Of a DNA stretch of 64,000 nt, positions 1-64,000 are shown one piece after another. The number at the start of each line of letters is the position of its first letter. Positions within the stretch are counted from its first letter, which is position 1. The DNA comes from Psychroflexus salarius (lineage in GTDB: Bacteria > Bacteroidota > Bacteroidia > Flavobacteriales > Flavobacteriaceae): assembly GCF_900129035.1 (NCBI RefSeq), contig NZ_FQTW01000005.1, positions 1 through 64,000 of the forward strand, in the 5' to 3' direction. A model generated the notes under the pieces. That model ran no database searches. It saw only the letters and a program-made list of their open reading frames with translations, and was not told the DNA's origin. Both the position numbers and the translations under genes were made by a program.

Positions 1-105
1 AATAAGATAAGGATGCATATTATATGTATTAAAATGTATTATAGGCTAATTTTGTATACGCTTAGCTTAAAAATTGAATTTGATGACTTATAATTGATTA
101 ATTAA

Positions 106-215
106 TGTACATTAAATGAATAAATAAAGCACATTAAATACATAAATGATGTACATTAAAATATAAAATAATGTACATTAAAAATAAAAATTTTGTACAT
201 TAATTATACAAATGG
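106..215. repeat. Five tandem 22-bp units with core TGTACATTAA
   Basis: The core TGTACATTAA occurs at 106, 150, 172 and 194, and as AGCACATTAA at 128. All five starts are exactly 22 bp apart. The remaining 12 bases of each unit are A/T-rich and poorly conserved. TGTACA inside the core is itself a palindrome. A 22-bp period (two helical turns) with a conserved half and a variable half looks like a protein-binding array (iteron-like or operator array) more than slipped microsatellite DNA. No adjacent replication gene is present. Confidence 0.8.
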
Positions 216-334
216 ATATTATAAGTTAATAAAACAAACCTATGTATTTAGAAGCTTATTAATCTTGTTTTAAATGAGACATCAATTGAAAGTAATGCTA
301 TCTCAATTAAGCTAAAGTGTTAACTTAAGATGAG

Positions 335-419
335 ACACTAGATGAATTAAATGATTTTATATAACTGACATCTGTTGAATGATTCAGACGTCATCTTGTT
401 AATAACTAAAGTCTAGTGT
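335..419. repeat. Nested inverted repeats in gene-free region
   Basis: An outer perfect 8-bp pair (ACACTAGA at 335-342, TCTAGTGT at 412-419) encloses an inner pair, TGACATCTG at 366-374 and CAGACGTCA at 385-393, with one mismatch and a 10-base loop. Could be a folded small RNA, an operator or a degenerate element. No function is assigned. Confidence 0.4.
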
Positions 420-500
420 TGAAAATTATAGTTTTAAATCAAATTTCTAAGGCTATCATTAAATATATAATAGAATGGTACAAAACCTTAGATTATTTAT

Positions 501-542
501 AAAAAAGAAGCCAAAACCCAGTATTGGTGCGGGTTTTGGCTT
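501..542 (-). terminator. Rho-independent terminator of tRNA-Arg
   Basis: Perfect 12-bp stem (508-519 with 531-542) with an 11-base loop, followed on the minus strand by a run of T residues at 506-501. It lies just downstream of the minus-strand tRNA gene. Confidence 0.85.
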
Positions 543-546
543 TCTG

Positions 547-620
547 TGATCGCGACAGGATTCGAACCTGTGACCGTCTGCTTAGAAGGCAGATGCTCTA
601 TCCAGCTGAGCTACGCGACC
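547..620 (-). tRNA. tRNA-Arg (anticodon UCU)
   Basis: Read on the minus strand from 620 to 547, the sequence folds into a 74-base cloverleaf. The acceptor stem is GGTCGCG with CGCGATC (one G-U pair) and the discriminator base is A at 547. The D-loop holds AGCTCAGCTGGATAGAGC, the anticodon loop is CTTCTAA (anticodon TCT, reading AGA/AGG codons), and the T-loop is GGTTCGAATCC. CCA is not encoded. A strong terminator follows. It appears to be a single-gene transcript. Confidence 0.96.
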
Positions 621-726
621 TATACATTTTCAACTTAAAATGGCATCAACAAAATAATATTTTGTTTAGCGGATGCAAATATAAAACATTTATCAGCTCT
701 CACAACTTTTTAAACCATTAAACGCA

Positions 727-757
727 TAAAAAAAAGCGCTCTTAACAGAGCGCTTTT
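727..757 (-). terminator. Terminator downstream of OmpA-like gene
   Basis: Stem GCGCTCT (736-742) with AGAGCGC (747-753), extended by flanking A/T pairs, loop TAAC, then a T-run on the minus strand (735-728). It sits 23 bases after the stop codon of the minus-strand OmpA-like gene. Confidence 0.85.
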
Positions 758-779
758 ATAAAGATATAAAATAAATTAT

Positions 780-1625
780 TTAATCTAAGTTTTTCATACC
801 ATCTTCAATCATACCAAAAAACTGGTCTAATTTCGGTAGAACTACTATGCGAGTTCTTCTGTTTTTAGCTCTTCCAGATTTTGTATCATTTTCGGCAACT
901 GGCACATATTCACTGCGTCCTGCAGCTGTCATTCTAGATGGATTTACATTATATTCATTTTGTAAAACACGCACAACTGCTGTTGCTCGTTTTGTACTTA
1001 AATCCCAGTTATCTTCAAAACATTCTCTAGAAATTGGTACATTATCTGTATGTCCTTCAACCATAAACTCAAAGTCTTTTTTGTCATTAACCACTTTGGC
1101 AACTTTACCTAATACGCGTTTAGCATCTTCTGTTATTTTATAACTACCGCTTCCAAACAACAACTTATCTGAAATGGAAACAAATACAACACCTTTTTCT
1201 ACGCTAATTTCAATATCACTGTCATTAACATCATCTAAAGCACCTTTTAAACTGGTAACTAAAGCTAAGGTTACACTGTCTTTTTTATTAATAGCATCAC
1301 GCATGGTTTTAATTTGTAAATCTTTTTCTTGAAGACTTTCTAAAGAGCGTTCAAGATTTTCAGCGCCTTTTTTAGAAATCGTAGCTAAATCACCCTGGCT
1401 ATTTAGTAATGCAGAGTTTGTATTCTTTAAAGTCTCAATTTGAGATTTATAATTCGCCACTAGGTCACGATTTTTGTCTTCACAAGCACTTAAAGCCATC
1501 TCGGCCGATTTTAAATCGTTTTCAACTTTAGAATAATCTTCTTCTAAGGCTGCAAATTTCTTTTTAGATACACACGAGCTAGCTAATAGCAGCACGGTTA
1601 ATCCCAATCCAATTACTTTTTTCAT
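780..1625 (-). CDS. OmpA-family peptidoglycan-binding lipoprotein
   Basis: 281 residues. The ATG at 1625 is preferred over an in-frame GTG one codon upstream. A lipoprotein signal peptide ends in LLASSC with Cys18 as the lipidated residue. Residues about 25-125 are heptad-like and charged (coiled coil). The C-terminal OmpA domain holds GHTDN (191-195), WDLSTKRA (207-214) and GRAKNRRTRI (251-260), the usual peptidoglycan (diaminopimelate) contact motifs. In the family it anchors the outer membrane to the cell wall. It is a single gene with its own TATTTTTG -7 element (1649-1656) and terminator. Confidence 0.9.
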   Translation of the reverse strand: MKKVIGLGLTVLLLASSCVSKKKFAALEEDYSKVENDLKSAEMALSACEDKNRDLVANYKSQIETLKNTNSALLNSQGDLATISKKGAENLERSLESLQEKDLQIKTMRDAINKKDSVTLALVTSLKGALDDVNDSDIEISVEKGVVFVSISDKLLFGSGSYKITEDAKRVLGKVAKVVNDKKDFEFMVEGHTDNVPISRECFEDNWDLSTKRATAVVRVLQNEYNVNPSRMTAAGRSEYVPVAENDTKSGRAKNRRTRIVVLPKLDQFFGMIEDGMKNLD

Positions 1626-1648
1626 CACGTTTTAATTTAATTTTTAAA

Positions 1649-1656
1649 CAAAAATA
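1649..1656 (-). promoter_or_regulatory. Bacteroidota -7 element for OmpA-like gene
   Basis: TATTTTTG on the minus strand matches TAnnTTTG, 23 bases upstream of the ATG. No convincing -33 TTG at the expected distance. Confidence 0.45.
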
Positions 1657-1683
1657 AGCTTTATCTACTCCTAATAATACGTC

Positions 1684-2703
1684 TTAACACTTTTTTGAAG
1701 TCAATGCTTCATAGCTTTTAATTCTCCAGAAAAATTTATGCCAAACTATGCTTTTTACCCTAAAATATTTTTCTGAAGAAAATACTTCTCGTCGCTTGCT
1801 TTTGATTTTTGAATAAAGTTTTATAAAACTAACATAAGCGCTTACAATTGCCAGTGCATGCTTCAGTTGAAGTTTAAAAGCAAAATACAAAATGGCTGAG
1901 CTATCAATTAAAACTCTACTAATAATTAAACATGTTAGCTTTTTTGGTGCATTCTTAACCAAATTAAACAATGAATTTCTGAAGTTTAAAAAAGTTTTTT
2001 TAGGGTTTTGAGCGTTTAAACTACCGCCACCTAAATGATAGACTTGGCTATATGGTGTGTACATAATTTTATAACCAAAATTTTTAAATCGCCAGCAAAG
2101 GTCTATTTCTTCTTGGTGTGCAAAATAATCTTCATCAAAACCGCCCAAGTTCATGAAAACTTGGCGTTTTAAAGCTAAACAGGCACCACTAGCCCAAAAT
2201 ATTTCGCGGGTATCGTTGTATTGCCCTTCATCTTTTTCGAGCTCATCAAACAACCTGCCACGGCAAAACGGGTATCCTAATTGGTCTATAAAACCGCCTG
2301 CTGCACCTGCATATTCAAAATAATCAGGCTTATTTAAATCTTTTAGCTTGGGCTGTACAGCGGCAACTTCAGCCTTTGTTTGTAATAATTCAATTAATGG
2401 CGGTATCCAGTTTTTGGTTACTTCTACATCATTGTTTAATAAAATAAGGTAGTCTTCTTTAATTAATTTCAGTCCTTCATTATAGCCACCGGCAAAGCCA
2501 AAATTTTGTTTGTTTTCTATAATTTTTAACTCAGGATAATTCTCTTTTAAAAATAATATAGAGTCATCGGTAGAGGCATTATCAATCACATATATATTTG
2601 CTTCTTTACTATATTTAGTAAGGCTTGGCAAAAAACGTTTCAGCAAGTTTTTACCATTCCAATTTAAAATAGCAATGGCAATTTGTGACGATTTAGCGTT
2701 CAT
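1684..2703 (-). CDS. Glycosyltransferase family 2 protein
   Basis: 339 residues. The N-terminal GT-A fold starts with AIAILNWNG, then DNASTDDS (41-48) and the metal/nucleotide-sugar motif LLNNDVEV (around 88-95). Further on are GACLALKR and the acceptor-side GGFDEDYFAHQEEIDLCWR, as in rhamnosyltransferase-like (WbbL type) enzymes. The C-terminal part is basic and hydrophobic, probably membrane-associating. In this family it transfers a sugar from a nucleotide sugar to a surface glycan; donor and acceptor cannot be read from sequence. It overlaps the upstream HsdR_N-like gene by 11 bases, so the two are probably co-transcribed. Confidence 0.85.
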   Translation of the reverse strand: MNAKSSQIAIAILNWNGKNLLKRFLPSLTKYSKEANIYVIDNASTDDSILFLKENYPELKIIENKQNFGFAGGYNEGLKLIKEDYLILLNNDVEVTKNWIPPLIELLQTKAEVAAVQPKLKDLNKPDYFEYAGAAGGFIDQLGYPFCRGRLFDELEKDEGQYNDTREIFWASGACLALKRQVFMNLGGFDEDYFAHQEEIDLCWRFKNFGYKIMYTPYSQVYHLGGGSLNAQNPKKTFLNFRNSLFNLVKNAPKKLTCLIISRVLIDSSAILYFAFKLQLKHALAIVSAYVSFIKLYSKIKSKRREVFSSEKYFRVKSIVWHKFFWRIKSYEALTSKKC

Positions 2704-3139
2704 AAGCTGGTAAATCTTTTAAAAATATATATTGTTGTTGTTGATAGTCTATCTGGCAATAATAGTGAGAAATACCATTAGTTACCCATAAAAATTTGGC
2801 ATTTAATTTTAAATTGTACTGCGCTATTTGGTCAAAGGTTTGTTGGGTAATTTTAATATTTGGGGCTTTACATTCTACAAGTAATTCAATGCTACCAGAG
2901 TTGTTAAAACCAACCACATCATAACGTTTTTTTAAACCATTGAGATTAACCAACTTTTCTTCATTGAGTAGGTTAGGAGAGTAGTGTTTTTCATTAATTA
3001 AGTGTTCAATGCAATTTTGCCTGACCCATTCTTCTGGTGTTAAAAGCAAGTATTTTTTACGTAATCTAGAAAAAATAAACGTTTTATTTTCACTACTTTT
3101 GAGCTTAAATTGAAACTTTTTGAAGTTGAGTTGTTGCAT
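2693..3139 (-). CDS. Stand-alone HsdR N-terminal-like (PD-(D/E)XK fold) protein
   Basis: 148 residues. It carries the core of the type I restriction HsdR N-terminal nuclease fold: RYDVVGF with Asp74, a beta strand, then LLVECKAP with Glu89 and Lys91 (D-x-ECK). There is no helicase or translocase domain, and no hsdM or hsdS nearby, so it is not a restriction system. It lies head-to-head with holA (37 bases between starts) and overlaps the glycosyltransferase downstream. Its position beside a replication gene hints at DNA maintenance, but that is inference; it could also bind DNA without cutting. Confidence 0.8.
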   Translation of the reverse strand: MQQLNFKKFQFKLKSSENKTFIFSRLRKKYLLLTPEEWVRQNCIEHLINEKHYSPNLLNEEKLVNLNGLKKRYDVVGFNNSGSIELLVECKAPNIKITQQTFDQIAQYNLKLNAKFLWVTNGISHYYCQIDYQQQQYIFLKDLPAYER

Positions 3140-3176
3140 GGCTTCAAAAGTAATAAAATATCCTTAAGCACCAGAA

Positions 3177-4184
3177 ATGAAGCAAGCACAAGCCTTAATT
3201 AATAGCATTAAAAAGCGAGATTTTAAACCGGTCTATTTTTTGGTCGGTGAGCGTGAGACTTATTTTGTTGATTTAATTGCCGAGGCTTTAGAGCAACATG
3301 TATTAACTGATGATGAAAAGGCTTTTAACCAAAACATTGTTTATGGTAAAGATGTTAGTATAGATGAAGTAATTAGCTTGTCTAAGCGTTTCCCGATGAT
3401 GGCTGATTACCAACTTATTATTGTAAGAGAAGCCCAAAGTCTCTCTAAACAACTTGCCCAATTAGAAGCTTATTTAGAACAGCCACAAGAATCAACTATT
3501 CTGGTGTTTTGCTATAAATACAAAAAACTTGATGCCCGTAAAAAGGTGGTTAAACTATTAAAAAAGCATCATGTTTATTTTGAGACGCCAGCGATTTATG
3601 ACAACCAAGTACCTGATTGGATTTCACAAACCATGACATCTGCCGGATACAGTATAGACCATAAAGCGGCCGTAATGCTAGTTGAATTTTTAGGGGTTAA
3701 TCTTGCGCATATCTCTAAAGAATTAGAAAAACTCATTATGCTAATTCCTAAAGGTCACCATATAACACCAGAAATCATTGAAGAAAATATTGGTATAAGC
3801 AAAGATTTTAACAATTTTGAGTTAACTAAAGCTATCGGTTTAAAAAATGAGCCCAAAGCTTACCAAATTATCAATTACTTTGCTCAAAACCCCAAGAATA
3901 ACCCTTTAGTGGTGACCACCGGACAATTGTTTAGTTACTTTCAAAAACTTGCAAAGTATCATGCTTTAAAAGACAAGTCTAAAATGAATGCGGCTAAAAA
4001 ATTAGGAATTTCGCCTTATTTTGTAAGTGAATATGTTGCAGCCGCTCAAAAATATCCTTTAAAAAAAGTAACACGAAACTTACATCACATTAAACAAATT
4101 GATTTAATGGGTAAAGGTGTTGATACCTACCAAACTTCACAGGGTGATTTGCTAAAAGAACTCATGGTAAAGCTGATGCGCTAA
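3177..4184 (+). CDS. holA: DNA polymerase III subunit delta
   Basis: 335 residues, normal length for HolA. The N-terminus (INSIKKRDFKPVYFLVGE) is the clamp-loader P-loop-like start without a real Walker A motif. Then come FPMMADYQLIIVREAQ and FELTKAIGLKN, typical of delta. It opens the sliding clamp as part of the clamp loader. The gene is divergent from the HsdR_N-like gene, and its stop codon (TAA 4182-4184) overlaps the stop of the convergent small gene (TAG on the minus strand, 4181-4183) in the four bases CTAA. Confidence 0.93.
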   Translation: MKQAQALINSIKKRDFKPVYFLVGERETYFVDLIAEALEQHVLTDDEKAFNQNIVYGKDVSIDEVISLSKRFPMMADYQLIIVREAQSLSKQLAQLEAYLEQPQESTILVFCYKYKKLDARKKVVKLLKKHHVYFETPAIYDNQVPDWISQTMTSAGYSIDHKAAVMLVEFLGVNLAHISKELEKLIMLIPKGHHITPEIIEENIGISKDFNNFELTKAIGLKNEPKAYQIINYFAQNPKNNPLVVTTGQLFSYFQKLAKYHALKDKSKMNAAKKLGISPYFVSEYVAAAQKYPLKKVTRNLHHIKQIDLMGKGVDTYQTSQGDLLKELMVKLMR

Positions 4185-4351
4185 TCTTTTTTTAAAGCTT
4201 CCAGTTTTTTAGCTACTTCTTCAGCTTCGGCGGTTTTTTGGTCAGCGGCTTTACGATTTGTTTTTGATAAATCAAAGGCTTCTTTTTGAAGTTTCTCGTA
4301 CTTTTCGCGTAGTTGGTCTTCTTCTGATTTTTTCTTAAATAATCCGAACAT
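4181..4351 (-). CDS. Small Lacal_2735-family protein
   Basis: A 56-residue frame starting MFGLFKKKSEEDQLREKYEK and ending EALKKD. It is highly charged, predicted to be almost entirely helical, with no membrane segment or signal peptide. The MFGLFKKKSE start and the S-K-T-N-R region resemble the small Lacal_2735 family common in Flavobacteriaceae, whose function is unknown. The Met start, sensible amino-acid composition and exact tail-to-tail stop overlap with holA support it as a real gene. Confidence 0.8.
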   Translation of the reverse strand: MFGLFKKKSEEDQLREKYEKLQKEAFDLSKTNRKAADQKTAEAEEVAKKLEALKKD

Positions 4352-4437
4352 AGTTTTTTGCTTAAAGAAAACGTTTAAATTACAACTTGTTAGCTTAAGA
4401 CTTCAACTTTAACGCTAAATTAGGTTTGGTATAAAAC

Positions 4438-4611
4438 TTAAACCCGATTATGCACTAAAACTTTACGATGAGGTTTGAAAATACTATAAAATCAGGTGAT
4501 TTGGAAGATTTAGCATAGCATCGTTATGGTGAATCTGAAAACACAAATGAAATGTTGATTTTGGAGTAGTTTCAGGCCGTAATAGATTTTTTAATGCATA
4601 AGTCGGATTAG
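4438..4611. repeat. Palindromic MITE-like element, copy A
   Basis: The left end TTAAACCCGATTATGCA (4438-4454) is inverted at the right end, about 4592-4611. Inner blocks GAGGTTTGAAA (near 4470) and GTTTCAGGCC (near 4569) also pair, so the element is a long imperfect hairpin. It is clearly related to copy B at 28467-28581 but carries about 57 extra bases in the middle. Its right terminal repeat contains the TAA stop (4608-4610) of the mutase gene. There is no coding capacity. Confidence 0.75.
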
Positions 4612-6734
4612 AAGCTATCTAATAAAACTTCTAAAATTTCAATAGCTGCATCACTAATTCGGCTTCCAGGGCCAAACACGGCCACAGCACCTGCCTCAAA
4701 TAAAAATTCGTAGTCGGCTGAAGGTATTACACCACCAACAATAACCATAATATCTTCGCGACCTAAAGCCTTTAATTCATTGATAACTTGCGGCACTAAA
4801 GTTTTGTGACCAGCCGCTAATGATGAGACGCCTAACACATGGACATCATTTTCAACGGCTTGTTTGGCAGCTTCTTTTGGGGTTTGAAATAAAGGCCCAA
4901 TATCAACGTCAAAACCAACATCTGCATAACCTGTAGCAACTACTTTCGCGCCGCGGTCATGGCCATCTTGTCCCATTTTGGCAATCATAATTCTAGGTCT
5001 TCGGCCTTCTTTTTCAGCAAATTCATTGGCTAAATTTTTGGCCTTACTAAATGAGGTATCTTCTTTCATTTCTTTGCTATAAACGCCACTAAACGATTGT
5101 ATTTTTGCTTCATGCCTACCGTAAACTTTCTCTAAAGCTAAACTAATTTCGCCTAATGTTGCTCTGGCTTTAGCGGCTTCAACAGCACAGGTCAATAAAT
5201 TTTCTTTACCACTTTTAGCGGCTTTAGTAAGTTGTTCTAGAGCTAAATTCACTTTGGTCTGATCGCGTTGCGCTTTTATACTTTTAAGCTTTTGCAGTTG
5301 CTGTTTTCTAACGCTTTGGTTATCGACCTCTAAAGTAACAATAGGGTCTTCTTTAGGCAATCTGTAGGCGTTTACACCAATAATTTTATCACTACCGCTA
5401 TCTATTTTAGCTTGCTTTTTAGCAGCAGCTTGCTCAATGCGTAATTTAGGAATACCAGCTTCAATGGCTTTAGTCATTCCGCCAAGTTGCTCAATTTCTT
5501 GAATATGTTCCCAAGCCTTGTGCGCAATATCATGGGTAAGTTTTTCTACATAGTAACTACCTGCCCAAGGATCTACAGTTTTAGTAATTTGCGTTTCTTC
5601 TTGCAAGTAAATTTGTGTATTTCGGGCAATTCTAGCTGAAAAATCGGTTGGTAAGGCAATAGCTTCGTCTAAGGCATTGGTATGTAGACTTTGTGTGCCT
5701 CCAAAAGCAGCAGCTGTAGCTTCAATACAAGTTCGTGCCACATTGTTAAAAGGGTCTTGCTCTGTAAGTGTGTAACCACTTGTTTGGCAATGTGTTCTTA
5801 AGGCTAAAGATTTAGGATTGCTTGGGTTAAATGGTTTTATAAGTTTAGACCAAAGCATTCGTGCTGCACGCATTTTAGCAATTTCCATGAAATGATTCAT
5901 GCCAATGCCCCAGAAAAATGATAAGCGCGGTGCAAAAGTATCAATGTCCATGCCGGCATCAAGCCCTTTTTTTATATATTCTAAGCCATCAGCTAAAGTA
6001 TAGGCCAGTTCTATATCGGCGGTTGCACCAGCTTCTTGCATGTGATATCCAGAAATACTAATGCTGTTAAATTTAGGCATGAATTGAGAGGTATACTCAA
6101 AAATATCTGATATAATTTTCATGGATGGTGTTGGCGGATAGATATAGGTATTTCTCACCATGAACTCTTTTAAGATATCATTTTGAATGGTACCTGAAAG
6201 TTTCGATTGGTCAACGCCAGATTCCTCGGCAGCTGCAATATAAAAAGCCATAATTGGCAAAACAGCGCCATTCATGGTCATTGAGACTGACATTTTATCG
6301 AGCGGAATTTGGTTAAATAAAACTTTCATATCTTCAATCGAGTCGATTGCAACACCAGCTTTACCAACATCTCCTACAACGCGTTCATGATCGGAGTCGT
6401 AACCGCGATGGGTTGGCAAATCAAATGCTACTGAAAGTCCCTTTTGTCCTGCAGCTAAATTTCTACGGTAAAAGGCATTACTTTCTTCTGCTGTAGAAAA
6501 ACCAGCGTACTGCCTAATTGTCCAAGGTCTACTTACATACATGGTCGAATAAGGACCGCGTAGGTAAGGTGGAATTCCTGCGGCAAAATTAAGGTGTTCA
6601 GTTTGGTCTAAATCACTTTTAAAGTAACAGTTTTTAAGTTGTATACCTTCAGCTGTTTTTGCAGTTTTTTTACTCGTGTTTTGACTTTCGTTTTCAAACT
6701 GAAGCTTTATATCTTGTATATTTTTTCGTTTCAT
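4608..6734 (-). CDS. scpA: Methylmalonyl-CoA mutase large (catalytic) subunit
   Basis: 708 residues. The N-terminal TIM barrel has [20 protein letters not shown] and [13 protein letters not shown], typical of the substrate channel. The C-terminal B12-binding domain (about 575-708) has DGHDRG at 590-595 with His592 as the cobalt ligand, followed by GVSSLAAGH and GGVIP. It interconverts (R)-methylmalonyl-CoA and succinyl-CoA using adenosylcobalamin, in the cytoplasm. It lies 15 bases after the small-subunit gene, in one operon. The stop codon lies within palindromic element A, which probably ends the transcript. Also called mutB. Confidence 0.96.
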
Positions 6735-6749
6735 AGTCTCTAAATTGGC

Positions 6750-8129
6750 TTAGGCGTTTGCTTCTTTGTCAAGGCGTTTCAGTTCAATCTTTTCGGCAAG
6801 TCTTCTGGTGATAATTGGTTTAAATTTGACTTGGCGTTGTTGCTTTTTTACAAATGGGTATAACTCTAAATCGGCTTTCATGCGATCATCTGTATTTTCA
6901 TACTTATTAGTACCAACCATCACAAATTCTGTTTTTTCAAGTTTTTCTTCTTCTTTTTTGGCACTTGTTTCTATCGCTTTAGTCACATTGCCTTTAAAGA
7001 GTTCACTTAAATAGCCTTCATTTTTTTCGATGCTTTTAAATTCATCTAGTGCTTTTTGCGCTAATTGTTGGGTTAACTCTTCAATGTAGTAACTTCCATT
7101 TGTGGGATTATGGACTTGATCAAAGTAAGATTCATGTTTTAAAATGAGTAATTGGTTACGAGAAATGCGCTCGCCAAATTCATTTGTTTTATGAAAAATT
7201 TCGTCGTAAGCTAAATTATTTACCCAATCTGCACCACCAAGTACAGCACTCATACATTCGGTTGTGGTGCGCAGCATATTAACATTATAATCGTAAATCG
7301 TTTTGTTACGTTGGCTTGGTTCAGCAATTATTTTTAAGGTAACATCTACTGAAAATGAATTAGCTAAACTGTTGATTAACAATCGATAGGATTTTAGTTT
7401 AGCGATTTCGAAAAAGTAATTAGAACCTGTTGAAGTAATGACGTTAAGTTCAATTGTTTGTGGTAATGTTTGGGCATTACTTAAATAGTTGAAGTATTCA
7501 CTAAGCACCGCTAAACTAAAGCTTAATTCTTGCTGTTTTAAGGCACCAGCATTTTGAAATAATCGCGTATCGATTGAGAGTTGAGGTTCTAGATGCTTCA
7601 ATTGGGCGAATTGTTGAATTATAGCTAAATCTTCAGTTTGAGATTTCTGCCAATCACCCTGAGATGACAAATGCTTAATCGGGTCAAAGTTAAGTAGAAT
7701 ATCAATATTCAGTTCTGCACTAAATTCATCTAAATGCTTTAAAAACTCCTGTTCAAGTTTAAGAAATTCCAGCATTACGGGAACCTTTAAGGTGTTGATT
7801 TCTGTAAGTAAATCAAATAATTTTGTATTGGCTTCGGGGACAATTAACCATAGAGATTCGGCGCCGCGATTAGTAACATCATTTACTATTTTGGTGACTG
7901 CCGTATAATTTTCAAGGTAAATCTTTTCTGTAATTCGCCAATCTTCTGTAATTGGTAAATCGATGTTTTGATGTGTGTCTTGGTGATAAAAAGGTTTGAC
8001 GTCTATACCTTCGTCAGAGTGGTCAATTAATTTTTCGTTATAATCGGCGCCTTTTAAATCAGCTTGAATTTTTTGTTTCCAAGCTTTAGAGGTTATCGGT
8101 TCAAAATCTTTAAATAATTGTTTGGCCAT
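6750..8129 (-). CDS. mutA: Methylmalonyl-CoA mutase small subunit
   Basis: 459 residues. Homologous to the barrel of the large subunit (GADWVNNLAYDEIF and NPTNGSYYIEELT correspond to the catalytic subunit) but with no B12-binding DGHDRG domain, so it is the structural, non-catalytic partner. It ends in a basic tail (IELKRLDKEANA). It precedes the large subunit by 15 bases and follows the FtsB/DivIC-like gene by 5 bases, so udk, divIC, mutA and the large subunit may share a transcript. The small subunit is often shorter than in actinobacteria; this length is usual for Bacteroidota. Confidence 0.93.
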   Translation of the reverse strand: MAKQLFKDFEPITSKAWKQKIQADLKGADYNEKLIDHSDEGIDVKPFYHQDTHQNIDLPITEDWRITEKIYLENYTAVTKIVNDVTNRGAESLWLIVPEANTKLFDLLTEINTLKVPVMLEFLKLEQEFLKHLDEFSAELNIDILLNFDPIKHLSSQGDWQKSQTEDLAIIQQFAQLKHLEPQLSIDTRLFQNAGALKQQELSFSLAVLSEYFNYLSNAQTLPQTIELNVITSTGSNYFFEIAKLKSYRLLINSLANSFSVDVTLKIIAEPSQRNKTIYDYNVNMLRTTTECMSAVLGGADWVNNLAYDEIFHKTNEFGERISRNQLLILKHESYFDQVHNPTNGSYYIEELTQQLAQKALDEFKSIEKNEGYLSELFKGNVTKAIETSAKKEEEKLEKTEFVMVGTNKYENTDDRMKADLELYPFVKKQQRQVKFKPIITRRLAEKIELKRLDKEANA

Positions 8130-8134
8130 GTGGT

Positions 8135-8458
8135 TTAGTTTTGTTGTAAACTATCTTCATACTCTATAATGTAGACTTCTTCGTTCGGGCGTTTCATGAA
8201 ATAATTTTCACGAGCAAAGCGTTCAATTTCTACAGAGTCATTAAGGGTTTTAAAGGTTGCTTTATCTTTAGCAATTTCCTTGATATAATATTGCTTGTTT
8301 TGTTCAAGCTCTTCAATATCTTGATTGAGTTCATGATGTATCAACCATGAATTGGTATCTATAAACAGCATCCAAATTATAAATAAACTTAAGGTTAAAA
8401 TATACTTGTTGGTAAGTATTTTAAACCAGCGTTTAGTTCTTAATTCGTTTAACTTCAT
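8135..8458 (-). CDS. FtsB/DivIC-like septum formation initiator
   Basis: 107 residues. A short basic cytoplasmic N-terminus, one membrane segment at about 17-33, then a coiled coil (about 42-70, LNQDIEELEQNKQYY) and the family end motif IERFARENYFMKRPNEEVYII. In the family it forms part of the divisome with FtsL and FtsQ. It lies directly upstream of mutA, with 5 bases between. Confidence 0.9.
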   Translation of the reverse strand: MKLNELRTKRWFKILTNKYILTLSLFIIWMLFIDTNSWLIHHELNQDIEELEQNKQYYIKEIAKDKATFKTLNDSVEIERFARENYFMKRPNEEVYIIEYEDSLQQN

Positions 8459-8528
8459 GGGATAAATTTACAAAAATTAAAGCTATTAAACTTAAAGTTT
8501 TGTGTGGGCTTTAATTATTAATTGGGCT

Positions 8529-9137
8529 TTATACCAAACGTTCTTTTATGATGGTTTGTACAATATCAATGGCTACTGTATTAAAGCGATTGTTTGGGAT
8601 AATAATATCAGCATACTCTTTAGTGGGCTCTATAAATTGTTGATGCATCGGTTTAAGGGTAGATTTATAGCGGTTAATAACTTCATCAAGGTCTCGTCCA
8701 CGTTCATTAATATCGCGTTTAAGGCGTCGCATCAGGCGCTCATCACTATCGGCATGTACAAAAATTTTAATATCAAACATTTTGCGAATGTCTGGATGCG
8801 TAAAAATTAAAATTCCCTCAACAATCATTACCTTTCGAGGTTGGGTTGTAATGGTTTCATTAGTGCGGTTGTGTTCTTTAAATGAATATACCGGTTGTTC
8901 TATTGATTGTCCAGATTTTAACACCTTTAAATGATCAACAAGTAAGTCAAAATCAATTGATTTGGGATGGTCAAAATTAATTTTTGTCCGATCTTCAAAA
9001 CTTAAATGTGAAGTGTCTTGATAATAAGAATCTTGATAAATGACATCAACTTCATCATGTTGTAATTCATTTATAATTTGATTGACCACGGTTGTTTTAC
9101 CACTTCCTGTACCACCAGCAATACCAATAATTAACAT
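8529..9137 (-). CDS. udk: Uridine kinase
   Basis: 202 residues from the ATG at 9137 (MLIIGIAGGTGSGKTT). A longer frame starting at 9164 is possible, but it would cover a -7-like TACTTTTA just upstream, and the family starts at MLIIGI. The Walker A motif is GGTGSGKTT (8-16), then YQDSYYQD, VYSFKEHNRT and MIVEGILIF. It phosphorylates uridine and cytidine in pyrimidine salvage. The gene ends 70 bases before the DivIC-like gene. Confidence 0.94.
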   Translation of the reverse strand: MLIIGIAGGTGSGKTTVVNQIINELQHDEVDVIYQDSYYQDTSHLSFEDRTKINFDHPKSIDFDLLVDHLKVLKSGQSIEQPVYSFKEHNRTNETITTQPRKVMIVEGILIFTHPDIRKMFDIKIFVHADSDERLMRRLKRDINERGRDLDEVINRYKSTLKPMHQQFIEPTKEYADIIIPNNRFNTVAIDIVQTIIKERLV

Positions 9138-9312
9138 GCGTTCACTTTTGGTGTAAAAGTACACAAGCCCTAGAAATTATAAAATTAATCTGTCAATAAT
9201 GTTGAGTAATTCGAGTGATAATTTTTAGAATTATTTAATTTTTGCGTTTAAACTCTCGTTAATTTGGTAGTCTAACTTAAAGATTTAATTAAATTTATAT
9301 AAAATTTTAAAT

Positions 9313-10419
9313 ATGAAATTATTTTTATCATTTTGCTTTGCTTTTAGTCTATTGGCTTGTGCACAAGAAGATACATCAATTACAGTTATTGAAAATGATT
9401 ATGAATATGAAGTTATTACAGACCAAGTTAATATGCCTTGGGGATTTGATTTTTTTGATGATGGGCGGATTATAATTACTGATAAATCTGGAGAAGTATA
9501 TTTATATGATGACGAAAATACAACTAAATTAAGCGGTTTTCCAGAAGTCTATAATCGTGGTCAAGGCGGCTTGTTAGATGTTAAAATTCATCCTGATTAT
9601 CCTAAAAATCCCTGGATTTACTTTACCTACGCTTCAATCGAAGGTAAAGCTAAAGGTGGTCACACTGCTTTTGCACGTGCTCAATTAACCGGCTCACAAC
9701 TTATCGATTTTGAAGTTTTGTATAAGGCTTCACCAAACACAACAAAAGGTGTACACTTTGGTAGTCGTATAGAGTTTGACCATCAAGGTTATGTTTATAT
9801 TTCAATTGGCGAACGTGGCGAACGCGATGTAAACCCTCAAGATATTTCACGTGATGGAGGTAAGATTTATCGTTTTCATGCAGATGGTCGAATTCCAAAC
9901 GATAATCCGTTTGTAAATGAAGACAATGCCAAGAAGGCTATTTATTCTTATGGACACCGAAATCCACAAGGCATGGAAATACATCCTAAAACTGGTAAAA
10001 TTTGGGTGCATGAACACGGACCACGTGGCGGAGATGAAATCAATATTATTAAAAAAGCGGCCAATTATGGTTGGCCAGTTGTTACGTACGGAATTAATTA
10101 CTCAGGAACAACGATTACCGATGAAACCCAAAAACCTGGGATGACGCAGCCAATTCATTATTGGGTACCATCTATTGCGCCAAGCGGAATGACGTTCGTT
10201 GACTCTAATAAGTATCCACACTTAAACCAAAACTTGTTAGTTGGGTCGCTTAAATTCATGTACTTAGAGCATTTAGTCTTAGCGGATAACCAAGTTGTAA
10301 AGCGCGAAAAAATTCTCGATAAAATAGGTCGTGTAAGAAGCGTAGAACAAAGTCCTGACGGCTTTATTTATGTTGGTGTAGAAGGTGTAGGTTTGGTTAA
10401 AATACTTCCAAAATCTTAA
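9313..10419 (+). CDS. PQQ-dependent sugar dehydrogenase, lipoprotein
   Basis: 368 residues. The signal peptide ends SLLAC with Cys16 lipidated. A six-bladed propeller follows, with MPWGFDF, GGLLDVKIHPDY, the catalytic-base region KGVHFG (His148) and the PQQ-contacting GHRNPQG (214-220), as in soluble aldose sugar dehydrogenases (YliI/Asd type). It would oxidise sugars outside the cytoplasmic membrane. The next gene, one base downstream, is a c-type cytochrome, a natural electron acceptor. The substrate cannot be read from sequence. Confidence 0.92.
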   Translation: MKLFLSFCFAFSLLACAQEDTSITVIENDYEYEVITDQVNMPWGFDFFDDGRIIITDKSGEVYLYDDENTTKLSGFPEVYNRGQGGLLDVKIHPDYPKNPWIYFTYASIEGKAKGGHTAFARAQLTGSQLIDFEVLYKASPNTTKGVHFGSRIEFDHQGYVYISIGERGERDVNPQDISRDGGKIYRFHADGRIPNDNPFVNEDNAKKAIYSYGHRNPQGMEIHPKTGKIWVHEHGPRGGDEINIIKKAANYGWPVVTYGINYSGTTITDETQKPGMTQPIHYWVPSIAPSGMTFVDSNKYPHLNQNLLVGSLKFMYLEHLVLADNQVVKREKILDKIGRVRSVEQSPDGFIYVGVEGVGLVKILPKS

Positions 10420-10420
10420 T

Positions 10421-10846
10421 ATGAAAGTAGTTGTAATCTCTTCATTTTTGTTGTGCTTATCTGTATTGATCTGGAAATCTGAAACTAGTTCTATAAATTA
10501 CCTTGAGCAAAGCCAACTAACCGAGAGTATCAAGCGCGGTCAAATTGTTTACAATAATTTTTGCATGCGTTGTCATTTGCCCGATGGCAGTGGTGTTGCA
10601 GGTGTTTATCCGCCAATTGCCAATTCAAATTGGTTGAGTGAAAAACGAACTGAAAGTATTAAAGCTGTAAAATATGGCTTAAAAGGCGAAATTGAAGTCA
10701 ATGCTAAAGTTTATAATAATATGATGTCGCCTATGGGTTTAAGTGATCAAGAAGTGGTTGATGTAATGAATTATATCATGAACAACTTTGAAAACAAACA
10801 AAAAAAACCTGTCACGCTTTCTGAAGTTCAAGATATTAAAAAATAA
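10421..10846 (+). CDS. c-type cytochrome
   Basis: 141 residues. An N-terminal signal or anchor segment (about 2-19) and one heme motif CMRCH (48-52) followed by LPDGSGVAGVYPP. The methionine ligand is probably within NNMMSPMG (99-106), and DVMNYIMNNF is a typical class I cytochrome c end. It probably accepts electrons from the PQQ dehydrogenase encoded one base upstream; this pairing is inferred from gene order. Confidence 0.92.
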   Translation: MKVVVISSFLLCLSVLIWKSETSSINYLEQSQLTESIKRGQIVYNNFCMRCHLPDGSGVAGVYPPIANSNWLSEKRTESIKAVKYGLKGEIEVNAKVYNNMMSPMGLSDQEVVDVMNYIMNNFENKQKKPVTLSEVQDIKK

Positions 10847-10858
10847 TTTTAAGTTTCA

Positions 10859-10887
10859 GGCAACCCTTTTTGAAATTCTGGCGTCTA
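10859..10887 (+). promoter_or_regulatory. ECF-type promoter ahead of the first sigma gene
   Basis: GGCAACC (10859-10865) and CGTCTA (10882-10887), 16 bases apart, fit an ECF sigma -35 (AAC) and -10 (CGTC) pair, about 20 bases before the sigma gene. A 6-bp inverted repeat GCGTCT/AGACGC (10881-10886 and 10898-10903) overlaps the -10. This suggests autoregulation. Confidence 0.6.
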
Positions 10888-10906
10888 TATAAACAAGAGA
10901 CGCTTT

Positions 10907-11467
10907 GTGAAAATAATAAATCTACATACCAAGCTTGAAAAGCTAATAGCAAGAGCTAAGCAAAACGACCGTCGTGCACAGCATGAAATTTATAAACGTT
11001 TTGCTCCCAAGTTACTGAGTTTAGCAAGATTATACATTGCTGATGTTCAGTTTGCCGAAGATGTTTTGTCACGGAGTTTTGTGAAAATTTTTAATAAGAT
11101 TCATCAATTCTCTTCAAATGACAAAGCTTTTCCAGCTTGGTGTAGGCAAATTTTAGTACGTGAAGCTATCGATTTTTTAAGGCGACAGAAGGCTATTGAA
11201 TTTCCATCTCATGAACTAGAGCATTTAGCCATTACAACTGATGATGAGACATTAAATTATACCCAAATAGACCAAATACAAAGCTGTATTGATCGATTAC
11301 CCAGTGGTTACAAATTGGTGTTTAACCTTTATGTAGTTGAATCTTATACACATAAAGCTATAGCTGAAACTTTAGGAATAAGTGTAGGAACTTCAAAGTC
11401 GCAGCTCTCTAAAGCAAAAAAAATGATTATGAACCTACTTCACGATCAAAAGCAATTGAACGGATGA
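10907..11467 (+). CDS. ECF-type RNA polymerase sigma factor
   Basis: 186 residues from a GTG start. Sigma region 2 spans about 25-95 (AEDVLSRSFVKIFNKIHQF, then FPAWCRQILVREAIDFLRR), and region 4 about 115-175 (IDRLPSGYKLVFNLYVVES, then HKAIAETLGISVGTSKSQLS helix-turn-helix). It overlaps the next gene in ATGA (11464-11467), the arrangement typical of sigma/anti-sigma pairs. The upstream ECF-like promoter suggests it drives its own operon. The signal it senses is unknown. Confidence 0.92.
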   Translation: MKIINLHTKLEKLIARAKQNDRRAQHEIYKRFAPKLLSLARLYIADVQFAEDVLSRSFVKIFNKIHQFSSNDKAFPAWCRQILVREAIDFLRRQKAIEFPSHELEHLAITTDDETLNYTQIDQIQSCIDRLPSGYKLVFNLYVVESYTHKAIAETLGISVGTSKSQLSKAKKMIMNLLHDQKQLNG

Positions 11468-12156
11468 AAAATTTAGAACAACATATTAAATCAAAAATTG
11501 AACAGCGCGAAATACAACCTAGCGACCATGCTTGGTTTAAAGTAGTTGAAGGTTTAGAGCAATCACCGCAACCCAAAAAACGCCCTTACCTATATTTTAT
11601 CGCGGGTCTTGCAGCCGGTTTAGTTTTATTTTTCAGTCTACAAACTTTATGGTTTTCGCCTAGCAGCAACTTAGATGCTCAACCAACAAAGTTTGCTTCA
11701 CCAGCACCAAAATCAAATTCAGTTACTAAAAGCATACTAGTTGTAAGCTCTAATTTGAAGTCTAAAGATGTCTTAATTACATCAAAACTACCACAGTCAA
11801 AACCTATAAATTTTGATCAATTAAATTTGTTTCTACAACCAAGTAACAAGCAAAATTCACATCAGCCTGAAACCACGGAAGATTTAGCAAACTCACTTTT
11901 AGCCGAAATTGAATTAGAACTTCAAGAACAGCCAAACTCAACATCCAAAGATAAATTAACTGAAGTTGACCGTTTACTAGCGGAAGCAAAAGCGCAACTT
12001 CAGCCGCAACAAAGACAGCTTGTAAGCCATGTTACACCAGAATTATTATTAGCAGATGTTAATGCACAACTAGAAGATGATAATTTTAGAGATAAAGTTT
12101 GGGCAGCCATAAAACTTAAATTTAATCAAGTGCAAGAGGCACTTACTCAACGTTAA
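11464..12156 (+). CDS. Probable anti-sigma factor, single-pass membrane protein
   Basis: 230 residues. Residues 1-40 are soluble and contain PSDHAWFKVVEGLE, a common start of Bacteroidota anti-sigma-like proteins. One membrane segment spans about 42-64. The C-terminal part is Gln/Ser-rich, with helical stretches near the end (LLADVNAQLEDDNFRDKVW). It has no zinc HxxxCxxC motif. The start overlaps the sigma gene stop by 4 bases, so translational coupling is likely. The anti-sigma role is inferred from position and topology. Confidence 0.65.
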   Translation: MKNLEQHIKSKIEQREIQPSDHAWFKVVEGLEQSPQPKKRPYLYFIAGLAAGLVLFFSLQTLWFSPSSNLDAQPTKFASPAPKSNSVTKSILVVSSNLKSKDVLITSKLPQSKPINFDQLNLFLQPSNKQNSHQPETTEDLANSLLAEIELELQEQPNSTSKDKLTEVDRLLAEAKAQLQPQQRQLVSHVTPELLLADVNAQLEDDNFRDKVWAAIKLKFNQVQEALTQR

Positions 12157-12184
12157 TATACTTATAACTTAAAAACCATTACCT

Positions 12185-13360
12185 ATGATTAAAATTGCAT
12201 TTTACATCGCAACATTGCTTGTTATGTCTAGCTATGTAACAGTAAACGCTCAAATGACCACAGTTCTTGACAGCCTTTCTGTTGAAGATCAACAAGAAGT
12301 TCAAGAACTCATGGATAAAATTGAAGCACAAGAAAAAGAACAATTAAAACTAAAGGTCAAAGCGATTAATAAAAGCTTAGAAGCTAAAAAGATTACTGTT
12401 GATGAGGCTGAATCTCTGAAACAAAAAGCGGCACAAACTGCAGCAATGAATATTCAAGAGCGGCAGCAACTCGCCAAGCTTTACTTATCTTATGCCATTA
12501 GAAACGATGTTGAATTAATTGATTTGAGTGAAATGGATTTAAACCTTGACCTTGATTTACCATTAGATCGTCTTAAGCGATATACAGATACGATTCAACT
12601 AGACTTTACACCATTCTTTAAATATGAGCGTATTATAAAAGATGGTGATGAACGTGAAAATAATTTAGTTTTTGGGGTTAAATCTTCAGATACTATTTCT
12701 AAAAACAAACAATTTAAAATAGAGTCACGCACAGACTCTCGATTTATTCTTGGCTTTGGGTTTAATAACAGTTTTAATGAAAATGATTTTGGTAATGAAA
12801 ACTATAAGTTTGCTGGGAGTCGTTACTTTAGTTTTGGGTGGAATTGGAGTACGCGTGTATTTAAATATTCAAATTTTTTACGATTTAATTACGGTGTAGA
12901 GTTTCAATTCAATGGATTAAAACCACAGGATAATCAGATTTTTGTAGAAAATGGCAATCAAACGGTATTAGAAACTTTTGAAGTAGAATTAGATAAGTCA
13001 AAATTTAGAATGGATAACCTTATCATTCCTCTACATTTAGAATTAACTAATTCTAGAAAGAAAACCACAAAAGACCAATATACCTATTTTACAGATCCTG
13101 GTGTTAAGTTTGGTTTTGGTGGCTTTGTTGGTCTTAACTTATTAAACACCCAAAAACTTAAATACAAAGAAAATGGCGATAATTTTAAAGTTAAGCAGCG
13201 CACTGATATGAATACGAATAATTTGTTATACGGTATCAGCACCTATATTGGTTGGGATAATGTTCAACTGTACGGTCAATATAATCTAAATCCTTTGTTT
13301 AGTGATAATACAGTTGACGAACATAACATTCAAATCGGGATGCGATTTGAAATAGATTGA
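12185..13360 (+). CDS. Secreted protein with predicted outer-membrane beta-barrel
   Basis: 391 residues. The signal peptide is cleaved after VNA (about residue 22). A charged helical region rich in Glu/Gln/Lys follows (about 30-115). The rest is made of alternating strands such as FKIESRTDSRFILGFGF and FKYSNFLRFNYGVEFQFNG, and it ends NIQIGMRFEID with a C-terminal aromatic as in outer-membrane barrels. It is third in the sigma operon, so it is a likely regulon target. No named family was recognised. Confidence 0.7.
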   Translation: MIKIAFYIATLLVMSSYVTVNAQMTTVLDSLSVEDQQEVQELMDKIEAQEKEQLKLKVKAINKSLEAKKITVDEAESLKQKAAQTAAMNIQERQQLAKLYLSYAIRNDVELIDLSEMDLNLDLDLPLDRLKRYTDTIQLDFTPFFKYERIIKDGDERENNLVFGVKSSDTISKNKQFKIESRTDSRFILGFGFNNSFNENDFGNENYKFAGSRYFSFGWNWSTRVFKYSNFLRFNYGVEFQFNGLKPQDNQIFVENGNQTVLETFEVELDKSKFRMDNLIIPLHLELTNSRKKTTKDQYTYFTDPGVKFGFGGFVGLNLLNTQKLKYKENGDNFKVKQRTDMNTNNLLYGISTYIGWDNVQLYGQYNLNPLFSDNTVDEHNIQIGMRFEID

Positions 13361-13401
13361 TTTTCATCATTTGTTTTAGTTAGCTTGGTCTTGATTGACT
13401 A

Positions 13402-13431
13402 TTAAAAACGGCTCATTAGAGCCGTTTTTAA
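13402..13431. terminator. Bidirectional terminator
   Basis: Perfect 13-bp stem TTAAAAACGGCTC (13402-13414) with its inverse (13419-13431), loop ATTA. T-runs flank it on both strands, between the convergent barrel and pterin dehydratase genes. Confidence 0.9.
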
Positions 13432-13437
13432 TTTGAG

Positions 13438-13722
13438 CTAGCTTTTTGCGATTGCATCTATTCGTGCGGCCAAATCAATATCTTTTTGGGTAATTCCGCC
13501 AGCATCATGTGTATTAAGACTAATATTAACCTTGTTATAGACGTTGTCCCAATTGGGATGATGCATTAATTCTTCAGCTTCAAATGCTACGCGTGACATA
13601 AAACTAAATGCTTCTTTAAAATTTTCAAAAGTAAATGAGCGCATAATGAATTCACCTTCATGATTCCAATGGTCAAGTTCACTTAAGGCTTTTTCTATTT
13701 CCGTTTTTTTCAGTGTTTGCAT
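13438..13722 (-). CDS. phhB: 4a-hydroxytetrahydrobiopterin dehydratase
   Basis: 94 residues, the full length of the family. The active-site region is AEELMHHPNWDNVYNKV with paired histidines and HPNW, then LNTHDAGGITQKD. It dehydrates the carbinolamine form of the pterin cofactor produced by aromatic amino-acid hydroxylases. No hydroxylase is nearby. It lies 3 bases after the epimerase-like gene and probably shares its transcript. Confidence 0.95.
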   Translation of the reverse strand: MQTLKKTEIEKALSELDHWNHEGEFIMRSFTFENFKEAFSFMSRVAFEAEELMHHPNWDNVYNKVNISLNTHDAGGITQKDIDLAARIDAIAKS

Positions 13723-13725
13723 AAA

Positions 13726-14550
13726 TTATAATTTTACAGAGTTGTAAATAATGTCTTCAATACTAATGTACAAATGTTCCGGGAGAACATGTGTTTTAGG
13801 TAACACTGCAATATAACGATCTCGATTTGAACTGTAAACGTTTTTAAAGAGAATGTGATCGTAACCTAAAGCTTTTCCAATATCTTTAATTAAGTCTTTA
13901 TGGTGAATTAAATCACGGCTACCTAAATGATAAATGCCTTCTAAATCTTGATTTATAATATAGTGTATTTGTTGGGTAAACTTTTGGTGAGTTGTAGCGT
14001 TTATAACTACATTAGGAAAAACTTCAACGGCTTCATCAAGTTCAAGTAATAACTTTAATTCTTTAATTTTAGGAGAATTATAACCATAAACCATCGGTAA
14101 ACGTATGATGTTATAGAGATGGTTTGGTAATCGCATTAGCCTGTTTTCAATCTTGATTTTGTACCGACCATAACTACTTTCTGATAAGGTTTTATCGTAT
14201 TCATAAGACGGATAATTGGTAAAAGCATCAAATACATTGGCCGATGAAATATACATCAGCTTTTTGTTGTACTTTTCAAGATATTCGCAAATTTCAAAAT
14301 GTGTATAAACCTGCCCAGCAAAATTACCTTTTAGACAAGAAATAATTAAGTCGGGTTGAAGTTCAGAAAGCAATAAGTGGATGGAGTCGAGTTCAAAATC
14401 CCATTCAAAAAACTTATGATTGTTGTGCAAATCTTCATCAGGCGTGCGGTATGTACCATACACATCAAAATAAGCATAAAGCTCTCGGTAGAGTTCGCTA
14501 CCGAGAAATCCACTGACACCTAAAATTAATATTTTTTGTCCACCTTTAAT
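13726..14550 (-). CDS. NAD(P)-dependent epimerase/dTDP-rhamnose reductase-like protein, non-ATG start
   Basis: About 274 residues if read from ATT at 14550; 245 from the GTG at 14463. Upstream of that GTG, in frame, the sequence encodes ILILGVSGFLGSELY, a full Rossmann nucleotide-binding motif that the short version would lose. No ATG, GTG or TTG lies between this motif and the in-frame stop near 14565. Other motifs: YISSANVFDA, SYGRYKIKIE (YxxxK-like) and IIRLPMVYGYN. The upstream end overlaps nothing except the gcvT stop region. It probably reduces or epimerises a nucleotide sugar. The start codon is uncertain (ATT, or a sequence error). Confidence 0.7.
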   Translation of the reverse strand: MKGGQKILILGVSGFLGSELYRELYAYFDVYGTYRTPDEDLHNNHKFFEWDFELDSIHLLLSELQPDLIISCLKGNFAGQVYTHFEICEYLEKYNKKLMYISSANVFDAFTNYPSYEYDKTLSESSYGRYKIKIENRLMRLPNHLYNIIRLPMVYGYNSPKIKELKLLLELDEAVEVFPNVVINATTHQKFTQQIHYIINQDLEGIYHLGSRDLIHHKDLIKDIGKALGYDHILFKNVYSSNRDRYIAVLPKTHVLPEHLYISIEDIIYNSVKL

Positions 14551-14555
14551 AGCGC

Positions 14556-15638
14556 TTATTTTTTATAAAATGGTGGTTTAACCGTAATTCCAGCGACAGC
14601 TTTTTTGCGGATTTGTAATTGTATCGGTGTTCCAAATTTACTGTATTCGGTAGCAACATAACCCATGCCAATTGGTTTTTTTAAACTAGGAGACATGGTC
14701 CCTGAAGTTACCTGGCCAATCTGTTCGCCATTTTCATTTAAAATAGCATAGCCTTGACGCGGAATTCCTTTTTCAGTCAGTTCAAAAGCGATGAGTTTAC
14801 GTTGAGGTCCAGCTTCTTTTTCGGCTTTTAAAGCCTCTGCATTAATAAAGTCTTTTGTAAATTTTGTGATCCAGCCTAGTTTAGCTTCTATTGGTGAAGT
14901 TGTCTCATCAATATCATTACCGTACAAACACATCCCCATTTCTAGTCGTAATGTGTCGCGTGCTGCAAGTCCGATCGGTTTTATGCCATAAGGTTTACCA
15001 GCTTCTAAAACGCGACTCCAAATTTGTTCGGCATGTTTATTTTTAAAGTAAATTTCAAAACCACCGCTTCCAGTATAACCTGTTCCAGAAATAATAACAT
15101 CTTTAACACCAGCAAAATCGGCAACTTCAAAATGGTAAAATTTAATTTCAGACAAATCTATTTTTGCAAGTGATTGCATAGCTTCAACAGCTTTGGGACC
15201 TTGAACAGCCAATAGGCTATATTCATCTGAAGCATTGATTACTTCAGCATCAAAGTTATTGTGTTTAGTTACCCAATTAAAATCTTTTTCTATGTTTGAG
15301 GCATTAACTACCATTAAAAATTTATGGGCATTAAAGCGGTAAATAATTAAGTCGTCTACAATGCCGCCTTTGTCATTTGGCATACATGTATATTGTGCTT
15401 GGCCATCAATTAATTTACTAGCATCGTTGGTTGTAATATATTGAATCAGCTCTAGCGCTTGTTTACCTTCAACAAAAAACTCGCCCATATGCGATACATC
15501 AAAAACCCCAAGATGTTCACGAACACATGCATGTTCGTTATTTACACCTTCATAAGAAACAGGCATTTCATAACCTGCAAACGGAACCATCTTAGCACCA
15601 AGTTGATGATGAATATGGTTTAAAGCTGTTGTTTTCAT
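14556..15638 (-). CDS. gcvT: Aminomethyltransferase, glycine cleavage T protein
   Basis: 360 residues, full length. It opens with KTTALNHIHHQLGAKMVPFAGYEMP. FDVSHMGEF, the folate-site RDTLRLEMGMCLYGND and the C-terminal VTSGTMSPSLKKPIGMGYV are diagnostic. It transfers the methylene group of glycine from lipoyl-H protein to tetrahydrofolate. gcvH and gcvP are not adjacent, which is usual in Bacteroidota. It has its own TAACTTTG -7 element and leads a transcript that continues into the epimerase-like gene and phhB. Confidence 0.97.
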   Translation of the reverse strand: MKTTALNHIHHQLGAKMVPFAGYEMPVSYEGVNNEHACVREHLGVFDVSHMGEFFVEGKQALELIQYITTNDASKLIDGQAQYTCMPNDKGGIVDDLIIYRFNAHKFLMVVNASNIEKDFNWVTKHNNFDAEVINASDEYSLLAVQGPKAVEAMQSLAKIDLSEIKFYHFEVADFAGVKDVIISGTGYTGSGGFEIYFKNKHAEQIWSRVLEAGKPYGIKPIGLAARDTLRLEMGMCLYGNDIDETTSPIEAKLGWITKFTKDFINAEALKAEKEAGPQRKLIAFELTEKGIPRQGYAILNENGEQIGQVTSGTMSPSLKKPIGMGYVATEYSKFGTPIQLQIRKKAVAGITVKPPFYKK

Positions 15639-15657
15639 ACGTATTAAGTTTTTTTTG

Positions 15658-15665
15658 CAAAGTTA
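15658..15665 (-). promoter_or_regulatory. Bacteroidota -7 element for gcvT
   Basis: TAACTTTG on the minus strand, an exact TAnnTTTG match 19 bases upstream of the gcvT ATG. No clear -33 element. Confidence 0.55.
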
Positions 15666-15755
15666 GGATTTTAGCTGAATTAGACTGTGATTTAAAGCGG
15701 TGATTAGCTTTATTTGTTGTGATAAAAGCCGTATGTTTAAGTTAAAATTTGGCTT

Positions 15756-17267
15756 ATGAAAATTTATAATCCGCAACAACTTTCAGAATTAGACAAGTTA
15801 ACTATGTCCATAAAAGGTATATCTTCACTTAACCTAATGGAAACAGCCGCTGAAAAAGCGACAACTGAATTATTGTCTATTCTTCCATCATCAACACCTG
15901 TGGTGGTTTTGTGCGGCATGGGAAATAATGCTGGAGATGGTTTTGCTATTGCTCGATTACTTAATCAACAGCATTATCAGGTTGAAGTTTTTTGGTTGAA
16001 GTTTGCTGACCAGCTTTCGGCTGATGCACAAGCCAACTATCATCGTTTACCAGCCGAAGTTAAAGTAACTGAAATTGACGAAACCCAAACAAACTTTGAA
16101 TTATCAAAACAAAGCAATTATATCGATTGTATTTTTGGTGTAGGTCTTAACCGACCGATGCCTAAATTTGTTCAGGCTATAATTGAAGATATAAACCAGA
16201 AAAAAGGCTTAAAAATAGCTATTGATGTGCCTTCAGGAATGTATGCTCATCAGGCTAACAAACCTAATGATATTCGATTTAAAACCGATTTATGTTTAAG
16301 CTTTCACGCGCCAAAGCTTAGTTTTTTCTGTTCAGAGAATGCTGCTTTTTTGAACGATTTTAAAGTGATTGATATCGGACTTGTTGAAGACCATAATTTC
16401 AGTACTCCTTTAACCTGCCATTACATTACTCAAAATGACTTATTGAAAATTTATAAACCTAGACAACAATTTTCACACAAAGGAAGTTTTGGTCATGCAC
16501 TTTTAATAGGTGGTAATACTGGTATGCACGGTAGTGTTATTTTATCTGCTGAAACTGCTTTAAGAAGCGGTGTTGGTAAATTGAGTGTTCATTCTAACGC
16601 CATAACTAACCAGGTATTATTAACCCGACAACCTGAAGCGATGACAACTAATATAGATGAAGACCTTTCTTTAAATTTAGCTGAAGTACTCCTGAAAGAT
16701 TTTGATGCTATAGGTTTAGGAATGGGATTAGGACGTACAGCTGAAGCAAGTGAAATTGTTTCAACTGTTTTTAAAAATATTCAAAAGCCAGTTTTACTAG
16801 ACGCAGATGCGCTTTATGTTATTTCTAAAAATGAAGCTTTACGGCGTCAAATTTCACCAAAATCTATATTAACACCACACAAAGGCGAATTAAAAGGCTT
16901 GATCGGCGATTGGCAAACGAGTTATGAAATGCTAGATAAAGTTAAAGCCTTTTCTCATAAATATAATGTAATTGTAGTCGTGAAAGAAGCCTTTACCAAA
17001 GTAGTTTGTGGCGATCAGGTTTTTATAAACACTACAGGAAATCCTGCCTTAGCGACGGCTGGTTCTGGCGACTGTTTAGCAGGTATGATTACTGCTTTAA
17101 TGGCGCAGAGTTATGAGTCCTTAAACGCCGCTATTTTAGGTGTATATTTGCATGGTATAACAGCAGATTTAGCCTTAAGCCAGGAATCTCAAGAAAGTTT
17201 TTTAGCATCTGATATTTCAAAATTTCTAGGTCGAGCTTTTAAATACTTTGAGTGTGAACAAAACTAA
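15756..17267 (+). CDS. nnr: Bifunctional NAD(P)H-hydrate epimerase / dehydratase
   Basis: 503 residues. The N-terminal YjeF epimerase domain spans about 1-215 (CGMGNNAGDGFAIARLL, then FGVGLNRP and AIDVPSGM). The C-terminal ribokinase-like ADP-dependent dehydratase spans about 225-500 (HKGSFGHALLIGG, GLGMGLGR, LDADAL, TPHKGE and GSGDCLAGMI). It repairs hydrated NAD(P)H. It starts divergently from gcvT and is followed by hutH after 40 bases. Confidence 0.96.
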   Translation: MKIYNPQQLSELDKLTMSIKGISSLNLMETAAEKATTELLSILPSSTPVVVLCGMGNNAGDGFAIARLLNQQHYQVEVFWLKFADQLSADAQANYHRLPAEVKVTEIDETQTNFELSKQSNYIDCIFGVGLNRPMPKFVQAIIEDINQKKGLKIAIDVPSGMYAHQANKPNDIRFKTDLCLSFHAPKLSFFCSENAAFLNDFKVIDIGLVEDHNFSTPLTCHYITQNDLLKIYKPRQQFSHKGSFGHALLIGGNTGMHGSVILSAETALRSGVGKLSVHSNAITNQVLLTRQPEAMTTNIDEDLSLNLAEVLLKDFDAIGLGMGLGRTAEASEIVSTVFKNIQKPVLLDADALYVISKNEALRRQISPKSILTPHKGELKGLIGDWQTSYEMLDKVKAFSHKYNVIVVVKEAFTKVVCGDQVFINTTGNPALATAGSGDCLAGMITALMAQSYESLNAAILGVYLHGITADLALSQESQESFLASDISKFLGRAFKYFECEQN

Positions 17268-17307
17268 AAAAATGTTTAATTTCGCAATCGTTTGAAATTA
17301 AACTCCT

Positions 17308-18813
17308 ATGTCTAAAATTCATTACATCAACGATGCGCATTTAAGTATTAATCAAATAGAACAACTGCTTCAAGGTAACTTTAAATTGGCATTGTCTAAG
17401 TCTGCTAAAGCTTCAATTTTAAAAGCACGAAATTATTTAGACCATAATCCAGCTATAAGCGAAAAGGCTTTTTACGGAATAAATACTGGTTTTGGATCGC
17501 TATGTAATATTCAGATTTCTAATGAGAAACTATCTGAACTTCAGCGAAATTTAGTTTTATCTCATGCTTGTGGAACAGGAGATTTAGTTGATCAAGAAAT
17601 CGTTAAAATAATGCTATTGCTAAAAATTCAATCCTTAAGCTATGGACATTCTGGCATTAGTTTAGAAGTGGTTGAGCGACTTATTTATTTTTATAATCAC
17701 AATATATTTCCCGTTGTTTACAGTCAAGGTTCACTTGGGGCTTCAGGAGATTTGGCACCATTAGCGCATTTGTCTTTGCCATTATTAGGTGAAGGTGAAG
17801 TTTATGAGAACAATACAATAATTGACGCTAAACAAATCTTAGCGACTCATAAGTTAAAGCCTTTAGAGTTACAATCAAAAGAAGGTTTAGCGCTTTTAAA
17901 TGGAACGCAGTTTATGAGTGCGCACGCCGTTTATGCCTTAATTCAAACCAAGCAGTTGATTGACTTAGGTGATTTAGTTTCGGCTGTTTCTATGGATGGT
18001 TTTGATTGTAATTTATCACCATTCGATGCCTTGGTTCATCAAGTTAGACCACATCAAGGTCAGGTTAAAACAGCTCAACGTATTTTACAACTTCGCCAAA
18101 ATAGCCCTATAGCTCAAGCTGATAAAAAACACGTTCAAGATCCGTACTCGTTTAGGTGTGTGCCGCAAGTTCATGGCGCTACAAAAGACACCTTCGAGTT
18201 TGTGAAAAAAACCATTGAAATAGAAATTAATTCGGTGACCGATAATCCTAATATTTTTGTTGATGAAAATAAAATAATATCAGGCGGAAATTTTCACGGT
18301 CAGCCAATTGCTCTGCCTATAGATTATTTGGCAATTGCTTTGGCTGAACTCGCAAATATATCAGAGCGACGAACTTATCAATTGGTATCAGGCTTGCGCG
18401 ATTTACCAGATTTTCTTGTTGATGTGCCAGGATTAAACAGTGGTTTTATGATTCCGCAATATACAGCAGCAAGTATTGTTAGTCAAAATAAACAATTATG
18501 TACGCCAGCTTCGATTGACTCTATTGTATCTTCTAACGGTCAAGAAGATCACGTTAGTATGGGGGCAAATGCAGCAACCAAGCTTATAAAGGTGGTCGAA
18601 AATGTTTATACCGTTTTAGCTATTGAATTATTTAATGCTTCTCAAGCTTTATATTTTAGAGAACCACTTCTGAGCAGTGAAGAAATTCAAGATTTTATCC
18701 AGAAATTTAGAACAAAAGTTCCATTAGTTAAAGCCGATAAATTTATGGCAGCTGAAATTAAAGCATCGATTAATTTTTGTAAATCAACCGATGCTTCACA
18801 ATGGATTATTTAG
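17308..18813 (+). CDS. hutH: Histidine ammonia-lyase
   Basis: 501 residues. The MIO-forming triad Ala-Ser-Gly is at 145-147 within GSLGASGDLAPLAH. Also present are YGINTGFG, NGTQFMSAH, QDPYSFRCVPQVHGA and GNFHGQP. It deaminates histidine to urocanate. No hutU, hutI or other histidine-degradation gene is in the window, so the pathway would be elsewhere. The stop overlaps the convergent SDR gene by 8 bases. Confidence 0.95.
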   Translation: MSKIHYINDAHLSINQIEQLLQGNFKLALSKSAKASILKARNYLDHNPAISEKAFYGINTGFGSLCNIQISNEKLSELQRNLVLSHACGTGDLVDQEIVKIMLLLKIQSLSYGHSGISLEVVERLIYFYNHNIFPVVYSQGSLGASGDLAPLAHLSLPLLGEGEVYENNTIIDAKQILATHKLKPLELQSKEGLALLNGTQFMSAHAVYALIQTKQLIDLGDLVSAVSMDGFDCNLSPFDALVHQVRPHQGQVKTAQRILQLRQNSPIAQADKKHVQDPYSFRCVPQVHGATKDTFEFVKKTIEIEINSVTDNPNIFVDENKIISGGNFHGQPIALPIDYLAIALAELANISERRTYQLVSGLRDLPDFLVDVPGLNSGFMIPQYTAASIVSQNKQLCTPASIDSIVSSNGQEDHVSMGANAATKLIKVVENVYTVLAIELFNASQALYFREPLLSSEEIQDFIQKFRTKVPLVKADKFMAAEIKASINFCKSTDASQWII

Positions 18814-19687
18814 CTTTTTTACTTTTTATCATTTCTTCGAGCATGTCCCACATCTGCTCAGGAATTTGATCGAGTAAATTAAACTGTCCAGCACCTTTTA
18901 ACCATTCGCCACCATCAATTGTGATTACTTCACCATTAAGATAAGCTGAAAAATCAGAGACTAAAAAGGCAGCTAAATTGGCAAGTTCTTGATGGTCACC
19001 GACACGTTTAAGCGGTACTTTTTTAGCTAAATCAAACTTGTCTTTTAGCTCGCCTGGTAAAAGTCTATCCCAAGCGCCTTTTGTTGGAAATGGACCTGGT
19101 GCAATTGCATTAAATCTAATACCATATTTTGCCCATTCTACTGCCAACGAGCGTGTCATGGCTAAGACACCAGCTTTAGCCGTTGCACTTGGGACAACAT
19201 AAGCTGAGCCTGTCCAAGCGTAAGTCGTAACAATATTTAGAACCCTTTTGTTGGTCTCTTTTTTATCAATCCAATGTTTACCTAGCGCCAGCGTGCAATT
19301 TTTAGTCCCTTTTAGTACAATATCAATAATAGTATCAAAAGCGTTACTCGATAAGCGCTCAGTTGGCGAAATAAAATTACCAGCAGCATTGTTAAGTAAA
19401 ACATCAATAGTACCAAGCGTTTCATGAGCTTTTTCTAGCATATTTTCAACTTGGTCGTAATGCCTAACATCGCATTGTAAAGGAATACATTTTGCATCAA
19501 CATTAGCACTAAGTTCGCTTGCGGTTTTTTTCAGTTTATCTAAATTTCGTGAGGTAATTACCACATTGGCACCGAGTTCTAAAAAGTATTTGGTCATTGA
19601 TTTCCCCAATCCAGAACCACCACCAGTTACAATAATATTAGTGTCTTTTAAAGCGTCTTCACGCAACATTTTGTCAGTATAAGCCAT
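18806..19687 (-). CDS. SDR-family oxidoreductase, 2,4-dienoyl-CoA reductase-like
   Basis: 293 residues from ATG at 19687; a longer frame to 19708 adds seven residues that do not fit the family. TGGGSGLGKSM (21-31) binds NADP(H), NNAAGNF is at 99-105, and RSLAVEWAKYGIRFNAIAPGP follows. The usual catalytic Tyr of YxxxK is replaced: the sequence is PSATAK with Ser at 167 and Lys171, as in dienoyl-CoA reductases. It probably acts on enoyl-CoA compounds in fatty-acid oxidation. Confidence 0.88.
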   Translation of the reverse strand: MAYTDKMLREDALKDTNIIVTGGGSGLGKSMTKYFLELGANVVITSRNLDKLKKTASELSANVDAKCIPLQCDVRHYDQVENMLEKAHETLGTIDVLLNNAAGNFISPTERLSSNAFDTIIDIVLKGTKNCTLALGKHWIDKKETNKRVLNIVTTYAWTGSAYVVPSATAKAGVLAMTRSLAVEWAKYGIRFNAIAPGPFPTKGAWDRLLPGELKDKFDLAKKVPLKRVGDHQELANLAAFLVSDFSAYLNGEVITIDGGEWLKGAGQFNLLDQIPEQMWDMLEEMIKSKKAK

Positions 19688-19756
19688 TGTTTTTTCTTTT
19701 GAATACAAGTTACGATTTTTTCAAACTTTAAGATTGAAGTTCGTAACTTTTCCGTT

Positions 19757-19792
19757 AACTGAAAATTGACAGCTTGTTGTCGTTTTTCAGTT
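19757..19792. terminator. Stem-loop after menA
   Basis: AACTGAAAA (19757-19765) pairs with TTTTCAGTT (19784-19792); an inner GACA/TGTC pair extends it. It lies between the menA stop and the SDR gene on the minus strand. No strong T-run follows, so it may be a weak terminator or another hairpin. Confidence 0.45.
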
Positions 19793-19824
19793 GAAGTTAA
19801 AGCTGAGAGTTCAATAACTTCAGA

Positions 19825-20724
19825 TTAAAATAAACTTGCTAGAAGATAAATTAAGGCTATTGCAAAACAACTTAGCGCTACTTTTTTTAATTCAGGATCT
19901 AAGTCTTTGGGATTAGTGTAATTAATGACTTTCTTTAAGTGAATAAGTAAAGGAATACATCCTATTAAACTTAACCATTGGTCATTCTCAAATCGGAAAT
20001 AGCCATAAAAAACTAAACACAGTATCGCTATACAAATGAGACTTACGTGATAGATTTTGGCAAATTTCTTTCCATGCTTAACCACTAAAGTTAATTTGTT
20101 AGAATTTCGATCACTATTCTCGTCGCGCATATTATTAAGATTGAGCACCGCAGCTGATAAGAGACCAATACTTGTTGCTGGCAATAATTGAATTTCGTAA
20201 AATTGATTTGTCATTAAATATTGACTCCCTAAAACAGCTACTAAGCCAAAAAAAACAAATACAAATACATCACCTAAACCTTTGTAACCGTAAGCTGTAT
20301 CACCAACAGTATATTTAATAGCGGCAATTGTGGCTAAAATGCCTAATGCAAAAAATAGGAGCGAGGCTAAGAAATTGTCTTGTCCAAAAGCCTTATAAAT
20401 TAATGCAATTGCTAGAACTAAACCAATAATACTATTAATAATAATACCGCGTTTAAGCTCTTTATCAGTTAATGCACCACTTTGTAAAGCACGTTGAGGT
20501 CCTAGTCGATCATCATTATCAGTACCTTTAACGCCATCGCCATAATCGTTAGCAAAATTAGATAAGATTTGGAAGCTGAGTGTTGTTAAAATAGCAAGCC
20601 AAAAAATGGTCTGGTCAAAAGCCTTTTGCTCAAAAGCTAAACTACTACCCATTAAAATACCTGCAATAGAAAGTGGTAAGGTTCGTAATCTTGCTGCTGA
20701 AATCCAAGCTTTAAACTTTTGCAT
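19825..20724 (-). CDS. menA: 1,4-dihydroxy-2-naphthoate octaprenyltransferase
   Basis: 299 residues and eight or nine membrane segments. Of the two prenyl-diphosphate/metal motifs, the first is NFANDYGDGVKGTDNDDRLG (about 56-75) and the second DENSDRNSNK in the second half. AARLRTLPLSIAGILMG is the usual start. It prenylates DHNA in menaquinone synthesis in the inner membrane. It follows purB with one base of overlap. The rest of the men pathway is elsewhere. Confidence 0.94.
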   Translation of the reverse strand: MQKFKAWISAARLRTLPLSIAGILMGSSLAFEQKAFDQTIFWLAILTTLSFQILSNFANDYGDGVKGTDNDDRLGPQRALQSGALTDKELKRGIIINSIIGLVLAIALIYKAFGQDNFLASLLFFALGILATIAAIKYTVGDTAYGYKGLGDVFVFVFFGLVAVLGSQYLMTNQFYEIQLLPATSIGLLSAAVLNLNNMRDENSDRNSNKLTLVVKHGKKFAKIYHVSLICIAILCLVFYGYFRFENDQWLSLIGCIPLLIHLKKVINYTNPKDLDPELKKVALSCFAIALIYLLASLF

Positions 20725-22061
20725 TAAATCCCTATATAATTTTGTGGCGTAATTTGCTTTAATTCTTGCTTAACTTCATCACTAACTTCTAAGGTTTCAA
20801 TAAAAGCTTGAATACTTTTTTGATTGATTACTGAGTTTGTTCTTGTTAATCCTTTTAAAGCTTCATAAGGTTTTGGATAGGCTTCACGACGTAAAATGGT
20901 TTGAATAGCCTCAGCAACAACAGCCCAATTTTGCTCTAAGTCTTGATTAATTTTCCTCTCGTTTAATAATAATTTCCCTAATCCTTTAGCTGTTGATTTT
21001 AAGGCGATTAAACTATGAGCGATGGGCATACCAATACTCCTTAAAACAGTTGAGTCGGTTAAGTCGCGTTGTAATCTTGAAACGGGTAATTTTGCAGAAA
21101 GATGTTCAAATAATGCATTGGCAATTCCTAAATTTCCTTCTGAGTTTTCAAAATCGATAGGATTAACTTTGTGCGGCATTGCTGAAGAACCAACTTCGCC
21201 TGCTTTAATTTTTTGTTTAAAATAGTCCATCGAGACATAAGTCCAAATATCACGATCTAAATCAATTATAATTGTATTGATACGCTTTAAGGCATCAAAA
21301 GTTGCCGCTAGATAATCATAGTGTTCAATTTGTGTGGTTGGAAAAGAGTATTTTAAATTTAAACTTTTTTCCACAAAATTTTGACCAAATGCTTTCCAAT
21401 CAATTGTTGGGTATGCTACATGATGCGCATTGAAGTTTCCAGTTGCACCACCAAACTTAGCAGGCATTGGTGTTTTTTCGAGCGTTTTGATTTGTTCTTC
21501 TAACCTCACAACAAAGACTTCAATTTCTTTTCCTAAACGTGTAGGTGAAGCTGGCTGCCCATGTGTTTTGGCAAGCATAGGAATATGTTTCCATTCGCTT
21601 GATTTTTGCTTTAGAGCTTCAATAAGCAACTTCAATTCAGGGGTATAAACCTGGTTTAAACCTTCTTTTAAACTTAAAGGAACAGCGGTATTGTTGATGT
21701 CTTGGGAGGTTAATCCAAAGTGAATAAATTCTTTTGATTCTGTTAAGCCTAACTCATCAAATTTTGACTTAATGAAGTATTCAACTGCTTTAACATCATG
21801 ATTTGTGGTAGTTTCGATTTCTTTTACAGCTTCAGCATCTTTAGTGTTGAAATTTTTATAAATAGCACGAAGTTGATTAAATAAATTATGGTCGAAGTTT
21901 TTAAGTTGCGGTAGTGGTAACTGACATAAGCTAATAAAGTATTCAATTTCTACATGAACGCGATATTTTATTAAGGCCTGCTCACTAAAAAATTGATTCA
22001 AGTCTTTAGTTTTAGAAGCATAGCGTCCGTCAATTGGTGAAATAGCGTTGAGAGCATTCAT
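20724..22061 (-). CDS. purB: Adenylosuccinate lyase
   Basis: 445 residues from ATG at 22061 (MNALNAISPIDGRY). An upstream ATG at 22094 lies inside a perfect -7 element (TATATTTG, 22084-22091), so it would not be in the message. The fumarase/aspartase signature GSSAMPHKVNPIDFENSEGN is present, with TTNHDVKAVEYF and KTHGQPA. It acts twice in purine synthesis. It is co-transcribed with menA. Confidence 0.97.
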   Translation of the reverse strand: MNALNAISPIDGRYASKTKDLNQFFSEQALIKYRVHVEIEYFISLCQLPLPQLKNFDHNLFNQLRAIYKNFNTKDAEAVKEIETTTNHDVKAVEYFIKSKFDELGLTESKEFIHFGLTSQDINNTAVPLSLKEGLNQVYTPELKLLIEALKQKSSEWKHIPMLAKTHGQPASPTRLGKEIEVFVVRLEEQIKTLEKTPMPAKFGGATGNFNAHHVAYPTIDWKAFGQNFVEKSLNLKYSFPTTQIEHYDYLAATFDALKRINTIIIDLDRDIWTYVSMDYFKQKIKAGEVGSSAMPHKVNPIDFENSEGNLGIANALFEHLSAKLPVSRLQRDLTDSTVLRSIGMPIAHSLIALKSTAKGLGKLLLNERKINQDLEQNWAVVAEAIQTILRREAYPKPYEALKGLTRTNSVINQKSIQAFIETLEVSDEVKQELKQITPQNYIGI

Positions 22062-22083
22062 AGTTGAGGTTTTAAGACGCTCG

Positions 22084-22091
22084 CAAATATA
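22084..22091 (-). promoter_or_regulatory. Bacteroidota -7 element for purB
   Basis: TATATTTG on the minus strand, 23 bases upstream of the chosen ATG. It overlaps the first codons of the longer alternative frame and so decides the start. Confidence 0.55.
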
Positions 22092-22140
22092 CATTATTAG
22101 CCCTAAATTTTAGTTGAAATTGAGGGAAATAAGCTAGATT

Positions 22141-22824
22141 TTAATTGTGTTTAGTGATGTCTTTTATAGCTTGAGGAACACCAGTTGAAGCTTTTTCAGC
22201 GTATATTTTTGTTTTATTATTAGCTTTTATTTGAGGCTGTGGATCAATAAAGTAAATTGGTGTTTCAGCTTTCTTAAAATCGATTAAACTTGCAGCAGGA
22301 TAGACTTGCATTGAAGTTCCTACAACCATAATAATATCGGCAACTTCAACCTGAGCAATGGCGTGTTCAAACATTGGTACAGCTTCACCAAACCAAACAA
22401 CATGAGGTCTGAGTTGACTGTTTTTTTCACATGTATTTCCAATTTTGATATCTTCTGACCAGTTATAAATTAAGCTATCATCAATACTACTTTTAGCTTT
22501 CATTAATTCACCATGAAGATGCGTTACGCTTTTGCTACCGGCGCGTTCATGCAAATCATCTACATTTTGTGTGATGATATTGACTAGATATTTCTGTTCA
22601 AGCTGAGCCAAAGCTAAGTGTGCTGCGTTAGGTTTTACGCTTTTAAGCTGTTTTCGGCGTTGGTTGTAAAAATCTAAAACCAGTTCAGGGTTTTTCTTGA
22701 ATCCTTCTGGCGTAGCTACTTGCATTACATCATGGCCTTCCCAGAGTCCATCATGGTCGCGAAAAGTTTTAACGCCGCTTTCAGCACTAATTCCAGCTCC
22801 AGTAAGAACGCAAATATTTAACAT
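22141..22824 (-). CDS. cobB: NAD-dependent protein deacylase (sirtuin), zinc cysteines missing
   Basis: 227 residues. NAD-binding motifs are GAGISAESGVKTFR (9-22), TQNVDDLHERAG (85-96) and the catalytic HLHGEL with His104. Tyr53 and Arg56 in DFYNQRRKQ fit the class III YxxR pair that recognises succinyl/malonyl-lysine, so desuccinylation is plausible. The region between HGEL and LRPHVVWFGE normally carries four zinc cysteines; only Cys132 remains. The gene lies 2 bases after the carboxypeptidase-regulatory-like gene ends. Confidence 0.92.
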   Translation of the reverse strand: MLNICVLTGAGISAESGVKTFRDHDGLWEGHDVMQVATPEGFKKNPELVLDFYNQRRKQLKSVKPNAAHLALAQLEQKYLVNIITQNVDDLHERAGSKSVTHLHGELMKAKSSIDDSLIYNWSEDIKIGNTCEKNSQLRPHVVWFGEAVPMFEHAIAQVEVADIIMVVGTSMQVYPAASLIDFKKAETPIYFIDPQPQIKANNKTKIYAEKASTGVPQAIKDITKHN

Positions 22825-22826
22825 GT

Positions 22827-23594
22827 TTATCGGTTAACTGCTCTATATTCTTCATAACAATCACTGATGGCATCAAGTAATTGTAAATCGTTAGCCTTGC
22901 GGACAAAAGATTCTGAGTAGTCACATTTTTTTAGAATGTCTACAATATCAACTTTGCTGATTTGGAGGACAGCTGATAACGTTTCACGATCAAATTTATC
23001 TTGTAGTAAATCTCGAATGGCATTGTCTTGCTTCATTTTTCGTAAACGCTTCATCTGTTTTGGCTTTTTACCAAAAATTTGATAGAGCAAATCAGCAGGA
23101 TTTAAAATGGCGTCTATGGTTCGAGAAATAGATGAGCTTTGGTAATTGCCACCTTCATAGGCATAATCTGTTCCAGAAATTGAATATCTGTAATTATCGT
23201 AAATGGGGATATTTTTTGCGTCAATCTCTAGAAAACCTGTAAGTTTAATGTCTTGTAATTTTACTTCTTCTAGAGCAATAGCAGATTCTGTCATTTTAAT
23301 TTTAACATCACCAAAATCTACCCAATCTTGAGTAATGCGAACTTGAATAGGTTTAAAGCCTAAATAAGAAAAGTATAAGGTGTCATTGACATGCGCCTTT
23401 ATATTAAAACGCCCGTTTGAATTGGTAACTGTACCTCTAACGGTGTTGATATTGATAATATTTACATTTTCAAGAATTTTATCATTAGCGGCATTCATGA
23501 CCGTACCTTTAATTGTTTCAAGTTTTGCGTTTAGTGAATCTTGGCTAAAACTTGCTAGTGATAAAAAAAATAAGATGTAATATAAATACTTCAT
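22827..23594 (-). CDS. Secreted carboxypeptidase-regulatory-like domain protein
   Basis: 255 residues. The signal peptide ends near SLASFSQ (about 18). A CarboxypepD_reg-like beta domain spans about 28-105 (IKGTVMNAANDKILENVNI, then GRFNIKAHVNDTLYFSYLGF), the same fold that begins many TonB-dependent receptors, but no plug or barrel follows. The C-terminal half has GKKPKQMKRLRK and a helical end. Probably periplasmic or outer-membrane associated. It precedes cobB by 2 bases. Its role is unknown. Confidence 0.82.
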   Translation of the reverse strand: MKYLYYILFFLSLASFSQDSLNAKLETIKGTVMNAANDKILENVNIININTVRGTVTNSNGRFNIKAHVNDTLYFSYLGFKPIQVRITQDWVDFGDVKIKMTESAIALEEVKLQDIKLTGFLEIDAKNIPIYDNYRYSISGTDYAYEGGNYQSSSISRTIDAILNPADLLYQIFGKKPKQMKRLRKMKQDNAIRDLLQDKFDRETLSAVLQISKVDIVDILKKCDYSESFVRKANDLQLLDAISDCYEEYRAVNR

Positions 23595-23609
23595 TTTTTA
23601 AAAATAAAG

Positions 23610-23647
23610 AAATCTTAATACGCAACGTATGTGTCGTATTAAGATTT
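23610..23647 (-). terminator. Terminator of the DEAD-box helicase gene
   Basis: Perfect 13-bp inverted repeat AAATCTTAATACG (23610-23622) and its complement (23635-23647), 12-base loop, followed by a T-rich run on the minus strand. Confidence 0.75.
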
Positions 23648-23662
23648 CGATAAAATTAACAA

Positions 23663-25411
23663 TTACTGTTTTTTGCGTCGACGTTCAATTGATTTGTTTA
23701 CGCTGCGATCTCTATTTCTGCCACCAGATTTAAAATCACGTTTGCCAGAACCTTTACCGCTAGAGTGGCGCTTACCAGAACGTTTGCCTTTAAAGCCACC
23801 GCCTGATTTTTTCTTGTCTTTTGTGATTTCAACATTAACATGTCTGCCAAATAGTTTAAAATCTTCAAATAAAGCTTTAACTTTTTCAACATCGTCGTTT
23901 GGGACATTAAAAAATGAAAATGTGTTTTTAACATCAACTCTGGCTACTGCATCGCGGCCTAAATCAAGTGTTTCTTTTAAAAAGTCTTTTAGAGACATCC
24001 AGTTAAAGCCGTCTTTTTCACCAACGTTAATAAAAAAGCGTGTTTCATCGCCGTAGCTTGCACTGCTTTTTCCACCACGGTCTTCAGAAGGTTTTGTCAA
24101 CTTAGGAGCGTTTTTATAGTAGTTATGAAAACGCGTAAACTCAACTGAAAAGAATTTTTTAATTAAATCTTCTTTTGAAATATCTTCAAATTGAGACTCA
24201 AGTTGATCGACATAAGGATCTATATCGTGATTGATTTCAGTATTGTGAACTTCTTTAGCTAAATGCAGTAATTGAACTTTACAAATTTCATCACCAGTTG
24301 GTAATTCTTTTGCTACAAAACTTTGACCAATAATACGTTCAACTTGTTTAATTTTACGTATTTCACTTTTAGTGATAATCACCATTGAAGTACCTTCTTT
24401 GCCAGCACGACCAGTACGTCCGCTTCGGTGTGTATAAGTTTCAATTTCGTCAGGTAATTGGTAATTGATAACATGTGTAATATCGTCTACATCAATTCCT
24501 CGCGCCGCAACATCAGTAGCCACAAGCATTTGGATTGACTTAGACCGGAAGCTTTTCATAACCAAATCACGTTGATTTTGGCTTAAATCGCCATGAATTG
24601 CTGAGGCCGAATAGCCATCTTCTATTAAACGTTCTGCTACTTTTTGAGTATCGCGTTTAGTTCTACAAAATACAACGGCATAAATATCGGGATTTGCATC
24701 TACCAAACGCTTCATTGCATTATAGCGGTCTCGACCAGCAACAATGAAGTATTCGTGAGTTACATTTTTAGTAGAAACATTTTTCTTACCAATAGTTATT
24801 TCTTTTGGGTTTTGCATAAACTTTTTAGCAATCTGCGCAACCTCTTTTGGCATTGTGGCACTAAATAGCCAAGTGTTTTTTGTGGCTGGTGAGTGCGACA
24901 AAATCTCTTTGATATCCTCAAAAAAGCCCATGTTAAGCATTTCATCAGCCTCATCAAGAATACATATATCAATTTTTGATATGTCAATAATGTTTCGACG
25001 AATCATATCTTTCATTCGTCCAGGTGTTGCCACAATAATTTGCGCTCCTTTTTTAATTTGTTTCGCCTGGTCTGTAATACTTGCACCGCCATAAACCGCA
25101 ACTGTATTGAGGTTTTTGTAATGTTTAGCATAAGATTTTAATTCGTTTGTGATTTGCAAACAAAGCTCGCGAGTAGGCGACAAGATTAAACCCTGTGTGC
25201 TTTTAGAATTAAGATCGATGTTTTGAATTAGTGGAAAGCCGAATGCAGCAGTTTTTCCTGTACCTGTTTGGGCTAGCGCAACCATATCGGTTGGCTCTTC
25301 AAGCAAAATAGGAATGGTTTTTTCCTGTACTTCACTTGGTGACTCAAACCCCATATCTTTTACTGCTTCTAAGATTTCTTGGCTTAAGCCTAATGATTCA
25401 AATGTATTCAT
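23663..25411 (-). CDS. deaD: DEAD-box RNA helicase, DeaD/CsdA type
   Basis: 582 residues from ATG at 25411 (MNTFESLGLSQEI); an upstream in-frame ATG at 25468 is upstream of the -7 element. Motifs in order: AQTGTGKTAAF, PTRELCLQI, TPGRMKD, DEAD, SAT, VVFCRTKR, ARGIDVDD and HRSGRTGRAGKEG. An RNA-binding DbpA-like domain (RFFINVGEKDGFNWMSLKDF) and a Lys/Arg/Gly-rich tail (about 535-582) follow. It unwinds structured RNA in ribosome assembly or cold adaptation. It is the only gene of its transcript. Confidence 0.94.
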   Translation of the reverse strand: MNTFESLGLSQEILEAVKDMGFESPSEVQEKTIPILLEEPTDMVALAQTGTGKTAAFGFPLIQNIDLNSKSTQGLILSPTRELCLQITNELKSYAKHYKNLNTVAVYGGASITDQAKQIKKGAQIIVATPGRMKDMIRRNIIDISKIDICILDEADEMLNMGFFEDIKEILSHSPATKNTWLFSATMPKEVAQIAKKFMQNPKEITIGKKNVSTKNVTHEYFIVAGRDRYNAMKRLVDANPDIYAVVFCRTKRDTQKVAERLIEDGYSASAIHGDLSQNQRDLVMKSFRSKSIQMLVATDVAARGIDVDDITHVINYQLPDEIETYTHRSGRTGRAGKEGTSMVIITKSEIRKIKQVERIIGQSFVAKELPTGDEICKVQLLHLAKEVHNTEINHDIDPYVDQLESQFEDISKEDLIKKFFSVEFTRFHNYYKNAPKLTKPSEDRGGKSSASYGDETRFFINVGEKDGFNWMSLKDFLKETLDLGRDAVARVDVKNTFSFFNVPNDDVEKVKALFEDFKLFGRHVNVEITKDKKKSGGGFKGKRSGKRHSSGKGSGKRDFKSGGRNRDRSVNKSIERRRKKQ

Positions 25412-25431
25412 ATAAATTTTAAAAATAGCTG

Positions 25432-25439
25432 CAAAGATA
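25432..25439 (-). promoter_or_regulatory. Bacteroidota -7 element for DEAD-box helicase
   Basis: TATCTTTG on the minus strand, exact TAnnTTTG, 20 bases before the ATG. A TTG lies 14 bases upstream, closer than the usual -33 spacing. Confidence 0.5.
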
Positions 25440-25531
25440 GGTTTTAAATATGACAATCTAAGCATCATAATGTTAAGCCTTGTTTAGAAGTTAAAGTGTT
25501 TTGTTTTTTCAATTTTGATTTTGGTGATTAC

Positions 25532-25560
25532 TGTAACAAAATAATAACTTTACCTACTAA
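25532..25560 (+). promoter_or_regulatory. Possible ECF-type promoter of the second sigma gene
   Basis: TGTAAC (25532-25537) and CTACTAA (25554-25560) resemble an ECF -35 and a degenerate -10, 20 bases before the GTG start. Weaker than the promoter at 10859. Confidence 0.3.
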
Positions 25561-25580
25561 TTAATTGAATTAAATCTTAC

Positions 25581-26075
25581 GTGATTAAACAGCAAGAGCA
25601 TCAGTTTGTAGAGTTACTTGAAACTCACCAAAATATTGTGCATAAAATATGCCGGCTTTACACGCATGATGAAAGTTCTCACAAGGATTTATTTCAAGAA
25701 ATTACAGTTCAATTATGGAAAGCTTTTCCAAAATTTAGAGGCGATGCTAAGTTTAGTACTTGGATGTATCGAGTAGCATTAAATACAGCAATTACACTTT
25801 ACCGTAAACGCAAACGAAGCATCACTACATCAGATATTGACCAAATAAATTTTAAAATTGCTTCGGAAGTTTATGATGACACGGTAGAAGAAAATTTAAA
25901 GCTGATGTATTCAGCTATAAAAGAATTAAATGATATTGATAAAGCCTTAGTTTTTTTATATCTAGAAGATAAAAACTATAAAGAAATTTCTGAAACACTT
26001 GGGATTACTGAAGTTAATGCAAGAGTGAAAATGAATCGTGTAAAAACCAAGTTAAAACGAATTTTGAACCCCTAA
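25581..26075 (+). CDS. ECF-type RNA polymerase sigma factor
   Basis: 164 residues from a GTG start. Region 2: HKDLFQEITVQLWKAFPKFR, then FSTWMYRVALNTAITLYRK. Region 4: KALVFLYLEDKNYKEISETL, then NARVKMNRVKTKLKR. It precedes a multi-pass membrane protein by 2 bases and a TraB/GumN protein further on, a set that recurs in Flavobacteriaceae. The regulator and signal are not known. Confidence 0.9.
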   Translation: MIKQQEHQFVELLETHQNIVHKICRLYTHDESSHKDLFQEITVQLWKAFPKFRGDAKFSTWMYRVALNTAITLYRKRKRSITTSDIDQINFKIASEVYDDTVEENLKLMYSAIKELNDIDKALVFLYLEDKNYKEISETLGITEVNARVKMNRVKTKLKRILNP

Positions 26076-26077
26076 TT

Positions 26078-26683
26078 ATGGATGAATTAGAATTATTAAA
26101 AAAACGCTGGCAAGCTCAAGAGTCCAGTTTGCCCAATTATAAATCAACAGAGATTTATGAAATGCTTCATAAAAAGTCGTCTTCTATTGTGAAATGGATT
26201 TTTTTGATCAGTATTTTTGAATTCATATTTTGGTTTGTGATTGAATTTATTGGCATGTCCCAAAGCGTTAATGAGAGTTTAAAAGAGCTTGATTTACAAA
26301 CTTTTTATAGAGTAACTTTAGTGGTTAATTATGTGGTTATTATCGCTTTTATCATTAAGTTTTTCTTTAATTATAGACAAATACAAACCACGGATACCGT
26401 TAAGAGTTTAATGAAAACTATTGTTAAAACACGTTTAACTGTAAAATACTATGTTTGGTTTAATATCATCTTCTTTGCGATTACATCTATTGTTTCAGTT
26501 GTGGTAACCTTAAATCATCTTGATAATATAAATTCTCAGAGTTTTTGGTTAAGCATACTTATATCAATAGCTATTCTTGGTTTCATTATTTTAATTATTT
26601 GGGCTTTCTATCGCTTATTATATGGCATTTTGACTAGAAGACTTTTAATTAATTATAAGAACTTAAAAAAAATTGAACTTTAA
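26078..26683 (+). CDS. Four-segment membrane protein, possible sigma regulator
   Basis: 201 residues. A soluble N-terminus (about 1-37, DELELLKKRWQAQESSLPNY) is followed by membrane segments near 39-58, 80-100, 121-143 and 154-180. The N-terminal pattern LKKRW then a polar stretch resembles proteins encoded after ECF sigma factors, so it may be an anti-sigma factor, but no motif proves this. Homologues are sometimes wrongly labelled carotene monooxygenase. It starts 2 bases after the sigma gene. Confidence 0.65.
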   Translation: MDELELLKKRWQAQESSLPNYKSTEIYEMLHKKSSSIVKWIFLISIFEFIFWFVIEFIGMSQSVNESLKELDLQTFYRVTLVVNYVVIIAFIIKFFFNYRQIQTTDTVKSLMKTIVKTRLTVKYYVWFNIIFFAITSIVSVVVTLNHLDNINSQSFWLSILISIAILGFIILIIWAFYRLLYGILTRRLLINYKNLKKIEL

Positions 26684-26718
26684 ATAGATTTTTAATAACA
26701 AACAAAAAAACTTTTATT

Positions 26719-27585
26719 ATGATCCATAAAATTATATTTCTATTAGCGCTATGCAGTTCAGCGATTTTTAATCTACAAGCACAATCTATTGAAAATGCTT
26801 TATTATGGAAAGTTAGCGGTAATGGACTTGAAAACGAGTCTTACTTGTATGGCACAATTCATTTAGCTTGTGAAGTTAATATTTCTGAAGAAGTCCAATC
26901 TGCTTTTGAAGCTACCAATCAACTTGCGTTAGAAATTAATATGGCAGACCCAGCGATGATGACAACCATGATGCAAAGCATGTATTTGGCTGATGGTAAA
27001 ACCCTAGCTGATTTTACAACTGAACAAGAACTGAAGCAGTTAGAAACTTTTTTTGAAGGAAAAGTACCAGGAATGAATTTTGCTATGATTCAAAACATCA
27101 AACCCTTCTTCTTGAGTTCTATGGCTATGACCAGTTTTTTAAGTTGTGCCAACCCTCAAGGTTATGATATGTATTTTCTTCAACAAGCCAAACAAGCTAA
27201 AAAGTCAATTATTGGTTTAGAAACACTTCAAGATCAATTAAACATGATTGATAAGTTGCCTTATGAAAGTCAGGTTGATGATTTATTAGTTATGGCTAAT
27301 GCAACGGCAGAAGAAAATAGAAAAATGTTTCAAAAGATGTTTAAATTTTATGAGGCTAAAGATTTAAAGGGTTTAATGGATTTTATGACTCAACAAGAGT
27401 CTTCTGTAACCTTATTTGCCGAAGATTTCTTAGATAACCGAAATAAAAAATGGATTCCGGTTATCAGTAAAAAAGCAAAAGAAAAATCTACTTTTTTTGC
27501 TTTTGGAGCGGCGCATTTAGCAGGGAAAAACGGTGTTGTTAATTTACTTAGAAAAGCTGGATTTACAGTTGAAGCAATTCAGTAA
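26719..27585 (+). CDS. TraB/GumN family protein
   Basis: 288 residues. The signal peptide is cleaved near LQAQ (about 21). The family motifs are LYGTIHLACE near the N-terminus, LEINMADPAMM, GLETLQDQL in the middle and FFAFGAAHLAGKNGVVNLLRKAG at the end, with metal-binding GxxH at both ends. The fold is related to Tiki/erythromycin-esterase-type metallo-hydrolases. Probably periplasmic. It is third in the sigma operon. Confidence 0.9.
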   Translation: MIHKIIFLLALCSSAIFNLQAQSIENALLWKVSGNGLENESYLYGTIHLACEVNISEEVQSAFEATNQLALEINMADPAMMTTMMQSMYLADGKTLADFTTEQELKQLETFFEGKVPGMNFAMIQNIKPFFLSSMAMTSFLSCANPQGYDMYFLQQAKQAKKSIIGLETLQDQLNMIDKLPYESQVDDLLVMANATAEENRKMFQKMFKFYEAKDLKGLMDFMTQQESSVTLFAEDFLDNRNKKWIPVISKKAKEKSTFFAFGAAHLAGKNGVVNLLRKAGFTVEAIQ

Positions 27586-27590
27586 ATTCT

Positions 27591-28400
27591 TTAATTTTTA
27601 GCGCTATAACGTCGTTTTTCATTAAGTGCTTCGATGGCTTCAAGCTCTTTTTGTGGAATTACTTTTAACAATGATGGGTGTTGCTCAATCGCATATTCAA
27701 TTTTTTCTACAATTTGGTTGATACTTTCATTATCGTAATCAATTTCTAAAGGCGCTTTAATCACCATTGATTGTAAAATATTCCTTTTTTTGATGCGAAT
27801 ACCTTTCTTGTCAAACGAACGTCTAAAACCGTCAATTACAATAGGCACTACAATTGGTTTGTAACGTTTTATAATGTGAGCAGTTCCTTTTCTAATAGGT
27901 TTCCAAGGCTTAGTGGTACCTTGTGGAAAGGTAACCACCCAACCGTCATTTAAAGCCTTGCCAATATTGCTAATATCACTCATTTTTACTTGTCGGTTAA
28001 CGTCTTTACCAGCAGCACGCCAGGTTCGGTCTATACTTACAGAACCAGCATAAGCGAGAATTTTAGGTAAAAGTCCACCCTTCATAGTCTCGCGCGCAGC
28101 GACATAATGTAGATTCAGCTTAGGGTTCCATAAATAACCAACATTTTTAATGCTATCATCACGACCACTTAGACTTGCATTAAACACGTGATACATGGCT
28201 ACAACATCAGCAAAATAAGTTTGGTGGTTAGAAATAAACAATACATTTTCATCTGGCAAATCCCTTAAAATTTGTGATCCTTCAATATGTAAGTCATTAA
28301 AACCTCGATAACGCCGATGCGTTAAACCGCCCATAATCCTAATGAGCCATTTTTTTAAAAATAAATAATGTCCAAACGGATTCTTCTTAAACAAACCCAT
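27591..28400 (-). CDS. 1-acyl-glycerol-3-phosphate acyltransferase family protein
   Basis: 269 residues. PlsC-like motifs: SNHQTYFAD (about 57-65), where the HX4D spacing is lengthened by one (HX5D), then FPQGTT (in place of FPEGTR), and a third block VVPIVIDGFRRSF. A hydrophobic N-terminus anchors it. It probably acylates a lipid or glycerophosphate. It converges on the TraB gene with 5 bases between, and no terminator is visible. Confidence 0.85.
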   Translation of the reverse strand: MGLFKKNPFGHYLFLKKWLIRIMGGLTHRRYRGFNDLHIEGSQILRDLPDENVLFISNHQTYFADVVAMYHVFNASLSGRDDSIKNVGYLWNPKLNLHYVAARETMKGGLLPKILAYAGSVSIDRTWRAAGKDVNRQVKMSDISNIGKALNDGWVVTFPQGTTKPWKPIRKGTAHIIKRYKPIVVPIVIDGFRRSFDKKGIRIKKRNILQSMVIKAPLEIDYDNESINQIVEKIEYAIEQHPSLLKVIPQKELEAIEALNEKRRYSAKN

Positions 28401-28466
28401 ATTTTTCGTAAATTAGACCGACAAATATACACTGTTTTAGCTCTAAGCCGAATCAAATTAACGATT

Positions 28467-28581
28467 TTAAACCCAATTTATGCATTATAACTTTGCAATA
28501 AGGTTTGAAAACACCAATGAAATATTGATTTTGACATTGTTTCAAGCCCTAATAGATTTTCTAATGCTTAATTTGGGTTAA
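28467..28581. repeat. Palindromic MITE-like element, copy B
   Basis: About 115 bp. The left end TTAAACCCAATTTATGC is inverted at the right end (GCTTAATTTGGGTTAA). The inner blocks AAGGTTTGAAA (28500-28510) and GTTTCAAGCCC (28539-28549) pair, so almost the whole element folds back. It matches copy A (4438-4611) block by block. The right terminal repeat carries the stop codon (28578-28580) of the minus-strand NUDIX gene. Confidence 0.75.
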
Positions 28582-29234
28582 ATACTTTTACCTGCTAACC
28601 CGTTTAGCATAAGTGATTTAATTTCGGCTAGCATCATTGCCGTTGCACCCCAAACTATTCGATTATTGAAGTTAAATGCATTGACAAGCATTCTCTTGGC
28701 ATAAGCCGCAGATACTTCGGTTTTAACCTCATTAATAGGGTTTAAACAATCAGCCAATAAAATGCTGTAAACACATTCTACTTCAGTTTCTTGTAGAATA
28801 AATTTCGGTTGATGATCTAAAAAACCAAGAAAAGGAAAAACAATAAAATTAGAAGGTGGAATGTATAGCTTAGTTAAAGGCCTAATAAGCTTAACAGTTG
28901 AAGTTTTTACGCCTATTTCTTCTTCGGTTTCACGTAAAGCGGTTTCTAAATAGTTTGCGTCTCTTTTTTCGACTTTTCCGCCTGGAAAACCAATTTGATT
29001 AGAGTGTACACCCGAATTAGATTTTCGTTGAATAAAAACCATTTGCATTGCATTAGCTTCATCAGGGTAAACCAAAGCCATGACTGCTGATTCTTTAGCG
29101 TTTAGATTATTATAGTTAATATTTTCAAGTTCTTTCCGTCTACTAAATGGCGCCATTTTAACCTGAGCAGAAAGTCCTGGAAGTTCATTTTTTTGTAATT
29201 TTGGAACTAAATTTATAAATGATGAGAATTGCAT
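28578..29234 (-). CDS. CoA-pyrophosphatase type NUDIX hydrolase
   Basis: 218 residues. The NUDIX box is GGKVEKRDANYLETALRETE then EEIGV, with the CoA-pyrophosphatase landmarks SNQIGFPGG before it. It would cleave CoA or CoA esters into 3',5'-ADP and phosphopantetheine (NudL/UPF0035 type). The start codon (29234) is inside the coding sequence of the divergent cyclophilin gene, a 16-base overlap of 5' ends. The stop lies in palindromic element B. Confidence 0.9.
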   Translation of the reverse strand: MQFSSFINLVPKLQKNELPGLSAQVKMAPFSRRKELENINYNNLNAKESAVMALVYPDEANAMQMVFIQRKSNSGVHSNQIGFPGGKVEKRDANYLETALRETEEEIGVKTSTVKLIRPLTKLYIPPSNFIVFPFLGFLDHQPKFILQETEVECVYSILLADCLNPINEVKTEVSAAYAKRMLVNAFNFNNRIVWGATAMMLAEIKSLMLNGLAGKSI

Positions 29235-29950
29235 TAATAGGAATTATTTGCTTTTGTATACTAGGATGTCAGCAAGATACAAATAAATCTAAAAGCAAAA
29301 TAAAGGCTAAAAAAGAAACTAATAGTATTATAAAAAAAACACCTGAAGAAGAAGTGGTTATTCCTTCAGCTGGAGACGCTGATATTGATTTATCTAAGGT
29401 GAAAACAATTACTCAAGAAGAACTCATGCCTTTTTTAAGGGATTATTTTAAAAAAAATAACCAACGTTTGTTCGTTATTGAAACCCGTTTTGGCAACATC
29501 AAGATTAAACTATATAATGATACACCGCTTCATACAGCAAATTTTGCGCGTTTGGTCGAGCTTGATTATTTCAATACCACTTTTTTTCATCGGGTCTCAA
29601 AAAATTTTGTAATACAAGGCGGAAATAGTGATAAAATTGTAACACACAAATTCAGAAATAAGATTGGTGACTTTCTCATTCCTAATGAATATATGCCAAT
29701 GCATAAACATGTATATGGTGTTGTTTCTGCTGCTAAGTTCACAGAACAAAATGTAAGTAATGCATCCTCACCATTCGAGTTTTTTATTGTAACCGCAAAA
29801 AATGGCGCACCACATTTAGATAAAAAGCATACGGTTTTCGGTGAAGTTGTTAGCGGAATGGATATTGTGCATGAAATTTCTAAGGTTGAGGTTGATGATA
29901 GTGAGTGGCCAAGACAAAATATTGGTATTGACATTAAGCCTGCTAATTAA
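29219..29950 (+). CDS. Cyclophilin-type peptidylprolyl isomerase, lipoprotein
   Basis: 243 residues. The signal peptide ends CILGC with Cys17; two adjacent ATG codons (29219, 29222) are both possible. A Lys-rich linker is followed by the cyclophilin domain (about 83-240): FGNIKIKLYNDTPLHTANF, FFHRVSKNFVIQGG, EFFIVTAKN and HTVFGEVVSGMDIV. It folds proteins in the periplasm, probably anchored to the outer membrane. Its 5' end overlaps the NUDIX gene on the other strand. Confidence 0.93.
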   Translation: MMRIALIGIICFCILGCQQDTNKSKSKIKAKKETNSIIKKTPEEEVVIPSAGDADIDLSKVKTITQEELMPFLRDYFKKNNQRLFVIETRFGNIKIKLYNDTPLHTANFARLVELDYFNTTFFHRVSKNFVIQGGNSDKIVTHKFRNKIGDFLIPNEYMPMHKHVYGVVSAAKFTEQNVSNASSPFEFFIVTAKNGAPHLDKKHTVFGEVVSGMDIVHEISKVEVDDSEWPRQNIGIDIKPAN

Positions 29951-29960
29951 CCTGAGATCA

Positions 29961-30590
29961 TTACCAGTAATCTTCAATATTTTCTTCTTTCTTATAGATG
30001 CTTGGTAAGGAAATTTTAAAAACAACTGCTGCTAAACGAACTAAAATCACAACAATTCCGGCAATGATAAATATTAAACCTTTCGGTACATTGAGTTCGA
30101 GTAGTAAAAAATAGCTTAGACCGCCTAAAATGCAAGCGGTTGCATAAACTTCTTTTCTAAAAATAACAGGAATTTCATTACATAAAGTATCTCTTATAAC
30201 ACCACCAAAGCATGCACTCATTGTGCCTATTGCAATGCATATTTCAGCCGAAAACCCGTAACTGATTCCTTTCTCAACACCAACAACAGTGTACAAACCA
30301 ATACCTAAAGTATCAAACAAGAATAGTGACTTGCGCATGTAGGCCAGTTTTTTTCTAAAAATAACCGCCAAAATTGTGGTGATTAAAATGACATATACGT
30401 AAATCATTTCTTGCATCCACATCACTTCAGAGCCGATCAAAATGTCTCTTATCGTACCACCACCAACCGATGTTACAAAGGCTATAATTAAAATACCAAA
30501 GGCATCCATGCGTTTTTTTAGCGATGATAAAACTCCTGATATTGAGAATGTAATTACGCCAAGAATATCAACAAGTAAGATGTAATCCAT
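29961..30590 (-). CDS. TRIC-type cation channel family protein
   Basis: 209 residues, seven membrane segments in two repeated halves, each with the TRIC signature: FVTSVGGGTIRDIL (39-52) and MSACFGGVIRDTL in the second half. The glycine-rich helix breaks line the pore in known homologues; bacterial members conduct monovalent cations. The C-terminus is short and charged (YKKEENIEDYW). The start overlaps the RDD stop by one base (TAATG), so the two are translationally coupled. Confidence 0.9.
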   Translation of the reverse strand: MDYILLVDILGVITFSISGVLSSLKKRMDAFGILIIAFVTSVGGGTIRDILIGSEVMWMQEMIYVYVILITTILAVIFRKKLAYMRKSLFLFDTLGIGLYTVVGVEKGISYGFSAEICIAIGTMSACFGGVIRDTLCNEIPVIFRKEVYATACILGGLSYFLLLELNVPKGLIFIIAGIVVILVRLAAVVFKISLPSIYKKEENIEDYW

Positions 30591-31303
30591 TATTTTTGAG
30601 CGTAATAGTTATAATCTTTAATGAGTGTTTCTACAAATGTAACTGGTTTTTCTTGAGCCTTTACATTTAATTTTCGTTCTAAAGTTTTTGAAAGCTGTAA
30701 AATTACATTGTGTTTAGAATTCAGTTTTGCATCTTTAAAAATAGAATTAATCCGACGCATTTCAACATCATCGATAATAGTAACTTGCGGATAAACAGGT
30801 GAGTAATTATCAGGGATTTCAGTTGCCATTGTTTTAAGTAGTGAAGATTTTCTACGTTCACTTATTACTGTTGTTTTTGCAGCAATATCACCTAATCGCT
30901 GACCTTTACCGTTAATTAAAACAGTTAAAACCGCAACCGAAACGCCTGTTAAACTTAAATCAATTGTACGCAAAAGCCATCTAATTAAGTAAGCTGAAAA
31001 TTTTGGTTTAGAGCCATCAAGCATAACAACGCGAATGTTCATGGCCATTTTACCAAGACTTTGGCCATTTAAAAAAACTTCCATCAATAAATGATATAAT
31101 AAGAATGGTAATGTAATGACCAATCCGCTTGCCCAAGTTTCAAAAGGTGAGATGTTCATACCACTTAAAATTAAAACCACAGTTGTTATGTATGCAATTA
31201 ATATTAAATAATCAATCAGGTAAGCAATTCCCCGGCTAAGTACTGATGCCGCGTTTTGTGTAATTCTAACATTTTGTGCTGTTTCTATTTGATAGTTATC
31301 CAT
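30590..31303 (-). CDS. RDD-family membrane protein
   Basis: 237 residues. The N-terminus is soluble; the RDD domain spans about 20-155 with ASVLSRGIAYLIDYLIL (Arg and Asp-Asp-like pattern), GQSLGKMAMNIRVV and RWLLRTIDL. A soluble C-terminal region (about 155-237) has DVEMRRINSIF and a helical end. It lies divergent from the SpoIIM-like gene of the MoxR module, as in other Bacteroidota; its role there is unknown. Confidence 0.9.
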   Translation of the reverse strand: MDNYQIETAQNVRITQNAASVLSRGIAYLIDYLILIAYITTVVLILSGMNISPFETWASGLVITLPFLLYHLLMEVFLNGQSLGKMAMNIRVVMLDGSKPKFSAYLIRWLLRTIDLSLTGVSVAVLTVLINGKGQRLGDIAAKTTVISERRKSSLLKTMATEIPDNYSPVYPQVTIIDDVEMRRINSIFKDAKLNSKHNVILQLSKTLERKLNVKAQEKPVTFVETLIKDYNYYAQK

Positions 31304-31333
31304 GAATTATGTTTCTTTGAAAAAAATCTACCG

Positions 31334-32314
31334 ATGCGTGAGGCGGCATTTATAAAACAAAATAAGAACAATTGGATAAAATTTGAAAGCCTTCTGCAAA
31401 ATTATTCTGAAATTGATGCTGAAGTTTTATCAGATTTGTACATTAAACTCACTGATGACCTTAGCTATGCCCAAACGTTTTATAACGGAAGTGAGACGCA
31501 CAAGTATTTAAATGAACTATCAGTTGCCGCTCACCAGAAAATCTATAAAAACAAACGTGAGTCACGTAATAAATTTTATCGATTTTATTTTGTAGAGTTT
31601 CCACTGATGTTTTATCAATACCAAAAGCAGCTACTATTCAGCTTTGTTGTTTTTGCTTTTTTTGTTGCTGTCGGTGCATTTTCTGCAGCGAATGATAGTG
31701 ATTTTGTTCGCTTAATTTTAGGTGATGCTTATGTGAACCAAACCATTGCTAATATTGAAAGTGGCGATCCTATGGCTATTTACAAAGAGTCTAACCAAGT
31801 TGATATGTTTTTAGGAATAACCATCAATAATATTCGGGTTTCGCTTACAGCTTTTACTTTTGGTGTGTTGTTAGGTCTAGGAACACTTTACATTGTCATA
31901 CAAAATGCTGTGATGTTAGGTTCGTTTCAATTCTTTTTTTATGAAAAAGGCTTGCTTTGGGAATCGGCTAGAACAATTTGGATACATGGTACAATCGAAA
32001 TATCAGTCATTATATTAGGTGCTTGTGCTGGGTTTGTGGTTGGCCAAAGCATATTAATGCCTAGAACTTATACACGCTTGCAATCATTTATTAATGGTGC
32101 TAAAGATGGACTGAAAATAGTAATTAGTACAGTTCCATTTTTTATTGTCGCTGGTTTTTTAGAAGGTTTTGTGACCAGACTTACTGAAATGCCTGACTGG
32201 CTGGCGATTTTAATTATTTTAAGTTCTTTAGGATTAATTATTTATTATTACGTTATTTTACCAATTCAAGTTAATAAAGCTCATGAAACAAAATTTACAA
32301 TTCAAAAAAAGTAG
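31334..32314 (+). CDS. Stage II sporulation protein M-like membrane protein
   Basis: 326 residues from ATG at 31334 (MREAAFIKQNKNNWIKFE); the longer frame to 31256 lies over the RDD gene start. The soluble N-terminus starts with SpoIIM-family FIKQN and contains YIKLTDDLSYAQTFY. Several membrane segments (about 103-123, 166-195, 215-240, 265-295) follow. This organism does not sporulate; the family is found in MoxR membrane modules. The stop overlaps the next gene by 32 bases. Confidence 0.88.
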   Translation: MREAAFIKQNKNNWIKFESLLQNYSEIDAEVLSDLYIKLTDDLSYAQTFYNGSETHKYLNELSVAAHQKIYKNKRESRNKFYRFYFVEFPLMFYQYQKQLLFSFVVFAFFVAVGAFSAANDSDFVRLILGDAYVNQTIANIESGDPMAIYKESNQVDMFLGITINNIRVSLTAFTFGVLLGLGTLYIVIQNAVMLGSFQFFFYEKGLLWESARTIWIHGTIEISVIILGACAGFVVGQSILMPRTYTRLQSFINGAKDGLKIVISTVPFFIVAGFLEGFVTRLTEMPDWLAILIILSSLGLIIYYYVILPIQVNKAHETKFTIQKK

Positions 32315-33170
32315 AGATTTAGGTGAAATTATCACCGATACGTTTACCTTTTTAAGGCATCATTACAAAAGCTTTTTTACTGTGTTTTTTAAACACGTTG
32401 GGCCTTTAATATTATTAACCACGCTATTATCTGCTTATTTGCAATATTCTGCAACTGGTTTAGTTACTGATTTTGGTGGCGGTGATGGTTCAGTATCAGC
32501 TTCTGCAGGTTTAGATGTGATGAATTATATAGCAGAGTTTTCAGTTGTTGGATTATTAAACATATTAGCTGCAGTAATTACCTATGCTATGAGTATTTCA
32601 TGCGTATTATATTGCATAAAATCTGTAGTTGACCACGGCGAAATTCAAGAAACTGAAGTTGTACAGCAAATGCGTCAAAAATTTTGGGCTTTTATTGGTG
32701 CCAGTATTTTAGTTTTTTTATCGGTTATGGTTGGTGCACTTTTCTGTGTAATTCCAGGGATTTATTTAGGTATTACTTTGTCAATCATATTTTCAGTAAT
32801 GGTGTTTAAAGATATGTCAGTTATAGATGCTTATTCATATTGTTTTCAATTGATCAAGCAAAACTGGTGGATGACTTTTTTAACGTTAATTGTTATCGGT
32901 CTTTTGGTTGGTATTGCTGGTACTATTTTTCAACTACCCATGATAATTATGGGCGTGATTGAAGGAGTAAGTTCTGTGCAATCTGGTGGTGAACCTGATG
33001 TGTTTTTTGGTGATAATTGGTTGTATATGGTATTTTATGTGATTTCAACAATTGCTAGTTACGCTCTTCAAGTTATTACAATTATTTCAACCGCATTGAT
33101 ATACTTCAATTTAGACGAATTTCACAACAATACTGGTCAATTAGAACAAATTGAAGAACTAGGTGCATAA
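32283..33170 (+). CDS. Multi-pass membrane protein of the MoxR module
   Basis: 295 residues. It starts MKQNLQFKKSRDLGEIITDT, a start typical of glycerophosphodiester phosphodiesterase membrane-domain-like proteins. Five or six membrane segments; the region YCIKSVVDHGEI is soluble. No catalytic motif is visible. It overlaps the SpoIIM-like gene by 32 bases and the DUF4129 gene by 8, so it is part of one tightly packed operon. Confidence 0.8.
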   Translation: MKQNLQFKKSRDLGEIITDTFTFLRHHYKSFFTVFFKHVGPLILLTTLLSAYLQYSATGLVTDFGGGDGSVSASAGLDVMNYIAEFSVVGLLNILAAVITYAMSISCVLYCIKSVVDHGEIQETEVVQQMRQKFWAFIGASILVFLSVMVGALFCVIPGIYLGITLSIIFSVMVFKDMSVIDAYSYCFQLIKQNWWMTFLTLIVIGLLVGIAGTIFQLPMIIMGVIEGVSSVQSGGEPDVFFGDNWLYMVFYVISTIASYALQVITIISTALIYFNLDEFHNNTGQLEQIEELGA

Positions 33171-33927
33171 AATTTTCTTATTCATATTCAGTTGCTTAAT
33201 ATTTCAACTTTCGGTTGCTGGTCAAGTTGATTCAACTTCTGTTGAAGAACAAGAATTGCTCTATGACGATTCTGAGGCAAGTTCAATTGAAGTGTTTGAA
33301 CCAAATTTTAAGGAGACTTACCTTGATCAAGATGCGTTTAATTACACTGAAGTTGCTTATAAAGAAAGCGCTTGGCAGAGTTTTAAAAACTGGTTAAACT
33401 TAAAATGGAATGAATTTTTAGAGTGGTTACTTCCAAAAGCTTCAAAAAGTAGTTTCTGGGATATTTTGGGTACAGTTTTAAAGTTCTTACTAATTATAGG
33501 TATTATTACACTAATTATTTGGTTATTTATTAAGTATAATCCAGGTCAAAGTTTTGTAAAATCATCTCATAATTCTGAATTGAATTGGACAGAAGATGAC
33601 TATTTAATTCATAAAGAAGACTTAACTAAACTTATTGCTCAAGCTAAAACTGAAGAAAATTTTAGGTTAGCAACACGATATTATTTTCTTGAAACATTGA
33701 AGCGCTTTAAAGATTTAGATTTAATTAAATATGAAGCTGAAAAAACAAACTATTCTTATGTAAATGAATTATCAAACACAAGCTTAACATCTAGTTTTAC
33801 TGAAGCTGTTCGGTTTTATGAGTACGTTTGGTATGGCGATTTTGAGATTAATAAAAGCCAATTTGACCAAGTTGAAGCTTTGTTTATGAAGATGTTTAAT
33901 CAACTAAAGTCTAAAGCTCATGCCTAG
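33163..33927 (+). CDS. DUF4129 domain protein
   Basis: 254 residues. Signal peptide (1-20), an acidic extracytoplasmic stretch, then KSSFWDILGTVLKFLLIIGI as the membrane segment (about 97-119). The DUF4129 domain (about 145-250) is cytoplasmic, with RLATRYYFLETLKRFKDLDL and ARFYEYVWYGD-like AVRFYEYVWYGDF. In other genomes DUF4129 also occurs fused to transglutaminase domains next to MoxR. It overlaps both neighbours. Confidence 0.88.
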   Translation: MHKIFLFIFSCLIFQLSVAGQVDSTSVEEQELLYDDSEASSIEVFEPNFKETYLDQDAFNYTEVAYKESAWQSFKNWLNLKWNEFLEWLLPKASKSSFWDILGTVLKFLLIIGIITLIIWLFIKYNPGQSFVKSSHNSELNWTEDDYLIHKEDLTKLIAQAKTEENFRLATRYYFLETLKRFKDLDLIKYEAEKTNYSYVNELSNTSLTSSFTEAVRFYEYVWYGDFEINKSQFDQVEALFMKMFNQLKSKAHA

Positions 33928-35122
33928 ATCGATTAAACTATTTTTAGTGGCCATTTTTGGCGTTGTTTTAGTAGTGATGTACTTAGAATATACAGCACCA
34001 AAACCTTTAGATTGGACACCTGATTATTCGCGCAACTCGAATTTACCCTTAGGTACTCAAGTTTTTTTTGAGCAACTAGAAAACAATCAGCAAATTAACC
34101 TTAAACTCAATAATCGGCCACCAATTGAGTCTTTGGGAGAAGACTCTATAAATTTAAATCAAAATTTCATTTTTATAAATAATTATCTACCATTTTCAGG
34201 AACAGAATTAGACTCTTTGTTGAATTGGGTGAGTTCAGGAAAACAAGCTTTTGTTTCTACTTATTATGCGCAAACTCTATTTGATAGCTTAGGTTTAAAA
34301 ACCACCAATCTAGTCCTAAATGATCGTATCAACTACAAACCAGAGTTTCAGCTTTATAACGATAAACGTGCCACTTCAGTTTTAAGTAAATTTAATAAAG
34401 CAAGAAATTACTATCATCATTTTAAAGAGTTAGATACTCTAAATACAGTTGTTCTTGGTTACATGCAGCCAGAAAATTCTGCTAATCAAAAGCAAGTTAA
34501 CTTTGTTAAAGTAAATTATGGTCAAGGTGAGTTTTTTGTTCATTTAGCACCAGAAATTTTCTCTAATTATTTTATACTTGATAAAGCTAATTCAGATTAT
34601 ACAACTCAAGTTTTAAGTTATTTAGATTTTGAAAATCCATTAGTTTGGGACGCTTATTATAAAACCGGTCGCGAGCGTATTTCAAGTCCGCTATATTATT
34701 TGCTCACAACACCAAGTTTAAAATGGGCTTACTACACCTTACTAGTTTGTTTAGTGCTTTTTATCATATTTGAAGGTAAGCGTAAGCAAAAACCTATAAA
34801 AGTAGTTAAGCCTTTGCAAAATAAATCTTACGAGTACGTTCAAACCATTTCAGGAATGTATCTTGACAAAAAAGCACACCATAAGATGGCTTTAAAAATG
34901 ATTGATTTATTTTTGGCAAAAGTACGTCAAGATTTTCATTTGCAAACCCAAGATATCAATACTCAATTTATTTCACAATTAGCTCATAAGCTTAATGTGA
35001 ACAAAGATGAAGTGACTGCTTTTATGAAAAAAATAGACCGTATTAAGCGGCAAAATCATCTTACAAAATCAGAATTAATCGAACTAGAACAAGAGATTTC
35101 AAAGTTATTAAACCATGGATAA
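33920..35122 (+). CDS. DUF4350 domain protein
   Basis: 400 residues. An N-terminal anchor (4-22), then an extracytoplasmic domain with DYSRNSNLPLGTQVFFEQLE and FVHLAPEIFSNYF, a GATase-like fold. A second membrane segment is at about 273-288 (WAYYTLLVCLVLFIIFEGKR), and the cytoplasmic tail carries KKAHHKMALKMIDLFL. It overlaps DUF4129 by 8 and MoxR by 8 bases. Function unknown. Confidence 0.85.
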   Translation: MPRSIKLFLVAIFGVVLVVMYLEYTAPKPLDWTPDYSRNSNLPLGTQVFFEQLENNQQINLKLNNRPPIESLGEDSINLNQNFIFINNYLPFSGTELDSLLNWVSSGKQAFVSTYYAQTLFDSLGLKTTNLVLNDRINYKPEFQLYNDKRATSVLSKFNKARNYYHHFKELDTLNTVVLGYMQPENSANQKQVNFVKVNYGQGEFFVHLAPEIFSNYFILDKANSDYTTQVLSYLDFENPLVWDAYYKTGRERISSPLYYLLTTPSLKWAYYTLLVCLVLFIIFEGKRKQKPIKVVKPLQNKSYEYVQTISGMYLDKKAHHKMALKMIDLFLAKVRQDFHLQTQDINTQFISQLAHKLNVNKDEVTAFMKKIDRIKRQNHLTKSELIELEQEISKLLNHG

Positions 35123-36191
35123 ATCACAAGACAAAACATCAAATCAAAACCTCAACAATAGCGATGACGAACAATTAAGTACATCACAAAACAACAAGCA
35201 AGAGGTTGCAGCAGACTCATCAACCGATTTTGAATCGCGAATCCCTTTAGATCAGCTTAAACAAAGCGTTCAAGAGCTTAAAACAGAACTTCAAAATCTC
35301 ATTGTAGGTCAACACGATTTTATAGAGCTTCTTATTGTGAGTTTACTCGCTAATGGCCATGTTTTGATTGAAGGCGTTCCTGGAATTGCCAAAACAATTA
35401 CCTCTAAGTTGTTTGCTAAAACGATCAGCACTCGTTTTAACCGTATACAATTCACGCCAGATTTAATGCCAAGTGATGTTTTAGGAACTTCAATTTATAA
35501 TAAGGCCAGCCAATCTTTTGAGTTTAAAAAAGGGCCTATTTTTTCAAATATTGTTTTAATTGACGAAATTAATCGAGCACCTGCTAAAACACAGTCGGCT
35601 TTATTTGAAGTGATGGAAGAATACCAAATCACAATGGATGGTCAACAGCATAATTTCGAGCAGCCTTTTATGGTGATTGCCACTCAAAACCCTATTGAAC
35701 AAGAAGGAACTTATGCATTACCTGAAGCACAATTAGATCGGTTTTTATTTAAAATTAAAATAACTTACCCTAATTTAGAAGAAGAAAAAGAAGTTTTAAA
35801 ATTACATCATTTACGAAAAACACAGCGAGCTACAGATTTAATTAAGGAAGTTATTAAACCAAGTGACTTGTTAAACTACCGCGATTTGATTAACAACATT
35901 GTATTTGAAGATAAGTTGTTTGATTATATCGCACAGATTATTAATGAAACACGTCAACATCCGCATTTAAGTTTAGGCGCTTCACCTCGGGCATCACTTG
36001 CTATTATGAAGGTTTCTAAGGTTTTTGCAGCGATTCAAGGGCGAGACTTTGTAACGCCTGATGACATCAAACAGTCATTAAATCCTGTGCTAAACCACAG
36101 AATTGTGTTAACACCAGAAAAAGAAATGGAAGGTTTACAAACCGAAGATGTTGTTGATATGATCGTAAAATCTGTAGAAATTCCACGCTAG
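35115..36191 (+). CDS. MoxR-family AAA+ ATPase
   Basis: 358 residues. A Gln/Asn/Ser-rich N-terminus (1-40) precedes the AAA+ core: Walker A GVPGIAKT (87-94), Walker B LIDEINRA (148-155), then TQNPIEQEGTYALPEAQLDRF as sensor 1, and GASPRASLA near the C-terminus. MoxR ATPases remodel or chaperone partner complexes, often with DUF58 proteins. It overlaps its neighbours by 8 and 1 bases. Confidence 0.95.
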   Translation: MDKSQDKTSNQNLNNSDDEQLSTSQNNKQEVAADSSTDFESRIPLDQLKQSVQELKTELQNLIVGQHDFIELLIVSLLANGHVLIEGVPGIAKTITSKLFAKTISTRFNRIQFTPDLMPSDVLGTSIYNKASQSFEFKKGPIFSNIVLIDEINRAPAKTQSALFEVMEEYQITMDGQQHNFEQPFMVIATQNPIEQEGTYALPEAQLDRFLFKIKITYPNLEEEKEVLKLHHLRKTQRATDLIKEVIKPSDLLNYRDLINNIVFEDKLFDYIAQIINETRQHPHLSLGASPRASLAIMKVSKVFAAIQGRDFVTPDDIKQSLNPVLNHRIVLTPEKEMEGLQTEDVVDMIVKSVEIPR

Positions 36192-37519
36192 TGATTTCAT
36201 TTTTTAAATCTTTATTTTTTGGACAACGCTTGTTTCAAAGCTTGATTGTGATTGCAGCTTTGTTCTTACTATCGCAGTGGGTACAAATACTGTACTTACC
36301 AACATGGATTTTACTTATAGCACTTGTTTTTTTAGTGTTAACAGAAGGTATTGCGTTATACAAATCAACTTCATTTAATGCTGAACGTATATTAACAGAA
36401 AAGTTTTCTAATTCTGACGAAAATTCAGTTACCATTAACCTTTCAAATTCCTACGGCTTTAAGGTCAATATTGAAGTGATTGATGAAATACCAATTCAAT
36501 TTCAAAAGCGTGATTTCCAGAGAAATTTCAACCTGAGCGCCAATTCAAACACTCATTTTTCTTACACTTTAACACCAAAACAACGTGGTGAATATCATTT
36601 TGGCGCAGTACACTGTTTCATTTCAACTGTTCTAAAATTGGTAAAACGCCGCTACAGTTTTAGTCAAAATCAAATGGTAAAGGTGTATCCGTCTTATATT
36701 CAAATGCAAGCTTTAGCTTTTTTAGCGCTTGACCGTCAAAGTGAAATTGGCCTAAAAAAAGTACGTCGGATAGGACATACTTTAGAGTTTGAACAAATTA
36801 AAGACTATGTTTTAGGTGATGATATGCGAACAATTAATTGGAAGGCCACAGCTAAACGTGACCAGTTGATGGTTAATCAATATCAAGATGAGCGTTCGCA
36901 ACCTATTTATAATATGATAGATCGCGGCCGATTAATGAAAATGCCTTTTGAAGGTTTAACTTTGCTAGATTATGCTATTAATTCAACTTTAGCTTTTAGC
37001 AATATTGCTCTAAAAAAGAAGGATAAAGTTGGTTTGTTAAGTTTTGCAGAATCGATTAAAGATTTTACAAAAGCTACCGATAAGTCGTCTCAATTACGGA
37101 TTATTTTAAACCGATTATACAATGTAAATACGCATTTTTTAGATCCTGATTTTAATCGCTTATATGCTCATGTAAAAACATATATCAATCAACGGAGTTT
37201 ACTGTTGTTGTATACTAATTTTGAACATATGAGCAGTCTTGAACGCCAATTGCCTTATTTGCGTGCCTTATCTAAAAAACATGTTTTGGTAGTGGTTTTG
37301 TTTGAAAATACTGAAATTACCGAACTTGCTAATTCTAAAACAACTAACATTACCAGTGTTTATGAAAAAACTATTGCGCAACAATTTAATTATGAAAAAC
37401 AATTGATGCGTAAAGCTTTATTGGCAAATGGCATACAAAGTATTTTGACAAAGCCTAAAGATTTATCGGTAAATACAATTAATAAATATCTAGAAATTAA
37501 AGCAAAAGGACTACTTTAA
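36191..37519 (+). CDS. DUF58 domain protein with altered MIDAS site
   Basis: 442 residues from a GTG start. Two membrane segments (about 18-32 and 36-52). DUF58 signature GDDMRTINWKATA (209-221). A von Willebrand A-like fold follows, beginning NMIDRGRLM, where DxSxS is replaced by Asp244-Arg-Gly-Arg. This pattern is common in DUF58 but lacks the MIDAS serines. It is the presumed partner of MoxR. It overlaps rdgB by one base. Confidence 0.92.
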   Translation: MISFFKSLFFGQRLFQSLIVIAALFLLSQWVQILYLPTWILLIALVFLVLTEGIALYKSTSFNAERILTEKFSNSDENSVTINLSNSYGFKVNIEVIDEIPIQFQKRDFQRNFNLSANSNTHFSYTLTPKQRGEYHFGAVHCFISTVLKLVKRRYSFSQNQMVKVYPSYIQMQALAFLALDRQSEIGLKKVRRIGHTLEFEQIKDYVLGDDMRTINWKATAKRDQLMVNQYQDERSQPIYNMIDRGRLMKMPFEGLTLLDYAINSTLAFSNIALKKKDKVGLLSFAESIKDFTKATDKSSQLRIILNRLYNVNTHFLDPDFNRLYAHVKTYINQRSLLLLYTNFEHMSSLERQLPYLRALSKKHVLVVVLFENTEITELANSKTTNITSVYEKTIAQQFNYEKQLMRKALLANGIQSILTKPKDLSVNTINKYLEIKAKGLL

Positions 37520-38115
37520 TGAAACTTATTTTTGCCACACACAACCCCAATAAAGTTAGTGAAATTCAAGCCATGTTACCTAGCGGAATTGAACTAATTT
37601 CACTAAAAGATCTTGATGATTATGATGAAATTGAAGAAACAGCATCTACTATTGAAGGTAATGCTAAGCTAAAGGTTGAAGCTATTGCAAATAAATACAA
37701 TTATCCGTGTTTTGCTGATGATACAGGTTTAGAAGTAGCTGCTCTAAATGGCGAACCAGGTGTAAAGTCAGCCCGTTATGCTGGTGAAACCAAAGATAGT
37801 AAGGCTAATATGAGAAAGTTATTAAACAATTTGGCAGACAAATCCAATCGTAAGGCTCAATTTAAAACGGTGATTGCTTATAAAGCAAAAGGTGGTCAAA
37901 TATTAACTTTTGAAGGGATTTGCAAGGGTGAAATTTTAAAATCGGCTAGAGGTGAAGGCGGTTTTGGGTATGATCCTATATTTCTACCAAGTGGTTATAC
38001 ACAATCATTTGCTGAAATGACAGCTAATGAAAAACACCTTATCAGTCATCGTGGATTAGCATTTAAAAAGTTTATTAAGTTTTTAAGTGAGTCTCATAAA
38101 AACAAAACGCTTTAG
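37519..38115 (+). CDS. rdgB: dITP/XTP pyrophosphatase
   Basis: 198 residues, full length. Motifs: FATHNPNKVSE at the start, FADDTGLEVAALNGEPGVKS with the paired Asp, GGFGYDPIF, and SHRGLAFKKF at the end. It removes non-canonical purine nucleotides (dITP, XTP). It is last in the MoxR operon; a functional tie is not obvious. The terminator stem begins inside its last codons. Confidence 0.96.
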   Translation: MKLIFATHNPNKVSEIQAMLPSGIELISLKDLDDYDEIEETASTIEGNAKLKVEAIANKYNYPCFADDTGLEVAALNGEPGVKSARYAGETKDSKANMRKLLNNLADKSNRKAQFKTVIAYKAKGGQILTFEGICKGEILKSARGEGGFGYDPIFLPSGYTQSFAEMTANEKHLISHRGLAFKKFIKFLSESHKNKTL

Positions 38116-38138
38116 CATTAGAACTAAAGCGTTTTGTT
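38101..38138. terminator. Bidirectional terminator overlapping rdgB end
   Basis: Perfect 15-bp inverted repeat (38101-38115 with 38124-38138), 8-base loop. The left arm encodes the last residues and stop of rdgB. It serves rdgB and the convergent htrA. Confidence 0.85.
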
Positions 38139-38157
38139 GTTTATCGTTTTTGTTAAT

Positions 38158-39558
38158 TTACCTAAATATGTAAGTGTCTTCTTGACCAGCACTATTTTTA
38201 AATGTAATGATTAGCGGTTGATTGTTAGAAGTTTGTAAAATTTGCTTAACTTCAGAAATAGAATTTACTTTTCGTTTATTAATCTTAGTAATTAATAATC
38301 CTTCAAACATACTCAGTTTAGGCGATAAAGCCTTATCAATCATCACACCATTATCACTATCAAAGGTTTTATATTCGTCTTTCTCAAGGTTTCTAATTTG
38401 TAAACCTAGTGGCTTAATGATGTAAGTTGAACTCATCATCAACTCAACTGAAGTTTTCATTTGTTTACCATTTCTTAAATAAGTGACTTCCACAATATCA
38501 CCAGGGTTTTTAGAATTTAAATAGCCTTTTAAATCTGTGAATTTTCTGATTTTGATTTGATCAATTTTTGTGATGATATCACCCTTTTTAAGACCGGCAT
38601 TTTCTGCAGAACCATCTTTGGCAAAACCAGTAATGTAATAACCTTGCGTTACGTCAATATTAAGCTCTTTGTAATTTTTTTCATTGATATCTAGTCCGCT
38701 AACGCCTAATAATGCTTGTTTAATCGAGCCATATTCAATTAAATCATCTATAATTTTCTTAGCGTTATTACTTGGTATAGCAAATGAATATCCTATATAG
38801 GAGCCAGTTTTTGAAGTTATGGCCGTATTAATTCCGATTAATTGTCCTTTTGCGTTGACTAAAGCGCCACCACTATTGCCTGGATTTACAGCTGCATCTG
38901 TTTGAATAAATGATTGAAATAAATTATCATTCGGATTCAAGTCACGGGCTTTAGCACTAATAATTCCAGCGGTAACCGTAGATGTTAAGTTAAACGGGTT
39001 GCCAATGGCTAAAACCCATTCACCAACTTCAACCGCATTTGAGTCTCCGAAACTTAAATAATTTAAGTTGTCACGGTCAATTTTTAATAAGGCAATATCA
39101 TATTCAGGTGCTGTGCCAATAATTTCAGCTTTAAAAGTTTCGTTATTATTTAAGGTGACATCAACTTCAGTTGCACCATCAATAACATGGTTATTTGTTA
39201 CAATATAGCCATCAGGACTTATAATAACGCCGCTTCCAGCACCTCGAATGTATTTTCTTGGTTCGTCATTATAGCCATAACCAAAACCCCAAAAGCCTTT
39301 AGATTTTGTCACGGTTACGTTTTTAACGTGAACAACAGCATCTAAGCTTGTTTTTGCTGCTGTTGTAAAGTCAGTTTCTTCAGCGGCATAATTAGTACTA
39401 TAATTCACAGGCATGCTTGATTGTTGAACAATAGGTTGAGTTTCATTGAGATTTAAAGAACTGGTGTTTTGGGTTGTTGATACCGAATAATGATAAACAC
39501 CAATACTTAATGTACTCACTATAATTGTGATGATAATTAATTTTATTGCTTCTTTCAT
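38158..39558 (-). CDS. HtrA/DegP-type serine protease
   Basis: 466 residues from ATG at 39558; an upstream TTG is less likely. The N-terminus has a membrane anchor or signal (about 5-24). The trypsin-like domain has the triad His124 (TNNHVIDG), Asp154 (YDIALLK) and Ser229 (NPGNSGG). A Tyr/Gly-rich loop precedes it. Two PDZ domains (about 280-365 and 380-460) follow. It degrades misfolded envelope proteins. Transcribed alone, towards the rdgB terminator. Confidence 0.95.
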   Translation of the reverse strand: MKEAIKLIIITIIVSTLSIGVYHYSVSTTQNTSSLNLNETQPIVQQSSMPVNYSTNYAAEETDFTTAAKTSLDAVVHVKNVTVTKSKGFWGFGYGYNDEPRKYIRGAGSGVIISPDGYIVTNNHVIDGATEVDVTLNNNETFKAEIIGTAPEYDIALLKIDRDNLNYLSFGDSNAVEVGEWVLAIGNPFNLTSTVTAGIISAKARDLNPNDNLFQSFIQTDAAVNPGNSGGALVNAKGQLIGINTAITSKTGSYIGYSFAIPSNNAKKIIDDLIEYGSIKQALLGVSGLDINEKNYKELNIDVTQGYYITGFAKDGSAENAGLKKGDIITKIDQIKIRKFTDLKGYLNSKNPGDIVEVTYLRNGKQMKTSVELMMSSTYIIKPLGLQIRNLEKDEYKTFDSDNGVMIDKALSPKLSMFEGLLITKINKRKVNSISEVKQILQTSNNQPLIITFKNSAGQEDTYIFR

Positions 39559-39567
39559 GTTAATCAA

Positions 39568-39798
39568 TTTTGTTTCAAATTTTTAAAAAATTACAGATAT
39601 CGTCAATCTTATTTAACGTCTATTTAACCCACAAAAAATGGGTCTATTTTCCATATTTGTAATTTTTGCACCATCCGTGAGCAATATGGTGGAAGAAGTA
39701 GAATTGTTAACATAATCATAACGTGAATTACGGAAAAACCGTTAAATAAAATATCACAATTTCATTACTTTTAGAATATAAAAAACAAATCAATAGTT
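39568..39798. other. Intergenic region between htrA and accessory insert
   Basis: 231 bases, no gene. It holds the promoters of the divergent htrA and DUF6252-like lipoprotein. A short inverted repeat ACGG-AAAAA-CCGT sits near 39733-39745. No attachment site or transposase remnant was identified. Confidence 0.4.
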
Positions 39799-40338
39799 AT
39801 GAAAAATTTAATTTTGCTTATAGCAATTGGACTTACACTATGTTGCTGTAGTAACGACGACGATAATAATAATGGCGAGACTTTACCACCTGCAACCCAA
39901 ACAGGTGCAAATACGGTTGGTTGCTTAGTTAACGGAGAAGTATTTTTGCCTAAAAGCGAGGGCATAAATCCTGCTGTGGTTTGCAATTATGAATATGAAG
40001 AAGGAGAGTTTTATTTCAATTTAGTTTTTAGTGACCTAAGAGGAACTGGTGTAAAAACAGTTTCAGTTAGAACAAGTGAAATAGCACTACAAGCTGACTC
40101 GACTTACTCTCTCGACCAAGATAATACAATTTTCGACTCTTTTATTGGTGGTGGCGGATTATATGGTATTAATGCTACAAATTATTTTTATACAAATTCT
40201 GCAAACACAGGAGAATTGACAATTACCCGTTTAGACCTTTCTAACTCTATAATATCAGGAACATTTTGGTTTGACGCTATAAATGACAAAGGCGACATTG
40301 TAGAAATTAGAGAAGGACGATTCGATTACCAATATTAA
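39799..40338 (+). CDS. DUF6252-like lipoprotein
   Basis: 179 residues. The signal peptide ends TLCCCSND with three adjacent cysteines, any of which could be lipidated, then an acidic Asp/Asn-rich spacer. The start of the mature domain, LPPATQTGANTVGCLVNGEVF, is typical of the DUF6252 family of Bacteroidota lipoproteins. The rest is beta-rich (ITRLDLSNSIISGTFWFDA). Function unknown. It starts an accessory insert between htrA and dapF. Confidence 0.82.
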   Translation: MKNLILLIAIGLTLCCCSNDDDNNNGETLPPATQTGANTVGCLVNGEVFLPKSEGINPAVVCNYEYEEGEFYFNLVFSDLRGTGVKTVSVRTSEIALQADSTYSLDQDNTIFDSFIGGGGLYGINATNYFYTNSANTGELTITRLDLSNSIISGTFWFDAINDKGDIVEIREGRFDYQY

Positions 40339-40355
40339 AATAAATACCTAAACCA

Positions 40356-43309
40356 ATGAAAACTATTTACACATTACTATCTATTTTATGCTGTACTTTA
40401 TTTTTAAATGCACAGCAAGCCAATACAGATTTTGCCAACCAAATGAATACCATATTTCAGCACTTGGATAAAAACCGAGTACCACACGGTATTCTTACAG
40501 ATTTTGGGTTGGAATATGTTGACCTTAATGGTTACAATGGTACACTCAATAATAACAACCATACCAGCAGAACAACGGTACACGAATCGTTTTACACCTT
40601 AATTTCATCACGTATCCGCGCAGTCAATACAGGCTTTATGCAACCGATTGACTTTGAAAAATTATGGCATAGTAAAAGAACTCAAGGCTTGATTACCGTT
40701 GGTGGACTTTACTTTAAATATGCAAAGTTTAAGGACGATGCTAGAACACATCTGGTAAGGTAAGTGTTGTAAACAACAAACTGTATGATGTATACAATAA
40801 TGGTGTTTGGCAAAATCCGTATGAAGATAAAAATATGTTTATGCTAGCACCTTCCATAAATCATTATAAAGGCTTAAACCTTCAAGTAAAGTTACCCCAA
40901 GATATTTTTCTTTCAAATTATCCTTCCGAAATTCAAAATGTTGCCATAGATTTTGGTGATGGCTTAGGCTATAGAACAGTTACCTATAACCAAATTTTAA
41001 ATGTTAACTATACACAAGCCAATACCTATATATGGAAGTATAAACTCAATTTAACTAATGGGCAAACTTTATATAGCCATTCAGAAGTAATAATAGAAGA
41101 GGGTCTAAATACACGACCTTATGGTCAATTTGCCACTAAAAATAGCGCATTAGATGTTTATGAAAAGATTTCAGTGACTGCTTCCGAAGCTTATTATGGT
41201 AAACACGCTACAGCAACTTTATACATTAGAGATGCTAATGATGACGGTATCAGTAATCCGCTTATTGTTGCCGAAGGTTTTGATACAGGCGCGATACTAA
41301 ACCCAGAACAAGAGGCAGGAGATAATAATATTATCGGATTTCTAAATAATGTTAATACCTCGCTTTCTAATTTACCTGCTGAATTAAACACATACGACAT
41401 CATTTATGTAGATTGGGATAATGGCGTAGATTTTATTCAACGTAATGCCTATGCTTTAGAAGAAGTCATCAAATGGGTAAACCAAGAAAAAGCAGCCGCT
41501 GGCAGTACAGAGAAAAATGTAATTATAGGCCAAAGCATGGGTGGTTTGGTAGCACGCTACGCTTTAACGGACATTGAGCAAAACCAAAATTTTAACCACG
41601 ACACCGATTTGTACATTAGTCATGATGCGCCACACTTGGGTGCAAATACACCAATTGGTATGCAACATATGTATCGCCATGTTAATAACATGTACCAATC
41701 TGCACCATTACCTCTTTTTCTTGGTGAGGTTGTACTACCATTAGCTTATGATGCGTCTGGTATTTTTGGCGATACCGTAATTAGTGTTTTTGGCACTGAT
41801 ATACTATATGATTTAGGAGAATTTGTAACACCAAATCAGTATTTAAGCATATCGGATTTTCCAGCATCAAGGCAAATGCTATATAATTGGGTAAACATGG
41901 ATTATGAAATTAGAAACGTAATACACGATGCTTGGCAACAAGAACTAAGTGATATGGGTTATCCTCAAGGGTATACAGGTGACCCCATTCGTAATATTGC
42001 GATAGCCAATGGTAGCGAGTGTGGCGTAGAATATACGCATGAAACTTCGTTAATTCGATACGAGAAAACAGCTGCTGATAAAACTGCTCTAAATTCCATT
42101 ATTGGGTTGACAGATATTGGTGTAGGCCTTTCTTTAATTGGAACTTGGCAAGGTACTGCTTTGATTGGTTTTGGTATATTACCAGGTAATTCTAAATATG
42201 ATATAATATTTAATGCTTCTGCCATGACTAACCTCAATGAAAATAAACAAATTTATTATGGTAGGATTACTTACAAAAAGAAAATTTTGTGGTTCATCCC
42301 AATAACCGTTAACCTTACTAGAGAAGAAAAGAATCAGCCCAATGATATCTTACCTTACGATTCTTACGGTGGTGGTGCTTATACTATTGTAAATTATTCG
42401 GAAGATTTATTCAATACTTTACCTACTCTGCAAAACAATGGCACCTTTGGTAGGTATGGTTTTATTCCTACAGCGAGTGCTTTAGATGCTGGAAAGGGTA
42501 CAACTAACCTTGACGATATGGATTACAGAAGTGAATATGTTGGTGCAAATCCACCTTCTGCACCTAATGACAGTCCATTTGATAATTTTGTTACTCATTT
42601 TGATAGATACAGTACATCAAATACAAACAGTGAACATATATCATTTAATAGACGTAATGGCAATTGGTTGGTTGCAGAACTAACAAATAATCCAGATTTT
42701 ACTGATTGTTCTTTTACTTGTTCCGATGTTAACTTGTTTATCCCAGATGATATTGTATGCTCTACAACCACTTACTTTTTTGATGATGATATTAACATCA
42801 GTAATATTAATATTACACAAGGTAGTAGTCTAGTAAATATATTTGGTCTCAACAGTAATACATTAACAATTTCACCAAATAGCCTTTTTGGAGGTGGTGG
42901 TTTACTTGCTTTTAATTTTACTATTGGTAATGATAAATGTGGTAGTCAAACATTCTACAAAACTATTTGGGTTGGAAAACCAAAAAACGATTTATCATTA
43001 ATAAGTTCAGGCGGGTTTACAATTAGCTTAGGTAATTTTTATCAAATAACTGCTATGCACGACAATAATAGTAATTACACACAAGCTAATTTGTCTTATG
43101 AGTGGGAAATCCCTTATGCAATGATTATGTTCTCGAACAATAATCGTTCAGCAAGCATAAGACCAACTCGACTTGGAACATATCCATACAAGGTAAGAGC
43201 TCGTAATTTATGTGGCTGTAGCCAATGGGCTACCCAACACTTTGAGGTACTTAGTGCGCCAGGTCCTGGTGATTACTATATATCTCCTGCTAATCGATTC
43301 GGAAACTAA
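40356..43309 (+). pseudogene. Frameshifted secreted alpha/beta-hydrolase
   Basis: Two frames that together look like one protein of about 980 residues. The first (40356-40763) has a signal peptide (cleavage near LNAQ) and stops at 40761. The second (40835-43309, open back to 40745) continues in the -1/+2 frame and holds GQSMGGLVARYAL, the nucleophile elbow with Ser at 41534-41536, then LYISHDAPHLGANTP. The shift falls within 40745-40760, next to ACACA; removing two bases would restore the frame. The C-terminal end, PGDYYISPANRFGN, looks like a T9SS sorting-signal start (YYISPNPA) cut short. Broken gene or sequence error. Confidence 0.75.
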
Positions 43310-43319
43310 AAAGCACGGT

Positions 43320-43451
43320 GCCTAACAAAAAAATAAAAATAATAGCTGGTTGATAGCTAAAACAATCAGTACGGGATAAATAAAATGTTTATATTTGGCT
43401 GAAAAGTTGTGTGCTTAAATTCGCTACTATTCTTATACTAGACCGTTATGC
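43320..43451. other. Possible attC-like site after the hydrolase
   Basis: GCCTAAC at 43320-43326 fits the integron core RYYYAAC; GTTATGC at 43445-43451 is a 6/7 match to GTTRRRY. The 118 bases between are A/T-rich, without a strong fold. The right core contains the dapF start codon (43448). No integrase is present in the window. Speculative. Confidence 0.25.
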
Positions 43452-44233
43452 AAATCAATTTTTATAAATATCAAGGTGCTGGAAACGATTTTGTCATGAT
43501 TGACAATCGCACTGGTAATTTCAAAAATGATACCAAATTAATCAACTGGTTATGCGACCGCCGATTTGGTATTGGCGGTGACGGTTTGATACTGCTTGAA
43601 GAGTCTAGTCAAGTTGAAGCCCATTTTAAGATGACTTATTTTAATGCAGATGGTCGTCAAAGTACCATGTGTGGAAATGGTGGTAGATGTATTGTTGCTT
43701 TTGCCCAGTTTTTAGGCATTATAAAGGATGAATGCATTTTTGAAGCGATTGATGGTCTGCATGAAGCTAGTATTGAAGGTGATGATATTGTCAATTTAAA
43801 AATGATTGATGTAGACGATGTAACACAGTCTTCTCAAGATTGTTTTCTTGATACTGGATCACCACATCACATTAAATTTGTAGATAACTTAGAAGCTATA
43901 AATATTCAAGTTGAAGGCGCAGCACTTCGCTATAGTGATAGATATAAAACATTTGGTGGTGCTAACATCAACTTTGTTGAGGTCAGGAATTCTGATTTGA
44001 ATATTCGTACTTATGAACGCGGCGTAGAAGCCGAAACTTTAGCCTGTGGCACAGGAATTACGGCAGCTGCGCTTGCCGCAGCCCTGAAATTTAATCTTGA
44101 ATCACCAATTCATGTTAAAGCCATTGGTGGTGATTTGTCAGTAAATTTTAGACGTCAAGCATCAAGATTTAAAGATGTTTGGTTAAACGGACCAGCACAA
44201 CAAGTTTTTAAAGGAGTGATTGATGTTAAGTAA
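43448..44233 (+). CDS. dapF: Diaminopimelate epimerase
   Basis: 261 residues. Starts FYKYQGAGNDFVMIDNR. Catalytic cysteine pair in MCGNGGRC and ETLACGTGITAAALA. It converts LL- to meso-diaminopimelate for lysine and peptidoglycan synthesis. It leads an operon with GNAT, mltG and an NTF2-like gene, overlapping the GNAT gene by 14 bases. The start lies at the end of the attC-like stretch. Confidence 0.96.
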   Translation: MQINFYKYQGAGNDFVMIDNRTGNFKNDTKLINWLCDRRFGIGGDGLILLEESSQVEAHFKMTYFNADGRQSTMCGNGGRCIVAFAQFLGIIKDECIFEAIDGLHEASIEGDDIVNLKMIDVDDVTQSSQDCFLDTGSPHHIKFVDNLEAINIQVEGAALRYSDRYKTFGGANINFVEVRNSDLNIRTYERGVEAETLACGTGITAAALAAALKFNLESPIHVKAIGGDLSVNFRRQASRFKDVWLNGPAQQVFKGVIDVK

Positions 44234-44744
44234 TTCAGCTATTAAACTACGTGCTTTAGAGCCGGATGATTTAGATTTTTTATTTTCTATTGAAAATCAA
44301 ACCCAATATTGGCATTTAAGTGACACCTTACAACCTTTTTCAAAACATATTTTACAGCAATATTTAGATCAGGCCCATCTTGACATTTATGAAGCTAAAC
44401 AACTACGCCTAGTTATTGCAAATCAAAAAGATAATCCTTTAGGTTTAATTGATTTGTATGATTTTAACCCCAAGCATAAGCGTGCTGGATTAGGCATTAT
44501 TTTACATCAAAATTACCAAGGTAAAGGCTTTGGCAAAACTGCTATCAACTTGATGCTTAATTATGCTTTTGACACTTTAGACTTGCATCAAGTCCACGTG
44601 ACTATTAATAGCGAAAACATTAACAGCATTAAATTATTTGAACTTTTAGGATTTCAACTTATAGGTGAGCAAAAAGATTGGAATTACAGCAATGGCAATT
44701 ATTACTCACAATATTTTTATCAAAAAATAAACCATGTACATTAA
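44220..44744 (+). CDS. GNAT-family N-acetyltransferase
   Basis: 174 residues. GNAT fold (RimJ/RimL or SpeG type): IKLRALEPDDLDFLFSIEN at the start, the acetyl-CoA-binding YQGKGFGKTAINLMLNYAF, then NSENINSIKLFELLGFQLIG. Substrate unknown (protein N-terminus, polyamine or metabolite). It overlaps dapF by 14 bases and mltG by 11, so it is translationally coupled. Confidence 0.9.
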   Translation: MMLSNSAIKLRALEPDDLDFLFSIENQTQYWHLSDTLQPFSKHILQQYLDQAHLDIYEAKQLRLVIANQKDNPLGLIDLYDFNPKHKRAGLGIILHQNYQGKGFGKTAINLMLNYAFDTLDLHQVHVTINSENINSIKLFELLGFQLIGEQKDWNYSNGNYYSQYFYQKINHVH

Positions 44745-45777
44745 AAAAATTCTAACCATTACGGCACTATTAGGTTTAGTTGCTTTAGGTATTTTTAGCT
44801 ACTCCATCTATCAAATTATATTATCCCCGAATACTTCATTTTCTAAAGAAGAACAATCAATTTACATTTCAAATCAAGCAGATTTTCAAACTTTGGTAGA
44901 CTCTATTGCTCCGTATTTAAAATCAGCAGAAGATTTTATTACAGTCGCACAAAAAAAACAATATCCTTCAAATATGAACTCAGGACATTTTGTATTAAAA
45001 AATGGAATGAATAATAATGAAATTATAAACACGTTGCGTAGCACAAATGTTCCAATCAATATCAATTTTAATAATCAACATAATCTTACAGATTTATCGA
45101 ACCGTTTGTCTCAACAACTCATGCCTAACCAAACTGAAATCCTTCAATCCCTGACCGATTCTATTTTTTTAGCCGAAAATAACGTGTCAGCTTTACAGTC
45201 ATTAGCGTTTTATATCCCTAACACTTATGAATTTTATTGGAATTCTTCTGCTGAAGATATTCGCGACAGACTTCATCAACAGTATTTGAATTTTTGGACA
45301 CCAGAACGTACAAAAAAACGAAAGGCTCTAAATCTTAGTCCAATTGAAGTTTCTACATTAGCTTCGATTGTACAAAAAGAAACCGCACAAGTAGATGAAC
45401 GTCCAAAAGTAGCTGGTGTTTACATCAACCGCTTGAGAAAAGGGATGAGACTTCAAGCTGATCCAACTTTAATTTTTGCTTTAAAACAGAAATTAAATAA
45501 TCGAGATACCATTATTAAACGTGTTTTAAACAAAGATAAATTAATAAATTCGCCATTTAACACTTATAAATATTCAGGTTTACCACCAGCGCCAATTGCA
45601 ATGCCTGATGTATCTTCTTTAGATGCGGTTTTAAATTATGAAAAACACGATTATCTCTATTTTGTCGCCGATATAAAAAATATAGGTTACCACAAATTTT
45701 CCAAAACATTACGTCAGCATAATCGTTATGCTAATGAATATAGAAATTGGATTAATAAACAAAAGGTTTACAGATGA
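44734..45777 (+). CDS. mltG: Endolytic transglycosylase MltG
   Basis: 347 residues. An N-terminal membrane segment (about 7-28) and a LysM-like region, then the YceG domain with the catalytic Glu in SIVQKETAQ, then GVYINRLRKGMRLQADPT and PPAPIAMP. It cuts nascent glycan strands near the divisome. It overlaps the GNAT gene by 11 bases and the next gene by 4. Confidence 0.94.
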   Translation: MYIKKILTITALLGLVALGIFSYSIYQIILSPNTSFSKEEQSIYISNQADFQTLVDSIAPYLKSAEDFITVAQKKQYPSNMNSGHFVLKNGMNNNEIINTLRSTNVPININFNNQHNLTDLSNRLSQQLMPNQTEILQSLTDSIFLAENNVSALQSLAFYIPNTYEFYWNSSAEDIRDRLHQQYLNFWTPERTKKRKALNLSPIEVSTLASIVQKETAQVDERPKVAGVYINRLRKGMRLQADPTLIFALKQKLNNRDTIIKRVLNKDKLINSPFNTYKYSGLPPAPIAMPDVSSLDAVLNYEKHDYLYFVADIKNIGYHKFSKTLRQHNRYANEYRNWINKQKVYR

Positions 45778-46214
45778 AATTAATTAAACTACTAAGTGTA
45801 ATTGTTATTTTTACAGTTATACCATCAAATGCACAGAATACAGCAGAGCAAACAGTTAACGCTTTTTTTGAAGCTTTAAACGCTAAAGATGTTGCTAAGA
45901 TAGAAAAATTATGTCTAGATAATTTAGTGTTGAATAGTCTTTCTGTGACAAGCGAATCCTCTAAGCTTAATCAACAAAATCTTAAAGGTTTTCTGCATTC
46001 TTTAAAACAAATGCCTGAAACCTTAAAAATTAAAGAAGTGATTACAAAAACCAAATCACGAGATGATAATTATATTGAGCACTTTTGGTTAGAGTATGAG
46101 TTTTACGTTAATGATAAACTATCACATAAAGGCGTTAATTCAATTACATTATTAAAAGGTGCAAATGGCTGGAAAATCTCAGCGATAACAGATACTCGAA
46201 TTTCTGAAAAATAG
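45774..46214 (+). CDS. Secreted NTF2/SnoaL-like protein
   Basis: 146 residues. The signal peptide is cleaved near SNAQ (about 20). A cone-shaped NTF2-like fold follows: TVNAFFEALNAKDVAKIEKL at the start, then FWLEYEFYVNDKLSHKGVNS and a C-terminal WKISAITDTR. No catalytic residues are evident. It overlaps mltG in ATGA. Role unknown. It ends one base before the convergent serine ammonia-lyase. Confidence 0.85.
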   Translation: MKLIKLLSVIVIFTVIPSNAQNTAEQTVNAFFEALNAKDVAKIEKLCLDNLVLNSLSVTSESSKLNQQNLKGFLHSLKQMPETLKIKEVITKTKSRDDNYIEHFWLEYEFYVNDKLSHKGVNSITLLKGANGWKISAITDTRISEK

Positions 46215-46215
46215 C

Positions 46216-47655
46216 TTAACAATCGCTTAAGCTTACTTTGATAGCTAGGCCACCTTCAGAAGTTTCTTTGTATTTAGTGTTCATATCTTGAGCGGTTTCC
46301 CACATCGTTTCAATCACTTTATCTAAAGGAACTTTTGCTTTTGTGGCATCACTTTCAATAGCGATTTCAGCGGCATTAATCGCTTTTATAGCGCCCATAG
46401 CATTACGTTCAATACATGGAATTTGAACCAAGCCCGCAATTGGGTCACAAGTTAAACCTAAATGATGTTCCATAGCTATTTCACTAGCCATAAGGACTTG
46501 TTCTGGCGTGCCACCCATTAACTCGGTTAAGCCACCAGCAGCCATAGCTGATGAAACACCAATTTCAGCTTGGCAACCACCCATAGCAGCTGAAATTGTT
46601 GCCCCTTTTTTAAATAAGCTACCAATTTCTCCAGCTACAAGCATAAAGCGTTTTAAATCTTCAAAACTTGCGTCGTGGTTCTCAATCGTCATATAATACA
46701 TCATAACTGCCGGTAAAGTTCCTGAACTTCCATTAGTTGGTGCAGTTACAACACGACCTAAAGAGGCGTTGACTTCATTAACTGCAATAGCAAAACAGCT
46801 TACCCATTGCAGAATTTGTCTAAACTTAACCTCTTTTGTACGAATGGTTTCAAGCCATTCTTGTGGGTTTGAATAGGTATTATGTTTATTGTCAAGAAGT
46901 TTTTTATTCATTTTAGCAGCTCGTCGCGTAACATTTAAACCACCAGGAAGCTCGCCTTCAGTGTGAGCACCAATGTAAATCGACTCGAGCATAGCATTCC
47001 AAATTTGCTTTAATTGCGCATCAATTTCTTGATCTGTGCGGAGTGAACGTTCGTTCTCTAATACAATTTCTGAAATTAATTTTTGTTCCTGTTGACAAAA
47101 GCTAAGTAAATCAGTGGCTTTTTCTATTGAAAACGGGAAACTCTTAAAGTCTTCGATATTTTGTTTTGCATTTTCACGTTCTTCTTTAACAACAAAACCA
47201 CCGCCAATCGAGTAAAAGCTGGATGAAATTAATTTTCCATTTCTTAAACGTGCTTCATAGGTAATGCCATTAGGATGAAAATCTAAAAATTGCTTATGAA
47301 ATTTAATGTCTTGATCAAAGTTAAACGATATCGTTTGCGTTTTATCTAAAAAAAGTTGATGGCTCTTTTTAATAGCATCAATTTCTTGATTAATGATTGA
47401 AGTATCCATAGTTACAGGATCAAAACCACATAAGCCTAAAACACTAGCAATGTCTGAAGCATGGCCTTTACCTGTTAATGAAAGTGAACCGTATAAGTTA
47501 ACTTGTAAGGCTTCAACTTGGTTTAAAACCTTATCTGACTTTAATTCTTTAATAAAACGCTGAGAAGCTCGCCACGGTCCAAGTGTATGTGAACTTGATG
47601 GCCCAACGCCTATTTTTAACATATCAAAAACGCTGATGCATTCAATTTTTTTCAT
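46216..47655 (-). CDS. sdaA: L-serine ammonia-lyase, iron-sulfur type
   Basis: 479 residues from ATG at 47655. The N-terminal beta domain has [18 protein letters not shown]; the alpha domain has [14 protein letters not shown] and the Fe-S cysteines in [15 protein letters not shown] and PCIERN. It deaminates serine to pyruvate and is oxygen-sensitive through its 4Fe-4S cluster. Single-chain form (fused alpha and beta). Transcribed alone. Confidence 0.95.
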
Positions 47656-47797
47656 AAATACCAAGCCTTAATTAAATATGATGCAAAGATTCATATTTTT
47701 TTGTTTATAATATTCATTAATCGATAAATTTTGAACATTTATATCATGTTGCCTATTTAATCTCAAAGTCTTGATTATGAGTATTAATGAAAATTGT

Positions 47798-47823
47798 TGT
47801 CATTGATTATGTCATGATGTCAT
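47798..47823 (+). repeat. Three TGTCAT copies upstream of dnaK
   Basis: TGTCAT at 47798, 47810 and 47818. These lie 12 to 37 bases upstream of the sigma-54-like element, where an activator site would be expected. No known regulator is assigned. Confidence 0.3.
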
Positions 47824-47834
47824 GTAAAAAGAGA

Positions 47835-47850
47835 TGGCATAAAGATTGAC
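47835..47850 (+). promoter_or_regulatory. Sigma-54-like promoter of dnaK
   Basis: TGGCAT-N5-TTGAC: TGGCAT at 47835-47840 as the -24 block and TTGAC at 47846-47850 as the -12 block (consensus TTGC). Spacing is exact, 48 bases before the dnaK ATG. The -12 GC is GA here, so the match is imperfect. Confidence 0.5.
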
Positions 47851-47897
47851 TTTAGTTAATCGAATTAAATTATTAACAAATTAGAAAATAAACAATT

Positions 47898-49808
47898 ATG
47901 AGTAAAATTATAGGTATAGATTTAGGAACAACAAACTCTTGTGTTTCTGTAATGGAAGGTAATGAGCCAACTGTTATTCCTAATGCCGAAGGAAAAAGAA
48001 CAACGCCATCAGTTATTGCATTTGTTGAAGATGGTGAAATTAAAGTTGGTGATCCTGCAAAACGTCAAGCAGTTACTAACCCTACTAAAACAGTCGCCTC
48101 AATTAAACGCTTTATGGGAAATAAATTCTCAGAATCTGAGCGTGAAGTGGGTCGCGTACCTTATAAAGTAGTCAAAGGTGAAAATGATACTGCACGAGTA
48201 GATATTGACGGTAGAATGTACACACCTCAAGAATTATCAGCTATGATTCTTCAAAAAATGAAGAAAACAGCTGAAGATTACTTAGGTCAAGATGTTTCAG
48301 AAGCGGTAATTACAGTTCCTGCTTATTTTAATGATTCTCAACGTCAAGCGACTAAAGAAGCTGGTGAAATTGCAGGTTTAAAAGTAAGTAGAATAATTAA
48401 CGAACCTACAGCAGCATCATTGGCTTATGGTTTAGATAAAAAAGATACCGACCAAAAAATTGTGGTATTTGACTTTGGTGGTGGTACACATGATGTCTCT
48501 ATTCTTGAATTAGGTGATGGTGTTTTTGAAGTTTTAGCAACAGATGGTGATACGCATTTAGGTGGTGACGATGTTGATGAAGCTGTAATTGACTGGTTAG
48601 CTGAAGAATTTATTAAAGATGAAGATATCGATTTACGCAAAGATGCTATGGCATTACAGCGTTTGAAAGAAGCAGCTGAAAAGGCTAAAATTGAATTATC
48701 ATCTTCAAGTTCAACTGAAATTAATTTACCTTATGTTACGGCAACTTCATCAGGGCCAAAACACTTGGTTAGAACTTTGTCACGTTCTAAATTTGAACAA
48801 TTAATTTCAGAATTAGTTAAACGCACCATCGCACCTTGTGAGAAAGCATTAAAATCAGCTGAATTATCTAAAAGTGATATTGATGAAATTATATTAGTTG
48901 GTGGTTCAACTCGTATTCCAGCAGTTCAAAAAGCCGTTGAAGATTTCTTTGGAAAAGCACCTTCTAAAGGCGTTAATCCAGATGAAGTAGTAGCGATTGG
49001 TGCTGCTATTCAAGGTGGTGTTTTAACTGGAGATGTTAAAGATGTTTTATTGCTCGATGTAACCCCATTATCTTTAGGTATTGAAACTATGGGTGGTGTA
49101 AACACTAAATTAATCGAAGCTAATACAACTATTCCAACTAAAAAGTCGCAAATCTTTTCAACTGCTCAAGATAATCAACCAAGTGTTGAAATTCATGTTC
49201 TACAAGGCGAACGCCCAATGGCAACTGACAACAAAACAATAGGTCGTTTTCATTTAGACGGTATTCCGCCAGCAAAACGCGGTACACCGCAAATTGAAGT
49301 GACATTTGATATTGATGCTAATGGTATTATTAAAGTTAGCGCTACAGATAAAGCAACAGGAAAATCTCAAGATATCAGAATTGAAGCCTCTTCTGGATTA
49401 ACTGAAGAAGAAATTGAAAAAATGAAAAAAGAGGCCGAAGCTAATGCTGAAGCTGATAAGAAGACCAAAGAAAAGGTTGAAAAACTTAATGAAGCAGATG
49501 CTATGATTTTCCAAACCGAAAGTCAATTAAAAGAGTTTGGCGATAAGCTATCTGATGATAAGAAAAAGCCGATTGAAGCAGCTTTAGATGACTTAAAAAA
49601 GGCACATGAAACGAAAGATGTTGAACAAGTCACGCCAGCACTCGATAAGTTAAACGAGGAATGGAAAAAAGTGTCTGAAGAAATGTACAAAGCGCAAGCT
49701 GAAGCCCAAGGTGCTCAAGGAGGAAATGCTGGGGCAGAACAAGCTTCAGGCTCTTCTGATGAAGGCAAAGATGATGTTGAAGACGTCGACTTCGAAGAAG
49801 TGAAGTAA
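47898..49808 (+). CDS. dnaK: Chaperone DnaK (Hsp70)
   Basis: 636 residues. The ATPase domain (1 to about 385) starts [16 protein letters not shown], then [14 protein letters not shown] (one position, His, where most have Thr-Phe), and [13 protein letters not shown]. Substrate domain: [16 protein letters not shown]-terminal helical lid ends with an acidic [12 protein letters not shown] tail. Transcribed alone, behind a sigma-54-like promoter and before a strong terminator; dnaJ and grpE are elsewhere. Confidence 0.98.
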
Positions 49809-49830
49809 GTTAAGTTTTCAATTAAAGATA

Positions 49831-49863
49831 AAAAAACCATCTCAAATTTGAGATGGTTTTTTT
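49831..49863 (+). terminator. Terminator of dnaK
   Basis: Perfect inverted repeat centred between 49846 and 49847 (AACCATCTCAAATTTGAGAT core), followed by a T-run at 49857-49863, 22 bases after the dnaK stop. Confidence 0.9.
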
Positions 49864-49867
49864 ATGT

Positions 49868-50032
49868 AATACCAAATATTCTATAAGATTAGACAAAAAG
49901 AAATTGAATTATAATTGTCTTAATCAAGGCAAAAAAATGAAACATAGCCTAAGCTACGTTTCATTTTTTTAACGAAGGGAAAGGCAATTAGAAACTATTT
50001 ATTTATCTTATCTTATGGGAGATTTGGTATAA
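49868..50032. repeat. Palindromic MITE-like element C
   Basis: About 165 bp with 24-bp imperfect terminal inverted repeats: ATACCAAATATTCTATAAG (49869 on) and, inverted at the right end, ATACCAAATCTCCCATAAG. A central near-perfect palindrome, ATGAAACATAGCCTAAGC and onward (49938-49965), and matching inner arms make it fold back along its whole length. It belongs to a different family from copies A and B. The right terminal repeat encodes the last residues and the stop codon of the Nramp gene. Confidence 0.75.
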
Positions 50033-51257
50033 AAATTAAAAGAATAACATAACTCAAAGCAATAACAATTAAAACAGTTAAACAAATTTGCATAAAATAG
50101 CGATATGGCTTTGCTGGTTTCAGCTGATCAACACTTGATTTTAGAACAAGTTTATAGTTAAACCAAGCTAAAACTGGAGAAGAAATAAATGACAGTCCAG
50201 CAGCAAAGTCAACTAATGTTTTAAAACTAGATTTTAAAAAGTATAGTAAACACAGCGAAGAAATAATAAGTAGAGCCATGTATAGATTATAAAATTTAGA
50301 ATTAGATATTTTTGTAGATTTTAAACTAACTGCTTGTAGTCTACTTAAAACTCTTGGATAGGCATCGGCAACAGTTAAGGTGGTACTAAACATGGTAATT
50401 AAAGCAATTCCTGCAATTAAATGTTTAGACCAAGCACCTAGAGTTTGACTGTATAACTCAATCAATTGTTTTGAAAATTCTACTGCATTACTTGAAAATT
50501 TTATCCCTTCGCCATACATTATCAAAACACCTAATAAAAAGAAAAGTATCCCTAAAAAACTAGCCGAAAAGTAACCTAAGTTAAAGTCCATAAAACTTTC
50601 GCTAGCAGAAGTTTTAAGACTTTTCTCTTTTTCTTTTACCCAAATCGACTGCCATACTGAAGCATCTATAGGAATAGGCATCCAACCCATTAGTACAACT
50701 AAAAAACTCAATCCGCTTATAGACCAAAGACTTGTTGTGTTAAAATTAACGGTGTTTGCTTCATGTTCAACTATTGCTATAAAAACAGCAATAGTAGTAG
50801 CAATTGTGAGTAAGGAAATAACAATTTTTAAAAGAACATCTAATTTACTATAGCTTCCAAATTGTAAAATCAATAAACAAGACATTAAAATAAATGAGCA
50901 CCACCAAAAACTACTCCAACCAAAATCAAACAAATATTCAGCTAAACCAGCAGTAACTAAGGTAACAGCTGCAAGTATAATAAACATACTACCAAGCGTG
51001 AATACACCAAAAGAAATTACATACCATTTCCCTAAGCTTTTATAACCTTGAATAAGGTCTTTTTTGGTTAGTGCTGGATATTGAGCACCAATAGCTAAAA
51101 AAGGATATTTAGAAACACAAGCTAAAATGATGGCAATTAACATAATTATACCATAATTGGCACCAGCTCTAGTGGCCTGAACTAAATGAGATGCACCAAT
51201 TGCAGCACCAGCGAGCAAAAAACCTGGGCCTAATTTTTTTAAAAATCCACGATTCAT
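50013..51257 (-). CDS. Divergent Nramp-family metal transporter
   Basis: 414 residues, about 11 membrane segments. The N-terminus aligns with Nramp (KKLGPGFLLAGAAIGASHLV), but the metal-binding DPGN of segment 1 is absent and segment 6 has MGWMPIPIDAS where MPH is expected. It therefore probably carries another ion, or the site is remodelled. The last five or six residues (IPNLP) and TAA come from the terminal repeat of palindromic element C. Confidence 0.88.
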   Translation of the reverse strand: MNRGFLKKLGPGFLLAGAAIGASHLVQATRAGANYGIIMLIAIILACVSKYPFLAIGAQYPALTKKDLIQGYKSLGKWYVISFGVFTLGSMFIILAAVTLVTAGLAEYLFDFGWSSFWWCSFILMSCLLILQFGSYSKLDVLLKIVISLLTIATTIAVFIAIVEHEANTVNFNTTSLWSISGLSFLVVLMGWMPIPIDASVWQSIWVKEKEKSLKTSASESFMDFNLGYFSASFLGILFFLLGVLIMYGEGIKFSSNAVEFSKQLIELYSQTLGAWSKHLIAGIALITMFSTTLTVADAYPRVLSRLQAVSLKSTKISNSKFYNLYMALLIISSLCLLYFLKSSFKTLVDFAAGLSFISSPVLAWFNYKLVLKSSVDQLKPAKPYRYFMQICLTVLIVIALSYVILLIFIPNLP

Positions 51258-51344
51258 TATTGAGAATTTCAGTTAAAAATAGAATAAATTTTTTAACTCT
51301 TACACCAATTTGTTTTCATGACTCATTAAACCCTTATTTTTATT

Positions 51345-51352
51345 TACTTTTG
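51345..51352 (+). promoter_or_regulatory. Bacteroidota -7 element for pyrR
   Basis: TACTTTTG, exact TAnnTTTG, 21 bases upstream of the pyrR ATG. The leader is too short to hold an attenuator. Confidence 0.5.
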
Positions 51353-51373
51353 TAATGTTACAATTTTACAACC

Positions 51374-51913
51374 ATGCACCAACAACTTTTACTTAACGCA
51401 GAACAAATGCAAATTACGCTTCAGCGTTTAGCCTGCCAACTGGTTGAAAATCATAAAGACTTTTCTCAGACTTGCTTAATTGGTATTCAGCCAAGAGGAA
51501 CTCAAGTGCTAGATAGGCTTCATACGATCTTAAAAAAAGATTTTGGTTTATCTTCTGTTGAAGTAGGCAAGTTAGATATTACTTTTTACCGTGATGATTT
51601 CAGAAGAACTGATAAACCAATTCAAGCCAATTCAACTTCAATCAATTTTATTGTAGAAGAGAAGCAAGTCGTTTTTATTGACGATGTGCTTTATACTGGT
51701 CGAAGTATTCGTTCAGCCTTAACAGCTATACAATCATTTGGAAGGCCAAAATCAGTTGAATTGTTAACCTTAATCGATAGACGATTTAGTAGACATTTAC
51801 CCATTCAGCCAGACTATAAAGGTAGGCAAGTTGATGCTATAAATAATGAGTATGTAAAGGTTTGCTGGAACGAAACTGATCAAGAAGATGCAGTTTATTT
51901 AGTAAAAAAATAA
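51374..51913 (+). CDS. pyrR: Bifunctional pyr operon regulator / uracil phosphoribosyltransferase
   Basis: 179 residues. PRPP-binding loop VVFIDDVLYTGRSIRSAL; GIQPRGTQVL near the N-terminus, and TLIDRRFSRHLPIQPDYKG. In Gram-positives PyrR binds the leader of pyr mRNA; here no leader hairpin is visible ahead of pyrR, so any regulation would act elsewhere or the protein may serve mainly in salvage. It is followed by pyrB after 3 bases. Confidence 0.95.
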   Translation: MHQQLLLNAEQMQITLQRLACQLVENHKDFSQTCLIGIQPRGTQVLDRLHTILKKDFGLSSVEVGKLDITFYRDDFRRTDKPIQANSTSINFIVEEKQVVFIDDVLYTGRSIRSALTAIQSFGRPKSVELLTLIDRRFSRHLPIQPDYKGRQVDAINNEYVKVCWNETDQEDAVYLVKK

Positions 51914-51916
51914 AAC

Positions 51917-52855
51917 ATGGAAGAATTAAGCGTCAATCATTTATTAGGCATAAAATACCTTAATGAAGCAGATTTACAACTTATTTTTAAAACTGCAGAT
52001 CAGTTTAAAGAGGTGATTAATCGGCCTATTAAAAAGGTTCCTTCATTACGTGATTTAACCATTGCCAATCTGTTTTTTGAAAATAGCACAAGAACACGGT
52101 TATCATTCGAGTTAGCTGAAAAACGATTAAGCGCAGATGTTGTTAACTTTTCAGCAGCTTCATCTTCGGTTAACAAAGGCGAAACTTTAATTGACACTGT
52201 TAATAATATCCTTTCTATGAAAGTAGACATGGTGGTGATGCGGCATCCTAACCCAGGAGCTGGTGTTTTTTTATCGAAGCATATTAAAGCTTCAGTGATT
52301 AATGCAGGAGATGGCGCTCATGAACATCCAACTCAAGCTTTATTAGATGCCTATTCTATCCGAGAACAACATTCTAATATAGCTGGTAAAAAAGTGGTTA
52401 TTGTAGGAGATATTTTACACTCACGCGTGGCCTTAAGTAATATTTTAGCACTTAAAAAACTTGGTGCTGAGGTAAAAGTTTGTGGGCCACTGTCACTAAT
52501 GCCAAAGTTTATAGAAACCTTGGGTGTAAAAGTTGAACCAAATCTAGAAAAAGCACTTAATTGGTGCGATATAGCCAATATGTTACGGGTACAAAACGAA
52601 CGCATGGACACATCGTATTTCCCTAATACCAGAGAATATGTACAACAATACGGTGTTAATAAATCTCTATTAAGTCGTCTTGAAAAGCAAATTACAATAA
52701 TGCATCCTGGACCTATTAATCGCGGAGTTGAAATTACAAGCGATGTCGCCGACTCAGAACATTCAATTATATTAAACCAAGTTGAAAATGGTGTGGCTGT
52801 TAGAATGGCAGTACTCTATTTATTAGCATCAAAAATAAAGGCTTATGCAGGTTAA
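51917..52855 (+). CDS. pyrB: Aspartate carbamoyltransferase catalytic subunit
   Basis: 312 residues. Carbamoyl-phosphate motif FFENSTRTRLSFELA, then NAGDGAHEHPTQALLD, and MHPGPINRGVEI. First committed step of pyrimidine synthesis. No pyrI regulatory subunit is present. It follows pyrR by 3 bases and overlaps the next gene by 11, forming one operon with pyrR. Confidence 0.97.
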   Translation: MEELSVNHLLGIKYLNEADLQLIFKTADQFKEVINRPIKKVPSLRDLTIANLFFENSTRTRLSFELAEKRLSADVVNFSAASSSVNKGETLIDTVNNILSMKVDMVVMRHPNPGAGVFLSKHIKASVINAGDGAHEHPTQALLDAYSIREQHSNIAGKKVVIVGDILHSRVALSNILALKKLGAEVKVCGPLSLMPKFIETLGVKVEPNLEKALNWCDIANMLRVQNERMDTSYFPNTREYVQQYGVNKSLLSRLEKQITIMHPGPINRGVEITSDVADSEHSIILNQVENGVAVRMAVLYLLASKIKAYAG

Positions 52856-53183
52856 TCAACATCCAACTCAAGAAGCGGTTGAAGTGGTCCCAACTGAAGA
52901 ACAACTTTCGGCAATAGCTACTAATTTAGCTAAAACTTACAACGAGACCAAATTACATTTAATTGTAAACTTAATTAATTTTGAGTCTGATCTGCAAATT
53001 AATGATTTGTTGAATTTTTTAAAATTATCAAATCATTACAAGTCTAATAAAAAATCCTTTGTTTTAGTAGCACCTCAAATTGATGTTCACCAAATACCAG
53101 AAGAGCTTGCTATTGTACCAACTTTGAACGAAGCTTTTGATATTATTGAAATGGAAAATATTGAACGCGATTTAGGTTTTTAA
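52845..53183 (+). CDS. STAS-like small protein
   Basis: 112 residues. Sequence such as KLHLIVNLINFESDLQINDL then SFVLVAPQIDVHQIPEELAI suggests an alpha/beta STAS-like fold. Found next to rnz in Flavobacteriaceae. It overlaps pyrB by 11 bases and precedes rnz by one. No catalytic motif was seen. Function unknown. Confidence 0.6.
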   Translation: MQVNQHPTQEAVEVVPTEEQLSAIATNLAKTYNETKLHLIVNLINFESDLQINDLLNFLKLSNHYKSNKKSFVLVAPQIDVHQIPEELAIVPTLNEAFDIIEMENIERDLGF

Positions 53184-53184
53184 T

Positions 53185-54096
53185 ATGATGCACTTGCACA
53201 TTTTAGGTTGTCACTCGGCAACACCAAAAGCTAACCTTCATCCAACCGCTCAAGTGCTTGATTTTAATGGTGAGTTATGCTTAATTGATTGTGGCGAAGG
53301 AACACAAGTGCGCTTACGCCAACAAAAAATAAAATTTACACGTATTAAGCACATCTTTATTTCGCATTTACATGGCGATCATTGTTATGGTTTAATAGGT
53401 TTAATTTCAACTTTCGGTCTACTAAAACGTGAAGCAGATTTACATATTTATGGACCAAAGGGCATTAAAAAGTTTATAAATATTCAGTTAGAACTCTCCA
53501 AAACCTACACATCATATAAAATAATATTTCATGAGTTAACTTCAACCAAGTCTGAAATAATTTTAGAGCACAATAAATTTACCGTTGAAACAATACCGCT
53601 TGATCATCGAATTTATACAAATGGTTTTTTCTTCCGTGGAAAATCACGTGATCGAAAATTGCTAATCAATCAAGTTGAAGAATTTGGTATTGATGTTGCT
53701 TATTATAAAAGTATAAAAAAAGGTAAAGATATTAAGTTAGATGATGGTACTTTAGTAAAAAATGAAAGACTTACGGAACCACCAAATCCACCTAATTCTT
53801 ATGCCTATTGTAGTGATACCGCTTTTAAACCAAGTTTAGTTGAGCAGCTTAACCAAGTTGAAGTTTTATATCATGAGTCTACTTTTCTAGAAAAAGATGA
53901 AGATTTGTGTTTTAAAACAAAACATTCTACAGCCAAACAAGCAGCCATTATTGCTCAAAAAGCTCAAGTCAAACATCTCATTTTAGGTCATTTTTCGGCG
54001 CGTTACCGTGATGAAAACACCTATAAAGTTGAAGCTGAAACTATTTTTGAACCAACTTATTTAGCTAAAAGTGGCCAATGTTTTAGTTTCGAATAA
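53185..54096 (+). CDS. rnz: Ribonuclease Z
   Basis: 303 residues. Metal-binding SHLHGDHCYGL (HxHxDH), and further histidines in TIPLDHRIYTNGF, YHESTF and LGHFSARY. Matures tRNA 3' ends; consistent with tRNAs that lack encoded CCA, as the tRNA-Arg here. It starts one base after the STAS-like gene. Confidence 0.95.
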   Translation: MMHLHILGCHSATPKANLHPTAQVLDFNGELCLIDCGEGTQVRLRQQKIKFTRIKHIFISHLHGDHCYGLIGLISTFGLLKREADLHIYGPKGIKKFINIQLELSKTYTSYKIIFHELTSTKSEIILEHNKFTVETIPLDHRIYTNGFFFRGKSRDRKLLINQVEEFGIDVAYYKSIKKGKDIKLDDGTLVKNERLTEPPNPPNSYAYCSDTAFKPSLVEQLNQVEVLYHESTFLEKDEDLCFKTKHSTAKQAAIIAQKAQVKHLILGHFSARYRDENTYKVEAETIFEPTYLAKSGQCFSFE

Positions 54097-54173
54097 AATT
54101 TTATTTTTAGATTAATTTAGTATCTATAACCAACTAAATTTTTATTTTTATTCAAAAGAATTTATAAGCTTCT

Positions 54174-54821
54174 ATGCAAGATAATTTACACGATTACAGA
54201 AAATCTTACACCAAGTCTGCCTTAACACGCGATAATTTAGATGCTAATCCTATGCAACAGTTTAGGACTTGGTTTTATGAAGCCGATAACTCTAATACTG
54301 TAGATGAAGCTAATGCAATGAGCGTCTCAACAATTGGTGAAGATGGTTTCCCAAAAAGTAGGGTTGTGCTACTTAAATCTTACAATGAGAATGGTTTTGT
54401 GTTTTACACCAACTATAATAGTGAAAAAGGTCAGGCCTTAATTAATAACCCGAAAACTTGTTTATCTTTTTTTTGGTCTGCCTTAGAACGCCAAGTCATA
54501 ATTAAAGGTGTTGCTGAAAAACTTCCAGAACATCAATCAGATAACTACTTTGCTTCACGACCTAAAGGCAGTCAGCTTGGTGCTTTGGTTTCTCCCCAAA
54601 GTCAAGTGATTAAAAACAGAACTATTTTGGAAGATAAACTTAAAGAGCTTGAGGAAGATTATGCTCATAAAGAAATTAACCGACCAAGAAATTGGGGTGG
54701 ATTTTTAGTGAAGCCACAGAGTATTGAATTTTGGCAAGGAAGACCAAACCGTTTACACGATCGATTTTTGTTTACTTTACAAGAAGATTTTGATTGGAAA
54801 ATTGAACGTTTAGCACCATGA
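54174..54821 (+). CDS. pdxH: Pyridoxamine 5'-phosphate oxidase
   Basis: 215 residues. FMN-binding PKSRVVLLKSY and FYTNYNSEKGQAL, then RPKGSQLGALVSPQSQVI and PRNWGGFLVKPQSIEFWQGR. Makes pyridoxal 5'-phosphate. It overlaps the SixA-like gene by 4 bases (ATGA). Confidence 0.96.
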   Translation: MQDNLHDYRKSYTKSALTRDNLDANPMQQFRTWFYEADNSNTVDEANAMSVSTIGEDGFPKSRVVLLKSYNENGFVFYTNYNSEKGQALINNPKTCLSFFWSALERQVIIKGVAEKLPEHQSDNYFASRPKGSQLGALVSPQSQVIKNRTILEDKLKELEEDYAHKEINRPRNWGGFLVKPQSIEFWQGRPNRLHDRFLFTLQEDFDWKIERLAP

Positions 54822-55312
54822 GTTTAAAAACTTTAGTTTTAATTAGACATGGCAAATCTTCGTGGTCAAATCCTGACTTAGATGACTTTTATAGACCGCT
54901 TAAAAAAAGAGCAACTCACGATGCTAAATTGGTAGCTGAAGCATTTCAAAAAGTAAATACTAAACAATTTAGAGCAATTTCAAGCGATGCTAAACGCGCT
55001 TTTGAAACAGCTAAGATGTTTCAATCTCATTTACCAAATACCATCATTGATTTAGAACCTAGACATGAGTTGTATACCTTTTCGCCTTCAAATTTGTTAG
55101 AGACTATTTTAACAACATCGCCCGATATAGATGAATTAATGGTTTTTGGTCATAATCCTGCAATGACTGATGTAGCCAATCAACTTGGTCATCAATTTTT
55201 TCAGAATATACCAACTACTGGATTAGTACAACTCTCATTTGATGTTGATGATTGGTCGCAAATCGCCGAAGGCAAAACACAATTTTATTTATTCCCAAAA
55301 AAATTACGATAA
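54818..55312 (+). CDS. SixA-type histidine phosphatase
   Basis: 164 residues. LIRHGKSSWSNPDLDDFYRP with the phospho-accepting His, then SSDAKRAFETAK, and VFGHNPAMTD with the second His. Histidine-phosphatase superfamily, SixA-like; it may dephosphorylate a histidine or a small phosphate ester. It lies directly upstream of ppk1 (no gap), in line with a role in phosphate metabolism. Confidence 0.9.
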   Translation: MSLKTLVLIRHGKSSWSNPDLDDFYRPLKKRATHDAKLVAEAFQKVNTKQFRAISSDAKRAFETAKMFQSHLPNTIIDLEPRHELYTFSPSNLLETILTTSPDIDELMVFGHNPAMTDVANQLGHQFFQNIPTTGLVQLSFDVDDWSQIAEGKTQFYLFPKKLR

Positions 55313-57373
55313 ATGCAAAGATACGTTAATAGAGAATTAAGCTGGTTGCAATTTAATGCACGCGTACTTCAAGAAGCCGCCGATGAATCTGTACCTTTAA
55401 TAGAACGCCTTAGGTTTTTAGGGATTTTTTCGAATAATTTAGATGAATTTTTTAAGGTGAGATATGCAACAGTAAAGCGTATTGATATGGCTGGTAAAGC
55501 CGGTAAAAAGGTTTTTGGTGGCGTAAAAGCAAGTCGACTGCTTAAAGAAATTACTCAGATAGTTATTAAACATCAAGCCGAAAGTTTAAATATATTGAGT
55601 GATATTAAAGAAAAGTTGAAATCTCATAATATATGTATTATAGATGAAACTCAGGTGAAGCCAGAGCAACACGAATTTATCAAAGACTTTTTTTTACAAA
55701 AAGTGAGTCCGGCTTTGGTAACCATCATGCTCAATGAAGTTGAAAAAGTTCCGCATTTAAAAGATTCTAAGGCTTATTTAGCTGTTAAAATGCGCCAAAA
55801 TGTAGCATCAGGAATTCGAAACCGCTACATTTTAATAGAAGTTCCTACAAATGTTAACAGGTTTATCGTGTTACCTTCAACTGATGATAAGCATTATATC
55901 ATGCTTCTAGATGATTTGATTAGGTATAATTTAGATGTATTGTTTAATATTTTTGATTACGAATCAATTTCAGCACACATGGTTAAAATCACCCGTGATG
56001 CTGAGCTTGAAATGGAAAGTGATCTTAGTAAAAGTTATATTGAAAAAATTATTGATAGTGTTAAAGATCGTATAGACGGTGATCCAGTTCGGTTTGTTTA
56101 TGATAAAGAAATTGAACAAGATACGCTAGATTTTTTACTGAGTAAAATGGGGATCGATAACACTGACAGTTTAATACCTGGCGGTCGTTATCACAATCGA
56201 AGAGATTATATGAAGTTTCCAGACCTTGGCGCTAAACATTTACTTTACGATAAGATAGACCCATTACCTATTAATGGCGTTAAGCTACAAGGAAGTTTAT
56301 TAGCTAAACTTAAAGAGAATGATTTTTTACAGTACACGCCTTATCACACCTTTTCTTACACCGTAAAATTTTTACGTGAAGCCGCTTTAGATCCTTTAGT
56401 TAAGTCGATAAAAATAACCATTTACCGTTTAGCTGAAGTCTCACATATTGCCAGTTCACTAATTAATGCAGTGAAAAATGGTAAATCTGTAACGGTTTCA
56501 ATAGAACTCCAAGCCCGTTTTGATGAAGCCAATAACATTAAATATGCTGAGAAAATGGAACGCGAAGGCATTAAACTCATATTTGGTGTAACAGGATTAA
56601 AAGTGCATGCAAAAACCTGCGTGATAGAACGCTTAGAAAATGATAAAGTGGTACGTTATGGCTTTATCAGCACAGGAAATTTTAATGAAAATACAGCTAA
56701 AATTTATACAGATTATACCTTATTTACAGCCCATCAAGGCATTTTAAAAGACATAAAAAAAGTATTCGATTTCTTTGAGGTTAATTATAAGATTAAGAAA
56801 TACAAACATCTTATCGTTTCGCCGCATTACTCTCGTGATGCTTTTACAGCTATGATTAATCAAGAAATTGAAAACCATCAAGCTGGAAAATCCTCTGGTA
56901 TGTGTTTTAAAATGAATAGTCTATCAGATTATGGTATGATTGATCAATTATACGAAGCAAGTCAAGCTGGCGTAAAAATTAAACTAATTGTTCGGGGTAT
57001 TTGCTGTTTAAAGCCACAAGTTGAAGGTTTAAGCGAAAATATTGAAGTCATTAGTGTAGTTGATAAATTTTTAGAACACTCAAGATTATATATTTTTGAA
57101 AATGATGGATTACCAAAAGTGTTTATTTCATCGGCAGATTTAATGACCAGAAATCTTGACCATCGTGTCGAAGTAACTTGCCCAATTTATGACGAATCTA
57201 TAAAAAATGAACTTATAGAAACTTTTAATTTATGTTGGTCAGAAAATGTAAAAGCGCGTGATATGGCTCAGCAAGATACGAATGCTTACAGAGTTGTCCC
57301 GTCAAATTCAACTAAACATAGAAGTCAGTTTACAACTTATGATTATTATTTAAACGCTTCAAAAAATGCTTAA
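55313..57373 (+). CDS. ppk1: Polyphosphate kinase 1
   Basis: 686 residues, full length. N-terminal NRELSWLQFNARVLQEA; catalytic His432 in KVHAKTCVIER, the second conserved His589 in HSRLYIFEN. Synthesises polyphosphate from ATP (reversible). It overlaps ppx by 8 bases and follows the SixA-like gene with no gap. Confidence 0.97.
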   Translation: MQRYVNRELSWLQFNARVLQEAADESVPLIERLRFLGIFSNNLDEFFKVRYATVKRIDMAGKAGKKVFGGVKASRLLKEITQIVIKHQAESLNILSDIKEKLKSHNICIIDETQVKPEQHEFIKDFFLQKVSPALVTIMLNEVEKVPHLKDSKAYLAVKMRQNVASGIRNRYILIEVPTNVNRFIVLPSTDDKHYIMLLDDLIRYNLDVLFNIFDYESISAHMVKITRDAELEMESDLSKSYIEKIIDSVKDRIDGDPVRFVYDKEIEQDTLDFLLSKMGIDNTDSLIPGGRYHNRRDYMKFPDLGAKHLLYDKIDPLPINGVKLQGSLLAKLKENDFLQYTPYHTFSYTVKFLREAALDPLVKSIKITIYRLAEVSHIASSLINAVKNGKSVTVSIELQARFDEANNIKYAEKMEREGIKLIFGVTGLKVHAKTCVIERLENDKVVRYGFISTGNFNENTAKIYTDYTLFTAHQGILKDIKKVFDFFEVNYKIKKYKHLIVSPHYSRDAFTAMINQEIENHQAGKSSGMCFKMNSLSDYGMIDQLYEASQAGVKIKLIVRGICCLKPQVEGLSENIEVISVVDKFLEHSRLYIFENDGLPKVFISSADLMTRNLDHRVEVTCPIYDESIKNELIETFNLCWSENVKARDMAQQDTNAYRVVPSNSTKHRSQFTTYDYYLNASKNA

Positions 57374-58259
57374 AATAAGAAAAATTGCCGCTATAGATAT
57401 AGGCTCAAATGCCGTAAGATTACTCATATCAACCATAACTGAGCCCAAAGATAAACCAGTAACATTTAAAAAAACTTCTTTAGTTCGAGTGCCGATCCGT
57501 TTAGGACAAGATGTGTTTACAACAGGTGAAATCAGTAATTACAATCAAAAACGAATGTTGAAAACCATGAAGGCTTTTAAGTTTTTAATGGAGTGCCATG
57601 AAATTGAAGACTATAGAGCCTGTGCAACTTCAGCAATGCGCGATGCTAGTAACAGAAATGAATTAGTTGAAACAATTAAACAACAAACCAATATTTCAAT
57701 AGAGATTATTGATGGTGAAGATGAAGCTAGTATTATTGCTGCAACTGACTTACACGCACTCATTGAAGAAGATAAAAATTATTTGTATGTTGATGTTGGT
57801 GGCGGAAGTACAGAGTTTACTTTATATATACAAGGGAAAACAAAAGCTTCAAAATCTTTTAAAATTGGTACAGTAAGGCTTTTAAATAATGGTGTTTCAG
57901 ATGAGCTTTGGCAAGAAGCTGAACAATGGGTTAAATATAACACTAAAGGAATTAGTCGCTTGCAAATGATTGGTTCTGGCGGTAATATTAATAACATTTT
58001 TAAATCTAGTGGCAAAAAACCTGGTAAAACCTTGTCTTATTTTTATTTAAGTTCGTACTATCAATTACTAAAATCCTTAACTTACGAAGAGCGAATTTCA
58101 CAACTCAATTTAAACCAAGATCGTGCAGACGTCATTATTCCAGCTGCCGAAATTTATTTGTCAGCTATGAATTGGAGTAGAGCTAGAGCAGTGCACGTTC
58201 CTAAAATTGGCTTATCAGACGGTATTATAAAATCAATTTATAATAAAATTAAAGACTAA
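57366..58259 (+). CDS. ppx: Exopolyphosphatase / GppA family phosphatase
   Basis: 297 residues, the short Bacteroidota form without a C-terminal HD domain. AAIDIGSNAVRLLIS at the start, TSAMRDASNRNE, then YVDVGGGSTEFTLY. Hydrolyses terminal phosphates from polyphosphate or pppGpp. It overlaps ppk1 by 8 bases, and its stop overlaps the convergent flavoprotein by 4. Confidence 0.93.
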   Translation: MLKIRKIAAIDIGSNAVRLLISTITEPKDKPVTFKKTSLVRVPIRLGQDVFTTGEISNYNQKRMLKTMKAFKFLMECHEIEDYRACATSAMRDASNRNELVETIKQQTNISIEIIDGEDEASIIAATDLHALIEEDKNYLYVDVGGGSTEFTLYIQGKTKASKSFKIGTVRLLNNGVSDELWQEAEQWVKYNTKGISRLQMIGSGGNINNIFKSSGKKPGKTLSYFYLSSYYQLLKSLTYEERISQLNLNQDRADVIIPAAEIYLSAMNWSRARAVHVPKIGLSDGIIKSIYNKIKD

Positions 58260-59329
58260 ACTAGTTCTTTACTTGATGTTGGCTGATAAACTTTTTTAAT
58301 GTGTTGAGCTATAAACTCAGCATCTGTTTTAACGCCACCCAAAGTTGCTGAGGCACGTGTATATAACCAAGGAAGTCCCATAAAATAAAGTCCTTTTATA
58401 TGGCTGACTCCACGTTCATGAACTGGATAGCCATCATTGTCAAGTTCTAAACCTTCAATCCAATCAAACTTAGGTCTATAACCAGTCGCCCAAACAATAT
58501 TTTTAACATCAGTTAATGTTTGCTGTTTTGTTTCAATGGTATTTCCTTCAGCGTTTAATGTGTGACCAACAGGAATAACGTTTTTCCGGTTTAAAATACC
58601 TTTTACATCAGTTCCTATGACTGGTTGTTTAGATTCGCTTATTTTTTTTCCTAACCACGAATCTTTAGAGATGCTGAGGTAGCCTGTTTTTGTAAACCAC
58701 CACCATAATGTTTTTCCTAAAATTTCTTGTGGTAAACTTTTAACGCTAGTATCACCTGAAAAATAAACAGTATCGTTTCTTGAGTTGGAAATTTCGTTTA
58801 AAATTTGGTAACCTGAATCTCCAGCGCCTACAACTAAAACCTTACCAGGGTTAAGTTGTGAAGGATTTTTATAGTAATTACTGTGTATTTGAAATATTGA
58901 GGCATCAATATATTTATGAAATCTTGGCGTATGCGGAATGTGAAATGGTCCAGTAGCAACAACTACGTTTTTAGCTCTTGTAATTCCGCTATTATGTGCA
59001 ACTTCAAAGTGTGTAGATTTTTTACTAATTCCTTCAACTAATGTGTTGAGTTGTACGGGGAAATTGAAGTGTTTTACATAAGTTTTAAAATAGTTGGCAA
59101 CTTCGTATTTGTTAGGATATTGGCCATTTTCAGCAGGAAAATCAAGACCTTTAAGATGGTTAAATTCAGTCGGTGTAAATAGTTTTAGTGAATCCCAACG
59201 GTTAAGCCAAGAAGCGCCAATTTGTTCTTCTTTGTCTAGAATTACAAAGTTGTATTGAAGCTTTTGGAGTTCATAAGCCATTGCTAATCCAGCTTGAGCA
59301 GCACCAATAATTAAAAAATCTAACATCAT
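58256..59329 (-). CDS. CzcO-type FAD-dependent oxidoreductase
   Basis: 357 residues (ATG at 59329 or the next codon). FAD site IIGAAQAGLAMAYEL where the usual GAG is GAA; second Rossmann VLVVGAGDSGYQI; also VVVATGPFHIPHTPRF and WATGYRPKFDW. Similar to flavin-containing monooxygenases and the CzcO family. Substrate unknown. Its neighbours are a membrane protein and a YpdA-like reductase, both on the same strand. Confidence 0.88.
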   Translation of the reverse strand: MMLDFLIIGAAQAGLAMAYELQKLQYNFVILDKEEQIGASWLNRWDSLKLFTPTEFNHLKGLDFPAENGQYPNKYEVANYFKTYVKHFNFPVQLNTLVEGISKKSTHFEVAHNSGITRAKNVVVATGPFHIPHTPRFHKYIDASIFQIHSNYYKNPSQLNPGKVLVVGAGDSGYQILNEISNSRNDTVYFSGDTSVKSLPQEILGKTLWWWFTKTGYLSISKDSWLGKKISESKQPVIGTDVKGILNRKNVIPVGHTLNAEGNTIETKQQTLTDVKNIVWATGYRPKFDWIEGLELDNDGYPVHERGVSHIKGLYFMGLPWLYTRASATLGGVKTDAEFIAQHIKKVYQPTSSKELV

Positions 59330-59362
59330 AAAATTTATGGTTAGCCTGCAATATACTAAATT

Positions 59363-60238
59363 TTAATGCAACCGTTTTTGATAGCTTTTGTATATGAGTA
59401 AAATAAGCACACCAAAACTGACCGCCACCACAATTAAAATAGCATTTAAGATACCACTGGCTGAAAATGATAGTTTAATCAATATTGTAGAAATTATAAA
59501 TCCAGAATTTCTAATAACGCGACTAAATTCATCTGTTTGTAGAAATGAAAATAATAGCAATAGCACATCTACAATAATCAAAATCGTAAAAAACTCATCA
59601 AAAAAGACGTTATTAACCGATTTTATACTTTGTGAAATTTTATCGGGCTGTAAGTTGAGAGTGCTAAACCAATTAGTAAATGAGTAAATGGCAATTATAG
59701 CGATAATTGGTACAAGTACACTTGCTAGTATTTTTTTGACTTTTATATAAGTTTTTGTTTTATGGTTAATTTCTTTTTCTGAAGTTTTAAGTTGTTTATT
59801 GATGTTGTAAAACCCTAAAATCAATGCAAACAATACTAAAGTTGCAATAATATCTATGGTAAATTCTAAGTCACCAGAAATTGAAAACCAATTTGATGAA
59901 AATTCAAGTTTCGACAAATCGTAAAAAAGCTTACGAATTAAAATTAACGTAATAATTTCATATTGCTTACCAATGTAGTTGGTAATTGACTTAGGAATGT
60001 AAAATACTAGTAAATAGACTTCATAAATTAATATGATTGAAAATGGCGTGTAGATTGCTGATAATGGACTGATGAAAAGTTCTTTAAATGCGCCAGAGTC
60101 AATTAAGCCAAAATCAACAAGTCCTATGAAAATTAGATGAACCAAAAATGATGCTATGGCAACATAAACAACAATTTTTTCTAAGTTAGACTTAAAACTA
60201 TTATTTAAAAAGAAATGATTAGGTAAATTTAAATTCAT
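59363..60238 (-). CDS. Multi-pass membrane protein, unknown function
   Basis: 291 residues, six or seven membrane segments, with a soluble loop (ITNYIGKQYEIITLILIRKL) and a basic central loop (KTSEKEINHKTKTYIKVKK). No known family was recognised with confidence. It lies between the CzcO-like and YpdA-like flavoproteins on the same strand, which may be coincidence. Composition is rich in Ile, Leu and Phe. Confidence 0.7.
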   Translation of the reverse strand: MNLNLPNHFFLNNSFKSNLEKIVVYVAIASFLVHLIFIGLVDFGLIDSGAFKELFISPLSAIYTPFSIILIYEVYLLVFYIPKSITNYIGKQYEIITLILIRKLFYDLSKLEFSSNWFSISGDLEFTIDIIATLVLFALILGFYNINKQLKTSEKEINHKTKTYIKVKKILASVLVPIIAIIAIYSFTNWFSTLNLQPDKISQSIKSVNNVFFDEFFTILIIVDVLLLLFSFLQTDEFSRVIRNSGFIISTILIKLSFSASGILNAILIVVAVSFGVLILLIYKSYQKRLH

Positions 60239-60292
60239 GTTCCAAATTACAAACTATAAATTAAAGCAGATTTAGATTAACTAATTTTTAGT

Positions 60293-61252
60293 TTAATTTT
60301 TAATATGTTCCATAATCATTGCAGCATGAACCCGTGAATTTTCAATAAACCACTTGTGAGTTTCCATACCGCCACAAATAACTCCAGCCAAGTAAATGTT
60401 ATCAACATTGGTTTTCATGGTTTGTGGGTCATAAATAGGAATATAATTATTTTCAGCTTCAACTTTTACGCCTAATTTTTCTAAAAATTTAAAATTAGGC
60501 TTGTAGCCTGTTAAAGCTAAAACAAAGTCGTTTGTAATGCTAGTTTCTTTTCCTTTATTATTTCTGAAAACAACCTCACTTTGGGTAATTTCTGTTATTT
60601 CAGAATTAAAGTAGGCTTTTATGCTGCCTTCTTCAATACGGTTAATAATATCTGGCCTTACCCAATATTTTACACGTTGTCCTATTTCACTACCTCGAAT
60701 AATCATGCTTACATGAGCACCTTTCCGGTAGGTTTCAAGAGCTGCGTCAACAGCCGAATTACTAGCACCAACAACAACTACATTTTGCATGGCATAATAA
60801 TGTGGGTCTTTGTAATAATGCTTTACTTTATCAAGGTCTTCACCTTTAACACCTAATTTGTTAGGGATGTCGTAAAACCCAGTGGCAACTACGATATTAT
60901 GAGTTGCATAACTCGTTTTATTGGTGTTAACTTCAATAAATTGGTCATGATGTTTTACACTTTCAACTTCTTCAAACAACCGAATGTTAATTTGGTTTGA
61001 TGTGGCCACACGCCTGTAATATTCTAAAGCTTCTTGTTTGGTTGGTTTTGGGTTTTTGCTTATAAATGGGATATGGTCAAGCTCGAGTTTTTCAGAAGTT
61101 GAAAAAAACGTCATGGTTTCAGGATAATGATATAGTGAGTTGACTAAAGCTCCTTTTTCGATGATGATGTAAGACAAATTCTTTTTTTTCGCCTCTAATG
61201 CGCAAGCAATTCCTATTGGTCCGCCGCCGATAATCAATACATCGTATGTCAT
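60293..61252 (-). CDS. ypdA: YpdA-family putative bacillithiol disulfide reductase
   Basis: 319 residues. FAD-binding GGGPIGIACALEAKKKNL, then YPETMTFFSTSE, the NADPH Rossmann VVVVGASNSAVDAALE, and ICGGMETHKWFIENSR at the end. In the family it reduces bacillithiol disulfide with NADPH. This suggests the organism makes bacillithiol. It starts 6 bases after rpe. Confidence 0.92.
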   Translation of the reverse strand: MTYDVLIIGGGPIGIACALEAKKKNLSYIIIEKGALVNSLYHYPETMTFFSTSEKLELDHIPFISKNPKPTKQEALEYYRRVATSNQINIRLFEEVESVKHHDQFIEVNTNKTSYATHNIVVATGFYDIPNKLGVKGEDLDKVKHYYKDPHYYAMQNVVVVGASNSAVDAALETYRKGAHVSMIIRGSEIGQRVKYWVRPDIINRIEEGSIKAYFNSEITEITQSEVVFRNNKGKETSITNDFVLALTGYKPNFKFLEKLGVKVEAENNYIPIYDPQTMKTNVDNIYLAGVICGGMETHKWFIENSRVHAAMIMEHIKN

Positions 61253-61258
61253 AAAATT

Positions 61259-61918
61259 TTAATTTATCAGTGTTTTTAAATCTGCAATCGTTTCTGTTGG
61301 ATTTTCAGATTTAAATACAAAGCTACCAGCTACAAGCACATCAGCACCACACATTATTAATTCTTTAGCATTTTTACTGGTAACGCCACCGTCAATTTCA
61401 ATTTTAGTATCGGCCTTTTTTTCGCTGATTAAAGCTTTAAGTTGTTTAACTTTATCATAAGTATTTTCAATAAAACTTTGACCGCCAAAACCTGGATTTA
61501 CACTCATTACACAAACCATATCTATATCCTGAATGGTATCGCGTAAAAGCTCAACATTAGTATGTGGATTAACGGCAACGCCGGCTTGCATGCCTTGCGC
61601 TTTAATAGCTTGTAAACTTCTATGTAAATGCGTGCAAGCTTCATAATGAACGGTTAGCATATTGGCACCAAGTTCAGCAAAGGTAGTGATGTAGCGGTCA
61701 GGATCAACAATCATCAGATGCACATCAATAAACTTATCAGCATGCTGTTGAATCGCTTTTAAAACAGGCATTCCAAACGATATATTTGGCACAAAAACGC
61801 CATCCATAATATCAATATGAAACCAATCAGCTTGACTTTGATTCACAAGCTCAACATCGCGTTGTAAATTACCAAAATCTGCTGCTAAAATTGAAGGTGC
61901 AATTAACTTTGTATCCAT
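61259..61918 (-). CDS. rpe: Ribulose-phosphate 3-epimerase
   Basis: 219 residues from ATG at 61918 (MDTKLIAPSILAADF); a longer frame to 62065 is not protein-like and crosses the -7 element at 61938. Motifs: HIDIMDGVFVPNISFG, DVHLMIVDPDRYI, VNPGFGGQ and VDGGV-like EIDGGVTSKN. Interconverts ribulose 5-phosphate and xylulose 5-phosphate. It precedes ypdA by 6 bases. Confidence 0.97.
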   Translation of the reverse strand: MDTKLIAPSILAADFGNLQRDVELVNQSQADWFHIDIMDGVFVPNISFGMPVLKAIQQHADKFIDVHLMIVDPDRYITTFAELGANMLTVHYEACTHLHRSLQAIKAQGMQAGVAVNPHTNVELLRDTIQDIDMVCVMSVNPGFGGQSFIENTYDKVKQLKALISEKKADTKIEIDGGVTSKNAKELIMCGADVLVAGSFVFKSENPTETIADLKTLIN

Positions 61919-61937
61919 AAATTTGTGATTTAAATTG

Positions 61938-61945
61938 CAAAAATA
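61938..61945 (-). promoter_or_regulatory. Bacteroidota -7 element for rpe
   Basis: TATTTTTG on the minus strand, exact TAnnTTTG, 19 bases before the chosen rpe ATG. It argues against the longer frame. Confidence 0.5.
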
Positions 61946-61990
61946 CACAATGCATACATGGTAAACCATATTAATTAGAAAACTTCTATA

Positions 61991-62323
61991 ATGCTTCAAC
62001 CCATAATTCATTACAGTTTGCATTTTGTATTCATTGCTTGGTTTGCTCATCAATTTAAACGTCAAGAATTTGGTTGGTTTAAAGTTTACTTAATACTATT
62101 GAGTAGCATGCTTATTGATATTGATCACTTATGGGCAACACCAATATTTGATCCTAACCGATGTAGTGTCGGTTTTCACACATTTCATTCTGAAATTTCA
62201 ATAGCTTTATATATCTTAGTTTTTTTATTTTCAAAGGAATATTGGTTGAAATTACTCACGTTTGGATTAATATTTCATATCATTACCGATGAAATAGATT
62301 GTTTAATGAGCACTTATTTTTAG
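61991..62323 (+). CDS. DUF6122-like membrane protein
   Basis: 110 residues. Four hydrophobic segments; the polar motifs MLIDIDHLWATPIF (about 39-52) and FHTFHSE resemble the membrane-bound metal-dependent hydrolase (YdjM/DUF457) pattern with paired Asp and His. In Flavobacteriaceae it is a short family (DUF6122). Function unknown. Its start overlaps the upstream region of rpe on the other strand; the next gene starts 6 bases downstream. Confidence 0.8.
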   Translation: MLQPIIHYSLHFVFIAWFAHQFKRQEFGWFKVYLILLSSMLIDIDHLWATPIFDPNRCSVGFHTFHSEISIALYILVFLFSKEYWLKLLTFGLIFHIITDEIDCLMSTYF

Positions 62324-62329
62324 TTCTAG

Positions 62330-63130
62330 TTGAAGTTATTGCACCAAATAGTACTGTTAGTTTTCAGTTTAGTTTTTAACTTAGTTGAAGCTCAAGATAA
62401 CACCCGAAATTTAAAACTCATTAATAAATCAACGGTTAATTACGATCGCTTTTTAGGTTTTGATCAATTTGGATATCTTTATTATATCAACAACAATGTT
62501 CTTTTTAAGGAACATAAAGACAAAAAAACCTTATTTCAATATCAAGAATTTGCTTTAGGAAACATTACAGCAGTTGATTTAACCAACCCATTAAAAATTG
62601 TTCTCTATTATAACCAATCTAACCTTAGCATAATACTGGATAATAGGTTAAACGAGTTATTTCGTATTGACTTCAATCAAGTCGAAAATACATTAATTAC
62701 AGCCATGGTTTCAACTTCTCGGCAAGACCAATTGTGGGTTTTCGACCTTAATGCACAAGTTTTACATCAATACAATTACAGAAATTCTCGCGTCGTTAAT
62801 TCTTCCTTACCTTTAAAAGCGCCTTTTAATCACTTTGCTAGTGGCTACAATTATTTTTTCTATTCAAACGATAGCTTTTTGTATGGATTTAATGTTTACA
62901 GCAACTTAGTATTAAATAAAAAGCAAGATATACCTATAAGTAAGTTACAGTTTACTTATCCTTATTTATTAATGATACAAGGAAAAAACTTAACCGTTTA
63001 TAATGTAGAGACTCAGCAAAGCAAAGTTTTTGATTTAACAAATATTCCTTATCAAGATGTGTTTTTGAACGATGAAAACTTATATATTTACGACGGAAAA
63101 ACATTAAAAACATATCAGGTTTCTGATTAA
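62330..63130 (+). CDS. Secreted protein with propeller-like strands
   Basis: 266 residues from a TTG start, chosen because a proper signal peptide follows (KLLHQIVLLVFSLVFNLVEA, cleavage near residue 21). The mature part has repeated strands such as FLGFDQFGYLYYINNNVLF and DQLWVFDLNAQVLHQYNY, like a beta-propeller. No motif gives a function. It runs into the kinase gene after 11 bases. Probably periplasmic or surface-exposed. Confidence 0.75.
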   Translation: MKLLHQIVLLVFSLVFNLVEAQDNTRNLKLINKSTVNYDRFLGFDQFGYLYYINNNVLFKEHKDKKTLFQYQEFALGNITAVDLTNPLKIVLYYNQSNLSIILDNRLNELFRIDFNQVENTLITAMVSTSRQDQLWVFDLNAQVLHQYNYRNSRVVNSSLPLKAPFNHFASGYNYFFYSNDSFLYGFNVYSNLVLNKKQDIPISKLQFTYPYLLMIQGKNLTVYNVETQQSKVFDLTNIPYQDVFLNDENLYIYDGKTLKTYQVSD

Positions 63131-63141
63131 AAATACGATTT

Positions 63142-63756
63142 ATGCATGTAGCAATTGCTGGAAACATTGGCGCAGGAAAAACCACACTAACACAGTTATT
63201 AGCAAATCATTTTGGCTGGGAACCTGAGTTTGAAGACGTACTAGAAAACCCTTTTTTAGAGGATTTTTATAACGACATGAAACGCTGGTCATTTAATCTT
63301 CAAATTTATTTTTTAAATTCAAGATTTAGGCAAATCCTTGATATTAGAGAAAGCGGAAAAGATGTAATTCAAGACCGAACTATTTATGAAGACGCATTTA
63401 TATTCGCACCAAACTTGCATGCCATGGGATTAATGTCTAACCGAGATTACGATAATTACAGCTCTTTATTTGATCTTATGGAATCGGTTACAAAATCACC
63501 AGATTTACTTATTTATTTACGTAGTAGTGTCCCTAATTTAGTAAAACAAATACAAAAACGCGGTCGCGATTACGAAAACTCCATTTCGATAGACTACCTT
63601 AATAGACTCAATGAGCGATATGAAGCTTGGATTGAAGGTTATAATAAAGGCAAATTACTCATTATTGATGTTGACGATCTTGACTTTGTTGGAAATCCAG
63701 AAGACTTAGGAGATATCATTAACCGCATTGATGGTGAAATTAATGGTTTATTTTAG
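63142..63756 (+). CDS. Deoxynucleoside kinase
   Basis: 204 residues. P-loop AGNIGAGKTTLTQLL (6-20), DRTIYEDAFIF (the DRS-like catalytic block), then lid arginines in KRGRDYE. Phosphorylates deoxynucleosides for salvage. It is the last plus-strand gene of the window, converging on a MazG-like gene after 9 bases. Confidence 0.94.
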   Translation: MHVAIAGNIGAGKTTLTQLLANHFGWEPEFEDVLENPFLEDFYNDMKRWSFNLQIYFLNSRFRQILDIRESGKDVIQDRTIYEDAFIFAPNLHAMGLMSNRDYDNYSSLFDLMESVTKSPDLLIYLRSSVPNLVKQIQKRGRDYENSISIDYLNRLNERYEAWIEGYNKGKLLIIDVDDLDFVGNPEDLGDIINRIDGEINGLF

Positions 63757-63765
63757 GCCAGCTAT

Positions 63766-64000
63766 TTAATCTTGTTCATTAAAAAATTGCTTTAAATTGG
63801 GTTTAAAATAATTAGAACCTTTCAAGACTTTACCATCTTCTCGGTAAATTGGTTTTCCATTTTCATCAAGCTTACTCATGTTAGAACGCTGAATTTCATC
63901 AAAAACAGCTTCAATTTTGTCTTGCATTCCGTGTGAAATCATGGTGCCACATAAGATATAAAGCATGTCTCCAAGTGCATCAGCGACTTCTACTAAATCA
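63766..64000 (-). CDS. MazG-like nucleotide pyrophosphohydrolase, partial
   Basis: The gene continues past the right end of the window; the start is not visible. The visible 77 residues begin DLVEVADALGDMLYILCG (an EVADALGD-type metal motif of the MazG-like all-alpha NTP pyrophosphatase fold) and end SNYFKPNLKQFFNEQD. A Met inside the window (63966) is not the start, because the metal motif lies upstream of it. It probably hydrolyses nucleoside triphosphates; substrate unknown. Confidence 0.85.
   Translation of the reverse strand, partial: DLVEVADALGDMLYILCGTMISHGMQDKIEAVFDEIQRSNMSKLDENGKPIYREDGKVLKGSNYFKPNLKQFFNEQD

Follow-up and report, generated by a model that had tools for sequence, protein, structure and literature searches.

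Which protein, if any, reads the repeated units found at the very beginning of a Psychroflexus salarius contig, and what are such units for? The window, that is, the whole 64,000-nucleotide stretch analyzed here, starts with the first base of this contig (C13), so that the sequence to the left of the array is absent from the assembly. TGTACATTAA starts at positions 106, 150, 172 and 194 and the variant AGCACATTAA at 128, with a constant step of 22 bp. An array of five units with an exact 22-bp period had been claimed from the letters alone, and it is confirmed by this direct reading, by Tandem Repeats Finder, which returned period 22 along with its 44-bp multiple over positions 91-213, and by a shuffle test. 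When self-matches were scored over 44 bp, the array reached 35/44 at lag 22, a value never attained at any lag between 9 and 44 in 1000 dinucleotide shuffles of window positions 1-540 (shuffle maximum 32), and elsewhere in the 64 kb no site scored at least 33/44 at lags 20-24. The core of the array, TTAATGTACATTAA, is dyad-symmetric.

Surroundings and copies of the array

The preliminary description had placed the array in about 500 bases without a gene. This has to be corrected insofar as the nearest gene is close by: it encodes tRNA-Arg(tct) and is followed by a gene of the OmpA family (Table 1). The first 540 bp of the window are present in two further copies. One of them, 96% identical, is situated at the end of contig C36 and stops at a fragment matching the 3' end of a tRNA, beyond which a tyrosine integrase gene follows; the other, 85% identical (query 28-540), ends at tRNA-Arg(tcg) on C20. 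As C13 and C36 terminate in identical sequence, an assembly break at the repeat is suggested. The occurrence of the three-copy block at tRNA-Arg 3' ends likely reflects the accretion of tRNA-targeted islands. Inspection by eye also pointed to genes for type I restriction-modification and for transporters on C36. Two weak block matches on C22 and C11 of the same genome were excluded from the count of arrays; the match on C22 is devoid of the 22-bp lattice, and neither was found by the TGTACA pattern scan described below.

Table 1. Coordinates of the features discussed, in window positions
Feature	Positions	Strand	Remarks
Repeated block	1-540		copies C36:23699-24237 and C20:27002-27553
Unit 1	102-115		perfect 14-bp palindrome TTAATGTACATTAA
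Unit 2	124-137		degenerate core AGCACATTAA at 128-137
Unit 3	146-159		TGTACATTAA at 150-159
Unit 4	168-181		TGTACATTAA at 172-181
Unit 5	190-203		TGTACATTAA at 194-203
Array-side tail	215-505		C36 copy 97% identical, C20 copy 96% identical
Terminator-like inverted repeat	508-542	minus	downstream of tRNA; T-run visible on minus strand
tRNA-Arg(tct)	546-620	minus	
OmpA-family gene	780-1628		

Apart from two short matches of 31 and 42 bases, the tail that follows the array has no counterpart in the other 99 genomes scanned. Segment 215-545, which includes the tRNA terminator, folds better than shuffled sequence on both strands (z -3.0 and -4.7), and in an Rfam search over positions 1-12000 the gathering score was reached by the tRNA alone; a conserved RNA in the tail was therefore rejected. 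It is possible that the tail specifies a small RNA or is merely a recent copy.

Sister arrays and their conservation

A search of the whole genome (G000) for further arrays, as had been proposed, was carried out and revealed four more, on C36, C20, C18 and C33, so that five arrays with a common core and common spacing are present. The array on C33 is located in the gap between serS and a gene for a 222-aa protein without a Pfam match, the one on C18 in the gap preceding a gene for a 138-aa protein. The latter is a member of the HU-HIG family (PF18291; 7e-29, 100.8 bits against a cut-off of 26.2), little-studied variants of the nucleoid protein HU, while its score with TIGR01201 (HU_rel), 68.1 bits, falls marginally below the cut-off of 68.6. 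All eight aligned array-linked proteins match PF18291. Core and period of the window units are the same as those of the C18 units, and on this count the window array would belong to the class of HU-HIG-associated 22-bp arrays proposed here. The earlier statement that no obvious regulator is present holds true locally, but a candidate regulator is encoded elsewhere in the genome, namely by the C18 HU-HIG gene with a sister array upstream.

No HU-HIG gene was recognized among the open reading frames listed to the right of the window array, and its left side lies beyond the contig end. In a congener available as a single contig (G020), the orthologous array is preceded on its left by a recombinase gene and not by one for HU-HIG. 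On these grounds the window array is termed a solo array. The recombinase is an Xer/integron-like tyrosine recombinase (L065 6245-7423). Altogether, the congener carries three arrays at loci matching C18, C33 and the window, with HU-HIG, serS and tRNA-Arg(tct)/OmpA, respectively, as neighbors. Solo arrays were seen in two genera only, the TGTACA-type core being the only core for which solo copies were searched. They sit between genes of unrelated kinds, several of them between convergent genes, and the neighbors (serS, tRNA-Arg, HsdR, aroA/queA, a DAHP-synthetase-family gene and an ECF-type sigma factor) share no common theme. In G021, the solo array (L147 4058-4129) precedes a type I restriction (HsdR) gene, the listed start of which is about 235 bp away.

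Comparison with close relatives gave a mixed result: an array at the same tRNA-Arg locus exists in one congener and arrays at other loci exist in two more, but 23 of the 27 genomes of the genus have none with the pattern used. Over seven orthologous arrays from two genera, differences amount to 13/312 in cores, 34/281 in spacers and 176/1547 in flanks, the core count being somewhat lowered by the fact that cores were found by exact TGTACA in one partner. The proposal that the units are phased protein-binding sites rather than products of recent slippage is supported by their dyad symmetry and by cores that diverge less than spacers and flanks overall, although three of the seven are without a clear core advantage (core versus spacer 2/36 and 1/30, 1/36 and 1/30, 1/48 and 1/39). 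Between G000 and G020 the arrays at the HU-HIG and serS loci differ by whole units, so unequal exchange does occur. Recent slippage as the origin of the array fits poorly, and a CRISPR or a recent simple tandem duplication was rejected because the units match each other at 76-80% only and the cores change more slowly than the spacers overall.

HU-HIG genes and 22-bp arrays

The link between arrays and HU-HIG genes was followed from both ends. Thirty genomes were scanned for three TGTACA motifs at 22-bp distance with at most two mismatches, using the reversed pattern as a control; three of the 30 had been picked since an earlier scan of 397 genomes of the family had matched them. Arrays were found in seven genomes (the control pattern had no match), and all seven (G000, G020, G001, G021, G118, G337 and G417) have one array directly upstream of an HU-HIG gene. 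In the earlier scan, six genomes matched and in five of these, including G053, an HU-HIG gene is found beside the array. A TGTACA lattice in G182 has no HU-HIG gene at that lattice, and a match in Lacibacter (L060) was discarded as likely due to chance, given that it comprises two units only. Within the genus, an HU-HIG ortholog with at least 56% identity is present in four of 27 genomes (G000, G001, G020 and G021), which are the same four that possess arrays. This coincidence would have a probability of 1 in 17,550 under an assumption of independent genomes that does not hold here. More distant HU-HIG relatives (43-47% identity) in G001, G008 and G013 are not accompanied by an array; the matches in G008 and G013 contain an in-frame stop.

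Starting from the protein, a profile built from eight HU-HIG proteins, whose relatives of solved structure are HU and IHF, gave 55 matches in 28 of the 397 family genomes and the PF18291 Pfam model gave 21 matches in seven of 149 genomes of the class (E <= 1e-20 in both cases). Fifty loci were taken from the 55 family matches, 49 of which were testable on both sides; L184, L187 and L189 are three of the five matches left out, and the C21 gene of G000 came in via the class search. One of the class matches duplicates the C18 gene, resulting in 70 distinct genes, of which 69 were testable. Self-match over 44 bp was scored in the 450 bp flanking each gene to the left and right, and a gene was counted as positive when lag 21 or 22 reached at least 29/44, a threshold picked after the upstream scores had been seen. 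By this measure 39/69 HU-HIG genes are positive versus 5/361 control genes (Fisher p about 6e-31, a value that assumes independent genes, although the 69 include two genes of our own genome and close relatives and are therefore not all independent). Arrays lie upstream in 19 cases and downstream in 21, including one gene with arrays on both sides; the remaining 30 HU-HIG genes have no array at the threshold. Without the six profile-building genes 33/63 are positive, and by set the values are 33/49 for the family and 6/20 for the class. When only upstream regions of the family set are considered, 15/49 reach at least 29 at lag 21 or 22 versus 2/381 control genes drawn from the window and from further G000 and G020 loci. 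In a sweep of the threshold from 27 to 32, run on the HU-HIG genes only, the count drops from 47/69 to 20/69. Scores of at least 29 fall on lag 22 (14 upstream, 17 downstream), lag 44 (5 and 9) and lag 21 (5 and 4), with other lags giving at most three per side. A second control, the upstream regions of other open reading frames in the HU-HIG loci, gave 10/172 and thus exceeds the first; however, seven of these ten are arrays just downstream of an HU-HIG gene (L159, L182, L183 at 1572, L210, L221, L245 and L247), leaving three that are not HU-HIG-adjacent arrays (L163 at 2538, L183 at 3387 and L193).

While the spacing is constant, the cores are highly variable, and paralogs within a single genome can differ as well (G417, G333, G118 and G000). 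The core is TTAATGTACATTAA in our own genus, AATATTGTACAATATT in G118 and G337, AAGTTGTACAACTT in G417, TTTAATACGTATTAAA in G243 and GTATAC at the second gene of G417, while downstream arrays have CAAACGTTTG in G182 and GAAACGTTTC in G292 and G446. The second HU-HIG gene of G020 is associated with GAACCGTTTC. That of G000, on C21, has a ACTTATGATAAGT-type lattice downstream, past a terminator-like hairpin, a position that argues for a role of the array as DNA and not as RNA. The dyad is visible in position tables compiled from 47 and from 31 units. In a test on three units per array, 13 of 24 selected arrays are dyad-symmetric at p<=0.05; the window array (p 0.21) and the C18 array (p 0.18), each taken alone, are not significant in this test. 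Since HU-HIG relatives often have a different array with the same spacing, the repeats are probably binding sites of that protein, and recognition of its own array by each HU-HIG protein would, judged from these sequences, be the simplest account.

Possible roles of the arrays

The interpretation we favor, and hold to be probable though well short of certain, is that the window array is a satellite of the C18 HU-HIG protein, dimers of which would occupy the dyad units cooperatively on one face of the DNA and bend or wrap it, with the solo arrays acting in trans. HU proteins are dimers and bind DNA as dimers; a dimer is well matched to a site with dyad symmetry, and a spacing of two turns allows dimers to lie in line on one face. 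One HU-HIG dimer would recognize one dyad unit, the 22-bp spacing would align the dimers and permit cooperative binding, and the bound dimers may form a compact complex in which the DNA is bent or wrapped. The array at the HU-HIG gene may additionally regulate this gene. As downstream arrays are as common as upstream ones in the sample, regulation of the own promoter is unlikely as a general purpose. Where the complex forms at a solo array (window, C20, C33 and C36), it would most likely act in trans, marking the chromosome locally for its organization and not switching a promoter. A DNA-organizing role with the solo arrays as trans sites of HU-HIG is accordingly favored as a guess. Like IHF and specific relatives of HU, the protein has the HU fold and would act on DNA as a dimer; unlike the single, asymmetric sites of IHF, the arrays consist of three to seven dyad units on a fixed lattice. 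Reading of specific arrays is at odds with the description of HU as non-specific (PMC5683647).

Alternatively, a separate transcription regulator, for example of the CRP/FNR type, might control HU-HIG genes together with a few further genes and use the arrays as its operators. The CRP/FNR site, TTGAT-N4-ATCAA, resembles TTAAT-GTAC-ATTAA of the arrays, and the upstream position of an array at HU-HIG in all seven array genomes agrees with this idea, as do three-unit TTAATGTACATCAA-type arrays in Labilibaculum that adjoin, by eye, an apparent hybrid two-component regulator gene instead of HU-HIG. We nevertheless regard such operators as improbable. Cores differ between HU-HIG paralogs of one genome, so that a single regulator would be insufficient; the array is located downstream at 21 of the 69 HU-HIG genes; solo arrays lie between unrelated genes, among them several convergent pairs; and a crude scan with a consensus promoter pattern (TTG-N17-24-TAnnTTTG) found it at one of 12 array regions, which is not that of the window. 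The TTAATGTACATCAA-type arrays with three units at 22 bp occur in Labilibaculum and a Marinifilaceae MAG (L061 3395-3452, L062 and L059); at L061, the only one of these loci for which open reading frames were listed, no HU-HIG gene was recognized.

It is likewise rather doubtful that the solo arrays are mere remnants of mobile DNA, in which case the 540-bp block would form the end of integrative elements that target tRNA-Arg, would have been disseminated by them and would serve no function today. The 85-96% identical blocks that end at tRNA-Arg genes (C13, C20), the copy on C36 that abuts a tRNA 3'-end piece and a tyrosine integrase gene and the tyrosine recombinase gene left of the tRNA-Arg array in G020 are all in line with this possibility. 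However, no integrase was recognized among the open reading frames listed at the serS and HU-HIG loci, where the arrays are kept in both species, cores are conserved above flanks overall, and the flanks of the four g78 array loci can be aligned between two species. An integrase as the owner of the array was rejected, because six relatives of the G020 recombinase (56-67% identity; L067-L072) are without a TGTACA lattice in the loci examined. A repeat with a 22-bp period but unrelated sequence was observed in L072.

It is very improbable that the arrays are plasmid-type iterons, an origin of replication or a parS-like centromere: direct repeats two helical turns apart do resemble iterons, but no replication initiator or ParA/ParB was recognized among the open reading frames listed around the arrays (by eye and in partial Pfam scans), and the arrays of the single-contig congener do not form a cluster as a centromere would but are scattered (18, 1254 and 2045 kb of 2556 kb). 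The replication or segregation role raised in the preliminary description thus receives no direct support. No clear switch in GC skew was apparent at the window array, a weak test as the window starts at the array, and 20 places sampled along G020, in which the origin itself was not located, showed no sharp pattern at the arrays. Rep-type plasmid iterons are likewise direct repeats near 22 bp; in contrast to them, the arrays occupy several chromosomal loci, and no Rep gene was recognized near those examined (listed open reading frames, partly profile-scanned). Iterons and parS clusters therefore fit poorly. Arrays of repressors or of the ParB/parC type share with the HU-HIG arrays a protein gene beside several phased sites and a specificity that differs between systems, but HU-HIG arrays lie up- or downstream, no ATPase partner was recognized and extra solo arrays exist in the chromosome. 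On a viral contig (L066 5667-5713), an 11-bp TGTACATTAA-type array, and thus one of different spacing, was noted by eye right before a ParA-like gene.

If HU-HIG proteins read these arrays, the implications extend beyond the window. HU is usually viewed as non-specific chromosome glue, whereas, given a widespread HU branch with private, phased dyad arrays at its genes, many Bacteroidota would rely on HU-type proteins to read DNA specifically. A constant 22-bp lattice with changing letters would render the binding code of the family predictable from sequence and directly testable, and the solo arrays would offer a handle on the action of such proteins at distant chromosomal loci. To our knowledge, no binding site has been described for the HU-HIG family; novel clades of the HU superfamily have reportedly been treated in one paper. 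A literature search, with most subscription papers outside its coverage, yielded no description of HU-HIG proteins paired with a private 22-bp array and no paper containing PF18291 or TIGR01201. This pairing is what the present analysis adds, and it is new in the sense that it was not found in the literature searched. Quite tentatively, HU-HIG proteins could make up an extensive class of systems that mark chromosomes sequence-specifically, in Bacteroidota and on at least one spirochaete plasmid, each protein with an orthogonal dyad code on a 22-bp lattice by the gene, some of which would mark distant loci and gather or condense them in a centromere- or domain-like manner.

HU-HIG relatives were found in plasmid and phage collections (10 plasmid and four phage records). 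Nine of these 14 records were examined, seven from plasmids and two from phages, and four have an upstream array of at least 29/44. These arrays precede HU-HIG genes in plasmid records of Treponema saccharophilum, Bacteroides finegoldii, Parabacteroides distasonis and Phocaeicola massiliensis (Pfam membership checked for three of the four). Some "plasmid" records carry rpsL, rpsG and fusA and may therefore be pieces of chromosomes. In the B. finegoldii record, another 22-bp array that differs from the first is found downstream (L247, about 3181), before a gene annotated as ATP-binding protein. In L271 and L263 the repeats upstream of HU-HIG have periods of 10/20 bp instead of 21/22 bp, with 43/44 matches in L271.
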